From NCBI RefSeq assembly GCF_000814765.1, contig NZ_JWIC01000008.1:7501-71500 (forward strand): a stretch of 64,000 nucleotides of DNA, given 5' to 3'. This DNA comes from Pseudoalteromonas luteoviolacea (lineage in GTDB: Bacteria > Pseudomonadota > Gammaproteobacteria > Enterobacterales > Alteromonadaceae). Positions 1 to 64,000 of this stretch are shown here, piece after piece. Each line of letters opens with the position of its first letter. Positions within the stretch are counted from its first letter, which is position 1. The notes below the pieces were generated by a model. The model ran no database searches. It worked only from the letters and a program-made list of their open reading frames with translations, and was not told where the DNA came from. A program made the translations under genes and the position numbers.

Positions 1-167
1 TCATAATCAAACTGATGATTTCTAAAATGCACCAATGGCTCTTCTAACGTTGCAGGTACCGCAATAACACACGGCACTATCATGCCAGAAACCATGGCAG
101 TAAAGACTAATCGACTAAGCGCAGCGTCAAAGTGAATATCATCATTAAATAAGACCGCTTGATTCAT
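1..167 (-). CDS. DUF1488 family protein, 3' end cut by window edge
   Basis: The reverse complement from ATG at 167 reads MNQAVLFNDDIHFDAALSRL and runs open to the window edge (about 55 codons). The N-terminal pattern (NQAxLFNDD followed by a short beta-rich domain) resembles the small DUF1488 proteins often found next to aroE in marine gammaproteobacteria. Function unknown. The start lies only 2 bases after the aroE stop, so it is almost certainly translated from the aroE transcript. The C-terminus is not visible. Confidence 0.75.
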   Translation of the reverse strand, partial: MNQAVLFNDDIHFDAALSRLVFTAMVSGMIVPCVIAVPATLEEPLVHFRNHQFDY

Positions 168-169
168 TA

Positions 170-979
170 TTATTTTACCCTTTCCAATACCGCTTCAATA
201 TTTGGAGATTTACCTCGCCACACAGTATACGCTTCAGCCGCTTGACCAACTAACATACCAATACCATCAATCAGCTGACAATTTGAATTATGCGTCGCTA
301 TCCAGTTTAAAAAACTCGTCTGCGTATCACTATAAAACATATCGTAACCCCACCTTGTCTGCGCCACGACATTACTTGCAATATTCGGTATGTCACCGGT
401 GACACTCGAAGAGGTTGAGTTTATCACACCTGTGTAAGGTAAATGTGGGATTTCATTGAGTGCCACAGCAGTGACTTCACCATAAGGGGCAAACAGCTTC
501 GCCAATTGTTGGGCTTTTGACACCGTACGATTTGCTACTACGATGTGTTTAACGCCTGCCTTCAATAATGGATATATACACCCTCTTGCCGCACCACCAG
601 CGCCCAAAAGCAAAATGACAGCATCTTGTAATTGCACTTGATGTCTGAGTAAATCCGATACCAGGCCAGCACCATCCGTATTATCACCTAATACTGTTCC
701 ATCCTCTTGTCGCTTTAATGTATTAACAGCGCCAGCCAGTTTTGCCCGCTCCGTGAGCAGATCAGCATAATTAAATGCTTCTTCCTTGAACGGTAAAGTG
801 ACATTCGCTCCAAGCCCGCCATCTGCAAAGAACGCATTGATACTACTAACAAAGCCATCTACCGGCGCCAATATAGCGGTATAGTCAATCTGCTCATTAA
901 GTTCGGATGCAAATTGCGAATGAATCTCTGGCGATTTAGAATGCTTTATCGGGTTACCAAAAACCGCGTATTTATCCAT
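170..979 (-). CDS. aroE: Shikimate 5-dehydrogenase
   Basis: 269 residues, normal for AroE. It catalyses NADPH-dependent reduction of 3-dehydroshikimate to shikimate in cytosolic aromatic amino acid biosynthesis. Visible motifs: the substrate-binding [10 protein letters not shown] at the N-terminus, [10 protein letters not shown] carrying the catalytic Lys, NTDGAG, the nucleotide-binding LGAGGAARG, and NRTVSKA, where an Arg typical of NADP preference is expected. The start is 26 bases from the divergent globin gene, so the two promoters must overlap the neighbouring coding sequence or be very compact. The DUF1488 gene follows immediately. Confidence 0.96.
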
Positions 980-1005
980 TTTTAGCCTAACAATAGTGAT
1001 AGTGA

Positions 1006-1467
1006 ATGAAGCAGTTAATTAAACGTATCTTTAATAAAGATGCAAGTGAAGATCCTAAGACATCGCAAAATCATCATGCACCTAACCCCGAACGCACGCC
1101 CTATGAATTAATAGGTGGTGAAAAAGGGGCGCTCGCTCTAGCAAATCGCTTTTATGATGTTATGGAAAGCGATCCCTATGCAAAACCACTTTACGACATG
1201 CACCCACTGCCACTTGATAGGATCCGTCAGGTATTTTTTGAATTCTTGTCTGGTTGGTTGGGTGGTCCTGACTTATTTGTAGAAAAGTATGGCCATCCTC
1301 GCCTCAGAATGCGCCACATGCCTTTTACTATCAACCAAGACCTGCGTGACCAATGGATGTATTGTATGGATAAAGCGTTAGATGCTGAAATTGATAACCC
1401 ACTATTGCGTGAAGGCTTAAGAAAGTCGTTGGCACAATTAGCGACACATATGATTAACCATGACTAG
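1006..1467 (+). CDS. Group II truncated haemoglobin
   Basis: 153 residues. After a roughly 35-residue charged, low-complexity N-terminal extension comes a 2-on-2 globin domain of about 115 residues ([19 protein letters not shown] start, then a PLYDMHP segment). It includes [11 protein letters not shown] and [12 protein letters not shown]; the HPRLRMRH segment holds the expected proximal His (F8) and the WLGGP segment is typical of group II. These proteins bind haem and small gases (O2, NO) and are usually linked to nitrosative or oxidative stress tolerance; that role is inferred here. It is transcribed divergently from aroE and no strong Shine-Dalgarno is visible. Confidence 0.88.
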
Positions 1468-1570
1468 CGTGCTATTTGTCATTTTGCATTAGCGGAGTCA
1501 CTTTTGCGCTGAGTCAAATTGTACGGGGTTATTCACACGCATAATGGATGCTTAATTTCTATTAGGTGCG

Positions 1571-3177
1571 ATGCGTGTGAAGTCTATTCAACATAAAATA
1601 TATGCCCTACTCGCCATTACTGGTGTATTAGTACTCATAGCCAGTATCCTGAGTAATAGTAGTCAGCAAAAAAACTCGCCGAACAAACTGTCGAAACCAA
1701 TATTCGGTTACTGGCCGATAATTACTTCGACTCTATCAATACCATGATGCTCACCGGCACGATGTCTAATCGGCATATTCTCGGGGAAAAACTTCGTAAC
1801 CATGACAATATTGAAGATGCGCACATCGTACGAGGTGATCAAGTCAATAAACTGTATGGCCAAGGAAATGCCAACGAATCTCCACAAACGGATGCTGACC
1901 ATGCTGCACTAAAAGGTGAAGAGCTATTAGTTATTGAGCAGCGTGGTGATAAGCGAGTGATGACTTACTTAAAGCCCATGGTTGCCAGTGCTGATTACAA
2001 AGGCACAAATTGCTTAGGTTGCCATCAAGCGCAAGAAGGTGACGTGTTGGGTGCAGTCAAAATCAGCTACTCTCTGAGCGATATCGATAATACTGTCGAT
2101 ACCAATACCGTCTTTAGCACCGCACTCTTGAGTGCAATCTTTGCGACTGCATTCATCATTTTAGGTATCTTGTTCCGTAAATTATTTATCGTTCGCTTAA
2201 AGCGGCTTGGTAAAACCATGCGCCTTGCTACGTCCAATCAAGATTTGAGCTTACGTATCGAAGATAATATCGACGATGAGCTAGGCCGCCTGGCTACCAA
2301 CTTCAATAAAATGATGGCAGCCTTTAAAGACAGTATTGCTGAAGTGTCCCGGTCATCAAAAATTCTGATCCACTCTGCAGAGCATATATACACCGCCGCA
2401 GAAACCACAGAAGAAGCCATACAAGCGCAAAAGCAAGGGACCGATTCGGTCGCAGCTGCAATCAATGAACTAGAGAGCTCGTCCAGTGAAGTAAAAAACA
2501 CCACCCATTTTGCCTCTGAAAAATCTGACAGTAGCAATCACCTTGCTGAGCAAAGTATGTCGATTGCACACACCACAGAACAAAGTATCAATCAATTGGC
2601 CGATGATATTCGAGATGCGGCTAATCAAGTCAGTCAATTGCAAACTCAAACATTGGCCGTTGGCAAAGTATTAGAAGTAATAAGCAGTATCGCAGAGCAA
2701 ACGAATTTGCTTGCGCTGAACGCTGCTATAGAAGCCGCACGCGCAGGAGAAGCTGGCAGAGGGTTTGCGGTGGTTGCTGATGAGGTGAGAACGCTGGCAA
2801 CCCGTACTCATGACTCTACTGATGAGATACGTCGCACCATAGATAAATTACAACAAGAAGCACAGCAAACCGTTAACGCAATGACGGCTTCCTGTGCAGA
2901 GGCTGATGATCGCGCACAGCAAGTGCAGCAGGTTGCTCAGGCGTTAAAGGATATTTCATCTCAAATGCATGAGATCAATGCGCTCAATGTGCAAATTGCC
3001 GATGCCACGGAGCAACAAAATCAAGCTGCTGAAGAGATCAACCAAAGTGTCGTCGCCATTCGGGATAATGCCGAGCAATCTTTGGAAGATGCCCACGGTA
3101 GTAAACGAGTCAGTGAAGAACTACTCGAGCTAGCCCGCTCTTTGGACGAGCAGGTGCGAGGGTTCAAATTAGACTAA
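1571..3177 (+). CDS. Methyl-accepting chemotaxis protein with periplasmic c-type haem motif (frameshift near 1668-1674)
   Basis: Start chosen at ATG 1571, preceded by AGGTG. The first reading frame gives an N-terminal membrane anchor (about residues 9-28) and then hits a stop. Adding one A to the run of seven A at 1668-1674 joins it to the long frame that continues to 3177, giving 535 residues. Order: TM1, periplasmic sensor about 30-170 with CLGCH (C148, C151, H152), TM2 about 180-200, HAMP, then a methyl-accepting signalling domain with the conserved hairpin tip ([20 protein letters not shown]). It should signal to CheA/CheW in response to a periplasmic cue; CXXCH suggests covalent haem and hence redox or gas sensing. 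The missing base may be an error, slippage or true inactivation. Confidence 0.85.
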
Positions 3178-3182
3178 CCATT

Positions 3183-3210
3183 AAAAAAGGAGCATCACGC
3201 TCCTTTTTTT
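3183..3210. terminator. Bidirectional rho-independent terminator
   Basis: GGAGC (3189-3193), loop ATCAC, GCTCC (3199-3203) followed by seven T and preceded by six A, so it can terminate both the plus-strand chemoreceptor gene and the minus-strand hemF operon, which converge here. Confidence 0.85.
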
Positions 3211-3228
3211 AATATCTCCGCACTTTTA

Positions 3229-4718
<1,490 letters not shown>

Positions 4719-4732
<14 letters not shown>

Positions 4733-5297
4733 AGGGATCCTCAATCATATGCTGACAAGCTTTTTGCGGACATTGTAGCATAGCTTTTCCAGCCCGCTTT
4801 TTTTGCACCATCACAGGCCAATCGCACTGCTCACACTGATGCGCGACGGGATACTGGTTTAAACTATATTTGCATTTAGGATACGCATCGCACGCATAAA
4901 AAAACTTGCCGTACTTATTCTGTCTTTTTTGTAAGTGCCCTTTGTTACATTTTGGACACGGGGGGAGCGTATCTGTTTGCTCCTCTTCTTCATGCACAAT
5001 GAAGTCGCACTCTGGGTAGCCAGTACAGCCTATAAACATGCCATATCGACCATTTCTAATCACTAATGCTCGACCACATTCTGGACACGGTGCATCATCT
5101 AACACTTTAATTTCATTGCTCTCATGGTGAGCAAAAGCACGCATGTAATCGCATGTAGGGTAATTGGCACAGCCAAGAAATGCCCCATTTTTGGAGTGCT
5201 TGACCACCAGCTCTGAACCGCATTTAGGACAGATCTCGTACTCTTTTTCTAGCGCGTGTTTATCTGCGTTAAAAAGAGAGTGATCAATTTTGCTCAT
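4719..5297 (-). CDS. yrdD: Topoisomerase-type C4 zinc-finger protein YrdD
   Basis: 192 residues from ATG 5297 (GGTGAG upstream). An upstream GTG would add five residues. It is composed of C4 zinc-ribbon modules of the type found at the C-terminus of topoisomerase I: CPKCGSELV...CANYPTC, CPECGRALV...CTGYPEC, CPKCNKGHL...CDAYPKC, plus a degenerate fourth CEQCDWPVM...CPQKAC. No catalytic domain is present, so it is probably a nucleic-acid-binding protein of unknown role. Typically adjacent to tsaC in gammaproteobacteria, as here. Confidence 0.88.
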
Positions 5298-5519
5298 TTT
5301 TCTCACCTTCACTGTGCATGCTTTGCGCTATTTTACTGCGTGTATCAATATAAGGACAATAAAATTACACCAACATCGAGGCATTCTTCTATTAGCGGTT
5401 AAATCATACGTATCTCTGAAAAGCATTTCGTCAATCTGATGGTTTAAAAGGCGTGCTGTCAATCGAGGGCAATATCAGTGGCTACGGCACTTTGATATTT
5501 CAAATATGCCGCAGATGTA

Positions 5520-5993
5520 TCAATGCAATAATCCTGATGGCTGTTCAAAAATTAAGTCTTCCATTTGCGCATAGGCATGTTCTTTTCCGGGCACATTGAA
5601 TAGCACCATTAAAATCACCCATTTTAAATCATCAAGGCATATAGATGACTTTTCAAGTGCCAACATACGATCAACCACCATTTCTCTGGTGGTACAATCA
5701 ATCACACCTATTTGCTCAACAAACATTAAAAAACCGCGACACTCGACATCGAGCACTCTACATTCTTCAGTGGTATAAATACGTATCGCTGAGTCTGGCT
5801 TGGCATTAAGGTAAGGAAATTCGTCACTGTGTTGAAGATCTGCTAGCTGCTCTAACCAATCTAACGCTTTATAAATTTCAGCTTGGTCAAAACCTGCGCC
5901 GACAAGTTCGTCTGTTAATTGATTTTGCTCTACGAAGATATCCGCTTCGCTGTGAATATAGTTTTCAAATAAATACATCAGGATATCAAACAT
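5520..5993 (-). CDS. smg: Smg protein (DUF494 family)
   Basis: 157 residues, the typical Smg length and opening ([19 protein letters not shown]). Small acidic, helical cytosolic protein conserved next to dprA; biochemical function unknown. Smg has been implicated genetically in tRNA/translation-linked phenotypes, but nothing in the sequence shows a catalytic site. The start lies 2 bases after the dprA stop, so it is in the same operon. Confidence 0.9.
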
Positions 5994-5995
5994 GT

Positions 5996-7075
5996 TTAAC
6001 CCCTCGCTAATTTGATGTAGCCGTTTAATACACGTTCTACTTTGTCTTCAAGCTCTAAGTCCAATAGTCTGGCAAGTACCTGCTCTACTGGCCACTGGGT
6101 CCTCTGCGCTAAGGTATCGACGTCAGTTACCTCATAGCCGAGATTGTGCAAAATGGGGCAAGTCTCCTGTTTTGTCTCACTTTCTATAATATATAGACTG
6201 TTTTCCGGTAAAAAGCTCACCTCTTCGATAATATCACTGACATTTTCAGTCAGCTTTGCACCTTGTTTTATTAAAAAGTGACACCCCTCGGATAAACTAT
6301 GGCGAATTGAACCAGGGATCGCAAATACCTCTTTATTCTGCTCAATGGCATAGCGCGCAGTGACCAATGAGCCACTTTTTATCTCAGCTTCAACCAATAA
6401 CACACCGAGAGAAAGCCCAGAAATAATGCGATTGCGCCTAGGGAAATGAGTGCCATGGGGTTTTGTCCCAGGTAAAAACTCGCTCACAATCAAACCTTGC
6501 TCCACAATACGCCAATACAGTTCATCATGACGTTTAGGATAAATAACATCAGCACCAGTGCCTAACACGGCAATCGTTTTTTGGGCGCTGTGCAAAGCAC
6601 CATTATGCGCTGCCCCATCAATACCTCTGGCCATGCCTGATGTGATAACAAAATTAGCATCGCCCAATTGCTTAGCAAAATCATAGCCAATATCCATGCC
6701 CATTCGCGACGCACTGCGACTGCCAACAATGGCAATTTGTGGTTGATGTAAGAGTGTGCTGTCTCCTCGACAAAATAGTAACCAAGGCGGGCTACTTATA
6801 TGTGTCAATAACTCTGGGTAGCAGGCATCAAAGTAATGAATGATTTGAATATTGAGTGTCGTACAATGCACTAAAATACGCTCGACTTTACCCCAGTCGG
6901 TACGGTGTATTTGCTGCGCCACATTGTCATTCAGTCCTAACTGACAAAGCGCAGATTTAGACAGAGTAAAAAGGTCAGGTAATTTGATTTTCTGTGTGAG
7001 CGCAATAATCGTGCTGACACCGATACCGTGGCACAAGTATAAGGCCACTGCATCTCTCAATGATAAGTGTTCCAT
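5996..7075 (-). CDS. dprA: DNA processing protein DprA/Smf
   Basis: 359 residues. Binds incoming single-stranded DNA and loads RecA during natural transformation. The central Rossmann-like DprA domain shows [63 protein letters not shown] and [11 protein letters not shown]. An N-terminal helical domain and a C-terminal winged-helix-like segment flank it. It is the middle gene of lysM-dprA-smg. A competence role in this organism is inferred from the family only. Confidence 0.95.
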
Positions 7076-7099
7076 GCTCCCTCCTTGAGCAATTTAGAA

Positions 7100-8212
7100 T
7101 TAGTCGGTTACGCTATCTCCTACCTGAATAGGTTGTGTTGTCTTCATCACCATGGCATAACTGATATTGTCATAGACTTTAAACAGCATAAGCTCACCAA
7201 CTTTTTCGCTGGGCATATGCCAAACCGTACTGTCTTCACTGTTTTCTTCACCAAACCAAGAGCCAATGTCACCAATTAATTTATCGAGGCTGCTCGAGTC
7301 TTCTAGATACTTGGGCGTGCCATTACGTTCAACCACGGTAGGAGACTGTCGCAAAATGTCTAATACGCTCCCCTCAACCAATTGCTGTTCACTGCCAACA
7401 TTGAGCACCACAACGGACAGAGGTCCAAATTCACTATGTTGATTACTACTGGCAATGATTACACCATCCACCGCTTGGCTCGGCTTACTCATTTTAAAAG
7501 TGGCTTTGAGATCTTGCCCCTGAGGCAGTGGCATCAAAAAATCGCCCGCTTTAATCTCTCGCTTGACCGCTTCTACTTTTACCGTGCTGGGTATCCCATT
7601 TTCAATATTCCCAGGTTTCATCGCGCGAGCAGTGCCCACTAAAATGGTTTCATAGGCCAAAGTGCGTGACCCATCTTTATATGCACTGCCCTGGCGGTAA
7701 ATGCCATAATTCCCGCCTTGTAACAGGTTTCCTTTCACATACAATAAGTGGCCTGTAACACTCATTTTAAAATTCTTATTCGAACCGAGTACAATGGGAA
7801 ATTGCGCTAAATCGTCTTTTTCAAGCGCTTGGTCATAGCTCAAATACGGCTCCAAAACAGCTAAAGGAAGCGTTGGTATCGCAGTGCCCTTCTCTGCAAT
7901 GATACGCACATGAGGGGATAGTTTTCTTACCCCCTTATCAATTATTAATACCGGATTCCCATGTTCATCCAAACCAAGTGATAAAATATCGCCAGGGTAT
8001 ATCAAGTGCGGGTTATCAATTTGTGGGTTTGTCTGCCATAACTGAGGCCACTTCCATGGACTATGCAAATATAAACTCGAAATATCCCAAAGCGTGTCGC
8101 CTTTTTTCACTACATAGCGCTTGGGTGCGTCTGATTTAACCGTTAATGTATCGGCAATAGCAGGAAAAACAGCGGCAGCTGCCATGATCAAGGCTGCAAT
8201 TTGAGATTTCAT
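7100..8212 (-). CDS. Exported LysM-domain protein
   Basis: 370 residues with a signal peptide (MKSQIAALIMAAAAVFPAIA), then a LysM domain at about residues 30-82 (YVVKKGDTLWDISSLYL to YPGDILSLG). A long C-terminal region of about 280 residues is mostly beta-rich with no motif I recognise. LysM suggests binding to peptidoglycan in the periplasm. Genes of this kind sit upstream of dprA and divergent from def in many gammaproteobacteria, as they do here. The specific role is unknown. Confidence 0.85.
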   Translation of the reverse strand: MKSQIAALIMAAAAVFPAIADTLTVKSDAPKRYVVKKGDTLWDISSLYLHSPWKWPQLWQTNPQIDNPHLIYPGDILSLGLDEHGNPVLIIDKGVRKLSPHVRIIAEKGTAIPTLPLAVLEPYLSYDQALEKDDLAQFPIVLGSNKNFKMSVTGHLLYVKGNLLQGGNYGIYRQGSAYKDGSRTLAYETILVGTARAMKPGNIENGIPSTVKVEAVKREIKAGDFLMPLPQGQDLKATFKMSKPSQAVDGVIIASSNQHSEFGPLSVVVLNVGSEQQLVEGSVLDILRQSPTVVERNGTPKYLEDSSSLDKLIGDIGSWFGEENSEDSTVWHMPSEKVGELMLFKVYDNISYAMVMKTTQPIQVGDSVTD

Positions 8213-8328
8213 TCCGAATTCCTTGAGTTATTTTTAGATATTATCCACCAAAACCTGTTAAAGGGGAACGTGAATGGCTAAAATAAGACCATACATTACC
8301 CCATTTATAACGACTGTAAAAGGTATCT

Positions 8329-8838
8329 ATGGCAAAGTTAGAAGTGCTTAAATTTCCCGACGAGCGTTTGCGTACAGTGGCAAAGCCTGTGGAAGAAGTA
8401 AATGATGAAATCCGTCAAATCGTTAAAGACATGCTAGAAACCATGTATGACGAAAACGGTGTTGGTTTAGCTGCGACGCAAGTTGATATTCATCAACGCA
8501 TTGTCGTCATCGATGTGTCAGAAGAACGCAATGAGCCTTATGTTTTAATCAACCCAGAGATCATCTCATCAGAAGGCACTATGGTATGCGAAGAAGGCTG
8601 TTTATCAGTGCCTTACTCGTATGCAAAAGTAGACCGCGCGGAAAAAGTCACCGTGAAGGCACTTAACGAGCACGGTGAAGAGTACCAATTTGATGCTCAG
8701 GAACTGCTGTCTAATTGTGTGCAACATGAGCTAGACCACCTTGCAGGCAAGCTATTCATTGATTACTTGTCGCCACTGAAGCGCCAACGTATCAAAAAGA
8801 AAATTGAAAAAGAAGCACGCCTAGCGGCAAAAGCATAA
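8329..8838 (+). CDS. def: Peptide deformylase
   Basis: 169 residues. Removes the N-formyl group from nascent proteins using an Fe2+ centre. All three family motifs are present: [13 protein letters not shown] (metal-binding Cys) and QHELDHLAG (two metal-binding His and the catalytic Glu). First gene of def-fmt-rsmB-trkA, divergent from the LysM gene, with a 116-base shared promoter region. Confidence 0.98.
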
Positions 8839-8867
8839 TCAAATTTATTTAATTGGATAATTTATTC

Positions 8868-9812
8868 GTGAGTAACCCTTTGCGTATAGTATTTGCGGGC
8901 ACGCCAGACTTTGCTGCACGCCACCTACAAGCATTGCTCGATTCTCATCATGAGGTTGTGGCAGTCTACAGTACACCAGATAAGCCCGCCGGTCGCGGTA
9001 AAAAGCTTAAAGCCAGCGAAGTTAAAACGCTCGCCTTAGAACATGATCTACCCGTGATCCAACCCGCTTCATTAAAAAGTGAAGACGCGACCCAACAGCT
9101 CGCTGAATTAAACGCTGATGTGATGGTCGTTGTCGCCTATGGCTTATTACTCCCCAAAGCAATTCTTGAAACGCCTAGATTGGGGTGTCTCAATGTACAC
9201 GGTTCTATCTTGCCTCGTTGGCGTGGCGCAGCCCCTATTCAACGTGCTATTTGGGCCGGAGATAAAGAAACTGGCGTGACCATTATGCAAATGGATGAAG
9301 GCTTAGATACCGGTGACATGCTACATATCGCCACCTGCCAGATAGACGCTCACGAAACCAGTGCAAGTCTCTATGCCAAGCTTGCCGAGTTAGGCCCATC
9401 AGCCTTAGTGGAAACATTAGACGCGCTGGGGGCTGGAAAAATCACAGCTGAAGTTCAGGATGATGCGCAATCAAACTATGCGAAAAAGCTGTCTAAGCAA
9501 GAAGCCGATATCGACTGGACCATGGACGCAGAACAAATCGAGCGCAATATCAGAGCATTCAACCCTTGGCCGATGTGTTTTACACAGATGCAGGCACAGA
9601 CAGTGAAAATTTGGCAAGCAAACGTCATCGAACAGCAAGGTGAAGCGGGTACCGTTTTGAGCGCAGACAAACATGGTATTGTCGTTGCGTGTGGCACCCA
9701 TGCCGTACAAATCACCCAACTACAACCGCAGGGCAAAAAGCCAATGTCAGCGCAGGACTTTTTAAATGGCCGTGCTGAATGGGTAACACCTGGTAATAAG
9801 GTAGGTGCCTAA
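8868..9812 (+). CDS. fmt: Methionyl-tRNA formyltransferase
   Basis: About 314 residues from GTG 8868 (reading [20 protein letters not shown], matching the family N-terminus). A TTG at 8853 would add five non-conserved residues. Formylates initiator Met-tRNA with 10-formyl-THF. The catalytic [17 protein letters not shown] (Asn, His) and the [11 protein letters not shown] loop are visible, and the C-terminal OB-like tRNA-binding domain runs from about residue 205. The stop overlaps the rsmB start by one base (TAATG). Confidence 0.97.
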
Positions 9813-11095
9813 TGGCCAATGTACGCGCACTCGCGGCAAAAACACTATTTCAAGTCGTTGATAAAGGCCAGTCGCTCACAGCGCAATTGCCTTATGCTAG
9901 CCAAAAGCTACCAGTCAAAGATCGTGCCTTGCTGCAGCAAATGTGCTACGGCGTGCTGCGCTATTTACCGAGCCTTGAAAACTATTGTCAGCAGTTACTT
10001 GATCAACCACTACGGGGCAAGCGTCGCGTATTTCAGTTTTTGCTTTATGTCGGTATTTATCAACTTCAGCATATGCGCGTCCCCGCTCATGCAGCAGTAG
10101 CGGAAACCGTTAATGCACTTAAGTCATTAGGTGCGCCGGGTATGAAAGGTCTAGTCAATGCCGTACTACGTAACTTTCAACGTCAGCAGGCAACACTTGA
10201 GCAAAGTGCAAATGAGATAGTGGTCTGTCAGTATAATCACCCAAGCTGGTTTATTAAAAAGCTTCAGGCTGCCTACCCTGACAAATGGACTGATATCCTT
10301 GAAGAAAACCAACTTCAGGCCCCCATGTGGCTGCGTGTAAATCAACGTCAAACTGATACGAATACCTACGCTAAGCAACTAGATCAAGCAGACATTGACT
10401 ATACTCTGGATGAATCGCACCCCGATGGTATTTTACTTGACCACCCAGTAGATGTGACAAAATTACCGGGCTTCTCAACGGGCGCAAGTTCTGTGCAAGA
10501 TGCAGCGGCACAAATGGCAGCACGCTTATTATCACCGAAAGACGGAGATAATATCTTAGATGCATGCGCAGCACCGGGCGGAAAAACCTGTCATATTTTA
10601 GAACTTGCAGATAGCCAAGTCACCGCATTAGATGCTGACGAAAAGCGTTTAGAGCGCGTCACTGATAATCTGAATCGCTTGTCATTAACTGCACAGTGCG
10701 TGCATGGGCTCGCAGATGAGCCTGATAACTGGTGGCAAGGCGAGCAATTTGATCGTATTCTGTTAGACGTACCTTGTTCTGCAACTGGGGTGATCCGACG
10801 CCATCCAGATATTAAATGGCTAAGACGCGCTGCAGACATTGACGAGCTAGCGAAATTACAAGCAAAAATACTGGATAACATCTGGCCATTGCTAAAATCA
10901 GGCGGTACCTTGGTCTATGCAACCTGCTCTGTATTGCCCGAAGAAAACCATCAGCAAATCAATGCCTTTTTATCACGTACAGAGGATGCAAAGCACATTG
11001 CACTGCATGCGCAAGACAAGGTTGAACAGCCCGGCTTACAATTATTGCCTGGCATCACGGATGGCTTCTATTACGCCAAGTTGCAAAAACTCTAA
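9812..11095 (+). CDS. rsmB: 16S rRNA (cytosine-967 C5)-methyltransferase RsmB/Sun
   Basis: 427 residues. The N-terminal NusB-like RNA-binding domain (about 1-140) is followed by a SAM-dependent methyltransferase. The SAM motif is DACAAPGGKTCHI; the two catalytic cysteines lie in LDVPCSATGVIRRHPD and ATCSVLPEEN. Translationally coupled to fmt by a 1-base overlap. Confidence 0.96.
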   Translation: MANVRALAAKTLFQVVDKGQSLTAQLPYASQKLPVKDRALLQQMCYGVLRYLPSLENYCQQLLDQPLRGKRRVFQFLLYVGIYQLQHMRVPAHAAVAETVNALKSLGAPGMKGLVNAVLRNFQRQQATLEQSANEIVVCQYNHPSWFIKKLQAAYPDKWTDILEENQLQAPMWLRVNQRQTDTNTYAKQLDQADIDYTLDESHPDGILLDHPVDVTKLPGFSTGASSVQDAAAQMAARLLSPKDGDNILDACAAPGGKTCHILELADSQVTALDADEKRLERVTDNLNRLSLTAQCVHGLADEPDNWWQGEQFDRILLDVPCSATGVIRRHPDIKWLRRAADIDELAKLQAKILDNIWPLLKSGGTLVYATCSVLPEENHQQINAFLSRTEDAKHIALHAQDKVEQPGLQLLPGITDGFYYAKLQKL

Positions 11096-11113
11096 ACGTT
11101 GTAAGTTTAAGCT

Positions 11114-12490
11114 ATGAAAATCATTATTTTAGGCGCTGGACAAGTTGGCGGCACACTGGCAGAGAACTTAGTGGGTGAGCAAAACGAAATTACCGTCGTC
11201 GATATCGACGGTGAACGTTTGCGTGAACTACAGGATAAATATGATCTGCAAGGCGTTAATGGACATAGCGCACACCCAGAAGTGCTCAGACAAGCGGGTG
11301 CCGAAGATGCCGATATGATCATCGCGGTCACCAGCTCAGATGAAGTCAATATGGTTGCGTGCCAAGTCGCCTATAGTATTTTCAATACACCAACAAAAAT
11401 TGCTCGGATCCGCTCCGAGCAATATTTAGATTACCGTGAAAAGCTATTTCACAATGACGATCTGCCGGTTGATCATTACATTGCCCCAGAGCAATTGGTG
11501 ACGAAATATATTCGTCGCCTAATTGATTATCCAGGTGCGCTACAAGTGCTTCAATTTGCAGATGGCATGCTGTCACTGGTTGCAGTGAAAGCCTACTATG
11601 GCGGCTTGTTAGTGGGTTATGCATTGTCGGCACTTAAAGAGCATATCCCCAATGTCGACACTCGCGTGGCGGCAATTTATCGCCAAGGTAAAGCCATCAA
11701 ACCCCTAGGTACAACCGTCATAGAAGCGGATGATGAGGTTTTTTTCATCGCAGCAACGAAACATATTCGTGCTGTTATGAACGAACTGCAAAAGCTGGAG
11801 CAGTCGTATAAAAAAATCATGATAGCCGGTGGTGGTAACATCGGTGCAGGCCTTGCCCGCTCATTGGAAAAAAACCACAGTGTTAAACTGATTGAACGCA
11901 ATCACAGTCGCGCATCACAGCTTTCTGAAATGCTTGATAATACGGTTGTATTTTGTGGTGACGCCTCTGATCAAGAGCTTCTATCTGAAGAACATATCGA
12001 ACAAGTAGATGTGTTTATTGCTGTCACCAATGACGACGAAGCCAACATCATGGCAGCTATGCTTGCAAAGCGTATGGGTGCGCAAAAAACCATGGTACTG
12101 ATCCAGCGTAGTGCCTATGTGGACTTAGTACAAGGCGGCGAAATTGATATTGCTATTTCACCGCAACAAGCCACCATTTCAGCACTGCTCACCCATGTGC
12201 GTCGCGGAGATATCGTTAATGTATACTCATTGCGAAAAGGTGCAGCAGAAGCGATTGAAGCAGTTGCACATGGTGATGAAAACACCTCAAAGGTGGTCGG
12301 TCGAGCAATCCGAGATATTAAACTGCCCCATGGCACGACGATTGGCGCGATTGTGAGGGATTCTGAAGTATTGATCGCCCATGATCATACTGTGATTGAG
12401 TCAGGTGACCATGTCATTATGTTTTTAATCGACAAAAAGCAGATTGGTGTGGTTGAAAAATTATTCCAGGTCAGTGCCTTATTCGTCTAA
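11114..12490 (+). CDS. trkA: Trk system potassium uptake regulatory protein TrkA
   Basis: 458 residues with the duplicated RCK architecture: the first NAD-binding Rossmann fold opens [13 protein letters not shown], the second begins near residue 235 ([12 protein letters not shown]), and each is followed by a TrkA-C domain. It is the cytosolic gating subunit of the TrkH potassium channel. trkH itself lies 1 kb downstream on the opposite strand, beyond a PilZ gene, so the system is clustered but not co-transcribed. Confidence 0.97.
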
Positions 12491-12499
12491 CATCACAGT

Positions 12500-12521
12500 G
12501 AGATGGCTAATATGCCATCTC
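12500..12521. terminator. Hairpin between convergent trkA and PilZ genes
   Basis: GAGATGGC, loop TAATAT, GCCATCTC: a perfect 8-bp stem 10 bases after the trkA stop. No T-run follows on the plus strand, so termination is plausible but unproven. Confidence 0.45.
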
Positions 12522-12536
12522 CTCCCTAAAACTGTG

Positions 12537-13214
12537 CTACTCATTACCCAGTACTGAAATATCAATTAAATAGTCTTTGAGTATCGCTTGGACTTGTTCA
12601 TCTTGGCTATCTAAGTGAATACCCAGTGACACGATATCTTCTTGATTTTCTTTTACTCTACATACCTTACCAACAAGTGTGAGCTTTTTCGCATCTTTGC
12701 CTTCAATGAGAATCTCACAAGATAACTCTTTTAACTCTTCTGGCAGGTGGGTTTTCTGCACATCAAACATCAGACCGGCAAGAGAAATATCTTTAATGAC
12801 ACCGACTTCACTTTTTCCTTCCACACTCAAAACAGCAGGGATCAGCGTAGGAATACGCGTCTGAGCACGTAATTTGTATGTTTGAACCTCGTTGGGATAA
12901 TAAAGATAAATAAGCCTGGCTGGGTGTGTAGTCACCGATTTAATGGTTTCTTTGAAAGCAATAATTTGTCCATCACCTTCTTCAGGTAAGGCACGTACAA
13001 TCACTTCTGTGCCCTCTTTGACATAATCCATGGCCGCGCCCAAACGTTGATGACTGGGATGGTTCAAGATAATAAATTGGTTCTCAAGCGCACCGACAAA
13101 CTCTGTTTTGATCCGCTTACGATTGGCTGGCAGTACAATCTCCATATCGACAATACTTCCCGCTCGCATCTGTAATACCTGCAAACGATTTTCTGCCAAC
13201 TCTTGTATAGTCAT
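12537..13214 (-). CDS. PilZ-domain c-di-GMP-binding protein (YcgR-like)
   Basis: 225 residues: an N-terminal YcgR-type beta domain (about 1-110) and a C-terminal PilZ domain with the two c-di-GMP-binding signatures, RAQTR (RxxxR, about residue 115) and DISLAGLMFD ([D/N]xSxxG). The two-domain layout matches flagellar-brake proteins that slow motility at high c-di-GMP; that output is inferred. Monocistronic, converging on trkA. Confidence 0.88.
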   Translation of the reverse strand: MTIQELAENRLQVLQMRAGSIVDMEIVLPANRKRIKTEFVGALENQFIILNHPSHQRLGAAMDYVKEGTEVIVRALPEEGDGQIIAFKETIKSVTTHPARLIYLYYPNEVQTYKLRAQTRIPTLIPAVLSVEGKSEVGVIKDISLAGLMFDVQKTHLPEELKELSCEILIEGKDAKKLTLVGKVCRVKENQEDIVSLGIHLDSQDEQVQAILKDYLIDISVLGNE

Positions 13215-13344
13215 GCTAAATACCCCTAACTATTGCGCTGTGTATTTTTGCAGTATGGCGCCAGTTTATGACGCCATCGCATAATTACTATGAATTATCG
13301 TCTAGATAGAGAAAAACTTTAACTTTTGCGCGGCATTTCACACT

Positions 13345-13372
13345 TGATGATGGGTTTAAAAACCCATCATCA
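13345..13372. repeat. Perfect 13-bp inverted repeat
   Basis: TGATGATGGGTTT (13345-13357), two-base loop, exact complement to 13372. It lies about 85 bases beyond the trkH stop and about 130 bases before the PilZ start, so it could end trkH transcription or sit in the PilZ leader. The T-residues are within the stem rather than after it, so it is not a classical terminator. Confidence 0.5.
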
Positions 13373-13457
13373 GACTTTTGGAGGGAATATAAATTAAGTG
13401 AGATCTTTCGGTGCTACTCTGAGCACGTACATATTTCAACACGCAAAACTTGCAAGG

Positions 13458-14909
13458 CTATCCTCGCCAAAACGTCGGTGTGAACAACACCAATAAGGTG
13501 AATATTTCTAAACGTCCAAACACCATAGCCAGCGTTAAAATCCACTTGGCTGTATCGGTGATATCACCGTAGTGCGCCGCCACATCCCCTAAGCCAGGAC
13601 CTAGGTTATTGAGGCAAGCGGCCGTTGCAGAAAACGCCGTGATATTATCAAGCCCCGTGCCCAGTAGCGCGATCATAATAATCACAAAGACCAACGCATA
13701 GGCAGAGAAAAATCCCCATACCGCTTCAACGACCTTGTCTGGCAGCGCTTTTCTACCCAGTTTAATCGAATAGATGGCTCTTGGGTGCACCAAACGATTC
13801 AGTTCTCTGATCCCTTGTAAGTACAGCAAAAACACCCGAACGACCTTCATCCCCCCACCAGTAGAACCGGCGCACCCGCCAATAAAGCTAGAGAAAATCA
13901 GTAAAATAGGTAAAAACAGCGGCCAAGCTGAAAAGCTATCGGTTGCAAAGCCCGCAGTTGTACTGATTGAGACCGCTTGAAATAAAGCATGATCTAGCGT
14001 CTCATCACCGTCGCTATACACTTGATTTGAAGACAATACCGCAAAACAGATCACCACCAGCGCCAGTTGAATAAACAAGAAGACTTTAAACTCAGGGTCG
14101 CGTAAATACGCTCGCACACTGCGACTAGCCACCGCTGCATAATGCAGCGAGAAATTAATCGCAGCAATGAGTAGAAACACCACACAGATAAAGTTAATCA
14201 TCGGGCTATCAAAATGGCCAATTGACGCGTCATAAGTAGAAAAACCACCTATTGCAATAGTGGCAAACGCATGACAAATGGCATCAAACCAACCCATCCC
14301 AGCAAACTTATACGCCAAGGTGCAAGCCGCGGTCAGGGCCACATAAATATACCAAAGGTGCTTTGCCGTATCGGCAATACGCGGTGTCATTTTTGAGTCT
14401 TTTACGGGCCCTGGCGTTTCAGCACGATATAACTGCATCCCACCAACGCCAAGCATGGGTAGCACGGCAACAGCAAGTACAATGATCCCCATGCCGCCAA
14501 GCCACTGTAATTGTTGACGATAAAAAAGCACTGATTTTGGTAAATACTCAATCCCAGTTAATACCGTGGCCCCGGTGGTTGTCAGGCCTGAAAAAGCTTC
14601 AAATACCGCATCAGCAAAAGACAGATTCGGTTCATCAAGGAAAATCAGTGGTACGGATGCAAACGATCCCAGTACCAACCAAAATAACACCACGATCAAA
14701 AAGCCTTCTCGGGCTTTGAGTTCACCGCGTTCTTTTCGGTTTGGATAATAGGCCATCAGGCCAATTAAAACGCTAAAGATAAAAGCCAAAACGAACGGCA
14801 CACCACCACCATCTTTGTAGATCAAAGACACTAGTGCTGGTGGCACCATAGTCAAACTGAACAGTGCAACGAGTTGGCCAAGGATTTTTATAATGGTACG
14901 AAATTGCAT
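13458..14909 (-). CDS. trkH: Trk/Ktr potassium transporter membrane subunit TrkH
   Basis: 483 residues, strongly hydrophobic, with four M1-P-M2-like repeats. Selectivity-filter segments can be seen as FSGLTTTGATVL, IGGFSTYDASIG, STTAGFATDSFSAW and LNNLGPGLGDV. Conducts K+ across the inner membrane together with TrkA (11114-12490). The C-terminus carries the GRLEIFTLLVLFTPTFWR ending typical of TrkH. Confidence 0.97.
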   Translation of the reverse strand: MQFRTIIKILGQLVALFSLTMVPPALVSLIYKDGGGVPFVLAFIFSVLIGLMAYYPNRKERGELKAREGFLIVVLFWLVLGSFASVPLIFLDEPNLSFADAVFEAFSGLTTTGATVLTGIEYLPKSVLFYRQQLQWLGGMGIIVLAVAVLPMLGVGGMQLYRAETPGPVKDSKMTPRIADTAKHLWYIYVALTAACTLAYKFAGMGWFDAICHAFATIAIGGFSTYDASIGHFDSPMINFICVVFLLIAAINFSLHYAAVASRSVRAYLRDPEFKVFLFIQLALVVICFAVLSSNQVYSDGDETLDHALFQAVSISTTAGFATDSFSAWPLFLPILLIFSSFIGGCAGSTGGGMKVVRVFLLYLQGIRELNRLVHPRAIYSIKLGRKALPDKVVEAVWGFFSAYALVFVIIMIALLGTGLDNITAFSATAACLNNLGPGLGDVAAHYGDITDTAKWILTLAMVFGRLEIFTLLVLFTPTFWRG

Positions 14910-14992
14910 AACGCAGATCGCTTGTTGTTATGATTAGACTTGATTGTCTAATACACTTAGACGTTAGTAAACCTCATAACCTCACAAAGCAA

Positions 14993-15607
14993 TTACTTTT
15001 GTAGTTTCATTGTCACACTGCCATGGGTCAAATCAAATATCGACTGAATGGCCAGCTTGGCTTCTCGGGCATCAATTTCAATTTGCCAACCTATCGTCGC
15101 TGCAAACGTATGCTGAATATTCAGCACTTGATATTGACTCGCTAAATGCTGTTCAATGACCCCTTGCAGTGCATAATCCGACTCGCCAGTGAGTAACACG
15201 GAAGGTACTTTGACTGCTGTCGAAAGCACATTCAAGGCGTTATTCAAACTGCCGCCATAAGCCCGCACTAAACCACCTGTTCCGAGCTTAATCCCTCCGA
15301 AATAACGTGTCGTCACCGCGGTAATTTCACCAATACCAGAGCCCATCAAGACATTCAACATGGGTTTACCTGCTGTGCCGTTTGGCTCGCCATCATCAGA
15401 AAAACCTAACACATGACTGCCTCCTGGTGCGCCTGCTACATGTGCCCAACAGTTATGACGCGCATCGGGATAGGCGTCGTTAATACTGCGAATAAATGCT
15501 TTTGCATCGTCCACTGTAGGGGTATGTGCAACATGCACCAAAAACGTACTTTTTTTGATTTCTTCGTGGTGTGAAATGGTTTCAGTTGGGATTTTATATT
15601 CTGACAT
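14993..15607 (-). CDS. yigZ: YigZ/IMPACT family protein
   Basis: About 204 residues from ATG 15607; an in-frame TTG two codons upstream is unlikely. The UPF0029 N-terminal domain shows KSTFLVHVAHT, ARHNCWAH, GFSDDGEPNGTAGKPML and AVTTRYFGGIKLGTGGLVRAYG; a C-terminal DUF1949 domain follows. The family is linked to translational regulation in eukaryotes; the bacterial role is unclear. It often sits near trkH and pepQ, as here. Confidence 0.92.
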   Translation of the reverse strand: MSEYKIPTETISHHEEIKKSTFLVHVAHTPTVDDAKAFIRSINDAYPDARHNCWAHVAGAPGGSHVLGFSDDGEPNGTAGKPMLNVLMGSGIGEITAVTTRYFGGIKLGTGGLVRAYGGSLNNALNVLSTAVKVPSVLLTGESDYALQGVIEQHLASQYQVLNIQHTFAATIGWQIEIDAREAKLAIQSIFDLTHGSVTMKLQK

Positions 15608-15622
15608 AAACAACTTTCTGGC

Positions 15623-15648
15623 AAAAAAGGAGCCTTTCGACTCCTTTT
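15623..15648 (-). terminator. Rho-independent terminator after pepQ
   Basis: On the minus strand: AAAAGGAG, loop, CTCCTTTT followed by a run of T (the A-run at 15623-15628). It lies between pepQ and yigZ, so yigZ probably has its own promoter or depends on read-through. Confidence 0.75.
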
Positions 15649-15695
15649 ATTTAAACACCTGAGCCGCATTTAACCTGTGCGACCACTTTGGCAGA

Positions 15696-17030
<1,335 letters not shown>

Positions 17031-17124
17031 TTAAATCTATGTAATTATACTTGAGTCTAACATAGCACCGTCTCAAAAACGATGCCATGCCAACCCCTTG
17101 AAACAAAGTACCAACCACCTTGAA

Positions 17125-19029
17125 TTAGCGGTTGCCGCCTATACTCATATCCAAGATCCCTGCCAACACGTTCCCCTCTCGACCAAGTTTGGTATGGTAG
17201 ACCTGTCGATACGCCATCACATTTTTCACATAGTCCCGAGTTTCTCGATAGGGAATAAGCTCAATCCACAGTTCAGCAGGCATGGCTTCATCCGGTACCC
17301 AGCGCTTCACTCTGTGATAGCCTGCATTATAAGAAGCGGTCGCCAATATCTCATTGCCTTTGGTTTTACGTTTCAAATATTCTAGATAGTCTGTTCCTAA
17401 ACGAATATTGGTTGAAGGCTTCATTAATTGTTGTTTGGAAACTCGCTTTTTCGCGACATAACGTGCCGTGCTTGGCAAAATCTGCATCAAACCATAGGCA
17501 TCAGCGGATGATCTGGCATCTGGGGCAAAACTACTTTCTCGACGAGCCACCGCATAGCTCCACGCCAAATCGACTCGATTTCTTTCACTGTATCGTTCAA
17601 ATAAGGTATCAAACGCCATAGGGAAACGTAGATCGACATAATTCCATGCCTTAATTTGCGCTAAGGTATAAATGGTGCTGTCATACCAGTCTAAGTCAGC
17701 TGCTAATATCGATGCCGCCAATTTTTCTTGAGTACTAGAGGTGTTGGTTAAATAGTTCCACTCTCTGCGGGCTTGAGTAAAGCGATCTAGCTCATACAAT
17801 GCTTTAGCACGCTTAAACCCGGGTGCTTGTGATACCGTTTCCAAGGTTTGCTCATCTACATCCAATGACTGCGCATTCATAGAAGGTGGCAAATTAAGCC
17901 TCGCGGCTGCTAAAAAGCCGTAATAATCTCTTTTTCCCGCTAATTGTTGCCAAAGTGCAGTCGCTTTCCTGCTGTCTCCACGCTTATCATAGCTATAGCC
18001 AAGCCAATAGGTTTGTCCATTGCTCAAGTTATCCATGCCAGTGAACAGTGCCGCGATCCCTTCCCAATCTTGTTCTTTGAGCATATTACTCATCAACCAC
18101 TGACGCAGCTTTACATCCTGCAGTTCAACTGGCACTTTATTTAACCAAAAACGCGCTTGCTCATGCCCTTTCGATGCCAAAGCTAAGGCAAAACGATAAG
18201 CTACACTGTCTTTCTGCGCTTGGCTAAATTCAAACATGCCCTGCAATTTATCCCATGCTCTCAGTGCAAGAGCTGGATCTCGCCATATGAGACGCCTGAC
18301 ACCATATACCGCAATTTCACTTTCTTTTTGGCTACGCTTTTTATAACGATATAGACCCGCTGAAGCACTTGGATCTCTACGTACCGCTACATATAAATCT
18401 GCTAAATACGACTCATGCCTTGGCAGTAACGTTTTTAAGTACTTAATTAACGAAGTCTGTCCACCTTGAGCTGCTTTAGTAATGCGCTGCCAAATTAATT
18501 CTTGTGAACGATAACCCGCTTTTTGCCACTGTGAAAACAGTTTATCACATGCTTTAGGCTGTGATTTTCCCACCACCCACAAAGGCTCAACTTGATCTAA
18601 TATGGCTTTTTTAGGCGCACCTAAATCAAGCTGAAATTGCAAATACGTGCACTTGAGATCGGCATTCGTCGTTTCTTGAAAATGGTTAATAAATAGGGCT
18701 TTTTTATCTCGCCTTTTTAAATAATTTAGCCAACTTTTGCGTACGGGCCAATCCAGTGGTGTGTGATCATATACAGATAAGAACTGTGCAATCTCACTTT
18801 CATATTTCAACTTGGGATGACGTTTATAAAAGGTCATCTCAACATAAGGCTTTAAGGGGTGATCAAGCTCATCCAGTGCCTGTTTAAATTTATTATAATT
18901 ACCAGACCAAGCAATACGCTCAGCCTGAATAAAATCTTGATGGGGTTTTTGTGCATACCCGTGGGTACTTAACAAAGTGAAAAAAGCGCACATACCCGTA
19001 CTAAAAAACCGAGAGATCCGTAATTTCAT
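17125..19029 (-). CDS. slt: Soluble lytic murein transglycosylase
   Basis: 634 residues with an N-terminal signal peptide (hydrophobic stretch at about residues 8-26). A long superhelical domain of helical repeats (about 30-450) precedes a C-terminal goose-lysozyme-like SLT domain. The catalytic Glu is in AVARRESSFAPDARSSADAYG, followed by GLMQILPSTA and NIRLGTDYL and ASYNAGYHRVKRW. Cleaves peptidoglycan to 1,6-anhydromuropeptides in the periplasm. Divergent from fadB across a 348-base intergenic region. Confidence 0.95.
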   Translation of the reverse strand: MKLRISRFFSTGMCAFFTLLSTHGYAQKPHQDFIQAERIAWSGNYNKFKQALDELDHPLKPYVEMTFYKRHPKLKYESEIAQFLSVYDHTPLDWPVRKSWLNYLKRRDKKALFINHFQETTNADLKCTYLQFQLDLGAPKKAILDQVEPLWVVGKSQPKACDKLFSQWQKAGYRSQELIWQRITKAAQGGQTSLIKYLKTLLPRHESYLADLYVAVRRDPSASAGLYRYKKRSQKESEIAVYGVRRLIWRDPALALRAWDKLQGMFEFSQAQKDSVAYRFALALASKGHEQARFWLNKVPVELQDVKLRQWLMSNMLKEQDWEGIAALFTGMDNLSNGQTYWLGYSYDKRGDSRKATALWQQLAGKRDYYGFLAAARLNLPPSMNAQSLDVDEQTLETVSQAPGFKRAKALYELDRFTQARREWNYLTNTSSTQEKLAASILAADLDWYDSTIYTLAQIKAWNYVDLRFPMAFDTLFERYSERNRVDLAWSYAVARRESSFAPDARSSADAYGLMQILPSTARYVAKKRVSKQQLMKPSTNIRLGTDYLEYLKRKTKGNEILATASYNAGYHRVKRWVPDEAMPAELWIELIPYRETRDYVKNVMAYRQVYHTKLGREGNVLAGILDMSIGGNR

Positions 19030-19377
19030 GGTGACCTATACTTTACATAAATGCGTTGTATATCTAGCCCCAGCCTATTTTTAAAATCATGATTTAAAGA
19101 CAATGGCTGAGTACTCTCCTTAATTTAACTGCTTCAAAACAGTCACGAACAGCACGTCTGCCCTGCCCATAATCAAGTTATGCATGATTGAAGGTTTAAA
19201 TAAACTGAATGCGCAAACCTTAAAACACCTTAGTTCAATCTATGCACTTAGCCACCTTAACATCCCAATTTATGCTTTACAGTAAATCTGCGGTAAATTT
19301 TTCATTGCAATTTTCATTTAAAGACGCCACACTGAATTAAATGACAACTCATCGTACCAGTGTCACGGAGAACAAGT
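19030..19377. promoter_or_regulatory. slt / fadB divergent promoter region
   Basis: 348 bases without a gene. It holds a GTTTA-AA-TAAAC palindrome at 19194-19205 and a FadR-like palindrome close to the fadB start (listed separately). No convincing sigma-70 -35/-10 pair can be assigned by eye. Confidence 0.4.
19346..19362 (+). promoter_or_regulatory. Possible FadR-type operator upstream of fadB
   Basis: AACTCATCGTACCAGTG matches the enterobacterial FadR consensus AACTGGTCNGACCAGTT at about 13 positions, allowing the central N, including the right half ACCAGT. It lies 15 bases before the fadB ATG, where a repressor would block initiation or early elongation. FadR regulation is established for fad genes in Enterobacteria and Vibrio; use here is inferred. 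Confidence 0.35.
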
Positions 19378-22707
<3,330 letters not shown>

Positions 22708-22744
22708 CACGCTTGTTGTCATCGCCAATTTCAACTTGGTAACC

Positions 22745-22779
22745 AAGGCAAAGTCATCCAGTGTGGCTTTGCCTTTTTT
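22745..22779 (+). terminator. Rho-independent terminator of fadBA
   Basis: AAGGCAAAG (22745-22753) pairs with CTTTGCCTT (22767-22775), followed by a T-run; 38 bases after the fadA stop. Confidence 0.88.
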
Positions 22780-22888
22780 ATTGCCGATTTAAATTACACC
22801 TTATTCTAACTATTTACCCCAACCCTCTTTAAATTTTCATACATGCCAAGTTAAAATGTCTTTTTGAATAAAAGCTAAGTGCAATTTT

Positions 22889-23128
22889 ATGAGTTTTGAC
22901 AATACTGATCATACCTTAGATGCGATTGGGCTTCGTTGCCCAGAGCCGGTTATGATGATCCGTGGTATGGTGCGAAAAATGAATCATGGTGAAACGCTAT
23001 TAATAGTGGCAGACGACCCATCAACGACCCGTGATATACCTAGCTTTTGCGAATTCATGGACCACACATTAGTTGCACAAGAAGTCTCACAACCTCCCTA
23101 TCGCTATTTGATCAAAAAAGGGAGATGA
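22889..23128 (+). CDS. tusA: Sulfur carrier protein TusA
   Basis: 79 residues. The active-site Cys is in [16 protein letters not shown] (TusA signature LxCPxP), followed by the typical [24 protein letters not shown]. Relays persulfide sulfur from IscS to the TusBCD-E-MnmA system for tRNA 2-thiouridine. mnmE and mnmG, acting on the same wobble uridine, lie in this window at 42.4 and 45.5 kb. Weak ribosome-binding site; flanked by terminators, so monocistronic. Confidence 0.95.
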
Positions 23129-23195
23129 GCCCTTTTCATTATTTATTCATATATTTGTCCATTCAAGGTGGCTTAACACTTAACAGCGCTCTACA

Positions 23196-23648
23196 TTAAT
23201 CTCTTTGTACAATAACCATCGGATTATTGGCATCTCGATAATCTAGGGTTATGCGATACCACCCTTTCTTATCTGGTGTAAAACTAAAGTAGTTATAGAT
23301 GGTATTGCAGTCTGCGGGCTGTGGTTTGACTAACGTAATCGCGCTCGTATATCGATAGCCACAGTTATAACCTTGGCTCCAAGCTTCGTCCGCAATTTTA
23401 AATTCATATACTTTACCGGGACTCATAAACCGAGCACGAACGGTATATGTGCCATTTCCCTGGGGCTTAAGTTGGTATATGCCTTCAGCATCCCACAAGC
23501 TAAAATCACCGCGTAAGTACATAGCACGATCGATGATTTTTGCATCAGGTTCACTGGCCCCCATGAGTGTTTGCTCACTGACGTTTGGTGAAGCGCACCC
23601 CACAAGTCCTAACAAAACCATAATGGATAACGCGATTCTTTTGTCCAT
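23196..23648 (-). CDS. Lipoprotein with a carbohydrate-binding-like beta domain
   Basis: 150 residues from ATG 23648, chosen for the AGGTGAG upstream. The signal sequence is MDKRIALSIMVLLGLVGC with lipobox LVGC, so it is predicted to be lipidated and membrane-anchored. The mature part (about 130 residues) contains YLRGDFSLWDAEGIYQL and a GWYRITLDYRD ending. This resembles the immunoglobulin-like N-terminal domains of pullulanase-type enzymes, without a catalytic domain. Function not recognised. Located downstream of glyS beyond that gene's terminator. Confidence 0.75.
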   Translation of the reverse strand: MDKRIALSIMVLLGLVGCASPNVSEQTLMGASEPDAKIIDRAMYLRGDFSLWDAEGIYQLKPQGNGTYTVRARFMSPGKVYEFKIADEAWSQGYNCGYRYTSAITLVKPQPADCNTIYNYFSFTPDKKGWYRITLDYRDANNPMVIVQRD

Positions 23649-23670
23649 TTGTCTCACCTTTTCAATAATA

Positions 23671-23695
23671 AAAAAGCCAGCATCAAAGCTGGCTT
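23671..23695 (-). terminator. Rho-independent terminator of glyQS
   Basis: On the minus strand AAGCCAGC, loop TTTGAT, GCTGGCTT, then a T-rich tail. Ends the glyQ-glyS transcript just before the lipoprotein gene. Confidence 0.85.
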
Positions 23696-23713
23696 AGTAC
23701 AGTGTGTTTTGAC

Positions 23714-25783
23714 TTAATTTTGTAATACGGAAATATCTGCCGTATTCAAGAATAAGCGGCTGAGCTGACTCAATAATGCGAGACGATTATTCTTAACCGC
23801 TTCATCATCTGCCATCACCATCACGTTATCGAAGAAGTTATCAACTGCCTCGCGAAGACTTGCTAAACGCGTCAATGCTTGCTGATAATCACCCTGTGCA
23901 TAAACAGGCGCTAGCTCTTCAGTCAATGCCGCAACTTGTTCTGAAAGTTGTTTCTCAGCATCTTCAATCAGTAACTCAGTCGACACAGCTGCATCACTGG
24001 TCACATTGTTCTTCGCCAAGATATTATTTACACGCTTGTTAGCAGCAGCAAGTGCTTCAGCTTCATCCAATGTACGGAAGTGACTTACCGCTTTCACACG
24101 ACGATCGAAATCAACAGGTTGTGCTGGGCGACGTGCTAATACCGCTTGGATCACATCAACACTTATCCCTTCATCTTGATACCAAGCACGGAAACGACCT
24201 AACATAAACTCAAAGACATCATCTGCAACCTTGTCATTGGTCAGCTTGTCGCCAAACAAGGTTTGTGACTTAGCAACAATGTCTAAAATGTCTAACTGAA
24301 GCTCTTTCTCAACCATGATACGTAATGCACCAATGGCAGCACGACGCAGTGCAAATGGGTCTTTATCGCCTTTTGGAATTTGGCCAATACCAAAAATACC
24401 CACTAGCGTGTCAAACTTATCAGCCAATGCGACGGCAAAACTAATTGGGTTTGAAGGTAGTGCATCACCTGCAAAACGCGGCATATATTGCTCGTTTTGT
24501 GCAACTGCCACCTCTTCTGCTTCACCATCAATTCGCGCATAGTGCATACCCATGACACCCTGAACATCAGTAAACTCCATGACCATTTCAGTCATTAAGT
24601 CTGTTTTACTCAGAAGGCCTGCACGCTCTGCTAATGCTTTATCCGCACCAAGTTGCTCTGCAATATAACCTGCCAATGCAGCAATACGCTCAGATTTGTC
24701 TTTCAGTGTACCCAGTTGCTTTTGGAATAAAACACTGCCCAGCGACTCTAAACGACTTTCCAGTGTTTTCTTCTTATCCGTTTCAAAGAAGAACTGTGCA
24801 TCTGCTAAACGCGGACGAACCACTTTTTCATTGCCAGAGATAACCACACTTGGATCTTTACTTTCAATGTTTGATACAAATAAGAACTTATTGATCAGTT
24901 CACCTTTGTCATTCAATAACGGAAAGTACTTCTGGTCATCTTTCATCGTATAAATGAGCGCTTCATCTGGTACAGACAAGAACGCTTCATCAAATGATGC
25001 GGTCAGTGTTACTGGCCACTCTACTAACGACGTTACTTCTTCAAGTAAGTCTTCATCCATTGCTACAACCGCACCTAGTTTAGCAGCTTCAGCTTCAATC
25101 TGAGCGCGGATCTGTGCTTTACGCACATCGTAATCAGCAATGACATACGCGTTCTTTAAAGTATCAAAAATGTCATCAGCATGGGCTAAAGTCGTGCGTG
25201 CCGGATGATGGAAACGGTGACCTTGCAGTTCATTACTGATCTGTTTGCCCAGTACTTCACCTTTAATGATCTCATTACCTAGCAGTGCCGCAACCGTGTG
25301 CACAGGGCGGATAAATTGTGTTTTATTCGCCCCCCAACGCATTGGCTTAGGGATCGGTAATTTTGCTAAGGCTTTTGCAATCACATCGCTCAGTAGTTCC
25401 GTTGCCTGTTGGCCTTTGACCGTCGCCTTATGAAGTAACCAAGCGCCCTTTTCAGTTTCTAACTTGTCTGCTTCGCTCACATCAATGCCGCAACCGCGTG
25501 CCCAACCTTGCGCTGCTTTTGTCGGGTTACCCTCGGCATCAAATGCCGCTTTAATCGCTGGGCCTCGTTTTTCAACGACTTTGTCTTTTTGCTGCGTTTC
25601 AAGTTGCTTTACTTGAATGCCTAACCGACGAGGAGACGCATACCAACTCACCCCTTGATGCGCAAGCTCTAGCGCTTCTAATTCCGCCGCAGTATTTTGA
25701 GCAAATGCTTCAGCTAACTTGCGTAGTGCTTTTGGTGGTAATTCTTCAGTACCAATTTCTACTAATAAATTTTCAGTTGTCAT
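23714..25783 (-). CDS. glyS: Glycyl-tRNA synthetase beta subunit
   Basis: 689 residues, the standard length. Opens with [19 protein letters not shown] and carries the HD-like and C-terminal anticodon-binding/DALR-like regions of the bacterial heterotetrameric enzyme. Forms an alpha2beta2 complex with GlyQ to charge tRNA-Gly. Two bases separate it from the glyQ stop. Confidence 0.98.
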
Positions 25784-25785
25784 GA

Positions 25786-26685
25786 TCAGTCCTTACAAAG
25801 CGGGAATCCAAGTGCTTCACGCGCTTCAAAATAAGCTTGTGCACACGCTTTTGATAGTGCTCTTACACGCAAGATATAACGCTGACGCTCTGTCACAGAA
25901 ATAGCGTGACGCGCATCTAATAAATTGAATGCATGAGAGGCTTTCATTACTTGCTCATAAGCTGGTAATGGTAAGCCCGCTTCGATTAACTTTTGGCTTT
26001 CTTTTTCGCACTGATCGAATTGGTTAAATAACGCGTCGACGTCAGCATGCTCAAAATTGTAAGTCGATTGCTCGATTTCATTTTGCATGAATACGTCACC
26101 ATAAGTCACACGACCCATAGGACCATCAGTCCATACTAGGTCATAGATGCTATCCACACCTTGTATATACATGGCTAAACGCTCTAAACCATAAGTGATT
26201 TCACCTGTGACCGGAGAGCACTCAATACCACCGACTTGCTGGAAGTAAGTAAACTGGGTTACTTCCATGCCATTTAGCCAAACTTCCCAACCAAGACCCC
26301 AAGCACCTAATGTCGGTGACTCCCAGTTATCTTCAACAAAACGGACTTCGTGCGTTAATGTGTCTATACCTAGCGCTTCTAACGACCCAAGGTATAACTC
26401 TTGAATATTATCCGGTGATGGCTTTAGTACAACTTGGAACTGGTAATAGTGTTGTAAGCGGTTCGGGTTTTCACCATAGCGACCATCGGTTGGTCTACGA
26501 CATGGCTGAACATACGCGCTCGACATTGGCTCTGGACCAATTGATTTCAGGAAAGTCATCGGGTGGAATGTGCCCGCACCAACTTCCATATCTAGTGGTT
26601 GTGCAATTACACAGCCTTGCTGTGCCCAATAGTCCTGTAAAGCCAGGATCAACCCTTGAAAGGTTTTGATATCATATTTTTGCAT
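25786..26685 (-). CDS. glyQ: Glycyl-tRNA synthetase alpha subunit
   Basis: 299 residues, class II aaRS catalytic subunit ([59 protein letters not shown]). Binds Gly and ATP; operon glyQ-glyS. Confidence 0.98.
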
Positions 26686-26892
26686 AGTTGGCTTTTATAT
26701 TTATTTGGTACATGGGACTCAAATTAGCGGCAAATCAAATAGCGCAAAATTGAGTTTTAATGATTGAAAATTATGCTCAGTATACCGTGTGCGGTGCACA
26801 GAATTAAGCATTATATGAAAGAATTAGTGTTAGGAGTAATTTGTTTTTAAGAGCCACAGTCAAACTGAACGTAGCTCCTATGAATATTTAAG

Positions 26893-27393
26893 TTAAAGTG
26901 CAGATTTCAACTCTTTCTTTATTTCTTCACAAAGGTAGTCGATTGCTTCACTCTTTCGTTTTGAATCTGACAGCAACTCTACAAACTTACTTTGAGCTTC
27001 TGGATTTGTTACGTTAAATGAATGGAATGCAATATCACGATAGGTGTAAGCTTCATCACTAACCGTTTCATTCTCCACACGGCGATTATTTAAAAAATCA
27101 CTTTTAACTTGCTCGTTATGTAGTAGGTTATAAATTAAACCTAGCGAGGGAGACAGCTCACCTTCCACTCGCATAGAAACTTTACCTGGCATAGAGAGAG
27201 ATGACACCTCCTTGCTCAACCTCTCCATCAGCACGTCGTTATTTGATTCATTTCGAATAACCGCTTTGTCTTCTTCTGACAATGAAAAAAGATCAAAGAT
27301 AAGCTCTTCGCAAACTTTAAACTTAGCGCTCAGGGTATTGTGGTTTGCAACATTATATAAGATCGAAAGTAACGGTATATGATTCTTAGACAT
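26893..27393 (-). CDS. Hypothetical protein with two internal repeats (possibly LigA-like)
   Basis: 166 residues, no signal peptide. An internal repeat is visible: LLSILYNVANHNTLSAKF (residues 8-25) and LGLIYNLLHNEQVKSDFL (84-101), the first followed by LFSLSEEDKAVIRN. That pattern (short helical unit, then LSEEDKAVI) is reminiscent of the small LigA-type helical domain associated with some dioxygenases, but I cannot confirm it. The gene follows a PhyH-type oxygenase with a 31-base gap, so the two are likely co-transcribed and may work together. AT-rich. Confidence 0.6.
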   Translation of the reverse strand: MSKNHIPLLSILYNVANHNTLSAKFKVCEELIFDLFSLSEEDKAVIRNESNNDVLMERLSKEVSSLSMPGKVSMRVEGELSPSLGLIYNLLHNEQVKSDFLNNRRVENETVSDEAYTYRDIAFHSFNVTNPEAQSKFVELLSDSKRKSEAIDYLCEEIKKELKSAL

Positions 27394-27424
27394 AGAGCAT
27401 TTCCTTTTTATTTATTAATTTATT

Positions 27425-28093
27425 TTATTCACAAATGAATTCTAGTGACCAACAGATTTCATCCTGTTTGTTCAATTCTAAGCAGTGCAACGCTCGAGTA
27501 GAAAAAATGAGGATGTCACCCACCTCCACTTTAATCGCCAAAGCATCTTGTACAAATGGTTCAATGTAAGTTTCATCCACTTTCACAAACTGTCCGAACA
27601 TTGAATGTGGCAAGTTACCTATTTTATGAGTATTAGGTATGATTTTGAAATTGGTCCTTCTATTGTCGGTGATTGGCACCCAAACATGTAAATTGCCATC
27701 CATCTGCTCACCGATAGGACCATCTTGGTGATACCCGGTAAATTCTTTTTTTATGTGCTCAGGCATCCATGAGACGATTGTATGATCCTTTGAAATACTC
27801 AGTTTTCGATCAAACGATGAAAGTATGTACTTCAACGGTCCATTACAAATAATTTTATCTATTGTCTGAGAAACTGAGTCGATATGGTGACTTCTAGGAA
27901 AATATCTATTTACTTGCCTATTATTGTTTAAGTGGGCGTATTGAATTTGCTCAGAATCTACTTGATGTAACTGAAGTATATGTTGGCAACAATTGATAAG
28001 TTCAGTGTGTAAATGTGGGGGTAATGCTTTTTTTAAGAGGGTAAATCCTAAAGATTCATATTCATTAATGTGAGCCTGAATCTCTTCTTCCAT
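27425..28093 (-). CDS. PhyH-family Fe(II) oxygenase with altered cosubstrate site
   Basis: 222 residues, double-stranded beta-helix fold of the phytanoyl-CoA dioxygenase family. Metal ligands visible: H122 and D124 in YHQDGP and H203 in STRALHCLELN. The Arg that normally binds 2-oxoglutarate, 11 residues after the distal His, is Cys214 here (EICWSLEF). The upstream AGGAG ribosome-binding site is good. It sits between the gyrB terminator and the repeat protein gene. The substrate is unknown; a hydroxylase is the family expectation, but loss of the Arg leaves cosubstrate use uncertain. Confidence 0.78.
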   Translation of the reverse strand: MEEEIQAHINEYESLGFTLLKKALPPHLHTELINCCQHILQLHQVDSEQIQYAHLNNNRQVNRYFPRSHHIDSVSQTIDKIICNGPLKYILSSFDRKLSISKDHTIVSWMPEHIKKEFTGYHQDGPIGEQMDGNLHVWVPITDNRRTNFKIIPNTHKIGNLPHSMFGQFVKVDETYIEPFVQDALAIKVEVGDILIFSTRALHCLELNKQDEICWSLEFICE

Positions 28094-28105
28094 CCCTATA
28101 CTCCT

Positions 28106-28135
28106 AAAAAAATGCCACCTTAAGGTGGCATTTTT
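28106..28135 (-). terminator. Palindromic terminator after gyrB
   Basis: AAATGCCACCTT-AAGGTGGCATTT is a perfect 12-bp-arm palindrome flanked by A and T runs, in the 52-base gap between gyrB and the PhyH gene. It leaves no obvious room for a promoter for the downstream pair. Confidence 0.85.
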
Positions 28136-28145
28136 ACTACAACTC

Positions 28146-30575
<2,430 letters not shown>

Positions 30576-31664
30576 TTAATTTGTTATTAAACGACCATGT
30601 TCCACGTGGAACATCTCAATATTTTTATCAAGTCGTTCCACAACAGGCGTTAAACTGTCTGAACTGATTGCTGAGATAAACAGCTGTGAGTCGCAAATAG
30701 TAAGGAGCTTTGCCACACACCCTAAAGTCTCAGAACTCAATTCAGATGGTAAATCATCGATTAGCAAAATAGACTGCTTTTCAGTCTCTTGTTCAATTAA
30801 ATTGTTCTGTGTAATCTTGAGCGCATAAAGCAGCAGCTTAAGCTGGCCTCTAGACATGATCCCTTCAACATTATGACCATGCACTTTAAAGTTAAAGTCT
30901 GCTTTATGAGGACCTCGACTTGTATATCCGAGTTTTAAGTCTCGCTCAAGCTGTGTTTGAAGGACATCACTTAGTTCCCCTTTCCAACCCGCATCATAGC
31001 GAGTTTCAAGGCCTTCAAAAACAGGGCTAATCCCCCCTATCTTATCAAAAAAATAGCCTTCAAACCTACTTATATACGCTTTTCGATAGATATTTATTTG
31101 TTCAGCCAATTCAATAAATTGTTTGTCCCAAAATTTAATTTGCTCAACGCAATTTGCGGGTTTTGTTTTTAATAACGCATTTCGTTGTTTAAGGACTTTA
31201 TTAAAGCTTTTCCACACTTCAAAAAATAGATGTTCCACGTGGAACACACCCAAATCGAGAAACTTTCGCCGCTCTTTTGGGCCACCAAAAAATAACTCAT
31301 AGCTTTCTGGTGTTATGACTTGAACAGGTAAAATTTGTGCTAGTTCGGCAATGCGTCGACTTGCTTGCCCTTGAATGCGAAGCTGTGTATCACCGCTTTG
31401 ATCCTTGCTGATTCCAATTGGTATAGACAAGTTATGTAGTTGTTTTTTACCGTGAACAATACATTTTTCTTGACTACTACGGATCATCAACTTGTGCTTA
31501 TTTGTGCGAAAAGAGCGACCACTAGACAAGAAATAAATCGCCTCAAGCAAGCTAGTTTTACCACTGCCGTTTTGGCCTAGAATTAAGTTAAGGTCTTTTG
31601 AAGGGGAAAGAGAAATTGCCTCAATGTTGCGAAAATCATTGAGGCTGATATGTGTCAAACTCAT
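30576..31664 (-). CDS. recF: DNA replication and repair protein RecF
   Basis: 362 residues. SMC-like ATPase: Walker A GQNGSGKTSLLEAIYFL, a central region, signature SRGQLKLLLYAL and Walker B SILLIDDLPSEL. Loads RecA at gaps with RecO/RecR. It carries two perfect parS palindromes within its coding sequence, each read as FHVEH in the protein. Confidence 0.97.
   Translation of the reverse strand: MSLTHISLNDFRNIEAISLSPSKDLNLILGQNGSGKTSLLEAIYFLSSGRSFRTNKHKLMIRSSQEKCIVHGKKQLHNLSIPIGISKDQSGDTQLRIQGQASRRIAELAQILPVQVITPESYELFFGGPKERRKFLDLGVFHVEHLFFEVWKSFNKVLKQRNALLKTKPANCVEQIKFWDKQFIELAEQINIYRKAYISRFEGYFFDKIGGISPVFEGLETRYDAGWKGELSDVLQTQLERDLKLGYTSRGPHKADFNFKVHGHNVEGIMSRGQLKLLLYALKITQNNLIEQETEKQSILLIDDLPSELSSETLGCVAKLLTICDSQLFISAISSDSLTPVVERLDKNIEMFHVEHGRLITN
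30598..30613. other. parS: parS centromere site 1 (in recF 3' end)
   Basis: TGTTCCACGTGGAACA, a perfect 16-bp palindrome identical to the parS form used by chromosomal ParB in pseudomonads. Encodes MFHVEH near the RecF C-terminus. Confidence 0.93.
31231..31246. other. parS: parS centromere site 2 (in recF)
   Basis: Second exact TGTTCCACGTGGAACA, 633 bases from site 1, within recF (reads VFHVEH). parAB, its expected binding partners, lie at 48.1-49.8 kb. Confidence 0.93.
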
Positions 31665-31674
31665 TGAGCGCCCT

Positions 31675-32778
31675 CTATAGGCGCATTGGCATTACAACGT
31701 ACATTGCGTCATCCTCGCCACTGCCTTCAATCAAAGCACTGCTGTTTGAGTCCGCTAACGTAAATTGCACATCCTCTGTTTTTAATGTGTTTAACACATC
31801 CAGTAAATAAGAGACATTAAAACCTACTTCAAGGTCATCCCCTTGATAGTTTACTTCTACCGTTTCTTCAGCTTGCTCTTGTTCTGGGTTGTTGGCACTG
31901 ATCTTCAAAATGCCGCTACTTAAATTAAGTCTTACACCACGAAACTTTTCATTTGATAAAATCGACACGCGTTGAAATGCACTGCGTAGCCATTCACGAT
32001 TAGCCGTCACAAGCTTATCACCACCGCGAGGTAAAACACGGCGATAATCTGGGAAGCGCCCATCTACAAGCTTACTAGTAAAAATAACTTCTTGATCAAT
32101 TATACGGAAATGATTTGCACCAAATTGTATAGTCAACTCTTCATCATCCGCTGGAAGTAAGCGCATTATTTCTAACACACCTTTGCGAGGAATGATCAGC
32201 TGACGTTGCGCTCCAAGTGATTGCTCAAGTTGCTTTTGCGCAATGGCCAACCTATGACCGTCTGTCGCCACAGTTTTAATTTCGTTACCATCCACTTCAA
32301 ATGACATACCATTTAAGTAATAACGCACATCTTGGTTAGCCATCGAAAAATGTGTTGCTTCAAGCAACTTACGTAGTTCTAAACGCGTGAGTTTAAATTC
32401 AACCTCACCTTGCCACTCTTCCAAATTAGGAAAGTCTTCAGCAGCCAATGTCGTCAATGAAAAACGACTTTTACCACTGGTCAATAAAACTTGATGCTCT
32501 TGTGTGCTGAAATGCAAATCTGAATTATCAGGCAGGCTCTTACAAATATCCAACAACTTCTTGGCTGGTAATGTAAGCTTTGTATCTGCAGTGTCATTAT
32601 CAAGTGTAATAGACGCAACTAACTCAATTTCTAGGTCAGTCCCCGTCATTGACAGTACACCATTTTTTACTTCTAAATGTACATTCGACAAAATAGGAAG
32701 GGTGTGTTTGCGCTCTATGGCACCAGACACCTGCATTAACGGCTTTAAAAATTGTTCTCTTACTATCGTTATTTGCAT
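31675..32778 (-). CDS. dnaN: DNA polymerase III beta sliding clamp
   Basis: 367 residues from ATG 32778 (MQITIVREQFLKPLMQVSGA). Three clamp domains; typical segments VATDGHRLAI and the C-terminal ending YVVMPMRL. Ring-shaped processivity factor. Ten bases separate it from recF. Confidence 0.98.
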   Translation of the reverse strand: MQITIVREQFLKPLMQVSGAIERKHTLPILSNVHLEVKNGVLSMTGTDLEIELVASITLDNDTADTKLTLPAKKLLDICKSLPDNSDLHFSTQEHQVLLTSGKSRFSLTTLAAEDFPNLEEWQGEVEFKLTRLELRKLLEATHFSMANQDVRYYLNGMSFEVDGNEIKTVATDGHRLAIAQKQLEQSLGAQRQLIIPRKGVLEIMRLLPADDEELTIQFGANHFRIIDQEVIFTSKLVDGRFPDYRRVLPRGGDKLVTANREWLRSAFQRVSILSNEKFRGVRLNLSSGILKISANNPEQEQAEETVEVNYQGDDLEVGFNVSYLLDVLNTLKTEDVQFTLADSNSSALIEGSGEDDAMYVVMPMRL

Positions 32779-32788
32779 CACTCAACCC

Positions 32789-34199
32789 TTAAGATGACAA
32801 TGTTCTGATCAAGTTTTGATAATCTTCTTTTACCTCGTGGCTTTCCTCACGAAGTTCTTTTACTTTACGACATGCATGTAATACCGTCGTATGGTCTCTC
32901 CCCCCCAAAGGCATCACCTATTTCAGGCAAACTATGGTTGGTGAGTTCTTTTGACAATGCCATAGCAACTTGTCTCGGTCGCGCAACTGAGCGGCTACGT
33001 CGTTTAGACAACAAATCTGACACACGAATACGATAGTACTCGGCAACGGTACGTTGAATATTGTCAATTGTCACCAGCTTGTCTTGCAGTGCTAACAAGT
33101 CACGTAGCGCCTCTTTGACAAACTCAATCGAGATTGGACGGCCTGTAAAGTTGGCATTTGCGATAACGCGATTTAACGCCCCTTCAAGTTCACGTACATT
33201 TGAACGTAACTTTTTCGCGATAAAAAATGCGACTTCATGCGGCAAATTAATATTACTTTGCTGCGCCTTTTTCATCAAAATCGCAACGCGCGTTTCAAGC
33301 TCTGGCGGCTCAATCGCAATAGTAAGCCCCCAACCAAAACGAGATTTTAATCTATCCTCCACCCCTTCAATTTCTTTCGGGTAGCGATCAGATGTCAATA
33401 TGATCTGTTGGTTGCCCTCTAACAGTGCATTAAAGGTATGAAAAAACTCTTCTTGAGAACGCTCTTTATTGGCAAAAAACTGAATGTCATCGATCATCAA
33501 CGCATCTACGCTACGGTAATATCGCTTAAAATCTTCAATGGCATTGTTTTGCAGCGCTTTGACCATATCTTGCACAAAGCGCTCTGAATGCATATATACG
33601 ATTTTTGCATCCGGTTTTTTATCAATGATGCCATTTCCCACAGCATGTAATAAATGGGTTTTACCTAAACCAGTACCGCCATATATAAATACGGGATTAA
33701 AAGCGGACCCCGGATTGTCAGCAACTTGTGTTGCCGCAGCCTTTGCTAATTGGTTCGACTTACCTTCGACAAAATTATCAAACGTATAATTTTCTTTGAT
33801 ATTAGATTTAACGCTAGATTTCGGAGCTGGCTCAACCTTTACATCACTAACAGGCGCTTGCGTCTGACTCTTTGCTGATGCTTGTGACGAACTAGGCGCA
33901 TTGAAATCATCAGCAGGCGCGCCTGCTGAAACCTGAGGTTGAACTTGCGCCATCGGCTTACTACCGACATCAAAACGTAATTCTGGTGCTTCATCGCCAC
34001 AGATTTCGATCAGTAGTTCATTAATTCGATTTAAGTACTTTTCTCGAACCCAATCCAACACAAAACGATTAGGTGCATAGATGGTTAAAGTATCTTCGGT
34101 ACTTTCTGCTTGTAGTGGCCTAACCCACATATTGAACTGCTGCGATGGCAATTCATCTTGCAAAACATATAAACAACTTTGCCAAACCGACAGATACAC
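32789..34199 (-). CDS. dnaA: Chromosomal replication initiator DnaA (frameshift at 32900-32906)
   Basis: Start GTG 34199 (CGGAGTG upstream), reading [20 protein letters not shown] as in the family. Domain I at about 1-85, flexible Ala/Gln-rich domain II, AAA+ domain III (Walker [17 protein letters not shown]; Walker [11 protein letters not shown]). In domain IV the frame breaks at seven G (minus strand), giving [13 protein letters not shown]-stop at 32865. Removing one G restores [20 protein letters not shown] and an end at 32789, about 469 residues, the normal length. The lost part is the DnaA-box-binding signature, without which the cell could not initiate, so a sequencing indel is the likely cause. 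Confidence 0.95.
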
Positions 34200-34893
34200 A
34201 TTGCACTCCGAAATATTTATTATTCCCGTACATCATTAAAGTCAGTTTTTTGCGTGCATTCACAAAACAACCAACAGAGTTATTCACAGCTAACCCAAAG
34301 ATCTACGGAAATGTTTGTATATTATCAATTATTCACAGGTGGAAGCCGGGTATTATGAAGGGATCTTATCCACAACATCAATATTGACTTTTTAAAAAAT
34401 TAAGATCTCACCAATCAAAAAAGATAAACACATGTTTTAAAAGGAATTTTAATTTTACTTAATTACAAAGATCTTATCAAAAAAAGCACAAGATCTCACC
34501 ATAAAAATCAGATCAATTTAAGTTTTCCAAAGGTTGTTGCCAATTTTCACCCAAGCTCTGTGGAAAACCTTCTCAAGATCAAACAACTTGATCCACAGCT
34601 AAGATCTCGATCTTATTATAGATAGATCACAAAAGTTGATCCTTCTATATAAGCAAAGACGATGACTTCCCTTATCTATATATAGGAAGCATAAAATTAA
34701 TTACCTTATTTGGGTAAATAGAACGCGCTTCTGTCAATTTTGCACCAGTTTGCCTATAAATTAAGCCTTCTATCACAATTATGATTGACTTTCGTGCCCG
34801 TCGGCTTTAATATCTCGCGCTCGCAATGGCACCTGTGCCAGGATCGCGACCTGCATAGGATGTTTTAACTTTAACCGATCGGATGGATTAGTT
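34200..34893. other. dnaA-rpmH intergenic region: DnaA boxes and GATC cluster, candidate origin / dnaA promoter
   Basis: 694 bases between divergent dnaA and rpmH. DnaA boxes: TTATTCACA at 34280 and 34329, TTATCCACA (perfect) at 34366, reverse TTTTCCACA at 34559-34567, and one-mismatch TGATCCACA at 34589. Twelve GATC sites lie within 34300-34641, about nine times the chance rate. A very A/T-rich stretch (34380-34500) sits between. Serves at least as the dnaA autoregulatory region; in pseudomonads the equivalent interval is the origin. The rpmH promoter must lie in the last 200 bases. Confidence 0.75.
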
Positions 34894-35028
34894 ATGAAAA
34901 GAACTTTTCAACCAAGCGTACTTAAACGCAAGCGTACTCACGGTTTCCGTGCTCGCATGGCTACTAAAAATGGCCGTAAAGTACTAGCACGTCGTCGTGC
35001 TAAAGGCCGTAAAGAGCTTTCTGCTTAA
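34894..35028 (+). CDS. rpmH: 50S ribosomal protein L34
   Basis: 44 codons, [20 protein letters not shown] to KGRKELSA: the canonical L34. GGATGG lies about 8 bases upstream as ribosome-binding site. First gene of rpmH-rnpA-yidD-yidC. Confidence 0.98.
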
Positions 35029-35034
35029 TATTAA

Positions 35035-35448
35035 GTGGAAGGTTTAGGCTTCAGCAGGGAGTTACGTCTGTTAACTCCCTCGCATTACTCCCGCATATTT
35101 CAAGAGCCAGCTCGTGCAGCTACCCCTGTTTTTACACTATTAGCAAAACCTAATGATGTAGGTCACCCACGTCTTGGATTAACCGTTGCTAAAAAACGCT
35201 GTAAAAAAGCCTGTCAACGCAATCGTATTAAGCGTCTTGCCAGAGAAAGCTTCCGTCTAAATCGTCATAAATTAGACAACATCGATATCGTTTTGATGGT
35301 CAAAACCGGTGTAGATGAACAAAGTAATGAAGAACTCACAAAGCAACTAAACAAGCTTTGGCGCAAAATCAACGAACGTTGTAAGCCTGGTGCGCCAAAA
35401 CCAAAACATCATAAAAAACGCCCAACCAATAACAAGCCTAAAAAATAA
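35035..35448 (+). CDS. rnpA: Ribonuclease P protein component
   Basis: 137 residues from GTG 35035, six bases after rpmH. Contains the RNA-binding RNR signature (CQRNRIKRLARESFRL). Binds the RNase P RNA for tRNA 5' maturation. The C-terminus has a basic, Lys/Pro-rich tail (KPKHHKKRPTNNKPKK) longer than in enteric homologues. Confidence 0.96.
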   Translation: MEGLGFSRELRLLTPSHYSRIFQEPARAATPVFTLLAKPNDVGHPRLGLTVAKKRCKKACQRNRIKRLARESFRLNRHKLDNIDIVLMVKTGVDEQSNEELTKQLNKLWRKINERCKPGAPKPKHHKKRPTNNKPKK

Positions 35449-35555
35449 CAGCGCTTTTATACCCCAATAACTGTCCTAACATGGCAATTTTTAGCGAATT
35501 AGGGTAAGGTTAGCTCACCTTTTAATCACTGATTTATCGAGTCTACCTCGCGACT

Positions 35556-35861
35556 ATGAAACACGCCTCAAAGACAAAAAGCGAGAGTAAACGATTGGTG
35601 GATTATCCGCTTTCGGTAATACGTTTATTTTTGATTTCGCTTATCAAAGCCTATCAAAAATTTATCAGTCCCATGCTTGGACCACATTGCCGATTTAATC
35701 CAACATGCTCAAGTTATGCAATTCAGGCAATTAATTTACATGGAATTGCAAAAGGGAGTTGGTTAGCGGTTAAACGCATATTAAAATGTCACCCTTTAAG
35801 CGCAGGTGGGGATGACCCCGTCCCTGAAAAATCGAATCAAGATAAACAACACGAGAAATAA
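35556..35861 (+). CDS. yidD: Membrane protein insertion efficiency factor YidD
   Basis: 101 residues. UPF0161 signature: [27 protein letters not shown], three conserved Cys and an amphipathic N-terminal helix. Assists YidC-mediated insertion. Nine bases before yidC. Confidence 0.95.
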
Positions 35862-35869
35862 GAGCTGTT

Positions 35870-37501
35870 ATGGAATCGCAACGCACGTTTTTATTGATCG
35901 GATTGCTTTTAGTCTCTTTTTTGCTATTTAGTGAATGGCAAGAAGAACAAGCTCAAAGCAAAGCCGAGACCAGTGCTGTCACACAAGTGGCCACTTCACC
36001 TTCAAATAACGATCAAGCGGATATTCCGACTTCTAACGAAGCGGACGTACCGGTTGCGCGCACTCAAGCAATCCGTTCTGTCATTACAGTAACGACGGAC
36101 GTACTTGATGTTAAAATCGACACAAAAGGTGGTGATATTGTTGAAGCTAAACTACTTCAACATGCTGAAACGCATGGTAGCGATACACCTTACTTACTAC
36201 TTGGTGAATTTGAAGGGAAGCAATATATTTCACAAAGTGGTCTGATCGGCCTAAATGGTCCAGATGCATCCAGTGAAGGTCGCCCTGTTTATTCAAGCGA
36301 GCAAAAGTCATATACCTTATCAGGTGATGAACTGCGTGTACCGCTGACATTTGTTGACAAAAAAGGCGTTCAATTTACAAAAACATTTGTATTCAAAGCA
36401 GGTCAATATGACGTTGCGCTAGAATATGATGTGGTCAACGCAACAGAAAACCCTGTTCAAGTTCAACTGTACACACAAATCAAGCGTACAGCACAAGACA
36501 AAGACAGCATCATGACTCAAACGTATTTGGGGACAGCATATGGCACACAAGATGAGCCCTATGAAAAGTATTCTTTTGACGAAATGCGCGAAGCAAATCT
36601 TAACAAGAATACCCAAGGTGGTTATGTTGCGTTTATCCAACACTATTTTGTAAGTGCATGGGTACCACAAAAAGAGACTAACAATACTATTTACACCTCT
36701 CTGAGAAATAACCAAGGTATCATTGGTGCTAAGGGTGAGCCGGTAAATATTCAGGCTAACTCAGACGCCAAGTTATCAGCCATTTATTATATGGGTCCAA
36801 AAGATACTGACGCACTAGAAGCGCTTCACGAAGATTTAGACCTAACAGTGGATTACGGTTGGTTATGGTTTATCTCTCAGCCGCTATTAGTACTATTGAA
36901 ATTCTTATACGGCATTTTAGGCAACTGGGGTCTAGCTATCATCGGTATTACCGTGATCGTGAAAACTATCCTTTACCCGCTGACAAAAGCGCAGTACACC
37001 TCAATGGCAAAAATGCGTGCATTACAGCCGAAGATGCAACAATTAAAAGAGCGCTACGGTGACGACCGTCAGAAGTTTGGTCAAGCCATGATGGAAATGT
37101 ACCGCAAAGAAAAAGTGAACCCGATGGGTGGCTGTTTCCCACTGTTACTGCAAATGCCAATTTTCCTAGCGTTATTCTATGTATTCTTAGAGTCGACTGA
37201 ACTACGCCACGCGGAGTTTGGCTTGTGGCTTACTGACCTGTCAGCGATGGACCCATACTACGTGCTACCGATTCTATTTGGTGCGAGTATGTTCCTAACG
37301 CAAAAGCTACAACCAATGACCATCACAGATCCAATGCAGCAGAAAATGATGACATATATGCCAGTCGCATTTTCTATTTTCTTCATCTGGTTCCCATCAG
37401 GTCTAGTACTTTACTGGTTAGTGTCAAATATCATCTCTATTGCACAGATGCTTATCATCTACCGTGGTATGGAGAAAAAAGGCATCAAAGTACGCGACTA
37501 A
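35870..37501 (+). CDS. yidC: Membrane protein insertase YidC
   Basis: 543 residues. N-terminal TM (about 6-22), large periplasmic domain (about 50-340), then the conserved 5-TM core (GNWGLAIIGITVIVKTILYP, NPMGGCFPLLLQMPIFLALF with the substrate-groove Arg region upstream). Inserts inner-membrane proteins with or without Sec. Confidence 0.98.
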   Translation: MESQRTFLLIGLLLVSFLLFSEWQEEQAQSKAETSAVTQVATSPSNNDQADIPTSNEADVPVARTQAIRSVITVTTDVLDVKIDTKGGDIVEAKLLQHAETHGSDTPYLLLGEFEGKQYISQSGLIGLNGPDASSEGRPVYSSEQKSYTLSGDELRVPLTFVDKKGVQFTKTFVFKAGQYDVALEYDVVNATENPVQVQLYTQIKRTAQDKDSIMTQTYLGTAYGTQDEPYEKYSFDEMREANLNKNTQGGYVAFIQHYFVSAWVPQKETNNTIYTSLRNNQGIIGAKGEPVNIQANSDAKLSAIYYMGPKDTDALEALHEDLDLTVDYGWLWFISQPLLVLLKFLYGILGNWGLAIIGITVIVKTILYPLTKAQYTSMAKMRALQPKMQQLKERYGDDRQKFGQAMMEMYRKEKVNPMGGCFPLLLQMPIFLALFYVFLESTELRHAEFGLWLTDLSAMDPYYVLPILFGASMFLTQKLQPMTITDPMQQKMMTYMPVAFSIFFIWFPSGLVLYWLVSNIISIAQMLIIYRGMEKKGIKVRD

Positions 37502-37515
37502 CGTCGAAACGCCTT

Positions 37516-37545
37516 AAAAAAACGCCCGCTTCTGCGGGCGTTTTT
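37516..37545 (+). terminator. Rho-independent terminator of rpmH-yidC operon
   Basis: ACGCCCGC / GCGGGCGT stem with short loop, A-run before and five T after, 14 bases past the yidC stop. Confidence 0.9.
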
Positions 37546-37678
37546 GATCTTGTACATACAACTAATTCACTTATCGAAACTCCCCCTCATATCGGTACAT
37601 CTTGGCATTTAACTGGCTGTTATTTTAGACATATTCGCCACACACCATTTGCAACTCCAGGACAAAAACAAATGATGA

Positions 37679-37989
37679 TTGCAAACAGCCACAAGTGACA
37701 CCCACCTCTCCCACTTATATACCCAGTACGCACCGCACCCAGTCATAATCATGCCGAGTACCAGGGCTAAAAGTCGGTCACGTTCTGCAACAGCGAAAAG
37801 CAGCTATCAAACACATCTGATCAGCGTTACAAGCCCTATGCCATACCGGCAAATGAAATGATAACCCTGTCTCAGCGCCTTTTATCAGAAAGCAAAATAA
37901 CGCCCCAAGAAGCCGTACAAATGAGTTTTGATATTAAGTATACACAGCTGTTCCAGAAAGAGAGAGGCGAGACTTCAATGCGCCTTTGA
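37679..37989 (+). pseudogene. Decayed small protein gene (multiple frameshifts)
   Basis: Protein-like text is spread over three frames: HLYTQYAPHP (frame from 37679), HNHAEYQG (another frame, 37744-37767), KVGHVLQQRKAAIK (third frame from about 37770), then DQRYKPYAIPANEMITLSQR and TPQEAVQMSFDIKYTQLFQK to a stop at 37987-37989. Joined, these would give one protein of roughly 100 residues with a helical C-terminus. Several indels are needed, so it looks degenerate. An intact 43-codon tail ORF remains from ATG 37858. No function recognised. Confidence 0.4.
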
Positions 37990-38228
37990 CCCGATCCAAG
38001 TTTAGTCAGATAAATTAGCCGTTGCGCAGTCGTATGGTATGCCAACCGATCACATTCAGCAAACCTAGCATATAATCGGTATGTTAAAGGGGGCTTAAAT
38101 CAATAATTAAAATTAAATAAAACATACACTTGATAAATTTTGATATCGATTTGATGCCCCTTTGATAGGGATTATAATCGCGCCCGTGCACTCTAACTGC
38201 TCATTCACGACATCAGAAGAGCAGGTAT
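37990..38228. promoter_or_regulatory. Upstream region of the redox operon
   Basis: AT-rich non-coding stretch that should carry the promoter for the CcdA-like gene; a short inverted pair, GATGCCCCTTTGATAGGG, lies near 38151-38170. No specific site identified. Confidence 0.3.
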
Positions 38229-38900
38229 ATGGAGCAAACGATTTTAGAGGCATTAACCGCGTCAAACATCAATGGTTGGCAAATTCCCGCCGTATTTTTT
38301 ATCGGCTTACTTACCAGTCTTACCCCGTGTGTATATCCTATTTTACCAATTACCGTTGCCACCTTTGCACAGCAAAAACACCCTCGCATTGCCCCCCTAC
38401 TTTACTGTATTGGTTTTGCATTCATTTATGCTGGGCTGGGCTTTATTGCAGCCACAACTGGCAGCCTATTTGGTCAAGTAGCCAGTGATCCACTCGTCCT
38501 TTTAGGGTTTGCCAATGTTTTACTGCTTTTTGCAGCCATCAATAAAGGCTTAATCACATTACCGACTCCGCAATTTAAGCTAACGAATACCCGTGCCGTA
38601 CCACTGATTATGGGCATGATCAGCGCATTAGTTGCCGCGCCATGTACCTCACCTATTCTAGGCGCATTGCTGATATTTGTTGCATCAACACAGCAACCTC
38701 TGCTCGGTGCTAGCCTGTTATTTAGCTTTGCGCTGGGCATGAGTACATTGCTGTTGCTTGCTGGCACCAGTGCGAGATTACTCGCAACTCTGCCCAAATC
38801 AGGGAAATGGCTGAGTCATATTAATAACCTCACCGCACTCATGCTCTTAATCATGGCGCAATATTTTCTCATTCAAGCTGGAAAAAGCTGGCTAGAGTAA
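38229..38900 (+). CDS. CcdA/DsbD-like thiol-disulfide transmembrane electron carrier
   Basis: 223 residues, about six TM helices. Paired redox Cys motifs LTPCVYPILP (TM1) and AAPCTSPILG (TM4) are diagnostic of the DsbD transmembrane domain/CcdA family that carries electrons from cytosolic thioredoxin to periplasmic thiols. It lacks the periplasmic domains of full DsbD; the two downstream genes may supply them. First gene of a tight three-gene operon. Confidence 0.88.
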   Translation: MEQTILEALTASNINGWQIPAVFFIGLLTSLTPCVYPILPITVATFAQQKHPRIAPLLYCIGFAFIYAGLGFIAATTGSLFGQVASDPLVLLGFANVLLLFAAINKGLITLPTPQFKLTNTRAVPLIMGMISALVAAPCTSPILGALLIFVASTQQPLLGASLLFSFALGMSTLLLLAGTSARLLATLPKSGKWLSHINNLTALMLLIMAQYFLIQAGKSWLE

Positions 38901-38916
38901 CCACAAGGAATTTATT

Positions 38917-39375
38917 ATGAAGTCTTTAGCACCTCTATTTATCTTACTCGCTGTACATACCAACATTTACGCAACCACCTACCCGCCTTTGTTAGCGAAT
39001 ACGCTGGACGGACAAACGATTTCAAGCCAAGGTCAGGTGACATATTTGAAGTTTTGGGCCACTTGGTGTGCATACTGTATGGAAGAAATGCCATTACTTG
39101 AGCAGAGCTATCAACAAGCCAATGCGGGATATCACGTTATTTCCGTCAATATTGGGTTCAATCAAAGCAAACGCAGCATCACGAATTACCTGAAAAAGCA
39201 TGACTACCAATTTCCTACTGTCTTTGACAGCGACGGTAGTATTACTCGCCAATATGCGGTATTGGGCACGCCGCAACATATTTTATTAGATAGCTCAGGC
39301 AATGAGCTTTATCGCAGTGCGCTATTTACTGATGAATTAGCAAGTAAACTGACTAAATTACAAGGAAGAAAATAA
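38917..39375 (+). CDS. Periplasmic TlpA/ResA-like thioredoxin
   Basis: 152 residues with a signal peptide (about 1-19). Thioredoxin fold with active site WATWCAYCMEEMP (C51, C54) and a GTPQHILLD cis-Pro loop. Probably receives electrons from the preceding membrane protein and reduces a periplasmic disulfide. The stop overlaps the next start by one base (TAATG). Confidence 0.9.
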   Translation: MKSLAPLFILLAVHTNIYATTYPPLLANTLDGQTISSQGQVTYLKFWATWCAYCMEEMPLLEQSYQQANAGYHVISVNIGFNQSKRSITNYLKKHDYQFPTVFDSDGSITRQYAVLGTPQHILLDSSGNELYRSALFTDELASKLTKLQGRK

Positions 39376-40106
39376 TGTATATACAAGTAAAACTTGGCCT
39401 AATATTCGCTTTGCTTATGGTAACTTGCAAAGCACATGCAACCGCCACCGAATATGTATTTATCAACATCTGGGATGAATATTATCAATCCACCCAATTG
39501 CCACAACCATTAGGAGAGCGCATTTTTATCCAGCCAGATATCAATATTGATGAGCCCAGCTTAACGCAGTTTGTCACAGCCAACCCTTCATTTCAGGGGA
39601 TCCACATCGATCACAACAATCAACTGATGTTTAAATTTCAAGTCCGCAAGACCCCGACAAGGGTTGTTGTAAACGAGGGACGTGTGATCTTAAAAGAAGC
39701 ACTTATCAGCAGTGAACCATCAGAAGTCACTTCAAATACCAAGGTGCCGTTACAGACATTATCAGGCAGGCGTCTTTCCAAAGCATGGATACATCAACAG
39801 TATCAGGTGCTATTTTTCAGTGACAGCCTCTGTCCATTTCAGCATATTCCCGATTGTGAAAAACGCATTGAGCAAAATAATCAGCTCGCTCAATATAATA
39901 AGAATGTCCTTACGGTGATAAAGCCGTTTTATGTAGATAAGCAAAGCGCACTCAATTACCAACAGCGCTTTGAGGTGAAGCACGATATTGTCTTTGATAC
40001 CCATAATCAGTTATTTGAACAATATCAAATCAGTGAACTCCCCTATTGGGTTTTATTAGACAATAAGGGGAATACCCTTTATCGCGGCACCAACGTGCCG
40101 CAATAA
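39375..40106 (+). CDS. Exported thioredoxin-like protein with atypical cysteines
   Basis: 243 residues; signal peptide about 1-22. The C-terminal half has a thioredoxin-like outline: FFSDSLCPFQHIPDCEKR (C153 and C161, seven residues between them instead of CXXC) and a cis-Pro loop at SELPYWVLLDNKG. The N-terminal half (about 25-120) is unassigned. The widely spaced Cys pair resembles metal-binding or peroxiredoxin-like variants more than a classical disulfide reductase. Translationally coupled to the TlpA-like gene, so probably a partner or substrate. Converges on the next gene with a 9-base gap. Confidence 0.7.
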   Translation: MYIQVKLGLIFALLMVTCKAHATATEYVFINIWDEYYQSTQLPQPLGERIFIQPDINIDEPSLTQFVTANPSFQGIHIDHNNQLMFKFQVRKTPTRVVVNEGRVILKEALISSEPSEVTSNTKVPLQTLSGRRLSKAWIHQQYQVLFFSDSLCPFQHIPDCEKRIEQNNQLAQYNKNVLTVIKPFYVDKQSALNYQQRFEVKHDIVFDTHNQLFEQYQISELPYWVLLDNKGNTLYRGTNVPQ

Positions 40107-40115
40107 GTCATCAAA

Positions 40116-42287
40116 TTACTCTAAAATCCATTTACTTTGACAATACACACTGTAGGGCGCATCCAATAAGTCCACAATATTTTTATCTGTGTGCCCTACT
40201 AAACGTGTAAATTCATCTAATTGCTGCAATAAGCCGTCGCTGTTTCTGAGTGCACTCAACTTCGCCTTGGAGTGGGCAGCAAGGGCATCGTTATTTATCA
40301 TCTGAGCAGCCGCTGAGGTATAAAACAACATGAGATGCGCCTCGGTATTATCGCTATCTGCAAGTGCTAACGCCCGCTCTGGTTGACCTCGCTTAAGATG
40401 TATATACATCTTTGTGTACTCAGCATAAATCGCCACATCAGCCAATTTAAAGCGTTGATATGCCAGTAAAGCCTGCTCAGTCAACGTTTGAGCCGTCTCT
40501 AACTCCCCCTGCTTTAACCCAATCCAAGCCAGCATAAGTTGCGTATTTGCATGTGTCAGTGGTGAGATATAGTCAGCCTCAAGCAATTGGTGATATTGCC
40601 GCTTTGCGTTATCTAATGCGTTTTGATCGTTTTTCACCAAGCCGATATCCATCCACGCCATCGCCTTAAGTAACCGAAGTTGCTCAGTAGCTGGCAAAAA
40701 AGACTCATGTATTTTGACTTGATCCAGATAATATAAGGCTTTTTCACCCTGATGAAGCTGAATATAATAAAACCCCAAGTAAGTGAGTACTTGCACTTTA
40801 ACATATTCATTGCCACTATCAGCAACAATATCCAGCGCCTCTAATAAACTCTGCTCCCCTTCATTCACGGGCACCAAATAATTTTGCCCGTACGCAAATA
40901 AGCTGGTTGCCAATTCTAAGTTTGCAGAGATCTGTCGATAGTAGTCTATGGCCTGACTCAGTACTTTCTTACTTTGTACTAGGTTAAGGTGATTTTTTTC
41001 CTGTGGGCCGGCTGCTGGTGGGTTTGCAAGATAAAATGAGCGCTGTGCTTCACTATAAGCAAAAGAGCGACTACCGATAAGTGCATAAGCAGCGTTCATC
41101 GCCAAGGTGTAATCTTGCCATTGCAAAGTATGCCAATAAATATCAGCTTGCAGTTGATAAGCACTGGCGATCAGTTCTATTTGTTGACTTTGTTGTGCCG
41201 CTCGCAGTCCAAGCTTTGCACTATTGAGCGCGGCTTCAAACTCCCCTAGGGCCTTTTCAAATGTCCCTTTATACAGGTGATAACGAGCTTGCAGTCCATC
41301 AGGTGCGTCACCCAATGTGATCTTATCAAAGCGTGCTTTCGCCTGCGCCACATCCCCTTGCTGCCAAGTGACCTGCGCCAACTCCAATTGTGAAGGTAAA
41401 TGCTCAGGTACACGCACTAAAGCCGCCTCAAAATACGACTTCGCAAGCTCGGGACCATACTCGTTTAATGCTTGCAAACCACGGTAGTAATCACTGAGGT
41501 CCTTTACAGGCGCAGCGGTTTTATTTTCATGATCGGACGTCACTTCTAAAGCCATTAGCACACGTGTGGCAATATCACTGAAGTTATGGCCTAACTGCTC
41601 GACTATTACGTCTGTTGTTCGTCCATTTAGGCTAATTTGCAGGATAAAACGCTGCTGTCTTGGTTTCAGTGTCAGCGCTAATGTATGTGGCTGTTGCTCT
41701 TTTGGTAGTTCAAGTAGTTCTGGAGCTTGGCTTTTTGGTTTCAATTGATAATGGTTTTGCAGCAATACTTTTAATTCGCTTTCGATGGCGTAGCCCCACC
41801 ATGCGTTGGCCTCGACCCCCGTTTCATTTTGCAAAGGTAAAATCAATAAGGCCGGTTTTTGCTGAGTTTGCTCATTGGATGAGAGTGGCCAGATTGCATC
41901 CATGTTAGCCATCGCAAATAACAAGACAGCAGCTAGGCTCACTGCCACGCCCATTTGCTTGGCACGTTTTTTTGCACACTTTGCGGCGTTAACCTCACAG
42001 ATCCACTGGTAACCTTGTTGTGGTAACGTTCTAATATAAATAGGATTTTGCGCATTATCGCCCAATGCTTGGCGTAATTCATTGATACTTTGTGTCAGTG
42101 CGGCTTCTCGATATTCACCGTGCTGCCACAGTGCGCTCAACAATGTTTCACGCTTAATGACTTGATTGGGATGTGTGAGAAAATAAGCCAGTAACTGCAA
42201 GACTTTAGGACGGAGAAGCTGCTGCGATTGCCCAGTGTATAAAACCAAGCGCTCAGCATCAAAACGAAATGGACCAAATAACAACAC
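40116..42287 (-). CDS. CadC-like membrane transcriptional regulator with TPR periplasmic domain
   Basis: 723 residues. The N-terminal OmpR/ToxR-type winged helix (about 1-96; LLRPKVLQLLAYFLTHPNQV, RTLPQQGYQW) is followed by one TM (about 111-129). A large periplasmic region (about 250-700) is made of TPR-like helical repeats (e.g. YYRGLQALNEYGPELAKSYF). One-component membrane regulators of this architecture are abundant in Alteromonadales. Target genes unknown; divergent from mnmE and convergent with the redox operon. Confidence 0.87.
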   Translation of the reverse strand: MLLFGPFRFDAERLVLYTGQSQQLLRPKVLQLLAYFLTHPNQVIKRETLLSALWQHGEYREAALTQSINELRQALGDNAQNPIYIRTLPQQGYQWICEVNAAKCAKKRAKQMGVAVSLAAVLLFAMANMDAIWPLSSNEQTQQKPALLILPLQNETGVEANAWWGYAIESELKVLLQNHYQLKPKSQAPELLELPKEQQPHTLALTLKPRQQRFILQISLNGRTTDVIVEQLGHNFSDIATRVLMALEVTSDHENKTAAPVKDLSDYYRGLQALNEYGPELAKSYFEAALVRVPEHLPSQLELAQVTWQQGDVAQAKARFDKITLGDAPDGLQARYHLYKGTFEKALGEFEAALNSAKLGLRAAQQSQQIELIASAYQLQADIYWHTLQWQDYTLAMNAAYALIGSRSFAYSEAQRSFYLANPPAAGPQEKNHLNLVQSKKVLSQAIDYYRQISANLELATSLFAYGQNYLVPVNEGEQSLLEALDIVADSGNEYVKVQVLTYLGFYYIQLHQGEKALYYLDQVKIHESFLPATEQLRLLKAMAWMDIGLVKNDQNALDNAKRQYHQLLEADYISPLTHANTQLMLAWIGLKQGELETAQTLTEQALLAYQRFKLADVAIYAEYTKMYIHLKRGQPERALALADSDNTEAHLMLFYTSAAAQMINNDALAAHSKAKLSALRNSDGLLQQLDEFTRLVGHTDKNIVDLLDAPYSVYCQSKWILE

Positions 42288-42412
42288 AGCTCAGAGTTTC
42301 CTTATCTCTATATCTTGCGTAATTGACTCTATTGATTAACTTCCACTATACCTGAGAAATGCCATTTGCTGTACAATTAAGCTCAGAATACACTCATTTA
42401 GCAAGAGCCATC

Positions 42413-43777
42413 ATGATTGCACAAGATACAATAGCAGCTCAGGCAACCGCCCCAGGTCGTGGTGGTGTCGGCATCATCCGAATTTCAGGTACGGGTGCTA
42501 AACAAGTTGCTGAAAAAATATTAGGTAAATGCCCAAAAACGCGATATGCCGAATACTTACCTTTTAATACCTTAGCTGGTGAACAGCTTGATCAAGGTAT
42601 TGCGCTATTTTTCCAAGGTCCAAACTCTTTTACCGGCGAAGACGTGCTAGAACTACAAGGCCACGGTGGGCCAGTTGTCATTGACATGCTTTTGAAAGAG
42701 ATCAGCCAAATTGACGGGGTTAGATTGGCAAAGCCCGGTGAGTTTTCAGAGCGTGCATTCATGAATGATAAGCTCGATCTTACCCAAGCCGAAGCCATTG
42801 CAGACCTCATCAATGCAACCAGTGAGCAAGCAGCGAAAAGTGCCCTACACTCTTTACAAGGCGACTTTTCAAAGCACATCAATGTGCTGGTGGAACAAGT
42901 GATCCACTTACGTATGTATGTTGAAGCAGCCATTGATTTCCCAGACGAAGAAATCGATTTTTTATCTGATGGCAAAGTCTCTGGTGACTTACAAGCGATC
43001 ATAGATCAGCTTGCTGAAGTCAGACAACAAGCTAAGCAAGGCAGCATTATGCGTGAAGGGATGCGTGTCGTCATCGCGGGTCGTCCAAACGCAGGAAAAT
43101 CGTCATTACTCAATGCATTGGCAGGCAGAGAAGCTGCCATTGTCACTGATATTGCGGGCACCACCCGCGATGTACTTCGAGAACACATTCATATCGATGG
43201 TATGCCACTACATATTATTGATACAGCAGGCCTGCGTGAGAGCCCAGACAAAGTCGAGCAAATCGGTATTGAACGTGCGTGGGAAGAGATCAGCGGTGCC
43301 GATCATGTGCTATTTATGGTCGATGGCACGGAGACGTTAGAGACAGATCCAATCAAGATCTGGCCTGAGTTTATGGAAAAACTGCCAAAAGGTATGGATA
43401 TCACCGTCATTCGCAACAAAATCGATCTATGCGATGAACAACAAGGACTATGTCAGCAAGGCGACTACCCTGTTTTAAGGCTCAGTGCGCAAGCCAATAC
43501 CGGCGTCGATATACTCAGAGAGCACTTAAAAGCGTGTATCGGATTTACCGGTGCGAACGAAAGTGGCTTTATGGCTCGCCGCCGCCATTTAGATGCATTA
43601 GAGCGTGCAGCTGAGCATTTAGAGATCGGTCAGACACAACTTGAAATGCATATCGCCGGTGAAATTTTAGCTGAAGAACTGCGTTTAACTCAGCAATATC
43701 TCAATGAAATTACCGGAGAATTCACCTCCGATGACCTACTGGGTAAAATATTTAGCTCATTTTGTATTGGTAAGTAA
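42413..43777 (+). CDS. mnmE: tRNA modification GTPase MnmE (TrmE)
   Basis: 454 residues from ATG 42413 ([20 protein letters not shown]), the same length as the E. coli enzyme; an upstream in-frame extension is not conserved. N-terminal THF-binding domain, then a G domain inserted in a helical domain: [14 protein letters not shown] (G1), GTTRD (G2), DTAGLRES (G3), NKID (G4). C-terminus FCIGK with the essential Cys. With MnmG (45531) forms cmnm5U34 in tRNA. Confidence 0.98.
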
Positions 43778-43785
43778 CTTACTAT

Positions 43786-43812
43786 CCCGATGCACTATGC
43801 ATCGGGCTTTTT
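43786..43812 (+). terminator. Rho-independent terminator of mnmE
   Basis: CCCGATGCA, loop CTA, TGCATCGGG, then CTTTTT; nine bases after the stop. Confidence 0.9.
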
Positions 43813-44669
43813 GCAGGCAAAGTTTCCGCAAACTCCCCTATCACAGCATTAAAAATGCGTCATCACGAAGCACTGACATTCAACTCATTCTGAATCTACA
43901 CATGGCCGCACTGTGCTGCTAATTTCCTATTTGTTAGCTAAAAAACACACTCAACAGATGTGTGTTTCCGCCAGATTTGAACCGTATTGTCACTACACGG
44001 ATATGTGACTGTCGATCATCTAAATACTGTAACCTGACGTCTATACAAACTTTATCTTATATACATTCATAGGATGAAACCCGAGTATTTAAGCGCTATA
44101 ACAGCCTTTCATATGCCTAGTTTATTAACTGATAATGCGTCAAAGTTCGCCTCACTATGTACTTCAGTATCGGACATAATGAAGATACTCATACGCTACC
44201 CACCAAATTATCTTAGTGAAAAAACCGCAAATATACGCATGTCAGGCTGTGAAGATCCGTTACAACTTGTATTTGAGGCTGTGAAAACACATTTTTTTAG
44301 AATATTTACTTATATAGATCTAACTTTATAGATCTAAAAAACACTGATCACAACTCTCCAAAAGATCTTTATCCAGCGGGTAATTATCCACATTGTTAGA
44401 AAACCTTGGCATTATATATTAAAACCTAAACCTATCCCGGTAATACCCCCCAACCATGCTCATTCTCCCCCCTGCTTATCCACAATTAATATAGAGCATA
44501 ACCGCAAGGAATAATTTATTAAAAACTTATAAAACATAAGCTTATAAATTTAATTCACAAAAGACTAAAAAAGCAGCTAATTAATTTTATCCCAAGGATT
44601 AAGTAACACTTTACTTCTGCTCAATCCAGATTAATATGACCCGCATATAACGTAAAGTAACGAGCACAA
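43813..44669. other. mnmE-mioC intergenic region with DnaA boxes
   Basis: 857 bases with no convincing gene. It holds an A-rich hairpin (AAACACAC...GTGTGTTT, about 43941-43967), GATC sites at 44254, 44317, 44331, 44346 and 44364, and two perfect DnaA boxes TTATCCACA at 44384-44392 and 44476-44484. The latter are in the expected mioC promoter region, so DnaA control of mioC transcription (as in E. coli) is plausible. An 85-codon ORF at 44074-44331 lacks a proper ribosome-binding site and is not accepted. Confidence 0.6.
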
Positions 44670-45113
44670 ATGAGTAATATTGAGATCATCATTGGTAGTC
44701 AAATGGGTTCAGCTGAATATGTCGCTGAGCAGCTAGCTGAAGATCTAAACACCAGATCTTTAACATGCAACGTGCATGAGCAACCTGATTTATCGGACTG
44801 CCAAAGCAATATATGGTTATTAGTGACTTCTACCTATGGCGCAGGTGATTACCCAGAAAACTTATTACCTTTTATCTCGCAGCTCAATGAGCAAAGCGAT
44901 CTAAGCCATATTCGCTTTGCTGTGATTGGGATCGGGGACTCTAGTTATGATACGTATAACCATGCCGCGATTAATGGCGAACAGCTATTAATAGAAAAAG
45001 GCGCGAAAATACTTTTGCCGACATTAAAAATAGACGTGTTAGATGAAGCATTGCCTGAAGACACGGCATTAGAATGGTTGCCGCAATTAAGCGCAGCACT
45101 AGCAAACCACTGA
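44670..45113 (+). CDS. mioC: Flavodoxin-like protein MioC
   Basis: 147 residues. FMN-binding flavodoxin fold (IIIGSQMGSAEYVAEQLAEDL phosphate loop; TSTYGAGDYPENL; GIGDSSYDTYNHA). In E. coli MioC supports biotin synthase electron transfer, and its transcription enters oriC. It occupies the same place here, directly before the origin. Confidence 0.94.
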   Translation: MSNIEIIIGSQMGSAEYVAEQLAEDLNTRSLTCNVHEQPDLSDCQSNIWLLVTSTYGAGDYPENLLPFISQLNEQSDLSHIRFAVIGIGDSSYDTYNHAAINGEQLLIEKGAKILLPTLKIDVLDEALPEDTALEWLPQLSAALANH

Positions 45114-45530
45114 TAAAGATCGGTTTTTCATAAGATATCCACATTTTTTGTTATTTTAAAATCCATATGTGGATAACCTTTGATCTAACTGCTGATCTAA
45201 CATAAGTTATCCATTGGATAAATCTGATCGGTTTTGTGGCTGTGAATAAATAGGCGTTTTGATCAAAGCTTATACGCCCTTAGATCCGATCTAATTCACA
45301 CTATATGATCTGACTTAAGTCTATGGATCATATTAGGAATATAACCTTATTCACAGATCTGAGCTTCATTAAATATAAGATCAATAAAGATCTTTAAAAA
45401 GATCCTTATATATTTTAAGTGATCCATTTTGAGCTTAGGTTAAAATTTAATCGTTTCACTTCTGCGTTTTTCTAGGTAGAATACGCACCCTTTCGAAATT
45501 TGCTGGTTGTTTTTAAGTAGGATCCCGTAA
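45114..45530. other. oriC: Chromosomal replication origin oriC (mioC-mnmG type)
   Basis: 417 AT-rich bases between mioC and mnmG, the enteric/Vibrio oriC position. DnaA boxes: reverse TTATCCACA at 45168-45176, reverse TTATTCACA at 45241-45249, TTATTCACA at 45347-45355, and near-match ATATCCACA at 45135. An inverted TTATCC-AT-TGGATAA pair lies near 45207-45221. Fifteen GATC sites occur between 45118 and 45524. The AT-rich GATCTTTAAAAAGATCC stretch near 45389-45405 resembles the 13-mer unwinding elements. mnmG and parAB lead away to the right. Confidence 0.9.
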
Positions 45531-47420
45531 ATGATTTATCATGAACATTTTGACGTAATCGTGGTTGGTGGCGGTCATGCTGGTACTGAAGCTGCATTAG
45601 CTGCAGCTCGTATGGGTATGAATACCTTATTGTTAACTCACAATATGGATACTTTAGGCCAAATGTCTTGTAACCCAGCGATCGGCGGGATCGGCAAAGG
45701 GCACCTTGTTAAAGAGATCGATGCACTTGGTGGTGCTATGGCACAAGCCATTGACAAAGGTGGGATCCAATTTAGAACATTAAACTCATCTAAAGGACCC
45801 GCTGTAAGAGCAACCAGAGCACAAGCTGATCGCGCACTTTACAAAGCGGCGATCCAAGATACTTTGCAAAATCAAGAAAATTTAAAAGTTTTCCAACAAA
45901 GTTGTGATGATCTCATTGTTGAACAAGATCAAGTCAAAGGTGTAGTTACCCAAATGGGACTACGTTTTAGTGCCCAATCAGTTGTTTTGACTGTAGGTAC
46001 ATTCTTAGGTGGACAAATTCACATCGGCCTTGAAAATTACAAAGGCGGAAGAGCTGGCGATCCACCTTCAATCGCACTTGCGCATCGTTTACGTGAGTTA
46101 CCATTTCGTGTAGACCGATTAAAAACCGGTACTCCTCCGAGAATTGATGCAAGAACAGTTGATTTTTCAGTGATGCAAGAGCAACCAGGTGATACACCAA
46201 CACCGGTATTTTCATTTCTTGGTAAGCAATCAGATCACCCACAACAGATCCCGTGTTATATCACTTATACCAATGAGAAAACACATGATGTGATCCGTGA
46301 AAATCTACATAGATCTCCGATGTATGCAGGTGTGATCGAAGGGATTGGACCAAGATACTGTCCGTCTATTGAAGATAAGATAGTGCGTTTTGCTGACAAG
46401 GAGAAACATCAGATCTTTGTTGAGCCTGAAGGGCTAACGTCCTATGAATTATACCCGAATGGTATTTCCACCAGCCTACCTTTTGATATTCAATTAGAGA
46501 TTGTTCGCTCAATCAAAGGGTTTGAAAATGCACATATCTGTCGACCAGGTTATGCCATTGAGTATGATTTCTTCGATCCAAGAGACTTAAAGCAATCTTT
46601 AGAAACTAAGTTCATCAGTGGCTTGTTCTTTGCTGGTCAAATTAATGGTACTACCGGTTATGAAGAAGCGGGTGCTCAAGGTTTGATCGCAGGCATGAAC
46701 GCCGCATTACAAGTGAAAGGTGAATCAGCTTGGACGCCGCGCCGAGATGAAGCATACACCGGCGTTTTAATTGATGACCTTGCTACTTTAGGTACAAAAG
46801 AACCGTACCGTATGTTTACTAGCCGTGCAGAATACCGCCTATTGTTACGTGAAGACAATGCTGATTTACGTTTGACTGAAAAAGGCCGCGAACTAGGATT
46901 AGTAAATGATGAACGATGGGCTGCATTTAACGACAAATTAGAAGTGATGGAGCAAGAGTCACAGCGTTTACGTGCTACCTGGATCCACAAAGATCATGAA
47001 GCGTTAGATCAAGTCAATGCGTTGCTTAAATCGCCACTCACCAGAGAGGCAAGTTTAGAAGATCTGATCCGTCGACCTGAGGTGAGCTATCGCGAACTGA
47101 TGACAATTGATGGCTTAGCGAGTGAGCACGAAAATTGGCAAGCTTTAGAGCAGGTTGAAATTCAAACAAAATACGCAGGTTATATTGCGCGTCAACAAGA
47201 TGAGATAAATAAGCAACTGCGCCACGAAGAAACTTTGCTGCCAGCAGAGTTTGATTATAGCCAAGTGAGTGGTTTATCAAATGAGGTGGTTGCAAAGCTT
47301 ACAGATGCACGCCCGCAGACGATTGGCCAAGCTTCACGTATTTCTGGTATCACCCCAGCCGCTATTTCGCTATTATTAGTATATCTGAAAAAGCAAGGGC
47401 TGTTGCGCAAGTCAGCGTAA
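45531..47420 (+). CDS. mnmG: tRNA uridine-5-carboxymethylaminomethyl synthesis enzyme MnmG (GidA)
   Basis: 629 residues. FAD-binding N-terminus ([21 protein letters not shown]), NADH-binding region, catalytic-region motif [20 protein letters not shown], and [19 protein letters not shown]. Forms a complex with MnmE to modify U34 of tRNA. The coding sequence is unusually rich in GATC, particularly in its first third. Confidence 0.98.
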
Positions 47421-47435
47421 CAGCGATGGAACACT

Positions 47436-48056
47436 GTGTTACTAGAACAACTCAATGCTTTGTTAGTGGAAACGAGTATTTCACTGACTGAAAATCAAAA
47501 ACAGCAGCTGGTCGATTATGTCGAGCTGCTCGACAAATGGAATAAAGCTTACAACCTCACATCGGTGCGAGATCCGAAAGAGATGATGGTAAAACATATT
47601 CTCGATTCTTTGGTGGTTGCACCACATCTTAGTGGTAAACATTACATTGATGTTGGCACAGGCCCTGGGCTACCTGGCATCGTCTTAGCGATAGCCTTGC
47701 CTGAGACTGAGTTTGTATTACTCGACAGCCTAGGAAAAAGAGTACGTTTTTTAACCCAGGTAAAACATGCGCTTGGATTAAAAAATGTGACGCCAGTCCA
47801 GTCTCGTGTTGAAGAATATCAGCCAAGTGTTAAATTAGACGGTGTGTTGAGTCGCGCATTTGCATCATTAGAGGACATGGTTCAGTGGTGCACACATTTA
47901 ATTGACTCATCAGGGCGATTCGTTGCACTAAAAGGAATGTATCCGCAAGATGAATTGGACAGTCTGCCTGAAGGCATTTCTTTGGAGCAAAATATCACTT
48001 TACAGGTTCCAGATCTGGAAGGTGAGCGCCATTTAATTATTCTTACTAAAGACTAA
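47436..48056 (+). CDS. rsmG: 16S rRNA (guanine-527 N7)-methyltransferase RsmG (GidB)
   Basis: 206 residues from GTG 47436. SAM-binding motif [31 protein letters not shown] and FVALKG are conserved. Methylates G527 of 16S rRNA; loss gives low-level streptomycin resistance. Follows mnmG by 15 bases. Confidence 0.97.
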
Positions 48057-48069
48057 ATTCGAGGATACT

Positions 48070-48855
48070 GTGGCTAAAGTCATTGCAATTGCAAACCAAA
48101 AGGGTGGTGTTGGTAAAACAACCACTGCGGTTAACCTTGCTGCCTCGATGGCGGCGACCAAAAGAAAAGTACTGCTGATAGATTTAGATCCACAAGGCAA
48201 TGCGACGATGGGCAGTGGCGTTGACAAATATAGTGATGTGGCCACCATCTATGATCTACTCATTGAAGAGACCCCCATTAAAGAAGTGATCTGTACAGAC
48301 ACATCAGGTGAGTATGATTTGATCGCAGCCAATGGCGATGTAACCGCTGCCGAAGTCAAGTTAATGGAGTTGTTTGCGCGTGAAGTACGCCTGCGCAACG
48401 CCATAGAGTCTGTGCAAGATGACTATGAGTTTATCTTTATCGATTGTCCGCCATCATTAAATATGTTGACTGTCAATGCCATGGCTGCGGCAGACTCAGT
48501 GATGGTACCTATGCAATGTGAATATTATGCACTTGAAGGTTTAACCGCATTAATGGATACCATTACACAGCTGTCTAAGTTGGTTAACCCAGAACTGCAA
48601 ATTGAAGGGATCTTGCGAACTATGTATGATCCACGCAACCGATTGGCAAACGATGTTTCTGAGCAGCTCAAACAGCACTTTGGCGACAAGGTATATCGAA
48701 CGGTGATCCCGCGTAATGTGCGTTTAGCTGAAGCGCCAAGTTTTGGTGCACCTGCTATGTATTATGATCGTGCATCCAGTGGTGCAAAAGCCTACCTTGC
48801 ACTGGCTGGAGAAATGTTGCGTCGTCAAGAAAAACAAGCCGCTGCCGTAGCATAA
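48070..48855 (+). CDS. parA: Chromosome partitioning ATPase ParA (Soj)
   Basis: 261 residues from GTG 48070 (GAGGA upstream). Deviant Walker A KGGVGKTTTAVNLAASMAA, Walker B FIFIDCPPSL. Forms ATP-dependent gradients on the nucleoid to segregate ParB-parS complexes; parS sites lie in recF 17 kb to the left. Confidence 0.97.
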   Translation: MAKVIAIANQKGGVGKTTTAVNLAASMAATKRKVLLIDLDPQGNATMGSGVDKYSDVATIYDLLIEETPIKEVICTDTSGEYDLIAANGDVTAAEVKLMELFAREVRLRNAIESVQDDYEFIFIDCPPSLNMLTVNAMAAADSVMVPMQCEYYALEGLTALMDTITQLSKLVNPELQIEGILRTMYDPRNRLANDVSEQLKQHFGDKVYRTVIPRNVRLAEAPSFGAPAMYYDRASSGAKAYLALAGEMLRRQEKQAAAVA

Positions 48856-48870
48856 GAGGATAATAACAAC

Positions 48871-49815
48871 ATGTCGGTGAAAAAAAGAGGATTGGGGCGT
48901 GGTTTAGATGCATTATTGAGCTCTGCTAAACCACCAACAGGTACTGCTCAGCCGGTGGAGCCGAACGCGCCAGCGGAAGAGTTCGCATCTGAACCTGTTA
49001 GTCAGCCATCTGAAGCATCGGATCAAGAGCTACAGCGTCTACCGATTGAATTCTTACAACGAGGCAAATATCAACCTCGTAAAGATATGTCTGAACAAGC
49101 CTTAGAAGAATTAGCAAACTCCATTCGCGCTCAAGGCGTATTGCAACCCATTGTGGTTAGGCAGTTAGGGCGTGAGCAATATGAAATTATTGCGGGTGAG
49201 CGCCGCTGGCGCGCATCACAACTTGCTGGCTTAGATGTGGTGCCTTGTATCATCAAAGATGTTGAGGATGATGCCGCCGTCGCCATTGCACTGATTGAGA
49301 ATATTCAACGTGAAGACCTCAATGCCATGGAAGAGGCGGTTGCGCTAGATCGATTACTCAATGAATTTGATTTAACCCACCAGCAAGTGGCTGATGCTGT
49401 TGGTAAATCAAGAACAACTGTGACTAACTTGTTACGTTTAATCAATCTCAATGATGATGTGAAAATCTTGTTAGAACATGGCGATATCGAAATGGGCCAT
49501 GCTCGATGCTTATTGTCACTACAAGGCGAAGCTCAATCTGAAGCTGCCCGTACGGCGGTGGCGAAAGGGTTGACGGTGCGTGAAACTGAAAAGTTAGTAC
49601 GCGCTATGCAAGAACCTGTGGTTAAAAAAGAAACAAAAGAAAAAGACCCAGATGTCAAACTGTTAGAGCAACAGCTTGCAGAAAACCTGGGCGCAAAAGT
49701 TGAGATCAACTACAATCAAAAAGGCAAAGGGAAATTGGTTATTTCTTATGCTGATCTTGACGAATTAGACGGCATTCTTGGGCGGATCCACCCAGATTTA
49801 CAACAACCCTCCTAA
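48871..49815 (+). CDS. parB: Chromosome partitioning protein ParB (Spo0J)
   Basis: 314 residues. N-terminal KKRGLGRGLDALLSS (ParA-stimulating), an Ala/Pro/Glu-rich linker, the ParB/Srx CTP-binding domain with GERRWRASQLAG and ENIQREDLNAMEEA, HTH (LTHQQVADAVGKSRTTVTNLLRL), then C-terminal dimerisation domain. Binds TGTTCCACGTGGAACA. Confidence 0.97.
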   Translation: MSVKKRGLGRGLDALLSSAKPPTGTAQPVEPNAPAEEFASEPVSQPSEASDQELQRLPIEFLQRGKYQPRKDMSEQALEELANSIRAQGVLQPIVVRQLGREQYEIIAGERRWRASQLAGLDVVPCIIKDVEDDAAVAIALIENIQREDLNAMEEAVALDRLLNEFDLTHQQVADAVGKSRTTVTNLLRLINLNDDVKILLEHGDIEMGHARCLLSLQGEAQSEAARTAVAKGLTVRETEKLVRAMQEPVVKKETKEKDPDVKLLEQQLAENLGAKVEINYNQKGKGKLVISYADLDELDGILGRIHPDLQQPS

Positions 49816-49826
49816 AGGTCAAAATT

Positions 49827-49866
49827 GCGACGAAATACGCGCTTAAATTATGCTGCATTTCGTCGC
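49827..49866. repeat. Inverted repeat downstream of parB
   Basis: GCGACGAAAT (49827-49836) and ATTTCGTCGC (49857-49866), 10-bp perfect arms, 20-base loop, no T-run. Could be a weak terminator or an operator before the atp operon. Confidence 0.4.
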
Positions 49867-49953
49867 GTCAAGTTGCAAATTGAGCAGAAATCAGTATAAT
49901 TTCGCCAGTTTTTATACCCTGATAAATTTTAGCGTCATTAAGGTTAATATAAA

Positions 49954-50334
49954 GTGACTCATTCGTTAGCTGGCCCGTATAGACGCGCCGCATTAAAAGG
50001 TGTCTTGCTTCAGGGTATCGTAGCATTAGTAGCTGCAGTAATAGTTTTAGTAGGTTGGGGCGCACATGCAGGCATGTCAGCATTGGTTGGCGGCGTTGCA
50101 ATTGTGTTTCCGAACCTAGTATTTGCTTTGTATTCATTTCGATTTGTCGGAGCGAGCAAAGCAAATCAAGTGTATGACTCGTTAAAACGAGGCAAAGGAT
50201 TAAAATTTTTGCTAACCATTTGCATATTTGCACTGGCGTTTAAACATTTGAGTGTCATGGCGTTGCCATTTTTCTGCTGTTACATACTCGTGATGTTCTC
50301 GCAGTGGCTAGCACCGATTTTTTTTAATCATTAA
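49954..50334 (+). CDS. atpI: ATP synthase protein I
   Basis: 126 residues from GTG 49954, four TM segments (e.g. GVLLQGIVALVAAVIVLVGW). A small membrane protein preceding the F1Fo genes; proposed to help c-ring assembly or Mg2+ supply. First gene of the operon. Confidence 0.88.
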   Translation: MTHSLAGPYRRAALKGVLLQGIVALVAAVIVLVGWGAHAGMSALVGGVAIVFPNLVFALYSFRFVGASKANQVYDSLKRGKGLKFLLTICIFALAFKHLSVMALPFFCCYILVMFSQWLAPIFFNH

Positions 50335-50346
50335 CTTTTGGGATAA

Positions 50347-51210
<864 letters not shown>

Positions 51211-51249
51211 GAATATAATTTTTAAAAGATTTTTTAACTTTAACTTTAA

Positions 51250-51510
<261 letters not shown>

Positions 51511-51561
51511 TTTTTAAGACAATAGCTGAATCGAACAACTGTCAAGTAAGGAGGAGCGGTC

Positions 51562-52032
51562 GTGAACTTAAACGCCACTCTAATAGGTGAATTAATTGCA
51601 TTTACGGCATTCGTAATCTTCTGTATGAAGTACGTATGGCCACCACTAAATGGTGCAATTGAAGCTCGCCAGAAGAAAATTGAAGATGGTTTAGCTGCCT
51701 CTGATAAAGCTGAAAAAGATCTTGAGCAAGCGCGTGAACAAGCTGCTGAGCAGCTTAAAGAAGCGAAGACTCAAGCGGCTGAAATCATTGAGCAAGCTAA
51801 AAAGCGTGCTGCGCTTATCGTTGACGAAGAGACAACTCGTGGTCAACAAGAGCGTGAGAAGATTATTGCTCAAGGACACTCTGATATCGAAACAGAGCGT
51901 AACCGCGTAAAAGAAGAGCTACGTACTCAAGTAGCAACTCTTGCCGTAGTTGGCGCTGAGAAGATTTTAGAGCGTGAAATCAATCAAGACGCACATAGCG
52001 ATATCGTTGATAAGCTAGTTGCTGAGCTTTAA
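51562..52032 (+). CDS. atpF: ATP synthase Fo subunit b
   Basis: 156 residues from GTG 51562, directly after a strong AAGGAGGAG ribosome-binding site. One N-terminal TM (about 8-26), then a long charged coiled-coil stalk rich in Glu/Lys/Ala. Peripheral stalk dimer. Confidence 0.97.
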
Positions 52033-52048
52033 TTAGGAGGGTATGAGC

Positions 52049-52582
52049 ATGTCTGAATTGACTACTATCGCTCGCCCATACGCTAAAGCGGCTTTTGAAC
52101 TTGCTGTTGAAAAAGGCACAGTTGAAGCTTGGAATGAAATGCTGTTCTTCGCCGGTCAAGTGACCAGCGATGAACAGGTTCAGACACTACTAGGTAGCCT
52201 TGCTACTCAAGCAGAGCAGTCTGAAATCATCATCAAGCTATGTGCTGAACAACTCGACGAGCAAGGTCAAAATCTTATCAAGCTGATGGCCGAAAATGAG
52301 CGTTTATCTGCAGTCCCTGCAGTTGCTGACTTATTCGCTGAATTTAAAGCGGAGTATGACAAAGAGATCGACGTAAGTGTGGTTTCTGCAACTGAACTTG
52401 CTCAAGAGCAGCAAGATAAATTGGGCGCTGCGTTAGAAAAACGTTTCGCACGCAAAGTTAAGCTGAATTGTAGCATCGATGAAACCGTAGTAAGCGGTTT
52501 GGTTATTAAGGCTGGCGATACCGTAATTGACGGTAGCGTACGCGGTAAATTAGACCGCTTAGCAGTGTCGCTACAATCGTAA
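52049..52582 (+). CDS. atpH: ATP synthase F1 subunit delta
   Basis: 177 residues from ATG 52049 ([20 protein letters not shown]), eight bases after AGGAGG; the ATG at 52043 is too close to that site. Links subunit b to F1 (OSCP-like). Confidence 0.97.
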
Positions 52583-52596
52583 TTGGGAAAAAGAGC

Positions 52597-54138
52597 ATGC
52601 AACTTAATTCCACAGAAATTTCTGCACTGATCAAGCAGCGTATTGAGCAGTTTGAAGTTGTAAGTGAAGCACGTAACGAAGGTACTATCGTATCTGTTAC
52701 TGACGGTATCATCCGCATCCACGGTCTAGCTGACTGTATGCAAGGTGAGATGATCGAGCTTCCTGGCAACCGTTATGCTATCGCACTAAACCTTGAGCGC
52801 GACTCAGTAGGTGCAGTAGTAATGGGTCCTTACGCAGACCTTAAAGAAGGCGTAAAAGTACAATCTACAGGTCGTATCCTTGAAGTACCAGTAGGCCGTG
52901 GTCTACTAGGTCGTGTTGTTAACACACTAGGTGCACCAATCGATGGTAAAGGTGCACTAGACAACGATGGTTTCGAGCCAGTTGAAAAAATTGCACCAGG
53001 TGTAATCGAGCGTCAATCAGTAGACGAGCCAGTACAAACTGGTTATAAGTCTATCGATGCGATGATCCCAGTTGGTCGTGGTCAGCGTGAGCTAGTTATC
53101 GGTGACCGTCAGACTGGTAAAACTGCACTTGCAATCGATGCAATCATCAACCAAAAAGACACAGGTGTTAAGTGTGTGTACGTAGCGGTTGGTCAAAAAG
53201 CATCTACTATCGCAAACGTAGTACGTAAATTAGAAGAGCACGGTGCACTTGAAAACACTATCGTTGTTGTTGCATCTGCTTCTGAATCAGCAGCGCTACA
53301 ATACCTAGCGCCATTTGCTGGTTGTACTATGGGTGAATACTTCCGTGACCGCGGTGAAGACGCACTAATCGTATATGATGATCTTTCTAAGCAAGCTGTT
53401 GCTTACCGTCAGATCTCACTACTACTTAAGCGTCCACCAGGCCGTGAAGCATACCCAGGTGACGTATTCTACCTTCACTCACGTCTTCTAGAGCGTGCAT
53501 CACGTGTAAACGCTGATTACGTTGAGAAGTTCACTAACGGTGAAGTGAAAGGTAAAACAGGTTCATTGACGGCATTGCCAATCATTGAAACTCAAGGTGG
53601 TGACGTTTCTGCATTCGTACCTACTAACGTTATCTCAATCACCGATGGTCAGATCTTCCTAGAAACTGACTTATTCAACGCAGGTATCCGTCCAGCTGTT
53701 AACGCTGGTATCTCGGTATCTCGTGTAGGTGGTGCAGCGCAAACTAAAATCGTTAAGAAACTAGGTGGTGGTATCCGTCTAGCGCTAGCTCAATACCGTG
53801 AACTAGCGGCGTTCTCTCAGTTCGCTTCTGACCTTGACGATGCAACGCGTGCACAGCTTGAGCACGGTGAGCGTGTAACAGAGCTAATGAAGCAGAAGCA
53901 ATATGCACCTATGTCTGTTGCTGAAATGTCTCTGTCTCTATTTGCTGCTGAGAAAGGCTTCCTACAAGACATCGAAATCAACAAGATTGGTGATTTCGAA
54001 GAAGGCCTAATTGGTTTCGCAAACAGCACATACGCAGCGCTGATGACTCAAATCAACGAAACTGGTAACTACAATGCTGAGATTGAAGCGCAACTTAAAG
54101 AACTTCTAGAGAAGTTCAAGTCGACGCAAACTTGGTAA
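52597..54138 (+). CDS. atpA: ATP synthase F1 subunit alpha
   Basis: 513 residues. P-loop [15 protein letters not shown]; Arg-finger region [11 protein letters not shown]. Non-catalytic nucleotide-binding subunit of the F1 hexamer. Confidence 0.99.
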
Positions 54139-54187
54139 TTTAGTTATTCATGGTGACTTCGGTCACCACTGATTCGGAGAGAGAGTC

Positions 54188-56466
<2,279 letters not shown>

Positions 56467-56480
56467 TTTAGGAGGTTGTT

Positions 56481-56897
56481 ATGGCAATGACAGTACACCT
56501 TGATGTAGTAAGTGCAGAGCAGAATTTATTCTCTGGTGCTGTGGCTACAATTCAAGTGACAGGTAGTGAAGGTGAACTTGGTATTCACCCTGGCCACGCG
56601 CCACTCCTGACTGGCCTAAAGCCTGGTATGGTACGTTTGGTTAAAGAAGATGGTGCTGAAGAGTTCATCTACGTTGCAGGCGGTACGCTTGAAGTTCAAC
56701 CTAAGACAGTAACTGTTCTAGCGGACGTTGCTATTCGTGGTGAAGAACTTGACGAGCAGGCTGCTGAAGAAGCTAAACGTGAAGCTGAAGCACAGCTAGC
56801 TTCAGGTACTGCAAGCGAGCTGGATTACCAGCGTGCCGCTATGCAGCTTGAAGAAGCACTTGCTCAGCTACGACTACTTCGCCAGCTGCGTAAATAA
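56481..56897 (+). CDS. atpC: ATP synthase F1 subunit epsilon
   Basis: 138 residues, [20 protein letters not shown] as in enteric homologues, N-terminal beta-sandwich and C-terminal helical hairpin that can inhibit rotation. Last gene of the atp operon. Confidence 0.98.
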
Positions 56898-56920
56898 GCA
56901 GCCACCTATCTGGTTTGAAA

Positions 56921-56950
56921 CCCACATGCTGAAAAGCATGTGGGTTTTTT
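56921..56950 (+). terminator. Rho-independent terminator of the atp operon
   Basis: CCCACATGCT, loop GAAA, AGCATGTGGG, then six T. Confidence 0.95.
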
Positions 56951-57264
56951 TATGCGCCTCATGCAGCGATTCATTTTATGTTACTTTAAAGTCCGTACTT
57001 TTGAACATGTTACCTCTGTTTTTTTTTAGCCCTTCTATGTTATGTTTGTAGCTGAAATACGTCCTTAATTTACACTTGTTGTAAGTGGTGTTGAGTTAAG
57101 TAATATTCATACGTAATTACTATTAATGTCGTTGTGACATCACCTACATACTTTGTTGCATAAATACGAGTGATGCATTACAACGGTTAACATATTTGCT
57201 TGAGTAAAAAATTGCTTTAAGTAAAATAGTGATTTGTAGAGATCCTGTTCGCGCAATAGTCATC
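56951..57264. promoter_or_regulatory. Non-coding region before the CadC-like regulator
   Basis: About 310 AT-rich bases; no gene, no clear operator. It marks the left edge of the accessory block and should hold the promoter of the next gene. Confidence 0.35.
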
Positions 57265-59445
57265 ATGAATGAAGTGAGATTTTCAAGGCAAGTAAAGGAA
57301 GTAAAGTTTGGCGAGTGGGTACTTGATCCTAAACGTCAGAACATTTGCGACGGTGAAGTAACTCGAGAGTTGGAACCGCTATTATTTCGTTTGTTGTGTT
57401 ACCTGATTATTAATAATGAGCAAATCATCACACGGCAAGATTTGGTTGATGATGTATGGAACCAAAACTATGTAGATGATAATGCGATAAATCGTGCAAT
57501 GTCTGAGCTGAGGAAAATTCTAAAATCAGACAAGCAGCGAGGGATTGTGGTAAAAACACATTATCGAAAGGGATATAGCTTTTTCCTTGAGCCAACGATA
57601 ATCTATCACGCTGATGAACTGCCACGCACGCCATCAGAGCCCAATCCTGACAGAAAACCTAAACAGTCACTTTCTATTGAACACAATGAGCTTGAGCAGG
57701 CTAAAGCAAGCCCTGAGCGCAAACTTAGGTTCAATTGGTTTATGGTGTCGTCTTTGGCGATCAGCGCGGCCTTTATTGCAGGAGCAAGTGTTAAGTACTT
57801 CAGTTTATCTAAACAAAGCACCAGCCCGACAACTTTGGTCGCACAAGAGCGACCAATCAAAGAAAGCGTGTTGTCTTGGGTACAAGGTCGTTATACGTTA
57901 CTTAACCTATCACCTAATGATGCTATGGTTGCATACTCTTTTGTGCAAGAGGGGATGAAGCACTTTGCATTAGTTGTAAAAAACTTACAAAATGGACATG
58001 AGCGCAGATTAGGAGAGCCTGGAGCTAATTATTATCCGTTAGGTTGGTCTGCCGATTCAAACACGATTTATTACAGTATTGAAGATGGAAATAAATGCCA
58101 AGTTTGGCAATTGAGTGCGGATTTTAATTCGGGCAACCAATTTCTTTTTGAATGTAATAGCAGTAACGGTATGACGGGTGGGGGGATCAATCAGAATCGC
58201 CTTGTTTACGCCAAAAAAGGCTATCGCAGCCGTGATGAACTCTCTGCGCTTACCAATCGAGACCTCATTTCTGGCGAAGAGTTTCAAATCACATCTCCAA
58301 ATTTAAACTCCTATGGTGATCGATTCTTAGCTTATGTGCCTGAAAAAGAAATTATTTTGTTTGAGCGGCGCCAGTATAATACCAATGAATTGTATATGAC
58401 CGACCCTGATGGGGGAGATCAAATAAAGCTGTATGAAACTCGGTCGCGTATTTGGGCACTCAATTATGACAATGAGACTGACTCTGTCACCTGGTTCGAT
58501 AATAATAAGAATATTGTTTACCGTTTTTCATTAAGAGAAAATAGATTGGTGAATTTACAAAAGCTGGTGACCGAGCAGCCGTATGCAGAATATGAAACGC
58601 TTAGCTCAGGTGATCTGTTAATGACCAGCTACCCGTTCCAGTTGGACGTATATACATTAGATCTGAATAGCAAAGCGTTTGTGCCCTTGGTTAAAACGCC
58701 ACGTGAAGACAAAAATGCCATAAAAGTATCAAATGGATACTTGTTCTTGACTCGAGTAGGTGCGTTGAGCAGGCTCAACTTGAAGCGCAATGATGGTCAA
58801 GTTGAGGTGTTAGGTTTACCAGATGCTGATTTTAAGTCGATTAGATACAACGATAACGCAGATGAATTGCTTGTTCATTATACGCACAAAATAGAAACTT
58901 ATACGCTAAGCAACTTGACGCTAAAACAATCAAAGTCGGTCAATGGTACAATCGTATCTGCAGAATATCTTGATGAAAATGAGATTGGCTATACGGTTGT
59001 GGATGAAACGAAAATCAACAGCAAGGCCTATGTATTATCCAGATTAGATAATAAGGTACGAGAGTTACCAACTCAAAGTGCATTATGGTTAGATCGGATG
59101 AGTGATGATAAGCTCGTTACCCTATCATCAAATGATACCTTATCGGTGTTTGATCTACGTACAGGAAATATCTCATATCAACTGGACCTTCCCGCAGCTA
59201 TTTACCGACATTCAGTTGCAGTATCCAATGAACATATTTATCACTCCGATGGCAAGAGTATATATAAGATTGACTTATCAGCAGCAGGGACTATCGAGCC
59301 TATTTATACTGTCAATGAATCTCAATTTGTCATCGATCAAATCCGCAGCTCAGACTCTGAACGTTTAATCATCGATGTGATTGAAATGGTGGAGAATCAG
59401 TTATTGAAAGTCTCATACGTGGACCCGTCGTTAACTGCACAGTAA
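57265..59445 (+). CDS. CadC/ToxR-like membrane regulator with periplasmic beta-propeller-like domain
   Basis: 726 residues from ATG 57265 (an in-frame GTG at 57229 precedes it; no strong ribosome-binding site at either). Winged helix at about 5-108 (FGEWVLDPKRQNICDGE; VKTHYRKGYSFF), acidic/Pro linker, single TM at about 157-179, then a 540-residue periplasmic part with repeated beta segments (GWSADSNTIYYSIEDGNKC, LYMTDPDGGDQIKLYETRS) resembling TolB/WD-type blades. Predicted to sense a periplasmic signal and bind DNA. The immediately downstream peptide genes are plausible targets, by position only. Confidence 0.85.
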   Translation: MNEVRFSRQVKEVKFGEWVLDPKRQNICDGEVTRELEPLLFRLLCYLIINNEQIITRQDLVDDVWNQNYVDDNAINRAMSELRKILKSDKQRGIVVKTHYRKGYSFFLEPTIIYHADELPRTPSEPNPDRKPKQSLSIEHNELEQAKASPERKLRFNWFMVSSLAISAAFIAGASVKYFSLSKQSTSPTTLVAQERPIKESVLSWVQGRYTLLNLSPNDAMVAYSFVQEGMKHFALVVKNLQNGHERRLGEPGANYYPLGWSADSNTIYYSIEDGNKCQVWQLSADFNSGNQFLFECNSSNGMTGGGINQNRLVYAKKGYRSRDELSALTNRDLISGEEFQITSPNLNSYGDRFLAYVPEKEIILFERRQYNTNELYMTDPDGGDQIKLYETRSRIWALNYDNETDSVTWFDNNKNIVYRFSLRENRLVNLQKLVTEQPYAEYETLSSGDLLMTSYPFQLDVYTLDLNSKAFVPLVKTPREDKNAIKVSNGYLFLTRVGALSRLNLKRNDGQVEVLGLPDADFKSIRYNDNADELLVHYTHKIETYTLSNLTLKQSKSVNGTIVSAEYLDENEIGYTVVDETKINSKAYVLSRLDNKVRELPTQSALWLDRMSDDKLVTLSSNDTLSVFDLRTGNISYQLDLPAAIYRHSVAVSNEHIYHSDGKSIYKIDLSAAGTIEPIYTVNESQFVIDQIRSSDSERLIIDVIEMVENQLLKVSYVDPSLTAQ

Positions 59446-59870
59446 ATACTGTCGACTTTATTGATTATTAAATCCTATCACTTGATTAAGGCAGATACTC
59501 CTGCCTTAATATTCAGCAATGATTACTAATTTGGCGCCTGTATCAAGCTTGATAGCTTAAGTCTAATTTGTCACAAGGCATATGTTTTTGCATCACTGTG
59601 AGTTGTAAATAAGACTTTATTTTGAGTGATTGCTTAATATGCAGGCGTAAGTAGTCGAATAACCACTTGATAAAATATTATGATTCCGAACGTTTTAAAA
59701 AATTAAATTTATATCCATAAAAAACAGTAATTTAAAAAAATATTATTGGAGGTTATATAAGATTTGATAACTACCATAACCCGGTAGGCTTGTTTATCTT
59801 AGAAACATCAACTGCACACAGTGATGCACAGCTTGATACACATAAAATGATTAGTCATAGGAGCGACATA
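59446..59870. promoter_or_regulatory. Leader region of the peptide gene cluster
   Basis: 425 AT-rich bases. A perfect hairpin (ATTAAGGCAG, loop ATACTC, CTGCCTTAAT) at 59485-59510 probably ends the regulator transcript, though no T-run follows. The remainder is very AT-rich (59690-59760) and likely contains the promoter for the peptide genes; GGAG at 59860 is the ribosome-binding site of the first. Confidence 0.5.
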
Positions 59871-60026
59871 ATGTTACTTACTCTTAAAACAAAAAAGCTA
59901 AAAAAACTATCAGACGAAGCAAAACTTGGGCAACAACAAACACAGCAAATCGGTGGTGGCGCTAAGTCGAGTGCTGGCACAAATACAGTGACTGGTACGA
60001 TTATTTTACCAGGCACAGGCTACTAA
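59871..60026 (+). CDS. GG-leader peptide 1 (RiPP-like precursor)
   Basis: 51 residues from ATG 59871 with GGAG seven bases upstream. Leader MLLTLKTKKLKKLSDEAKLG, then QQQTQQIGGG, then AKSSAG, TNTVTG and a tail TIILPGTGY without Cys. The basic amphipathic leader ending in a Gly triplet resembles double-Gly leaders cleaved during export of bacteriocin or class I lanthipeptide-type products. No modification enzyme is visible nearby, so the nature of the product is open. Confidence 0.72.
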   Translation: MLLTLKTKKLKKLSDEAKLGQQQTQQIGGGAKSSAGTNTVTGTIILPGTGY

Positions 60027-60083
60027 AGAATAATAAAAACAATAACAACAACAATAACAATAATAATTTAGGAATAAGAAAGT
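60027..60083. repeat. Low-complexity AAC/AAT tract between peptide genes 1 and 2
   Basis: Runs of AATAATAAAAACAATAACAA type filling the spacer up to the AGGA ribosome-binding site of peptide 2. Prone to slippage; probably an untranslated spacer. Confidence 0.6.
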
Positions 60084-60266
60084 ATGTTGGTATTAAAAAC
60101 TAAAAAGCTCAAACAACTCACCAATGAAGCAACGCTTATGCCACGACAAACTCAGCAAATCGGTGGTGGGCTCAGTACTAACACAAATACAGTGACTGGA
60201 GCCGCTACTTCGACAGCCACGACAACCTCGAAATGCACGACAACCTCGAGAATTTCTGTCCGATAA
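60084..60266 (+). CDS. GG-leader peptide 2 (Thr/Cys-rich tail)
   Basis: 60 residues. Leader MLVLKTKKLKQLTNEATLMP, then RQTQQIGGG, LSTN, TNTVTG and a Thr-rich tail with a degenerate STATTT unit followed by one SKCTTT unit and SRISVR. One Cys. The nucleotide sequence is nearly identical to peptide 3 over the first 39 codons. Ribosome-binding AGGA about ten bases upstream. Confidence 0.75.
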   Translation: MLVLKTKKLKQLTNEATLMPRQTQQIGGGLSTNTNTVTGAATSTATTTSKCTTTSRISVR

Positions 60267-60310
60267 AAGAAAAACAACAAGACATAATAATAATTAAGGA
60301 ATAAGAAAGT

Positions 60311-60511
60311 ATGTTGGTATTAAAAACTAAAAAGCTCAAACAACTCACCAATGAAGCAACGCTTATGCCACGACAAACACAGCAAATTGGTGGCGGGCTT
60401 AGTACGAACACAAATACAGTGACTGGATCCGTGAGTTCGAAATGCACGACAACCTCGAAATGCACGACAACCTCGAAATGCACGACAACCTCGAGAATTT
60501 CTGTCCAATAA
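60311..60511 (+). CDS. GG-leader peptide 3 (three SKCTTT units)
   Basis: 66 residues. The first 39 residues are identical to peptide 2; the tail is SVS followed by three exact SKCTTT units and SRISVQ. Three Cys spaced every six residues in a Ser/Thr background, a layout that would suit thioether or disulfide cross-linking. It is a recent tandem duplicate of peptide 2 (227-base period) with unit-number expansion. Confidence 0.75.
   Translation: MLVLKTKKLKQLTNEATLMPRQTQQIGGGLSTNTNTVTGSVSSKCTTTSKCTTTSKCTTTSRISVQ
60437..60490 (+). repeat. 18-bp tandem repeat, three perfect copies
   Basis: Unit TCGAAATGCACGACAACC at 60437, 60455 and 60473, encoding SKCTTT in peptide 3. A single intact copy lies at 60228-60245 and a degenerate one at 60210-60227 in peptide 2. 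Confidence 0.95.
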
Positions 60512-60561
60512 AAGAAAAACAACAAGACATAATAACAATATCAGTCAAGGAATAAGCGAGT

Positions 60562-60718
60562 ATGTTGGTATTAAAAGCTAAGAAGCTGAAAAAACTATCG
60601 AATGAAGCGTTACTCGGGGCAGGACAAACAAATCGGTGGAGGTACAAACACGGTCACTGGAAAGTCTGAAACGCAGCAAATGACGGTTATTGCATCTCTC
60701 ATAGTGACAGGCATTTAA
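60562..60718 (+). pseudogene. GG-leader peptide 4, broken by a short deletion
   Basis: Leader MLVLKAKKLKKLSNEALLGA from ATG 60562, then GQT. The expected CAGCA of the QTQQI codons is missing (5 bases), so the frame changes and ends at TGA 60667-60669. The lost part is intact in another frame from 60632: IGGG, TNTVTG, then a tail of 18 residues ending IVTGI at a TAA (60716-60718). Unlike peptides 1-3 there is no spacer between GGG and TNTVTG. Confidence 0.75.
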
Positions 60719-60967
60719 ACCCTACCACTATACCCAATGCGTCATCACAAAAACGCGTGTACAGGGCAAGCGTGCATTATGGATGTAAATCCAAGTACGT
60801 AGCGGTATCTATGTGAGTTGAAGATAAACGCATTAAAAGCGTGCAAGCAAGTGGTGTGCTATTCAATCGCTTATCACTTGCTTCGCTTACAATTACAATT
60901 AGCAGTTATAAATTTAGGAATAAATTTAATTTAAATTGATGATTGATAAGAATTTTTACGGAAAAAC
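60719..60967. other. Non-coding spacer after the peptide genes
   Basis: 249 bases, no gene. A loose inverted pair (AAGCAAGTGGT near 60846 and ATCACTTGCTT near 60875) could form a hairpin ending the peptide transcript. Otherwise nothing recognised. Confidence 0.4.
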
Positions 60968-61519
60968 ATGAACAGCTTATTAACTTTGTCCTTAGCATTA
61001 TCAACCATTCACCCCCCCTTGATTGGTCAACTATATCTGCAAGAACCTGCCATCGAATACTACTTCACACGAGAGTCTGGGATCGCCACAGCCTTTAAAG
61101 ATGTTAAGGTTGGCAAGGTGGTAGAAAAAGGAGATCCTTTGGTTAAGCTTGAGCCCTCTGCGATGGATGTGTCAGACAAAGTGTTCATGGCCAATACGAA
61201 AGGGTACATCGAGTTTATTAATAAAAGAGTGAATACTGAGTCACCTGTTGCTGTGGGGGATCTCTTGCTTAAGGTGTCTTCAAATTATGTTCTTGGTAAT
61301 TATAACTTAGATAAAAGCTATGATTTAAGTGCGCTATCAGGATCTCTCTGGCTCTGTATGCAGTCAAAACCTGTGAAGTTCAACGTGGATAGTGTGCTGA
61401 AGGATAAATTACTGATTTCTGTTGAGCTGAGTCAAATTCATTTCAGTGAACTTGAAAAACTCTCTGAACCCAATCATCTACAATTATTCACTGACAAGCA
61501 CGCGTGTGTACCCGATTAA
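60968..61519 (+). CDS. Small exported protein with a lipoyl-like (HlyD-type) domain
   Basis: 183 residues. The N-terminal hydrophobic stretch (MNSLLTLSLALSTIHPP) may be a signal or anchor. Residues about 35-105 look like a barrel-sandwich hybrid: GIATAFKDVKVGKVVEKGDP and KGYIEFINKRVNTESPVAVG, the two halves typical of membrane-fusion proteins. The coiled-coil hairpin that usually separates them is absent, and there is no beta-barrel domain of normal size. Could be a truncated adaptor of a peptide exporter. No ABC transporter gene is adjacent, so this is uncertain. Confidence 0.6.
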   Translation: MNSLLTLSLALSTIHPPLIGQLYLQEPAIEYYFTRESGIATAFKDVKVGKVVEKGDPLVKLEPSAMDVSDKVFMANTKGYIEFINKRVNTESPVAVGDLLLKVSSNYVLGNYNLDKSYDLSALSGSLWLCMQSKPVKFNVDSVLKDKLLISVELSQIHFSELEKLSEPNHLQLFTDKHACVPD

Positions 61520-62276
61520 ATAATTCGAACGGAATAGACAGAGAATCCCCAATACACTAAAGGTATCGTGTAAGTATTCCGGCTGTGTGCGTTTTACGCT
61601 TTTCTTTATCTACTTTTTGTCTGTATTTCTTTAATCCTTTTACGTTTAAATATATTGATCCGTTTAGCATATCTAGCGTTGTATCTTGCTGGACATATAA
61701 ACGTCACATAGACGCTCGTTTATCTGTTCAAGACTCGCTTTAAGTCGCTTTTCCAAAAACGAAATATGTACGTTCAAAATGCGGTTTAGTCACCAAGCTC
61801 CCCTTGTTCAACTCACCAGATACTTAAAGATAATATGGATTCGGTCGAGTTAAATATTGCAGGTCTAACATGCACCAAGTTTAGGCTATGCCCTATAAAG
61901 TGTGTTGTTATCTGTGCACATTTATTAGGGTTTCCGTTGCGCATAACTTCGCTTTTCTGTACAAAAAAGTGATAAACACGAGTGGGTTTTTATTGATAAA
62001 CAACATCGTACTTGCGTTTTAATGCATCGAGTGTCAATGGCGATAAAACAACTTGTATCTGGCAACGTTAATTTTCCCAAAAACGCATGCTGTGAATATT
62101 TATTTGCTTATTATTAAACAATACATAGTTAATTTTAAAGCGAATAATTAGGTTTAAACTATTGTTTTATATTGTTTTATTTTTATTTTTTGTGTTTTGA
62201 CTAGAAAGGTGGTCCTCGATAAATTAGGACTCATAACTTCTAAGTGGCATCCGATGCCTTGAATGTGAGGGAAAAA
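61520..62276. other. Long non-coding region between adaptor-like and LuxR genes
   Basis: 757 bases without a supported gene on either strand. Features: a weak imperfect hairpin (GGAATA...TATTCC, 61531-61580), an AT-rich promoter-like stretch at 62160-62195, and two short hairpins in the LuxR leader (GTCCT/AGGAC at 62212-62230 and GGCAT/ATGCC at 62246-62258). Confidence 0.5.
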
Positions 62277-62960
62277 ATGAAGCCTACTGATCAAGATAGC
62301 TACAATCCATTTATTGATGGTGAATCCATCAGAAAATCTATTGATTTATTTGATACTGTAAAGCAGCCTGAGCAACTAAGGGATGCACTAAAAAAAATCG
62401 CGCAAAACACAGGGTATGAATGCCTGTCATTCATCGATTATGGGCCTATGCCGAATAAGGCTCAACAAACTCAAATTTATGGCCTGTACGAAGAAGAGTT
62501 GGCGCATCATTTTGAGTGTGAAAAAGTCATGTCACATGCAAAGTCAGGGATTAGAGTGAGTGCACTTGCCAAGCTAACAGGTGTGACGAACTTGAATGCG
62601 CATTTATATATTTTGCCACTGCGTGGGATCAAAGGCATTGTGGGGGCGTTAGTATTCAGTATGCCAAATATTAAATCCATACATATCAGTGCTGAGCTTA
62701 TTGATTGGTATTGGACTATTTTGTCGCCGTACTTATTGAGTGCAGCTTTGAGATGCAGGAAGGAAAAGCTCAGTATTACTAAAAGAGAACGAGATTGTAT
62801 GTTTTGGGTTTCAGAGGGCAAAACATCATGGGAGATAAGCCAAATTCTAGGGATCAGTGAGCGGACCGTGAATTTTCATCTCACTAACTGTATTACTAAA
62901 ACGCAGAGTGCGAATCGGCAGCAAGCGATTGCAAGGTGTATTAGAAATAACCTGATTTAA
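62277..62960 (+). CDS. LuxR-type transcriptional regulator (solo)
   Basis: 227 residues from ATG 62277, selected because GAGGGA precedes it; an upstream GTG is less likely. The N-terminal roughly 160 residues have the outline of an autoinducer-binding domain (GYECLSFIDYGP; LPLRGIKGIVGALVFS) but lack the usual Trp/Tyr/Asp/Pro ligand residues. C-terminal LuxR HTH: ITKRERDCMFWVSEGKTSWE, then ISQILGISERTVNFHLTNCI. No luxI-type gene is in the window. It may respond to another ligand or none. Confidence 0.82.
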   Translation: MKPTDQDSYNPFIDGESIRKSIDLFDTVKQPEQLRDALKKIAQNTGYECLSFIDYGPMPNKAQQTQIYGLYEEELAHHFECEKVMSHAKSGIRVSALAKLTGVTNLNAHLYILPLRGIKGIVGALVFSMPNIKSIHISAELIDWYWTILSPYLLSAALRCRKEKLSITKRERDCMFWVSEGKTSWEISQILGISERTVNFHLTNCITKTQSANRQQAIARCIRNNLI

Positions 62961-63698
62961 AGAACATAGAGTTGCCATTGGTTATTTCCGCCTCATTTGA
63001 CACTGAGAATATCGCTTAAGTTGTTGGATGAGGCTTTTTGATGTGTGACACACAATGCTGTGTGGGTTTACTTATTCAGCTGATCATAGGGTCGTGTGTT
63101 TGTGAGTGTACTTTGAGTTAAAACAGGCTGAGTGTAAGGCATCTGTGCATCCTCTCCTTTGTGCTATAAAAGCCACGTAAATTAATCGGAAGAAATAGGC
63201 TCTGCTTCCTTGCAAAGCCTGTTAGGACACTCGGGTCTGTTGTCTACCATTGGGGCGACAAATTAATGAGTCCCTATTTTAAAGCGATTGCATACTTGAT
63301 CACGGTGTATATGCGTCAGAGTAGGTCCGCACTTTGGGCTCATTTTTTTATTTTCGATAGCGACATACTAACTGGTTTTTGTTTAGAAAAAAGCCGTTAA
63401 ATGTTACAGGTTTACAATTAGAAAAAGTGATAAGTGCGGTGTAAAAGGAACGCTTTAGGCGCGAAGGGAATAACCAAGTCAAAAAGTAGGCAATATATGC
63501 AGGTATTTTTATACATATTCTGAGACGTAAAAACATCTTTATGACTATCAATTTGGATAAATCGAGTTAAAATATCGTCAATTATTTCTGCGCAATATTT
63601 AAACCTGCGGTTGAGTTTGGTTGGGCACATGGAGTGACAACCTTAAAGTAAGAGATAGGGGGCAGAAATCGTAAGTTTTAAAAAAGGATCCATCACAG
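62961..63698. other. Non-coding region before glmU
   Basis: 738 bases. GCCTCAT (62990-62996) pairs with ATGAGGC (63028-63034) followed by five T, a possible long-loop terminator of the LuxR gene. The rest shows no coding pattern; the glmU promoter should be in its right half. Confidence 0.45.
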
Positions 63699-64000
63699 AT
63701 GTCATTGAATACTGTCATTCTTGCTGCGGGTAAAGGTACTCGCATGCGTTCAAAATTACCTAAAGTGTTACACCCTATTGCTGGAAAACCTATGGTTCAG
63801 CACGTAATAGATAACTCGAAAGCGTTAGGGGCAAAGTCGACCAACTTAGTATATGGGCACGGTGGTGAGCAATTAAAAGTTTGTTTGTCTCATAATGACG
63901 TGAACTGGGTGTTACAGGAAGAACAGTTAGGTACTGGTCATGCGGTCGCAGTTGCAAAGCAGCATATAAGTGATGACGATACAGTATTAATTTTGTATGG
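63699..64000 (+). CDS. glmU: Bifunctional GlmU, N-terminal part (cut by window edge)
   Basis: About 100 codons visible from ATG 63699 with AAGGA ten bases upstream. Pyrophosphorylase signature [20 protein letters not shown], then [10 protein letters not shown]-acetylglucosamine-1-phosphate uridyltransferase / glucosamine-1-phosphate acetyltransferase, making UDP-GlcNAc. Normally directly after atpC in gammaproteobacteria; here separated by the accessory block. Confidence 0.97.

Follow-up and report, generated by a model that had tools for sequence, protein, structure and literature searches.

A conserved family of GG-leader peptides in Pseudoalteromonas with a largely Cys-free branch and a probable link to class I lanthipeptide enzymes

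Introduction

Class I lanthipeptides with GG/C39-type leaders have been described in Bacteroidetes by Walker et al. (2020; PMC7268733), and the sections of that paper cited here state that nearness to an enzyme gene was one criterion for choosing training peptides and that the pipeline dropped open reading frames (ORFs) whose estimated core lacked Cys. In the genus Pseudoalteromonas, the class I lanthipeptide system pci of P. citrea was reported by Lee et al. (2023; PMC9993889), its PciA being modified in E. coli, and regions predicted for class III lanthipeptides and RiPP-like products appear in an account of Pseudoalteromonas isolates, as far as the cited portion goes (PMC10456417). Neither a dispersed class I family nor Cys-free class I precursors in Pseudoalteromonas were reported among the matches listed in a non-exhaustive search of the literature, which covered titles and abstract openings. 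Here we analyze a tandem set of short genes from a Pseudoalteromonas genome, together with the neighboring genes and the relatives of both in other genomes of the genus and the order.

Results

A tandem family of GG-leader precursor genes

The window (the whole stretch of DNA analyzed, 64,000 nucleotides long; genome G000, contig C8, positions 7501-71500, with coordinates above 64000 given in continued window numbering) contains four consecutive short genes between 59871 and 60718. The sequence and the ORF list bear out an earlier sequence-only reading in which these were four tandem GG-leader genes, one of them broken, as three are intact and one is frameshifted. Precursor 1 (59871-60026, forward strand; 51 aa from ATG) has a leader ending in QTQQIGGG and the core AKSSAGTNTVTGTIILPGTGY, which contains no Cys. 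Precursor 2 (60084-60266, forward; 60 aa) has a core with many Thr and one Cys, and precursor 3 (60311-60511, forward; 66 aa) has a core with three Cys within SKCTTT repeats. Precursor 4 (60562-60718, forward) carries a frameshift between leader and GG: the frame is lost just upstream of GG with a stop at 60669, and the other frame, which contains IGGGTNTVTG and reaches 60718, holds a remnant core (TNTVTGKSETQQMTVIASLIVTGI) that is also free of Cys.

The shared leader was likewise as that reading had described it: the four leaders are MLLTLKTKKLKKLSDEAKL, MLVLKTKKLKQLTNEATL (in two genes) and MLVLKAKKLKKLSNEALL, QTQQIGGG is common to all three intact precursors, and an AGGA-type ribosome site is found by eye upstream of each of the four genes. 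The start of the core is also common to the copies (NTNTVTG or GTNTVTG). A direct duplication of 227 bp (1.9 copies, 92% matches) contains precursor genes 2 and 3, and an 18-bp tandem repeat, TCGAAATGCACGACAACC, is present in 3.2 identical copies at 60437-60494 (forward) in the core of precursor 3, where it encodes SKCTTT. No family was found for the window precursors in Pfam and NCBIfam at E values up to 10, or for three Cys-type relatives in NCBIfam at E up to 1, and a search of PHROGs (E up to 1) matched just one of the three peptides, at chance level (E 0.16), to a single family of unknown function.

As in class I lanthipeptide precursors, a leader is followed by a Ser/Thr-bearing core. 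The core Cys required for (methyl)lanthionine is present in precursors 2 and 3 and absent from precursor 1 and the remnant of precursor 4, and precursor 1 is therefore not classed as a lanthipeptide. The GG that ends the leader and a C39 peptidase-ABC transporter (C39-ABC) encoded in the same genome are both as expected for GG-leader export. These sequence features suggest that the genes probably encode GG-leader precursors of an exported peptide subject to lanthipeptide-type modification, so the earlier proposal of an exported, possibly modified peptide is supported and given a type.

Class I lanthipeptide enzymes next to the window

It had been noted in the sequence-only reading that LanB and C39-ABC are absent from the window. 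This is true within the window because it is cut inside glmU (63699-64000, forward; named from its sequence and neighbors rather than from a family scan), but the accompanying suggestion that the machinery lies elsewhere or is of an unknown kind does not hold, since genes for HlyD, C39-ABC, LanC and LanB follow glmU on the same contig at 65195-73162, beginning 1.2 kb beyond the window end. They encode an HlyD adaptor (65195-66439; PF13437, E 2.7e-16), a C39 peptidase-ABC transporter (66469-68598; PF03412, E 1.3e-35), LanC (68785-70005; PF05147, E 5.8e-46) and a full-length LanB of 1048 aa (70016-73162; PF04738, E 5.6e-130, and PF14028, E 2.1e-62). LanB scores above the curated cut-off of TIGR03891 in NCBIfam, and the best NCBIfam families of the exporter and the HlyD adaptor were matched below their curated cut-offs. 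Against solved structures, LanB matched 9g04 best, followed by the lantibiotic dehydratase 5ehk and NisB; both the N- and C-terminal domains of a full-length LanB are present, and NisB and other dehydratase structures were matched. LanC matched NisC (E 9e-10), and its WCYG and CHG motifs, which we take to be the zinc-ligand Cys and Cys-His, align with those of NisC, in keeping with a LanC cyclase of the PF05147 family. The best structural matches of the exporter were bacteriocin ABC transporters.

The order glmU, HlyD, C39-ABC, LanC, LanB is complete in 7 of the 12 LanB regions compared. The region of G013 has the full order minus HlyD, which was not called by the ORF script; that of G047 has LanB and LanC and lacks C39-ABC, HlyD and glmU; that of G017 has a different order without glmU; and those of G031 and G103 end at the region edge. 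In the LanB locus of G046, two LanC genes adjoin each other (L121:11020-13656). About 13 kb past LanB (L072:9677-15761 onward; about 86177 in continued numbering), a Tn7-like set is located 3' of a glmS-like gene and includes, by Pfam, TnsA domains, a Mu-type transposase C-terminal domain, TnsC and TnsD/TniQ.

Co-occurrence with LanB and dispersal of leader genes

A 39-aa leader query matched 25 of 99 genomes, among them that of the window, and every one of these 25 belongs to the same genus; the leader is therefore conserved far beyond chance. Among 108 Pseudoalteromonas genomes, 51 contained LanB and 51 matched the leader profile A7. A script comparison showed these two sets of genomes to be the same, the leader being present in none of the 57 LanB-negative genomes (Fisher p 5e-32, a value that is overstated because the genomes are related; the co-occurrence, composition and element counts given here are phylogenetically non-independent). 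A narrower leader profile, A2, matched 49 of the 108 genomes, every one of which was within the 51. The earlier reading had staked its claim on homologues keeping the leader and the GG, and the claim was not refuted on this count.

One LanB copy is present in 49 of the 51 LanB-positive genomes and two copies in the other 2, and the number of leader matches per genome ranges from 1 to at least 75 (median 21; at least 20 in 30 of the 51 genomes), where the highest counts may be lower bounds as up to 75 candidates were scored per genome. Dispersal of the leader genes was examined in two genomes: in that of the window (G000), 28 leader matches are spread over nine contigs, 4 of them no more than 20 kb from LanB, and the 53 leader matches of G043 (E up to 1) are all on contigs other than that of LanB. 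This is the arrangement of a dispersed library, with a single synthetase, many unlinked precursors and one leader. Order-wide, 197 genomes contained LanB in three cases (the window's genome, G203 and, as a partial match, G225) and the leader in two (the window's genome and G203); the partial LanB-family match of G225 (E 1e-18), a genome that has no leader match, counts against the explanation that we prefer below.

A Cys-poor, Thr-rich branch under selection

A local leader HMM (E 1e-3, genes below this threshold being left out) collected 181 precursors from the fetched loci, and their cores were compared according to linkage with the gene for a small HlyD-like protein, HLYD-S, that follows the precursor genes of the window. 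Cys-free cores accounted for 59 of 67 linked precursors (34 genomes) vs 11 of 114 unlinked ones (24 genomes); the other 103 of these 114 sampled unlinked cores have Cys, the unlinked set being a sample in which 65 members come from G000 (21) and G043 (44) and the others from loci retrieved for different purposes. Among the eight linked exceptions with Cys are precursors 2 and 3 from the window as well as a frameshifted gene; these exceptions, too, are evidence against the preferred explanation. At least 2 of the 11 unlinked Cys-free members (G043 C24 7008 and G146 62170) adjoin HLYD-S yet failed the distance rule, and 6 (three each in G004 and G053) are located beside glmU and LanB. Lacking Cys, most members of the branch cannot build ordinary lanthionine rings within the peptide.

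Thr makes up 21% of the linked cores, in which TxT was observed 112 times vs 47 expected (56 distinct cores; none of 2000 shuffles reached 112), whereas no such excess was detected in 109 distinct unlinked cores (46 observed vs 45 expected by shuffling); this statistic is descriptive, as related cores are non-independent, and the composition and TxT counts omit the disrupted or odd cores G000 68062, G123 8960 and G031 61853, which the Cys counts include. Over eight chosen pairs of linked genes (one pair being the in-window duplicates and one gene being used twice), pN/pS was 0.15 for the leader and 0.18 for the core, and repeated NTDTVT units have different codons and identical residues. By these sequence comparisons, both leader and core are under purifying selection.

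A recurrent module around the peptide genes

Neighborhood comparison revealed a recurring module in the order CadC-like regulator, peptide gene(s), HLYD-S of about 180 aa, and LuxR-type regulator; this module and the mostly Cys-free branch had gone unmentioned in the sequence-only reading. In some genomes the module is placed between the atp operon and glmU, in others at a different site, and the complete set of four genes is absent from some loci. The CadC-like one-component regulator (57268-59445, forward; 725 aa; PF00486, E 2e-15, residues 34-105) consists of an N-terminal winged helix, a hydrophobic segment, seen by eye, around residues 157-180 and a large all-beta C-terminal part. Homologues occur in 14 of the first 40 fetched loci, in addition to the window, and the gene lies upstream of the peptide genes in most loci and downstream and reversed in L036. 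AlphaFold models it with low confidence (mean pLDDT 63.8, with the C-terminal part all strand), and hence sensing of a peptide by this protein is a guess. The LuxR-type regulator (62277-62960, forward; 227 aa; GerE domain, PF00196, E 2.1e-17) has homologues in 10 of the same 40 loci besides the window.

HLYD-S (60968-61519, forward; 183 aa) combines an N-terminal hydrophobic stretch, identified by eye, with an HlyD-like barrel-sandwich domain, and two Cys are invariant in 15 aligned sequences. Its model is confident (pLDDT 86.7) and has no long helices. The best Foldseek matches were membrane fusion proteins, with low TM-scores (0.32-0.46 by query length over the 11 rows at E 0.001 or below) and rmsd of at least 9. 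Residues 27-107 superpose on HlyD 5c21 (Z 10.6, rmsd 1.9, 73 residues), biotin/lipoyl domains scoring nearly as high, and VIA-align covered mainly residues 28-107. HlyD-type membrane fusion proteins have both a barrel-sandwich and a helical hairpin; the model of HLYD-S lacks the hairpin, so on its own this protein is unlikely to work as an exporter adaptor, and our guess is that it may be a periplasmic accessory of the regulator or of the exporter.

Strong HLYD-S homologues were found in 35 of the 108 genomes, comprising 35 of the 51 LanB-positive and none of the 57 LanB-negative ones; this count omits weak matches that passed the search threshold (395-435 aa, E 6e-5 to 6e-4; in G121, G019, G009 and G117, and a second one in G143), of which those in G121 and G019 come from LanB-negative genomes. 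The nearest LanB lies within 30 kb in 17 of the 35, at 30-100 kb in 4, at 1.1 and 3.5 Mb in 2, and on other contigs in 12 (multi-contig assemblies). Order-wide, HLYD-S was found in one of 197 genomes, the window's own.

Other genes adjoin the module in several genomes. In two of them, a radical SAM/SPASM gene neighbors the module's LuxR gene (L053:5992-7536 and L035:419-1756), and in L053 this enzyme is accompanied by a 62-aa GG-containing peptide, as if another RiPP type had been plugged in. In G013 and G058, the radical SAM/SPASM gene that adjoins this LuxR gene is nearer to the module than LanB is, which also counts against the preferred explanation. Genes for C39-ABC and HlyD adjoin the module in G046, G031 and G103, an arrangement that would also fit an exported peptide made without LanB. 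Three tandem short peptides with another leader (MVINKKERDMKELNQNEVQGIVGG type) follow a second C39-ABC gene in G031 (L111:8302-9052) and are perhaps another GG-peptide family.

An operator-like element upstream of the peptide genes

About 100 bp upstream of the precursor 1 gene lies an operator-like element, TAAGATTTGATAACTAC (59758-59774, forward). Within three mismatches, TAAGNTTTGATAAYTAC was found in 36 of 37 module upstream regions vs a shuffle mean of 0.3 of 37 (20 sets); 13 of these sites are exact, 12 have one mismatch, 10 have two and 1 has three, and all 36 begin between 82 and 153 bp upstream of the start codon. A 32-bp motif model reached 24.5 bits over the 37 regions (34 genomes) vs 9.1-9.6 in eight shuffled sets, both the model and its shuffles being seeded with the window's own sequence, and the weakest site was that of G031.

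The window element matches TAAGNTTTGATAAYTAC exactly and is the sole match with up to one mismatch in the 6.06-Mb genome, in which the reversed control also gave one. The same search of 12 genomes (8 LanB-positive and 4 LanB-negative) yielded 13 matches vs 7 for the reversed control. Seven of the 13 precede modules, including all three exact ones (G000, G043 and G110), and the remaining six lie outside modules (three in G001 and one each in G056, G004 and G110). A wider regulon was tested for and rejected, as the 7 matches of the reversed control place those outside modules at chance level. With up to three mismatches allowed, no TAAGNTTTGATAAYTAC site was found close to the LanB operon in L071, and therefore nothing ties the regulator of the module to LanB expression. 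K-mer counts upstream of genes in G000 and G043 returned mainly AT-rich words and AGGA words resembling ribosome sites. The adjacency of gene and element suggests that the CadC-like protein may bind this element.

Discussion

The peptide family is real and conserved, and it is explained in kind by the class I lanthipeptide enzymes encoded next door. The genes and the enzymes linked to them, their co-occurrence, the Cys-poor and Thr-rich cores, the module and the element can be read directly in the genomes, and the family is unusual in two respects, namely the many precursors per LanB and a Cys-poor branch that has a regulatory module of its own.

We consider it likely that the precursors are served by a class I lanthipeptide-type system, that the Cys-free products are dehydrated, and that they belong to a local signaling or autoregulatory circuit. 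From the features above we infer leader recognition, dehydration, export and a signaling role. LanB would recognize the Lys/Leu-rich leader of precursors encoded anywhere in the genome and dehydrate Thr and Ser in the core, Cys-free cores included, and LanC would add rings solely where Cys is present, as in precursors 2 and 3. Cleavage after GG and export of the product would then fall to the C39 peptidase-ABC transporter and its HlyD adaptor. With no Cys in the core, precursor 1 and most of its relatives in the branch would leave the cell in linear form, rich in dehydrobutyrine. Around the peptides, the two regulators (CadC-like and LuxR-type), the operator-like element and HLYD-S may form a local circuit into which the product would feed, and since regulators and element surround the peptide genes in this way, a signal or autoregulatory peptide is more likely than a classic lantibiotic. 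We put forward more tentatively, as a rather doubtful extension, that one LanB/LanC pair produces a genome-wide combinatorial class I library and that the Cys-free dehydrobutyrine peptides are pheromones acting through the CadC-like sensor and a private operator.

The alternative that survives best, which we regard as somewhat unlikely, is that the peptides are unmodified GG-peptide signals, whose leader is borrowed for C39 export with no action of LanB and which act as pheromones on the CadC-like regulator. Such signals would suit the predominance of Cys-free linked cores (59 of 67), the presence in three genomes of C39-ABC and HlyD genes adjoining the module and the regulators and element that the module carries. 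However, the module is accompanied by LanB in all 35 genomes, even where the two are 1.1 or 3.5 Mb apart, the conserved residues of the core are hydroxyl residues in a TxT pattern, and Cys-free tandem copies adjoin glmU and LanB in G053 and G004. It appears improbable that the locus is an ordinary lantibiotic cluster for antimicrobial, Cys-containing class I lanthipeptides in which the Cys-free copies are decaying or minor: LanC is present, precursors 2 and 3 carry one and three Cys, and precursor 4 is broken, but 59 of 67 linked cores are Cys-free across 34 genomes, and the purifying selection in the eight tested pairs does not fit decay. Chance low-complexity ORFs arising from tandem duplication rather than genes, as the Lys-rich, low-complexity leader and the local tandem repeats might suggest, deserve almost no credence given a genus-wide leader family, pN/pS of 0.15-0.18 and ribosome sites. 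Another enzyme class as the maker of the peptides was ranked lower because LanB and LanC are linked to the precursors and co-occur with them.

If the class I explanation is true, one enzyme pair for leader genes that number up to at least 75 per genome, and are scattered in both genomes examined, would present the prochlorosin paradox (one enzyme, many products) in a different enzyme class, and a conserved branch of Cys-free precursors would break the rule used by lanthipeptide mining. The Cys filter that the cited sections of Walker et al. describe could explain why this branch was overlooked (PMC7268733). Given the concordance between leader and LanB, both the many-precursor and the Cys-free claims can be tested directly in a marine genus that can be cultured.

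Comparison with known systems

The locus resembles pci of Pseudoalteromonas citrea in being a class I system of the same genus; pci has one precursor, drawn with Cys, and the cited part of that report makes no mention of a dispersed family or a Cys-free module (PMC9993889). It also resembles the class I region of P. viridis BBR56, which has LanB and LanC domains, C39 and transporter genes, together with a nucleotidyl-transferase as would be expected for glmU; that region, in the published text drawn on here, is reported without precursors (the main text never uses the word "precursor"), and no regulatory gene was detected in it (PMC11015633). Thalassomonasins of Thalassomonas are likewise class I lanthipeptides of a marine proteobacterium, and differ, in the portion of their description cited here, in having two clustered, Cys-containing precursors (PMC11433236). 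The systems of Walker et al. share an LxLxKx5L-type leader, in many cases ending in GG, as well as LanB and LanC, often with C39 nearby, but the Cys-free Pseudoalteromonas branch would be dropped by the Cys filter set out in the cited sections (PMC7268733). As for the prochlorosins of marine picocyanobacteria, which combine one promiscuous synthetase and many precursors with a common leader, the likeness lies in this organization (PMC10783134). The family proper, with LanM and Nif11-type leaders, does not accommodate the present peptides, whose linked enzymes are LanB and LanC and which match no Pfam or NCBIfam family. Prochlorosins depend on the class II LanM ProcM and Nif11 leaders, whereas here LanB and LanC are combined with short, Lys-rich GG leaders.
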